Shown here piece after piece: positions 1-10,031 of a stretch of 10,031 bases of DNA. Origin of the DNA: Euryarchaeota archaeon UBA33. GTDB lineage: Archaea; Thermoplasmatota; E2; DHVEG-1. Position 1 is the stretch's first letter. The number at the start of each line of letters is the position of its first letter. The notes under the pieces are model-generated. The model did not search any database. It had not been told where the DNA came from and saw nothing but the letters and a program-made list of their open reading frames with translations. Both the position numbers and the translations under genes were made by a program. The stretch spans positions 1-10,031 of the forward strand of contig DAYE01000034.1 in NCBI GenBank assembly GCA_002506745.1, given 5' to 3'.

Positions 1-1409
1 TCAACAACCGTATAATTGTATCCTACGTCATAATCGGTAAGCCACCATTGCGTGTTGATATCGGGTTGTGGAGAGTCAATGGAGACGTTGTAGATATCAT
101 GCGAGACGTACGCTGCATCGTTGTGATCGTTTGGTGAGGGATTTGTGATGTCCGCCATAGGATCACTGAATGCAATCTTTAATTCCTCAGAATTGACTCC
201 TGCGCATGTTACGTAGTGTCCTCCTTTTCTTTCAGAATGCGGGGGAGGATTGTAGTACTCTGTTTTGAATGCCCAGTCCAGCGTAGAAAGAACGTTATCC
301 TTCCATGCTTGACCGGGAGGGTATGGATTGCCAACATCATAACTCCAATAGTAATGGGGTTGGTCATCGAGTTGACGGACGTCAAAGTAATAGGGGATGC
401 CAGGGGTGAGTGAAATAGCGGGATTGAAATCAAATCGAATCCACGTCTGAGCCCCGAGAAATCCTGGGTTTACCGTGGATTTTCCGAGGAGATTGCCCGG
501 GTGATTATCATAAACATTTACCTCCACTTCACCTGCTGGGAACGTGTTAACGCTCTGTAGGAGGATTTCTATTGCATCAAGCCTTGGAACCGTTGGAATA
601 AACCCTTGAGAATCCCAAAAGGCATTGATTTGTAATACTTTCAGAACAGGTCCTAAAAGCTGCGATTGATCAACCATCAAAGGCCCAATGATATAGTTAT
701 AATCTCCAAGTAAGAGAATAACATCTTGGCTCCGTTCAATTTCATTTTCTATAAAGGAAAAGGTTGGTCGATCATAGGTCTGCACCGTAAATTTATCGGT
801 GAGTCCAGTGGTAGTCAGCCAATCACTAATCGCAGTATTCATATCGTCGACATAGGTGGTACCTTTATCCGTGGTGTTCATCGCTCGCGCAAGGTTTTCA
901 ATAAGTAATGGGGCGTTGGTTGACACATGGTCATCACCAGCTCCAAAATCTTGGACCAAAGCAAACTGGTCCTGCCCATCACCGGGTGTTCCTGCCGGAT
1001 CTGCGAATTTTGAGTCAAACCACCAGAAACAATTCGCCAGAGCAACAGGACCGCAGAACGCCCATTCATAAACATCATCACCCACCGCTGTGCTATTCAG
1101 AGAACAATCTGAACCTGGTGCGATACAGTTTTCCGTTGGATTGTAGATATCATCTCCAGCAACCGTTGAATCAATCACGTTATTTGGTCCTGGTGCTATC
1201 TTTTTCCATTGGTCTTGTTGTTGACTAAAATCAGGGAGTCCCTGCGGCGCATAGTTTGGGTACGATGGTTTCCAGTACCATCCTCTAATCTCTGTTGATT
1301 TATCGGTTTTCGATGCAATTACGGTGTTCATTGCCTGTGCTGATGTTATTAGAAGAACAAATACTACGACGAGAGAAATAGCAGCCTTCACAATTTTGTT
1401 CTTTTTCAT
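1..1409 (-). CDS. Secreted C39-like (papain-fold) cysteine-protease-type protein with inserted beta-sandwich, 3' end outside window
   Basis: An uninterrupted frame of 469 codons runs from ATG 1409 to the window edge with no stop, so the C-terminus is missing. GGAGG at 1417-1421 lies 7 bases before the ATG and fixes the start. Residues 1-26 are a Sec signal peptide: KKNK, a hydrophobic core, then SAQA with likely cleavage after Ala26. Cys119 sits in FCGPVALANCFWW, the CGPxA nucleophile motif of C39-like peptidases. GGHYVTCAGV gives the candidate catalytic His398, and AFSDP gives a candidate Asp416. The motif HNDAAYVSHDIY follows at 429-440. Residues about 248-375 resemble an adhesin or lectin-type jelly roll (IPTVPRLDAIEILL, then ISLTPGIPYYFDV and YDVGNPYPPGQAW) and appear inserted between the Cys and His blocks. 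Likely an extracellular or surface protein; whether it is an active peptidase, and on what substrate, cannot be told. No link to phosphate uptake is visible. Confidence 0.85.
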   Translation of the reverse strand, partial: MKKNKIVKAAISLVVVFVLLITSAQAMNTVIASKTDKSTEIRGWYWKPSYPNYAPQGLPDFSQQQDQWKKIAPGPNNVIDSTVAGDDIYNPTENCIAPGSDCSLNSTAVGDDVYEWAFCGPVALANCFWWFDSKFADPAGTPGDGQDQFALVQDFGAGDDHVSTNAPLLIENLARAMNTTDKGTTYVDDMNTAISDWLTTTGLTDKFTVQTYDRPTFSFIENEIERSQDVILLLGDYNYIIGPLMVDQSQLLGPVLKVLQINAFWDSQGFIPTVPRLDAIEILLQSVNTFPAGEVEVNVYDNHPGNLLGKSTVNPGFLGAQTWIRFDFNPAISLTPGIPYYFDVRQLDDQPHYYWSYDVGNPYPPGQAWKDNVLSTLDWAFKTEYYNPPPHSERKGGHYVTCAGVNSEELKIAFSDPMADITNPSPNDHNDAAYVSHDIYNVSIDSPQPDINTQWWLTDYDVGYNYTVV

Positions 1410-1527
1410 TTTTTTTCCTCCAATTTATTTTTATTTAAATCATATGCCACGAGGGTCAAGAGGATTTCCATCTTATCTTGACTTCCTCCCCCGTTTATCA
1501 ATTTTCTATAAAAATAGATTCAACATC

Positions 1528-1541
1528 TATTATATATAATT
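1528..1541 (-). promoter_or_regulatory. Candidate TATA promoter of the secreted-protein gene
   Basis: The minus strand reads ATTATATATAATAG around 1528-1540, a good archaeal TATA box. Initiation about 25 bases downstream would be near 1505, giving a leader of roughly 95 bases before ATG 1409, in keeping with the strong GGAGG RBS. A second AT-rich stretch at 1430-1443 is a weaker alternative that would leave almost no leader. Confidence 0.4.
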
Positions 1542-1630
1542 TATTCTGTAAATGAAGATAATTCTTTGAAAATTACAATTTCGTTATATTTAATCAGATT
1601 TTCTTTCCAATGGTCTATAAATATCGAAGT

Positions 1631-1660
1631 AAAAAATCACAGTTAAAATAAAAAACAATA
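1631..1660 (-). terminator. Candidate T-rich terminator of the pst operon
   Basis: Downstream of phoU the minus strand carries T-runs (TGTTTTTTATTTTAAC, then GATTTTTTACTTC) without a clear hairpin. Archaeal RNA polymerase commonly terminates at such U-rich tracts. The distance of about 170 bases from the phoU stop makes the assignment tentative. Confidence 0.35.
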
Positions 1661-1832
1661 TTTGTTCTTCAACGACCAAAGAATTTGAATAACGTTTGCT
1701 CAAATTCAACTCTGATTATCGATATAAAAAGTGACAAAATGATCGCTAAAATAACAGTAATAAACAAAACTCGTCTATGAAGTATTCCAGCAGCTTTTTT
1801 TCTAGTTACGTCCGTCTTTCCTTGCTTTTTCT

Positions 1833-2483
1833 TTACTTGAGCTCAATTCGGTTCCCAGAAACCATATAGTTTATCTCTTCCGCCATATCACATGCATGGT
1901 CTCCGCACCGCTCGAGATATCGGGCTACCATGATGTAATGCGTACAGATTGTGATATTCGCGGGATTTTCCATCATATAAGAAACGCATTCCCTAAAAAC
2001 GGAATATCGAAGCGAATCAACATCGTTATCCCTCTCAGTAAAATTTTTTATTAAGGAGAGATCACATGTTTTGAATGCCGTGAACGCATCATTAATCATG
2101 CTTTGAACAAGGTTATTCATATGTGGGATACTGATGATTTTTTTAATATGTGGTCCCGGTGCAATTTCTTTTGTAACATTCGCAATATCTTTTCCGTACC
2201 GACCAATACGATTCAGATCGACAATCATTTTCAGACAGCAGGCAATTGTACGCATATCAACAGCCATTGGTTGATATAATGCAATTAATTGTAATGACTC
2301 CTCCTCGAGATCTACGTTCATTTTTGCTAATTCTTTTTTCTTTGAATTGACCCATTCTGCTTTTTCTAAATCGAGATTCTTAAGAGACTCAACCGCAGTG
2401 CACAACATTGCGGTAGACAGATTCGACATCTCGATGACATTTTCTTTTAATTTTTCTAACTGTATATGAAATTTTTCCACCAT
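1833..2483 (-). CDS. phoU: Phosphate transport regulator PhoU
   Basis: This 216-residue protein has the usual PhoU length and two three-helix PhoU repeats. Repeat 1 contains ESLQLIALYQPMAVDMRTI (about 62-80) and DLNRIGRYGKDIANV (89-103). Repeat 2 contains RDNDVDSLRY (151-160) and YLERCGDHACDMAEEI (189-204). PhoU proteins are peripheral cytoplasmic regulators that bind metal clusters through E/DxxxD motifs and restrain Pst transport; in bacteria they also signal to PhoR. In repeat 1 the usual acidic residue after RIG is Arg96, so the first metal site may be altered; repeat 2 keeps GDHA. ATG 2483 is preceded by AGGTGA, which overlaps the pstB stop codon TAG (2492-2494), so translation is probably coupled. 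It is the last gene of the pst operon. No sensor kinase is present in the window. Confidence 0.95.
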   Translation of the reverse strand: MVEKFHIQLEKLKENVIEMSNLSTAMLCTAVESLKNLDLEKAEWVNSKKKELAKMNVDLEEESLQLIALYQPMAVDMRTIACCLKMIVDLNRIGRYGKDIANVTKEIAPGPHIKKIISIPHMNNLVQSMINDAFTAFKTCDLSLIKNFTERDNDVDSLRYSVFRECVSYMMENPANITICTHYIMVARYLERCGDHACDMAEEINYMVSGNRIELK

Positions 2484-2491
2484 TCTTTCAC

Positions 2492-3256
2492 CTATCCAAA
2501 TCTTCCCGTGATGTAATTTTCTGTGAGTTCTTCTTTTGGATTTTCAAATATTTGTTTCGTCTCACCAAATTCGATCAACTTCCCAAGATACATATACGCT
2601 GTATAATCGCTCACTCGCGCAGCCTGTTGCATATTATGAGTTACAATAATCACAGTGTATTTCTTTTTTAATCCTGTCATGAGATCCTCGATTTTTGCTG
2701 TCGCGATCGGATCAAGAGCTGAACAGGGTTCGTCCATGAGGATTACCTCTGGTTCTATGGAGAGGGATCGTGCGATACATAATCGTTGTTGCTGACCACC
2801 AGATAGCCCCATCGCTGATTCATGTAATCGGTCCTTTACTTCATCCCATAACGCGGCGTTCTTAAGGCTTTTTTCCACTATTTCATCAAGCTGGTTTTTA
2901 TTCGTAATTCCTTGCACCTTTGAACCATATGCAACATTTTCATAAATGGTTTTTGGAAACGGGTTCGGTTTTTGGAACACCATGCCGATTTTTTTTCGTA
3001 CCTCGACAGCATCAGCATCTGGTCTATAGATATCAGTTTCATGGAAGAAAATTTTTCCGGTGATTTTACATTTATCGATCACATCATTCATTCGGTTAAA
3101 ACACCGAATCAATGTCGATTTTCCGCAACCAGAAGGACCAATAAGTGCAGTAATTTTATTTGGGAGAATACCAAGGGTGATATCATATAATGCTTGTTTT
3201 TCACCATACCAGAGGTTCAGAGTCTCAGTTCTTATTAACTTATCTTTGCTTGTCAT
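2492..3256 (-). CDS. pstB: Phosphate ABC transporter ATP-binding protein PstB
   Basis: This 254-residue ABC ATPase has the full PstB length. It powers phosphate import through PstCA on the inner face of the membrane by ATP hydrolysis as a dimer. Motifs in order: Walker [10 protein letters not shown] (40-48); FNRMND (53-58), typical of PstB; Q-loop Gln95 in [15 protein letters not shown]; signature LSGGQQQRL (151-159); Walker B VILMDEP (171-177) followed by CSALDP; H-loop His207 in VTHNMQQA. The end, NYITGRFG, is also typical of PstB. ATG 3256 follows the pstCA stop TGA (3264-3266) by 7 bases. The RBS GGTGA contains that stop codon, so translational coupling is likely. Nothing in it departs from a working enzyme. 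Confidence 0.98.
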
Positions 3257-3263
3257 TTGGTTT

Positions 3264-5195
3264 TCACCATTTCATATTTTTTCTAAATCGATTACGCAGG
3301 AGAATTGCAATCAAATAAATTCCAATTACGAGGAGCAATAATACAAGAGCGGTTCCTGCCTGGTTTTCTTTTGACCCTGGGATTGATGTAGCAAGGGTAA
3401 ACAGATGGTAGGGTAATGCATTTACTGGTTGTAATAGAGAACTTGGAATGAAATTCGAGAATACGACCGCGGTAAATAAAATAGGCGCTGTTTCGCCGGC
3501 AGCTCTGCCTATTCCGAGGATTGCTCCTGTGAGAATTCCTGGTGCTGCCGGGGGTAGTACCACCTTTCGTATCGTCTGCCATTTAGTTGCCCCAAGCGCA
3601 TAACTTCCTTCGCGCAATGACTGTGGAACGCTCTTTAATGCTTCTTCGGTGGTTCGGATGATTGTTGGAAGGATCATAAATGCTAAGGTGATTTGTCCCG
3701 CGAGTAGAGAAAAACCAAATTTCAGGTACAAAACAAAAAACGCAAAACCAAACAGTCCAAAGACAATTGAAGGAGTTCCATTGAGCAGATCTGCACCTGC
3801 ACGGATTATTTTTGTTACTATTCCTTCTTTTGTGTATTCATGTAAAAAAATTGCTGCACCAACCCCCAAGGGCAAGGAGATAGCGATTGCACCAGCGACC
3901 AAATATAATGTTCCGATGATTGAAGGAAATATTCCCCCTGATCTACCAAGGTTGCTTGGTCCTGTGGTAAGGAACTCCCAGCTGAGTGCTCCAACTCCGT
4001 TGGTCACAATATATGCAAGAATGATGCCGAGGAAAATAATGACGATGATGATTGATAAGGAAATAATACTAAATGCGATTTTCTGTTTTATTTTTATTGA
4101 GATTTTTTTCAAAGAATAATACATCAGAGCAATTATGATGAGAATACAGATTACTGGAATTATTCCAACTGCCATGAGGAGTATTATAATAATAACTATA
4201 CCAATAAAAAGATATAATGATTGTTTTATTTTTTTCGCGAGTTCAAATGAGATGATGGGGAGTCTCTTTGATCCTGATCGTTGTTTTTCTTTTAATCTTC
4301 CTAAGATAAGTGTGGCAAGGATATTGACGATAAGAGTGATAATTAAAAGGATAAGTGCGAGCCCAAATAATGCACTGTAATGATCGCTTCCTGTGGCTAC
4401 TTCACCCATCTCTATTCCTAAGGTGGCTGTGAGGGTTTTTATTGGTGCAAACACGTTTGTTATCGGGTTAGGGATGAGCCCATAGGTTGGGTTGCCACAG
4501 ACCATCATGACTGCCATGGTTTCTCCGATAGCTCGTCCAATCCCAAGGATGATTGCGGCAGTGATTCCAGATATTGCGGAGGGCACAACGATTTTACTAA
4601 TTGTCTGCCAGCGAGTGGCACCAACAGCAAGGGATCCTTCTTTATATTCACGGGGGACAGAACTGATCGCGTCTTCTGCGACACTGGTTATAGTCGGAAT
4701 CGCCATGATACCGAGGAGAATAGATCCGGCAAGCCATGATTCTCCTGTTGGGACATCAAAAGTGATCTGTAGCCATGTGACAAGCACAATTAACCCAAAA
4801 AAACCAAACACAACCGATGGTATACCAGCCAGTAGTTCTATCGCTGGTTTTATGATTGCCTTCATTCGAGGAGTTGCGAGTTCAGCGATAAAAATCGCAC
4901 TACCAATGCTGAGTGGAATCGCGATAAGCATCGCACCAAGTGTCACCAGTAATGTATCGACTATCAGGGGAAATGCACCATAGAGTGGTGGTTGTCCTGT
5001 GGGATACCATCGCATCCCGATGAGAAAATCCACTACGCCTTCTTTTTGAAAAATCGGATATGCGTCTCGAAATAAGAAGAAGATAATGGAAAAAATAACG
5101 ATGATTGCTGAGATGGCACTGAGGAAAAAAAGTGTTTTCATCCCCTTTTCTTTCAGAAGAGAACCTTTCCACGAGAGATGAAATATTTTCACCAT
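3264..5195 (-). CDS. pstCA: Fused phosphate ABC transporter permease PstC-PstA
   Basis: One 643-residue polypeptide contains both membrane subunits that are normally separate. The PstC half (about 1-300) has its permease EAA loop at 186-205 ([12 protein letters not shown]) followed by GIGRAIGET (218-226). The PstA half (about 370-643) has [20 protein letters not shown] (529-548) followed by GIGRAAGET (561-569). Each half looks complete, with about six membrane segments. The junction (300-370) holds a basic stretch, [10 protein letters not shown], and a hydrophobic segment at about 327-360 that could form an extra membrane hairpin, keeping both halves correctly oriented. No Shine-Dalgarno stands before the internal Met341 or Met358, so a separate PstA is unlikely. 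ATG 5195 is preceded by GAGG with a 7-base gap. The gene lies 92 bases after pstS and abuts pstB. Confidence 0.96.
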
Positions 5196-5248
5196 TCCAC
5201 GGCCTCTACCTCGCCATCTCCACTTTTCCGTTATGAAAAAGGGGAGTG

Positions 5249-5279
5249 CAAGCAGTTATCCTGCTTGTCTCTAAAGAGA
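5249..5279 (-). promoter_or_regulatory. Intercistronic hairpins between pstS and pstCA
   Basis: The 92-base gap after the pstS stop holds a perfect 7-bp inverted repeat, CAAGCAG and CTGCTTG with a 5-base loop (5249-5267). Immediately 5' on the minus strand is a smaller 4-bp stem with a 4-base loop (TCTCTTTAGAGA, 5268-5279). A short T-run follows further down. The position fits a partial terminator or mRNA stabiliser that would let pstS be expressed above pstCA-pstB. The structure is seen; the function is inferred. Confidence 0.5.
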
Positions 5280-5287
5280 TATTTTTA

Positions 5288-6178
5288 TTATTTGCTTAAA
5301 TCTTTCCAGTTTGTGATATCCCCAAGATAGATTGATTTTAATTGTGCGAGTGTGAGTCCTTCGGCATAGGTGTTTTGTGGATTTACAATGATTGCGATGC
5401 CGTCTTTTCCGATGATGTACTTCACCAGGCCTTTTCCTTGTTCTGATGTCTGAAGATCACGGGATGACATCCCTATATCTGCGGTTCCTTGGCTGACTGC
5501 TGATATCCCAGCTCCAGAGCCTCCACCGGTGACTGTGATGGTTAATCCGGGGTACAGGATTTTAAAACTGGTAGCTGCTTTGTCTGCAATAGGTAGGACT
5601 GTTGTTGAACCACTGATAGTCAATGTTCCAGATAATGTCTTTCCAGATGTATTGTAATGAGCTGTGTTCTGTAATGGCACAAATCCTTCTTGTGTTACAA
5701 TCGCCTGCCCCTCTGTGCTTTGCAGATAGAGGATGAATTCTTTAGCTGGTCCTGTTGCATTTCCTTTTGTAAACATGTAGAGATCACGCGAGATTGGATA
5801 GGTGCCTGCAAGAACATTTTGGACATTTGCACTAATATTGTTTATTTTTAGGGCTTTCACCGTTGAATCCACATAACCAAGACCAACATATCCTATTGCA
5901 CCTGGTGTCTGGGCAACCGTTTGTTGTACAGCACCGTTTGAGTTTTTTTCAAGCAATGAGGCGCTAAAGTTTGCTTTGCCCATGACGTATGTCCAGAAGA
6001 ATTCTCGTGTTCCAGATGTGCTATCTCTTCCAATAAGTACTATAGCTTCTCCGGATTGTCCTTGTTGTTGTACACATCCGCTAAACCAGATGGTACTAAG
6101 CGCAAGGATCACTATGATACTGATGATCATCATTCCGGCTTTTTGTTTTTCTTTTTGTTGATATATAGTTATCACCAA
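5288..6178 (-). CDS. pstS: Phosphate-binding lipoprotein PstS, circularly permuted
   Basis: This is the extracytoplasmic phosphate receptor of the Pst importer. A hydrophobic segment (16-33) ends in the lipobox FSGC, so Cys35 is the likely lipid anchor. The domain order is unusual. Residues 44-169 match the usual C-terminal half of PstS: IVLIGRDSTSGTREF, GAIGYVGLGYV, YPISR, then EGQAIV and EGFVPL. After a linker (about 170-184), residues 185-296 match the usual N-terminal half: LTISGSTTVLPIADKAA, GGGSGAG, DIGMSSRD, DGIAIIVNP, and finally ITNWKDLSK at the stop. In ordinary PstS, ITNW immediately precedes the SGTR block, so both new ends fall in one loop. Phosphate-contact motifs (SGSTT, GGGSG, SSRD, SGTR) are all present. 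The start is TTG 6178 or GTG 6175; AAGG at 6181-6184 fits GTG better (5-base spacing). An ATG pair at codons 16-17 has no clear RBS. Confidence 0.95.
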   Translation of the reverse strand: MVITIYQQKEKQKAGMMIISIIVILALSTIWFSGCVQQQGQSGEAIVLIGRDSTSGTREFFWTYVMGKANFSASLLEKNSNGAVQQTVAQTPGAIGYVGLGYVDSTVKALKINNISANVQNVLAGTYPISRDLYMFTKGNATGPAKEFILYLQSTEGQAIVTQEGFVPLQNTAHYNTSGKTLSGTLTISGSTTVLPIADKAATSFKILYPGLTITVTGGGSGAGISAVSQGTADIGMSSRDLQTSEQGKGLVKYIIGKDGIAIIVNPQNTYAEGLTLAQLKSIYLGDITNWKDLSK

Positions 6179-6218
6179 AACCTTAACAAGAATGATTAGA
6201 ATATATACTTTATCTACA

Positions 6219-6228
6219 TATTATATAG
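6219..6228 (-). promoter_or_regulatory. Candidate TATA promoter of the pst operon
   Basis: The minus strand reads CTATATAATA here. Initiation about 25 bases downstream would be near 6197, leaving a leader of about 20 bases that includes the AAGG at 6181-6184. TATA-like runs also lie at 6200-6208 and 6230-6239, so the exact element is uncertain. Confidence 0.45.
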
Positions 6229-6232
6229 TGAT

Positions 6233-6267
6233 ATATATAGTCCTATCAAATCAATATATTCCTATAG
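6233..6267. promoter_or_regulatory. Candidate operator between divergent phosphate promoters
   Basis: TCCTAT occurs at 6241-6246 and again at 6260-6265, 19 bases apart and each preceded by an ATATAT-like run. TATAG (6236-6240) and CTATA (6262-6266) form an inverted repeat around the same core. The repeats lie between the putative TATA boxes of pstS and the AbrB-PhoU gene, where a regulator could act on both. The repeats are visible; the operator role is inferred, and AT-rich DNA gives such matches easily. Confidence 0.3.
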
Positions 6268-6271
6268 AAAT

Positions 6272-6280
6272 TTTTATAAA
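6272..6280 (+). promoter_or_regulatory. Candidate TATA promoter of the AbrB-PhoU gene
   Basis: TTTTATAAA is a near-consensus archaeal TATA box with a purine-rich stretch (GAAA) just upstream as a possible BRE. Initiation would be near 6300, giving a short leader that still carries the AGGTGA Shine-Dalgarno at 6303-6308. Confidence 0.5.
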
Positions 6281-6314
6281 GCGGTCTCTTTTACAGAAGA
6301 ACAGGTGATCAAAA

Positions 6315-7322
6315 TTGGAAATACGACGCGTGCAAGTAACTGGAGGGTCATCCTACAGCATTACCCTACCAAAGGAATGGATAAAGTCTGTTCATATTAA
6401 AAAAAATGATTCGTTAGGAATTCATATTCAATCAGATGGGACATTACTCATCACACCTAAAATTACCCAAGAACAACATCAGAGGATGAAAGAATTTGAC
6501 GTCAGTCGTATCTCGAAACCAACATACCTTCTTCAATTATTAATTGGTGCGTATATTGCTGGGTATAGCTCCATTAAAATTTCTTCTCCGTCTCGCATGA
6601 CAACCGCAGTCCGTAACGTCATTCGTTCCTTTACTCAGCTTGCCATCGGTCCAGAAATCATCGAAGAAACAGAGACAACGGTCATTCTAAAGGACCTACA
6701 TAACCTTACAGAAATGCCTTTTGATCGCACTATCAAACGAATGCATATCATCGTCAAAGGGATGCACGAGGACGTAATGCGGATACTAAAAACGAAGGAT
6801 CAAGATCTTATTGAAGATATAATCTCACGAGATAACGACGTCGATCGACTTCACTGGTTGGTTGCCCGACAATATAATATTCTCTTACAAAACACCAGCC
6901 TTGCAGAAAAAATGAATATCACGATAGGAATAGCATCAACGTATTTTTTAATTAGCAGAATTATAGAACGAATCGGAGATCATGTCGTACGAATCGCACA
7001 AAACACACAGACGCTTATCACTAATTCACTCGATCGAAAAATCATCGAAAAAATCCTTACTGCAAGTACGCTTGCACTTGACTTATTTAATAACAGCATC
7101 AGTTCATTTTTCAAAAAGGACATCAAAGCATCCAATGAAACATTCGAAGATCTTGTCAAACTCGAAAAACTCTGCGAAGAGATCAACACCCTTGCACTCC
7201 AACAAAAAGGAATCGTTGCAATATCAATAGGGTATATCATCGAAAGCATTCGAAGAACAGGAGAGTATGCTGAGGATATCTCCGAAAATGTGATTAACTA
7301 CCTTGTCGCTGAAGAACAATAA
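6315..7322 (+). CDS. AbrB/SpoVT-type DNA-binding domain fused to PhoU, phosphate uptake regulator
   Basis: This is a 335-residue archaeal PhoU-like regulator. Residues 1-47 form a swapped-hairpin AbrB/SpoVT-type domain: MEIRRVQVTGGSSYSITLPK, then EWIKSVHIKKND and GTLLITP. Two PhoU repeats follow. The first runs from about 138 to 235 and holds SRDNDVDRLHWL (171-182) and IERIGDHVVRIAQ (217-229). The second runs from about 245 to 330 and holds SIRRTGEYAEDISENV (311-326). The start is TTG 6315: an in-frame TGA (6306-6308) lies just upstream, and AGGTGA (6303-6308) is 6 bases from TTG. The AbrB domain implies DNA binding, and PhoU domains sense or bind Pst/Pit partners or metal. Its position, divergent from pstS and upstream of pit, suggests transcriptional control of phosphate uptake in both directions. 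That role is inferred. Confidence 0.93.
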   Translation: MEIRRVQVTGGSSYSITLPKEWIKSVHIKKNDSLGIHIQSDGTLLITPKITQEQHQRMKEFDVSRISKPTYLLQLLIGAYIAGYSSIKISSPSRMTTAVRNVIRSFTQLAIGPEIIEETETTVILKDLHNLTEMPFDRTIKRMHIIVKGMHEDVMRILKTKDQDLIEDIISRDNDVDRLHWLVARQYNILLQNTSLAEKMNITIGIASTYFLISRIIERIGDHVVRIAQNTQTLITNSLDRKIIEKILTASTLALDLFNNSISSFFKKDIKASNETFEDLVKLEKLCEEINTLALQQKGIVAISIGYIIESIRRTGEYAEDISENVINYLVAEEQ

Positions 7323-7438
7323 AAACCTTATTAAAAAGCGATAAAAATCAGCGGGGTTTATATCCTGATAATTGATGTAAGGATGGTTACATAGGGGTAG
7401 GTATATTTCATAAAAATTGATATTGGAGCCGTGGTCGT
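7323..7438 (+). promoter_or_regulatory. Leader and possible promoter of the DUF47-pit operon
   Basis: This 116-base gap contains TTTATATC (7357-7364), a possible TATA box. It is flanked by the inverted repeat ATCAG (7347-7351) and CTGAT (7365-7369), which could be an operator. A second AT-rich stretch (TATATTTCATAAAAA, 7402-7416) is an alternative promoter. GGAG at 7425-7428 is the likely RBS. There is no obvious terminator after the AbrB-PhoU gene, so readthrough is also possible. Confidence 0.35.
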
Positions 7439-8068
7439 ATGGGAATTCTCTCTTGGTTGATACCGCAAGAAAAACATTTTTTTGACATGATCGAACAGCA
7501 AAGTAAAAATGTGCTCGAAGGTGTCGATGCATTAGTGAATTTACTTGAACATTATAACGACATTGAAAAAAAACGAGAGAGAATAAAACAGATAGAAAAC
7601 GAAGGAGACAAAATGGTTCATGATATTTTTTCAGAGTTAAATAAAACTTTTATCACCCCCATTGATCGAGAGGATATTACTAAATTGACAAGCTCACTTG
7701 ATGACATCTTGGATAATTTGGAAGCAGTCGCCGAACGATTGATTATCTATAAAATAGAGGTACCTCCAAAGTATATGCTCGAATTTGCACAGATATTACA
7801 AAAGACCACCCGTCAAATAAACGAAGGAATTAGTCTTCTTAGAAACCTCAAAGAAGCAAAACAGATCCGAGCATACTGTCGCGAGGTCAATACCTTGGAA
7901 AACGAAGGAGATATCCTTCTACGGAAGGCAACCGCTGAACTGTTTACAAGAAAAGACCCGATTGAGATTATCAAAACAAAAGAGCTTTATGATGATTTAG
8001 AGGCTGCAATCGACCGATGTGAAGATGTCGCTGATGTGATTGGAGATATCCTGGTGAAATACACATAG
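7439..8068 (+). CDS. DUF47 family PhoU-like protein, Pit accessory
   Basis: This 209-residue, all-helical, highly charged protein without membrane segments has the usual length of the DUF47 (Pit accessory, TIGR00153-like) family, a distant branch of the PhoU superfamily. Recognisable motifs are the N-terminal WLIPQEKHFFDMIEQQ (6-21), IENEGDKMVHDIF (52-64), TPIDREDI (73-80) with DDILDNLEAVAERL, ENEGDILLRKA (154-164), and the end DLEAAIDRCEDVADVIGDIL (186-205). The repeated ENEGD blocks and the acidic C-terminal helix are the family's likely metal-binding features. Family members are almost always encoded directly before a Pit transporter and are thought to modulate it at the membrane's inner face. 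Here pit follows after 10 bases, so the two are co-transcribed. ATG 7439 has GGAG 10 bases upstream. Confidence 0.95.
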   Translation: MGILSWLIPQEKHFFDMIEQQSKNVLEGVDALVNLLEHYNDIEKKRERIKQIENEGDKMVHDIFSELNKTFITPIDREDITKLTSSLDDILDNLEAVAERLIIYKIEVPPKYMLEFAQILQKTTRQINEGISLLRNLKEAKQIRAYCREVNTLENEGDILLRKATAELFTRKDPIEIIKTKELYDDLEAAIDRCEDVADVIGDILVKYT

Positions 8069-8078
8069 GACGGGGTAA

Positions 8079-9101
8079 ATGATTGATTTAGTCATTATCG
8101 TTATCATCATTATTTTTCTTGCCCTTGTTTTTGATTTCACGAATGGATTCCATGATTCAGCAAATGCTATCGCAACTGTTGTTTCCACAAAAGTCCTTAC
8201 TCCAAGGCAAGCGGTTGGATTCGCTGCGTTTTTCAATTTTATCGCAGCATTTGGGTTCGGGGTAGCTGTTGCAAGTACAATAAGTAAAATCATCCATCTT
8301 AATATTGTTCCTTTGGATCTCATCCCATTTATAGTCCTTGGGGGGCTAGTTGGTGCAATAAGCTGGAATATCATCACCTGGTTTCTTGGGCTTCCAACAT
8401 CTTCTTCTCATGCGCTCATCGGTGGAATCATGGGATCTGGGATTTCAGCGGCAGGTTTTGCTGTCATAAAATATGAGACCGTTGAACTTGCAGCAATCTT
8501 TATGTTTGTCTCACCTGTGATTGGTCTTATTTTTGGGTTCTTGTTTATGGTAGTGGTCCTCTGGGTATGTCGCAGAAGTTCCAAGGCAAAGATAGATCGA
8601 TATTTCAAAAGACTTCAACTATTCTCCGCAGGTATTTATAGTTTCAGCCATGGGACCAATGATGCACAAAAAACCATGGGGATTATCACCCCTCTTTTGT
8701 TTAGCATCGGGTACTTTAGTACCTCTGTCGATCCCAATAATCTCCCGGTTCCTATCTGGGTCATATTATCTGCGCATGCTGCCATCGCCCTTGGTACACT
8801 TGCAGGCGGATGGCGGATTGTAAAAACCATGGGGCATCGGATCACAAAACTTCGACCTGTGCATGGATTTGCTGCAGAGACTGCGGGCGCTGTCACAATC
8901 CTTGGAGCATCCGTCGCTGGAATCCCGGTGAGCACCACCCATGTTATTTGCTCCTCGATCATGGGTGTTGGAGCAACGAAACGACTCAGCGCGGTGCGGT
9001 GGGGGATTGCACGGAACATCGTCTGGGTCTGGATTCTCACCATACCAATCAGTGCGTTGTTTGGATTTTTAGCGTTTCAAATAATTAATATTTTTATCTA
9101 G
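8079..9101 (+). CDS. pit: Low-affinity inorganic phosphate transporter, PiT family
   Basis: This 340-residue integral membrane carrier belongs to the PiT family (Pfam PHO4), which imports phosphate, often as a metal-phosphate complex, by H+ or Na+ symport. The two inverted halves each carry the family signature. The first is FTNGFHDSANAIATVVST (20-37) with GLPTSSSHALIGG (104-116). The second is SFSHGTNDAQKTMGI (188-202) with GIPVSTTHVICSS (281-293). About ten hydrophobic segments are visible, with a basic cytoplasmic loop (RRSSKAKIDRYFKR, 165-178) between the halves. The length suits the compact prokaryotic and archaeal forms. ATG 8079 is preceded by GGGGT (8072-8076). It lies 10 bases after the DUF47 gene, its usual partner. 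A T-rich tract follows the stop. Confidence 0.97.
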   Translation: MIDLVIIVIIIIFLALVFDFTNGFHDSANAIATVVSTKVLTPRQAVGFAAFFNFIAAFGFGVAVASTISKIIHLNIVPLDLIPFIVLGGLVGAISWNIITWFLGLPTSSSHALIGGIMGSGISAAGFAVIKYETVELAAIFMFVSPVIGLIFGFLFMVVVLWVCRRSSKAKIDRYFKRLQLFSAGIYSFSHGTNDAQKTMGIITPLLFSIGYFSTSVDPNNLPVPIWVILSAHAAIALGTLAGGWRIVKTMGHRITKLRPVHGFAAETAGAVTILGASVAGIPVSTTHVICSSIMGVGATKRLSAVRWGIARNIVWVWILTIPISALFGFLAFQIINIFI

Positions 9102-9104
9102 AAA

Positions 9105-9127
9105 CAATTTTTTCTAAATCCTTTTAA
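9105..9127 (+). promoter_or_regulatory. T-rich tract after pit, then candidate TATA box of the winged-helix gene
   Basis: CAATTTTTTCT just after the pit stop could end the pit transcript. CCTTTTAAG (9119-9127) is a weak TATA-like element. Initiation about 25 bases on, near 9150, would leave a very short leader with AGGA (9152-9155) before ATG 9163. Both calls rest on position and composition only. Confidence 0.3.
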
Positions 9128-9162
9128 GACCACCAGTGATTTCGTCTGCTTAGGAACTTGTA

Positions 9163-9480
9163 ATGAATGCGATGAAACGTCTCCTTTGGTGGGTGCTTGC
9201 TGGCTCTGTTGGTGGCGTTAATCGTGGTCGACTCTTAGAAGAATTATTTCGTACCCCTCGTAATGCAAATGAACTTTCAAAATTGCTAACTTTAGATTAT
9301 AAGACGATACGCCATCATCTTCATGTCCTTGAAAAAAATCGGTTAATCATCTCAACGGGGACTGAATATGGTAAGATTTATTTTCCATCAGATTTGCTCG
9401 AATCCAATAAAACCCTATTTCAAGAAATTTGGGGTAAAATTGGGAAAAAACAGATAAAAGATGAAGGACTAAAGAGGTAA
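9163..9480 (+). CDS. ArsR-like winged helix-turn-helix transcriptional regulator
   Basis: This is a 105-residue small winged-helix protein. After the amphipathic helix MKRLLWWVLAGS, residues 18-62 read as a wHTH: NRGRLLEELFRTPRNANELS, then LLTLDYKTIRHHLHVLEKNR, with KTIRHHLHVLEK as the recognition helix. The wing follows at 62-74 (IISTGTEYGKIYF). This pattern is common in archaeal HTH regulators of the ArsR/MarR superfamily, which bind DNA as dimers; the ligand is unknown, and no cysteine pair for metal sensing is present. ATG 9163 has AGGA 7 bases upstream; the in-frame ATG 9172 is a possible shorter start. The gene is followed after 5 bases by a membrane protein, and the RBS of that gene overlaps this stop codon, so they form one operon. 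Whether it regulates pit is unknown. Confidence 0.85.
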   Translation: MNAMKRLLWWVLAGSVGGVNRGRLLEELFRTPRNANELSKLLTLDYKTIRHHLHVLEKNRLIISTGTEYGKIYFPSDLLESNKTLFQEIWGKIGKKQIKDEGLKR

Positions 9481-9485
9481 GCAGA

Positions 9486-9986
9486 ATGAAGGAAATCCCA
9501 TATACACATAAAATTAGCCCAAAAATGAAAGCAATAATCGTTATTATTAGCCTTGTCCTCATTGGTGTGATTATTGGTTTTGTTGTATCAACGATTGGTC
9601 TAGGATTTATCAGAGAAGTCCTACAAACTCTTAATATTCAACCAACCGATGCACAAGAACGTCGTTTTACAACCTTATATACTGCATCAATTGTTATCAA
9701 TTGTATAGACGCAACTCTTTTGGTTGGGATATTATTTTTATATATTGATTCATATAGAAAAACAAAATCAAGTTTTTTAATGGGATTGACATTTTTTATT
9801 GGAGTATTACTCTCACGGTCAATTTTATCACTTGTAACAATCCAGTCGCTATTCACAGAGTACATCCATCTCCTACCATCTCTTGCCAACGCAATTTCTA
9901 CAACCGGAATAGGGTCGTTTAGTTTTCTTCTTAATGTTTTTGAGATTATAGCGATTAGCATCCTTTTATATCTCAGCATGGAATAG
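9486..9986 (+). CDS. Four-helix membrane protein paired with a winged-helix regulator
   Basis: I do not recognise a named family with certainty. The 166-residue protein has four hydrophobic segments: about 16-42, 68-87 (ASIVINCIDATLLVGILFLY), 97-118 (FLMGLTFFIGVLLSRSILSL) and 143-164 (FSFLLNVFEIIAISILLYLS). A soluble loop, about 45-64, lies between the first two (EVLQTLNIQPTDAQERRF). It resembles small archaeal membrane proteins encoded beside ArsR-type regulators, such as the haloarchaeal DUF7521 type, which also end in a helix with an acidic residue; that resemblance is from memory and weak. The RBS GAGGT (9474-9478) overlaps the stop of the upstream regulator gene, indicating translational coupling and a likely shared role, perhaps the membrane part of a two-gene sensing module. 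The remaining bases to the window end show no further gene. Confidence 0.75.
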   Translation: MKEIPYTHKISPKMKAIIVIISLVLIGVIIGFVVSTIGLGFIREVLQTLNIQPTDAQERRFTTLYTASIVINCIDATLLVGILFLYIDSYRKTKSSFLMGLTFFIGVLLSRSILSLVTIQSLFTEYIHLLPSLANAISTTGIGSFSFLLNVFEIIAISILLYLSME

Positions 9987-10031
9987 CAGAGGTTTTACTC
10001 AGAGGGAACTCCTGCAATAGACTCTTAGGTT

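Follow-up and report, generated by a model that had tools for sequence, protein, structure and literature searches.

A circular permutant of the phosphate-binding protein PstS in an archaeal pst operon, with evidence for independent permutations in the family

The locus and the block order of its PstS

The window (the whole 10,031-nucleotide stretch of DNA that we analysed, from the archaeal genome UBA33) contains a pst operon on the reverse strand, in the order PstS, a fusion of PstC and PstA, PstB, and PhoU. PstS is a single open frame of 296 amino acids at 5288..6178 (-), with TTG at 6178 or GTG at 6175 as the start codon. The other members were recognized by Pfam: the fused permease (643 amino acids, with two BPD_transp_1 stretches) at 3264..5195 (-), the ATPase PstB (ABC_tran) at 2492..3256 (-), and PhoU at 1833..2483 (-). 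With the permease, ATPase, and PhoU genes all adjoining, PstS belongs to a pst operon. Genes for DUF47 and PHO4 permease proteins lie farther out. A divergent gene at 6315..7322 (+) encodes a protein with MazE/AbrB-type and PhoU domains (Pfam), which from its sequence is a probable regulator. Two more open reading frames, 3-1409(-) and 9486-9986(+), had no Pfam match at 1e-5; the first runs off the end of the window and looks exported.

We then examined the order of the conserved blocks in PstS. We call the N-terminal half of canonical PstS block A and the remainder blocks B1 and B2. The window protein begins with an N-terminal signal (residues 1-35; 6074..6178 (-)) that ends in FSGC, which by eye resembles a lipobox. 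(Cys35 has no substitution in a 65-row alignment of permutants.) Block models place B1, the part that comes after block A in the canonical protein, at residues 43-103 (5870..6052 (-); GEAIVLIGRDSTSGTRE through GYVGLGYV), and B2, the canonical C-terminal part, at residues 104-170 (5669..5869 (-); with YPISR and EGFVPLQ). A linker of 13 residues (171-183; 5630..5668 (-)) then bridges the former C- and N-termini. Block A comes last, at residues 184-295 (5294..5629 (-); SGSTTVLP, GGGSG, SSRD, and ITNWKDLS), as placed by structure-sequence matches as well as block models. Thus, the order is B1-B2-A, instead of A-B1-B2, which is usual but not essential in the family. The initial annotation had described these ends correctly, with the stop just after ITNWKDLSK and the mature part beginning just before IVLIGRDSTSGTRE. 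It was also right that a linker is present, but it put the length at about 15 residues. Among all 332 permutants of the window's type, the linker has 10-15 residues.

Several comparisons agree that homologous blocks are cyclically shifted. First, residues 4-113 of the chain of 4q8r align with residues 184-294 of the window protein, and residues 117-251 align with residues 43-175. The chains of 4gd5, 4exl, and 1twy give two exchanged stretches in the same way. Second, the Pfam profile PF12849 (PBP_like_2) matches in two stretches (E = 2.9e-42). (The other Pfam matches are PBP_like, SBP_bac_11, SBP_bac_1, and LysR_substrate.) Third, the window protein is colinear with a crystal structure that is itself permuted, 4H1X. 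The chain is opened where the models for A and B1 are separated by just 2 residues in 122 of 137 canonical-order proteins, which bears out the proposal that the cut lies in one loop of canonical PstS. Structure prediction gave a confident fold in which the PstS fold is kept.

The motifs SGST, GSxxG, SSR, and RxxSGTR are invariant or nearly so across the 65 aligned permutants; from E. coli PstS, we take these to be the phosphate contacts, and the initial annotation had already described the contact motifs as kept. Overall, the window protein is a genuine circular permutant of PstS and probably functional. Very probably, it serves a Pst ABC importer as a functional, lipid-anchored receptor for phosphate, and its chain underwent circular permutation in the ancestor of one archaeal clade. 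Since the phosphate role of the archaeal protein is a prediction, the fold might have been kept while the ligand or the role changed (to another oxyanion, or to a sensor instead of a transport receptor). We consider this improbable: the motif residues are invariant, and in four archaeal loci of the same type with 4-kb flanks (L032-L035), a pst permease gene adjoins, followed by PstB and PhoU.

Spread of the permuted order

The source genome is a draft (121 contigs, 73.4% complete) with one permuted copy, so we considered whether the gene might be an artefact of assembly or gene calling, or decaying. In a search of 59 genomes of relatives, including its own, 34 had a match. The match was full-length and colinear in 11, and one more was cut by a contig end. 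The same order in 10 other genomes and in the sequence of 4H1X, together with the residues conserved across 65 permutants, refutes an artefact or a decaying gene, to which we give almost no weight. Among 292 genomes of the phylum, 12 had a permuted gene, besides the one cut by the contig end, and every one of these belongs to the window's family. The archaeal records L032-L035 are also permuted. (Three of them, L032-L034, seem to come from genomes already represented by L003, L004, and L007.) A distant binding protein of canonical order, next to a permease gene, is encoded on another contig of the window's genome (G000:C42:14264-14563; L002).

The initial annotation would have been undermined by close relatives with a canonical gene at this locus and a permuted copy confined to one assembly. 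We did find the canonical order in the same operon setting in the same phylum (L061), but the permuted order is present in many genomes. Two more canonical archaeal genes of this operon type (L056 and L013) also have the ordinary A-B order. L061 shares the layout of the window's operon, including the fused permease, with the permuted loci L032-L035, so no change in the partner genes was needed for permutation. In contrast to the window, the bacterial permutants (the 4H1X type) stand before separate pstC and pstA genes at the loci where both were seen. A link between permutation and the PstC-PstA fusion can be rejected, as the fusion also occurs in canonical archaeal operons and the bacterial permutants have separate genes wherever both were seen.

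We then asked where else the permuted order occurs. Of the 241 proteins first classified (240 listed homologs and the window protein), 236 were B-A, two were A-B-A-B, two were A-B-A, and one was a B fragment. In a contig scan, the best 80 loci included permuted genes from records named Thermoplasmata, Clostridia, Streptococcus, Coriobacteriales or Adlercreutzia, and Treponema. Permuted PstS was present in at least 9 of 249 genomes from the phylum of Clostridium, 8 of 199 from that of Streptococcus (7 of which also figure in the Clostridium count), 5 of 198 from that of Adlercreutzia, 6 of 149 from that of Treponema, and 41 of 197 from the order of a Neglecta genome that was chosen for having permuted PstS. 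These phylum and order counts rely on match coordinates and include the chosen centre genomes. In the phylum of Methanoculleus (G062), none of 196 genomes had a permuted gene in single, undoubled form at E = 1e-28 or better. Because the homolog lists and the centres were drawn with permuted queries, the proportions are not a census.

Separate origins and a second permutation

The archaeal and bacterial permutants might descend from one ancient permutation that spread by horizontal transfer, so that the window protein and 4H1X would share a permuted ancestor. Both are cut at the same loop, and their linkers are similar in length and, by eye, often have an aromatic residue, with SG near the end. 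To compare proteins of different order, we arranged the blocks in one common order before building trees. We excluded rows whose block scores were low and loci flagged as duplicates, and thinned the 373 that remained to 163. A quick tree had 88 rows; the careful tree, like the trees for each half, had 85, after three long-branched rows (one bacterial permutant and two canonical archaeal proteins) were dropped. (The bacterial canonical rows all come from the survey of Clostridium's phylum.) On the quick tree, archaeal and bacterial rows are split with support of 100, and each permuted clade has canonical genes as neighbours. On the careful tree, 16 archaeal permutants form one clade (support 99/91) and 28 bacterial permutants form another (100/99). 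Forcing the two together was worse by 107.8 log-likelihood units (p-AU = 6.08e-8, not a pre-planned test, as the two clades had been seen on the quick tree beforehand).

Sequence identity points the same way for the B half, where the closest of 137 canonical-order proteins is 64.8% identical to the window protein and none of 197 bacterial permutants exceeds 43.0%. In the A half, the best values are 54.5% (canonical) and 50.9% (bacterial permutant); the A halves of the archaeal and bacterial permutants thus resemble each other about as closely as the window's A half resembles that of canonical archaeal PstS. (A clear gap in the A half appeared in a partial comparison of the top rows, and did not hold up in the full comparison.) So, kinship by identity is supported by the B half only, and because the A-half identities barely differ, we ran separate trees for the halves. 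A joint clade costs 36.4 units in the A-half tree (p = 0.0058; support for the archaeal clade was 80/75) and 90.6 units in the B-half tree (p = 3.4e-5), which makes up for the weaker identity of the A half. Under the model used, the AU tests reject a single origin, and we consider it very unlikely. The trees of the whole protein and of each half make it most likely that the same loop of PstS has been opened on at least two occasions, separately in archaea and in bacteria.

We also found a second kind of permutation. In the family f25, from the window's phylum, the order is B2-linker-A-B1, with the stop soon past an IGYVxxG-like end (L166, L168, L169, L170, and L171). When a third homolog search was added, this order was found in 68 of 360 proteins (68 of P0241-P0359), including entries named Methanomethylophilus alvi. 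In one of these, P0323, residues 112-295 match residues 32-209 of the chain of 4gd5, and residues 38-98 match residues 215-276, weakly (i-E = 0.0048). The linkers of 73 B2-A-B1 proteins have 10-19 residues. A structure prediction from a single sequence reached a pLDDT of 34.9 and was left out of the evidence; the order comes from sequence comparison. On a careful tree of 48 rows, the B2-A-B1 proteins, including doubled ones, are interleaved with canonical genes and need three changes. A single B2-A-B1 clade was rejected with p-AU = 0.00203, which is indicative because the test was prompted by a quick tree of 110 hand-picked rows. All three changes may be gains, or some of them may be reversions to the ordinary order. 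One B2-A-B1 protein, P0244, is labelled Gammaproteobacteria and pairs with L166 as its sister, with short branches, inside the archaeal group; this label is probably a binning error.

Doubled genes, anchoring, and known permutants

How would such a permutation arise? Most plausibly, a canonical gene was doubled in frame, and the second copy carried no signal peptide; the leading A half and the trailing B half would then have been lost, and the spacer ahead of the second copy would have become the linker. An origin by duplication, fusion, and trimming had been proposed for the window protein, and it gains indirect support from genes outside its clade. Eight distinct canonical-order doubles are in frame (L036, L165, L173, L174, L175, P0025, P0036, and P0252). 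One of them is a 566-residue protein of Methanocorpusculum petauri (L036:3461-5158; the same gene recurs as L119, L122, L127, and L172). Three doubles are of the B2-A-B1 type (L159, L160, and L164), and 4 doubled canonical genes were found in the 196 genomes of the Methanoculleus (G062) phylum. The copies within doubled genes are 75.8 to 99.2% identical; in the canonical-order doubles, the range is 76-98%, and the joints have 8-17 residues. In the window's own clade, we found no doubled or A-B-A gene.

Two A-B-A proteins, P0227 and P0236, are near the Clostridia type and have an extra A half before a permuted PstS, with an N-terminal signal recognized by eye. In trees of 52 and 50 rows, their second A halves fall inside the bacterial permuted clade, and their first A halves fall outside it, weakly placed among or near canonical rows. 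They could be leftover intermediates. A caveat is that each is known from one contig, that no A-B-A form appeared, at a match cutoff of E = 1e-45, among the 197 genomes from the order of the Neglecta genome (G066), and that the first A is weakly placed, so they are possibly later fusions.

By eye, linkers of separate origins (5630-5668 in the window) often combine an aromatic residue with a later, SG-rich end, perhaps because of convergent packing.

The termini of ordinary PstS sit in lobe I. The window's cut, in the loop after ITNWK, would lie in the opposite lobe and leave the cleft and the motifs in place. (We assign it to lobe II because domain II of E. coli PstS spans about 76-245 and residue 293 of the window protein aligns with residue 113 of 1ixh.) Presumably, given the usual topology, the second cut, between B1 and B2, is also in lobe II. 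With both cuts in the lobe away from the canonical termini, both types of permutation would shift the anchor to the other lobe. Of 332 proteins of the window's type, 309 have a lipobox-like cysteine ahead of the first block, as do 68 of 137 proteins of canonical order and 1 of 73 of the B2-A-B1 type; many of the last begin, by eye, with a hydrophobic segment instead. That the shift of the anchor was under selection is a guess. We predict that phosphate is bound by the usual closure of two lobes and handed to PstCA-PstB.

The initial annotation knew of no described permuted PstS. This holds for the open-licence literature in PubMed Central, where we found none, but not for the databases: the structure 4H1X, of Streptococcus pneumoniae PstS2 (titled SP_2084), has the same topology, so the window protein is not the first permuted PstS on record. 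By the trees, its origin is independent. The title of the entry does not mention permutation, and a paper on the pneumococcal Pst systems contains no word beginning with "permut" (PMC4913102). The permuted topology was already in the PDB, but seemingly undescribed. Going by the names, 4H1X is the receptor of Pst2. According to that paper, unencapsulated pneumococci that had lost both Pst systems took up about 50% less phosphate at 1 mM, single losses caused no drop, and Pst1, not Pst2, has the main role in low phosphate (PMC4913102). If the names correspond, this would indicate that the bacterial permuted form functions in the living cell.

Another ABC solute-binding lipoprotein, TpMglB-2 (Tp0684) of Treponema pallidum, is likewise a natural circular permutant ("Type Ic / Cluster Bc"), and its authors propose membrane tethering as a possible reason (PMC4990184). 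TpMglB-2 is a Cluster B sugar-binding protein that was rearranged inside the N lobe, and the moved part is poorly similar (13% by its authors; PMC4990184). In contrast, both parts of PstS are clearly homologous to their canonical counterparts, and PstS has several origins and doubled genes.

What is new here is that permutation arose independently more than once, that a second cut site exists, and that doubled forms survive. The initial annotation saw one protein, and the evidence shows recurrent, independent permutation. More tentatively, PstS could be a recurrent permutation system, with repeated in-frame doubling and re-trimming, at least two independent B1-B2-A lineages, and three further changes involving B2-A-B1, possibly including returns to the ordinary order. 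Most of the natural circular permutations that are known are isolated cases, with no surviving intermediates. In PstS, a housekeeping receptor, there are several independent permutations, two cut sites, and doubled genes of the kind expected under the standard model, and the permuted genes can be compared with canonical ones from the same operon setting. This makes it possible to test why both cuts are in one lobe, whether anchoring through the other lobe alters docking on the permease, and whether permutation is reversible. For annotation, family profiles call the permuted proteins ordinary PstS, which hides their order.
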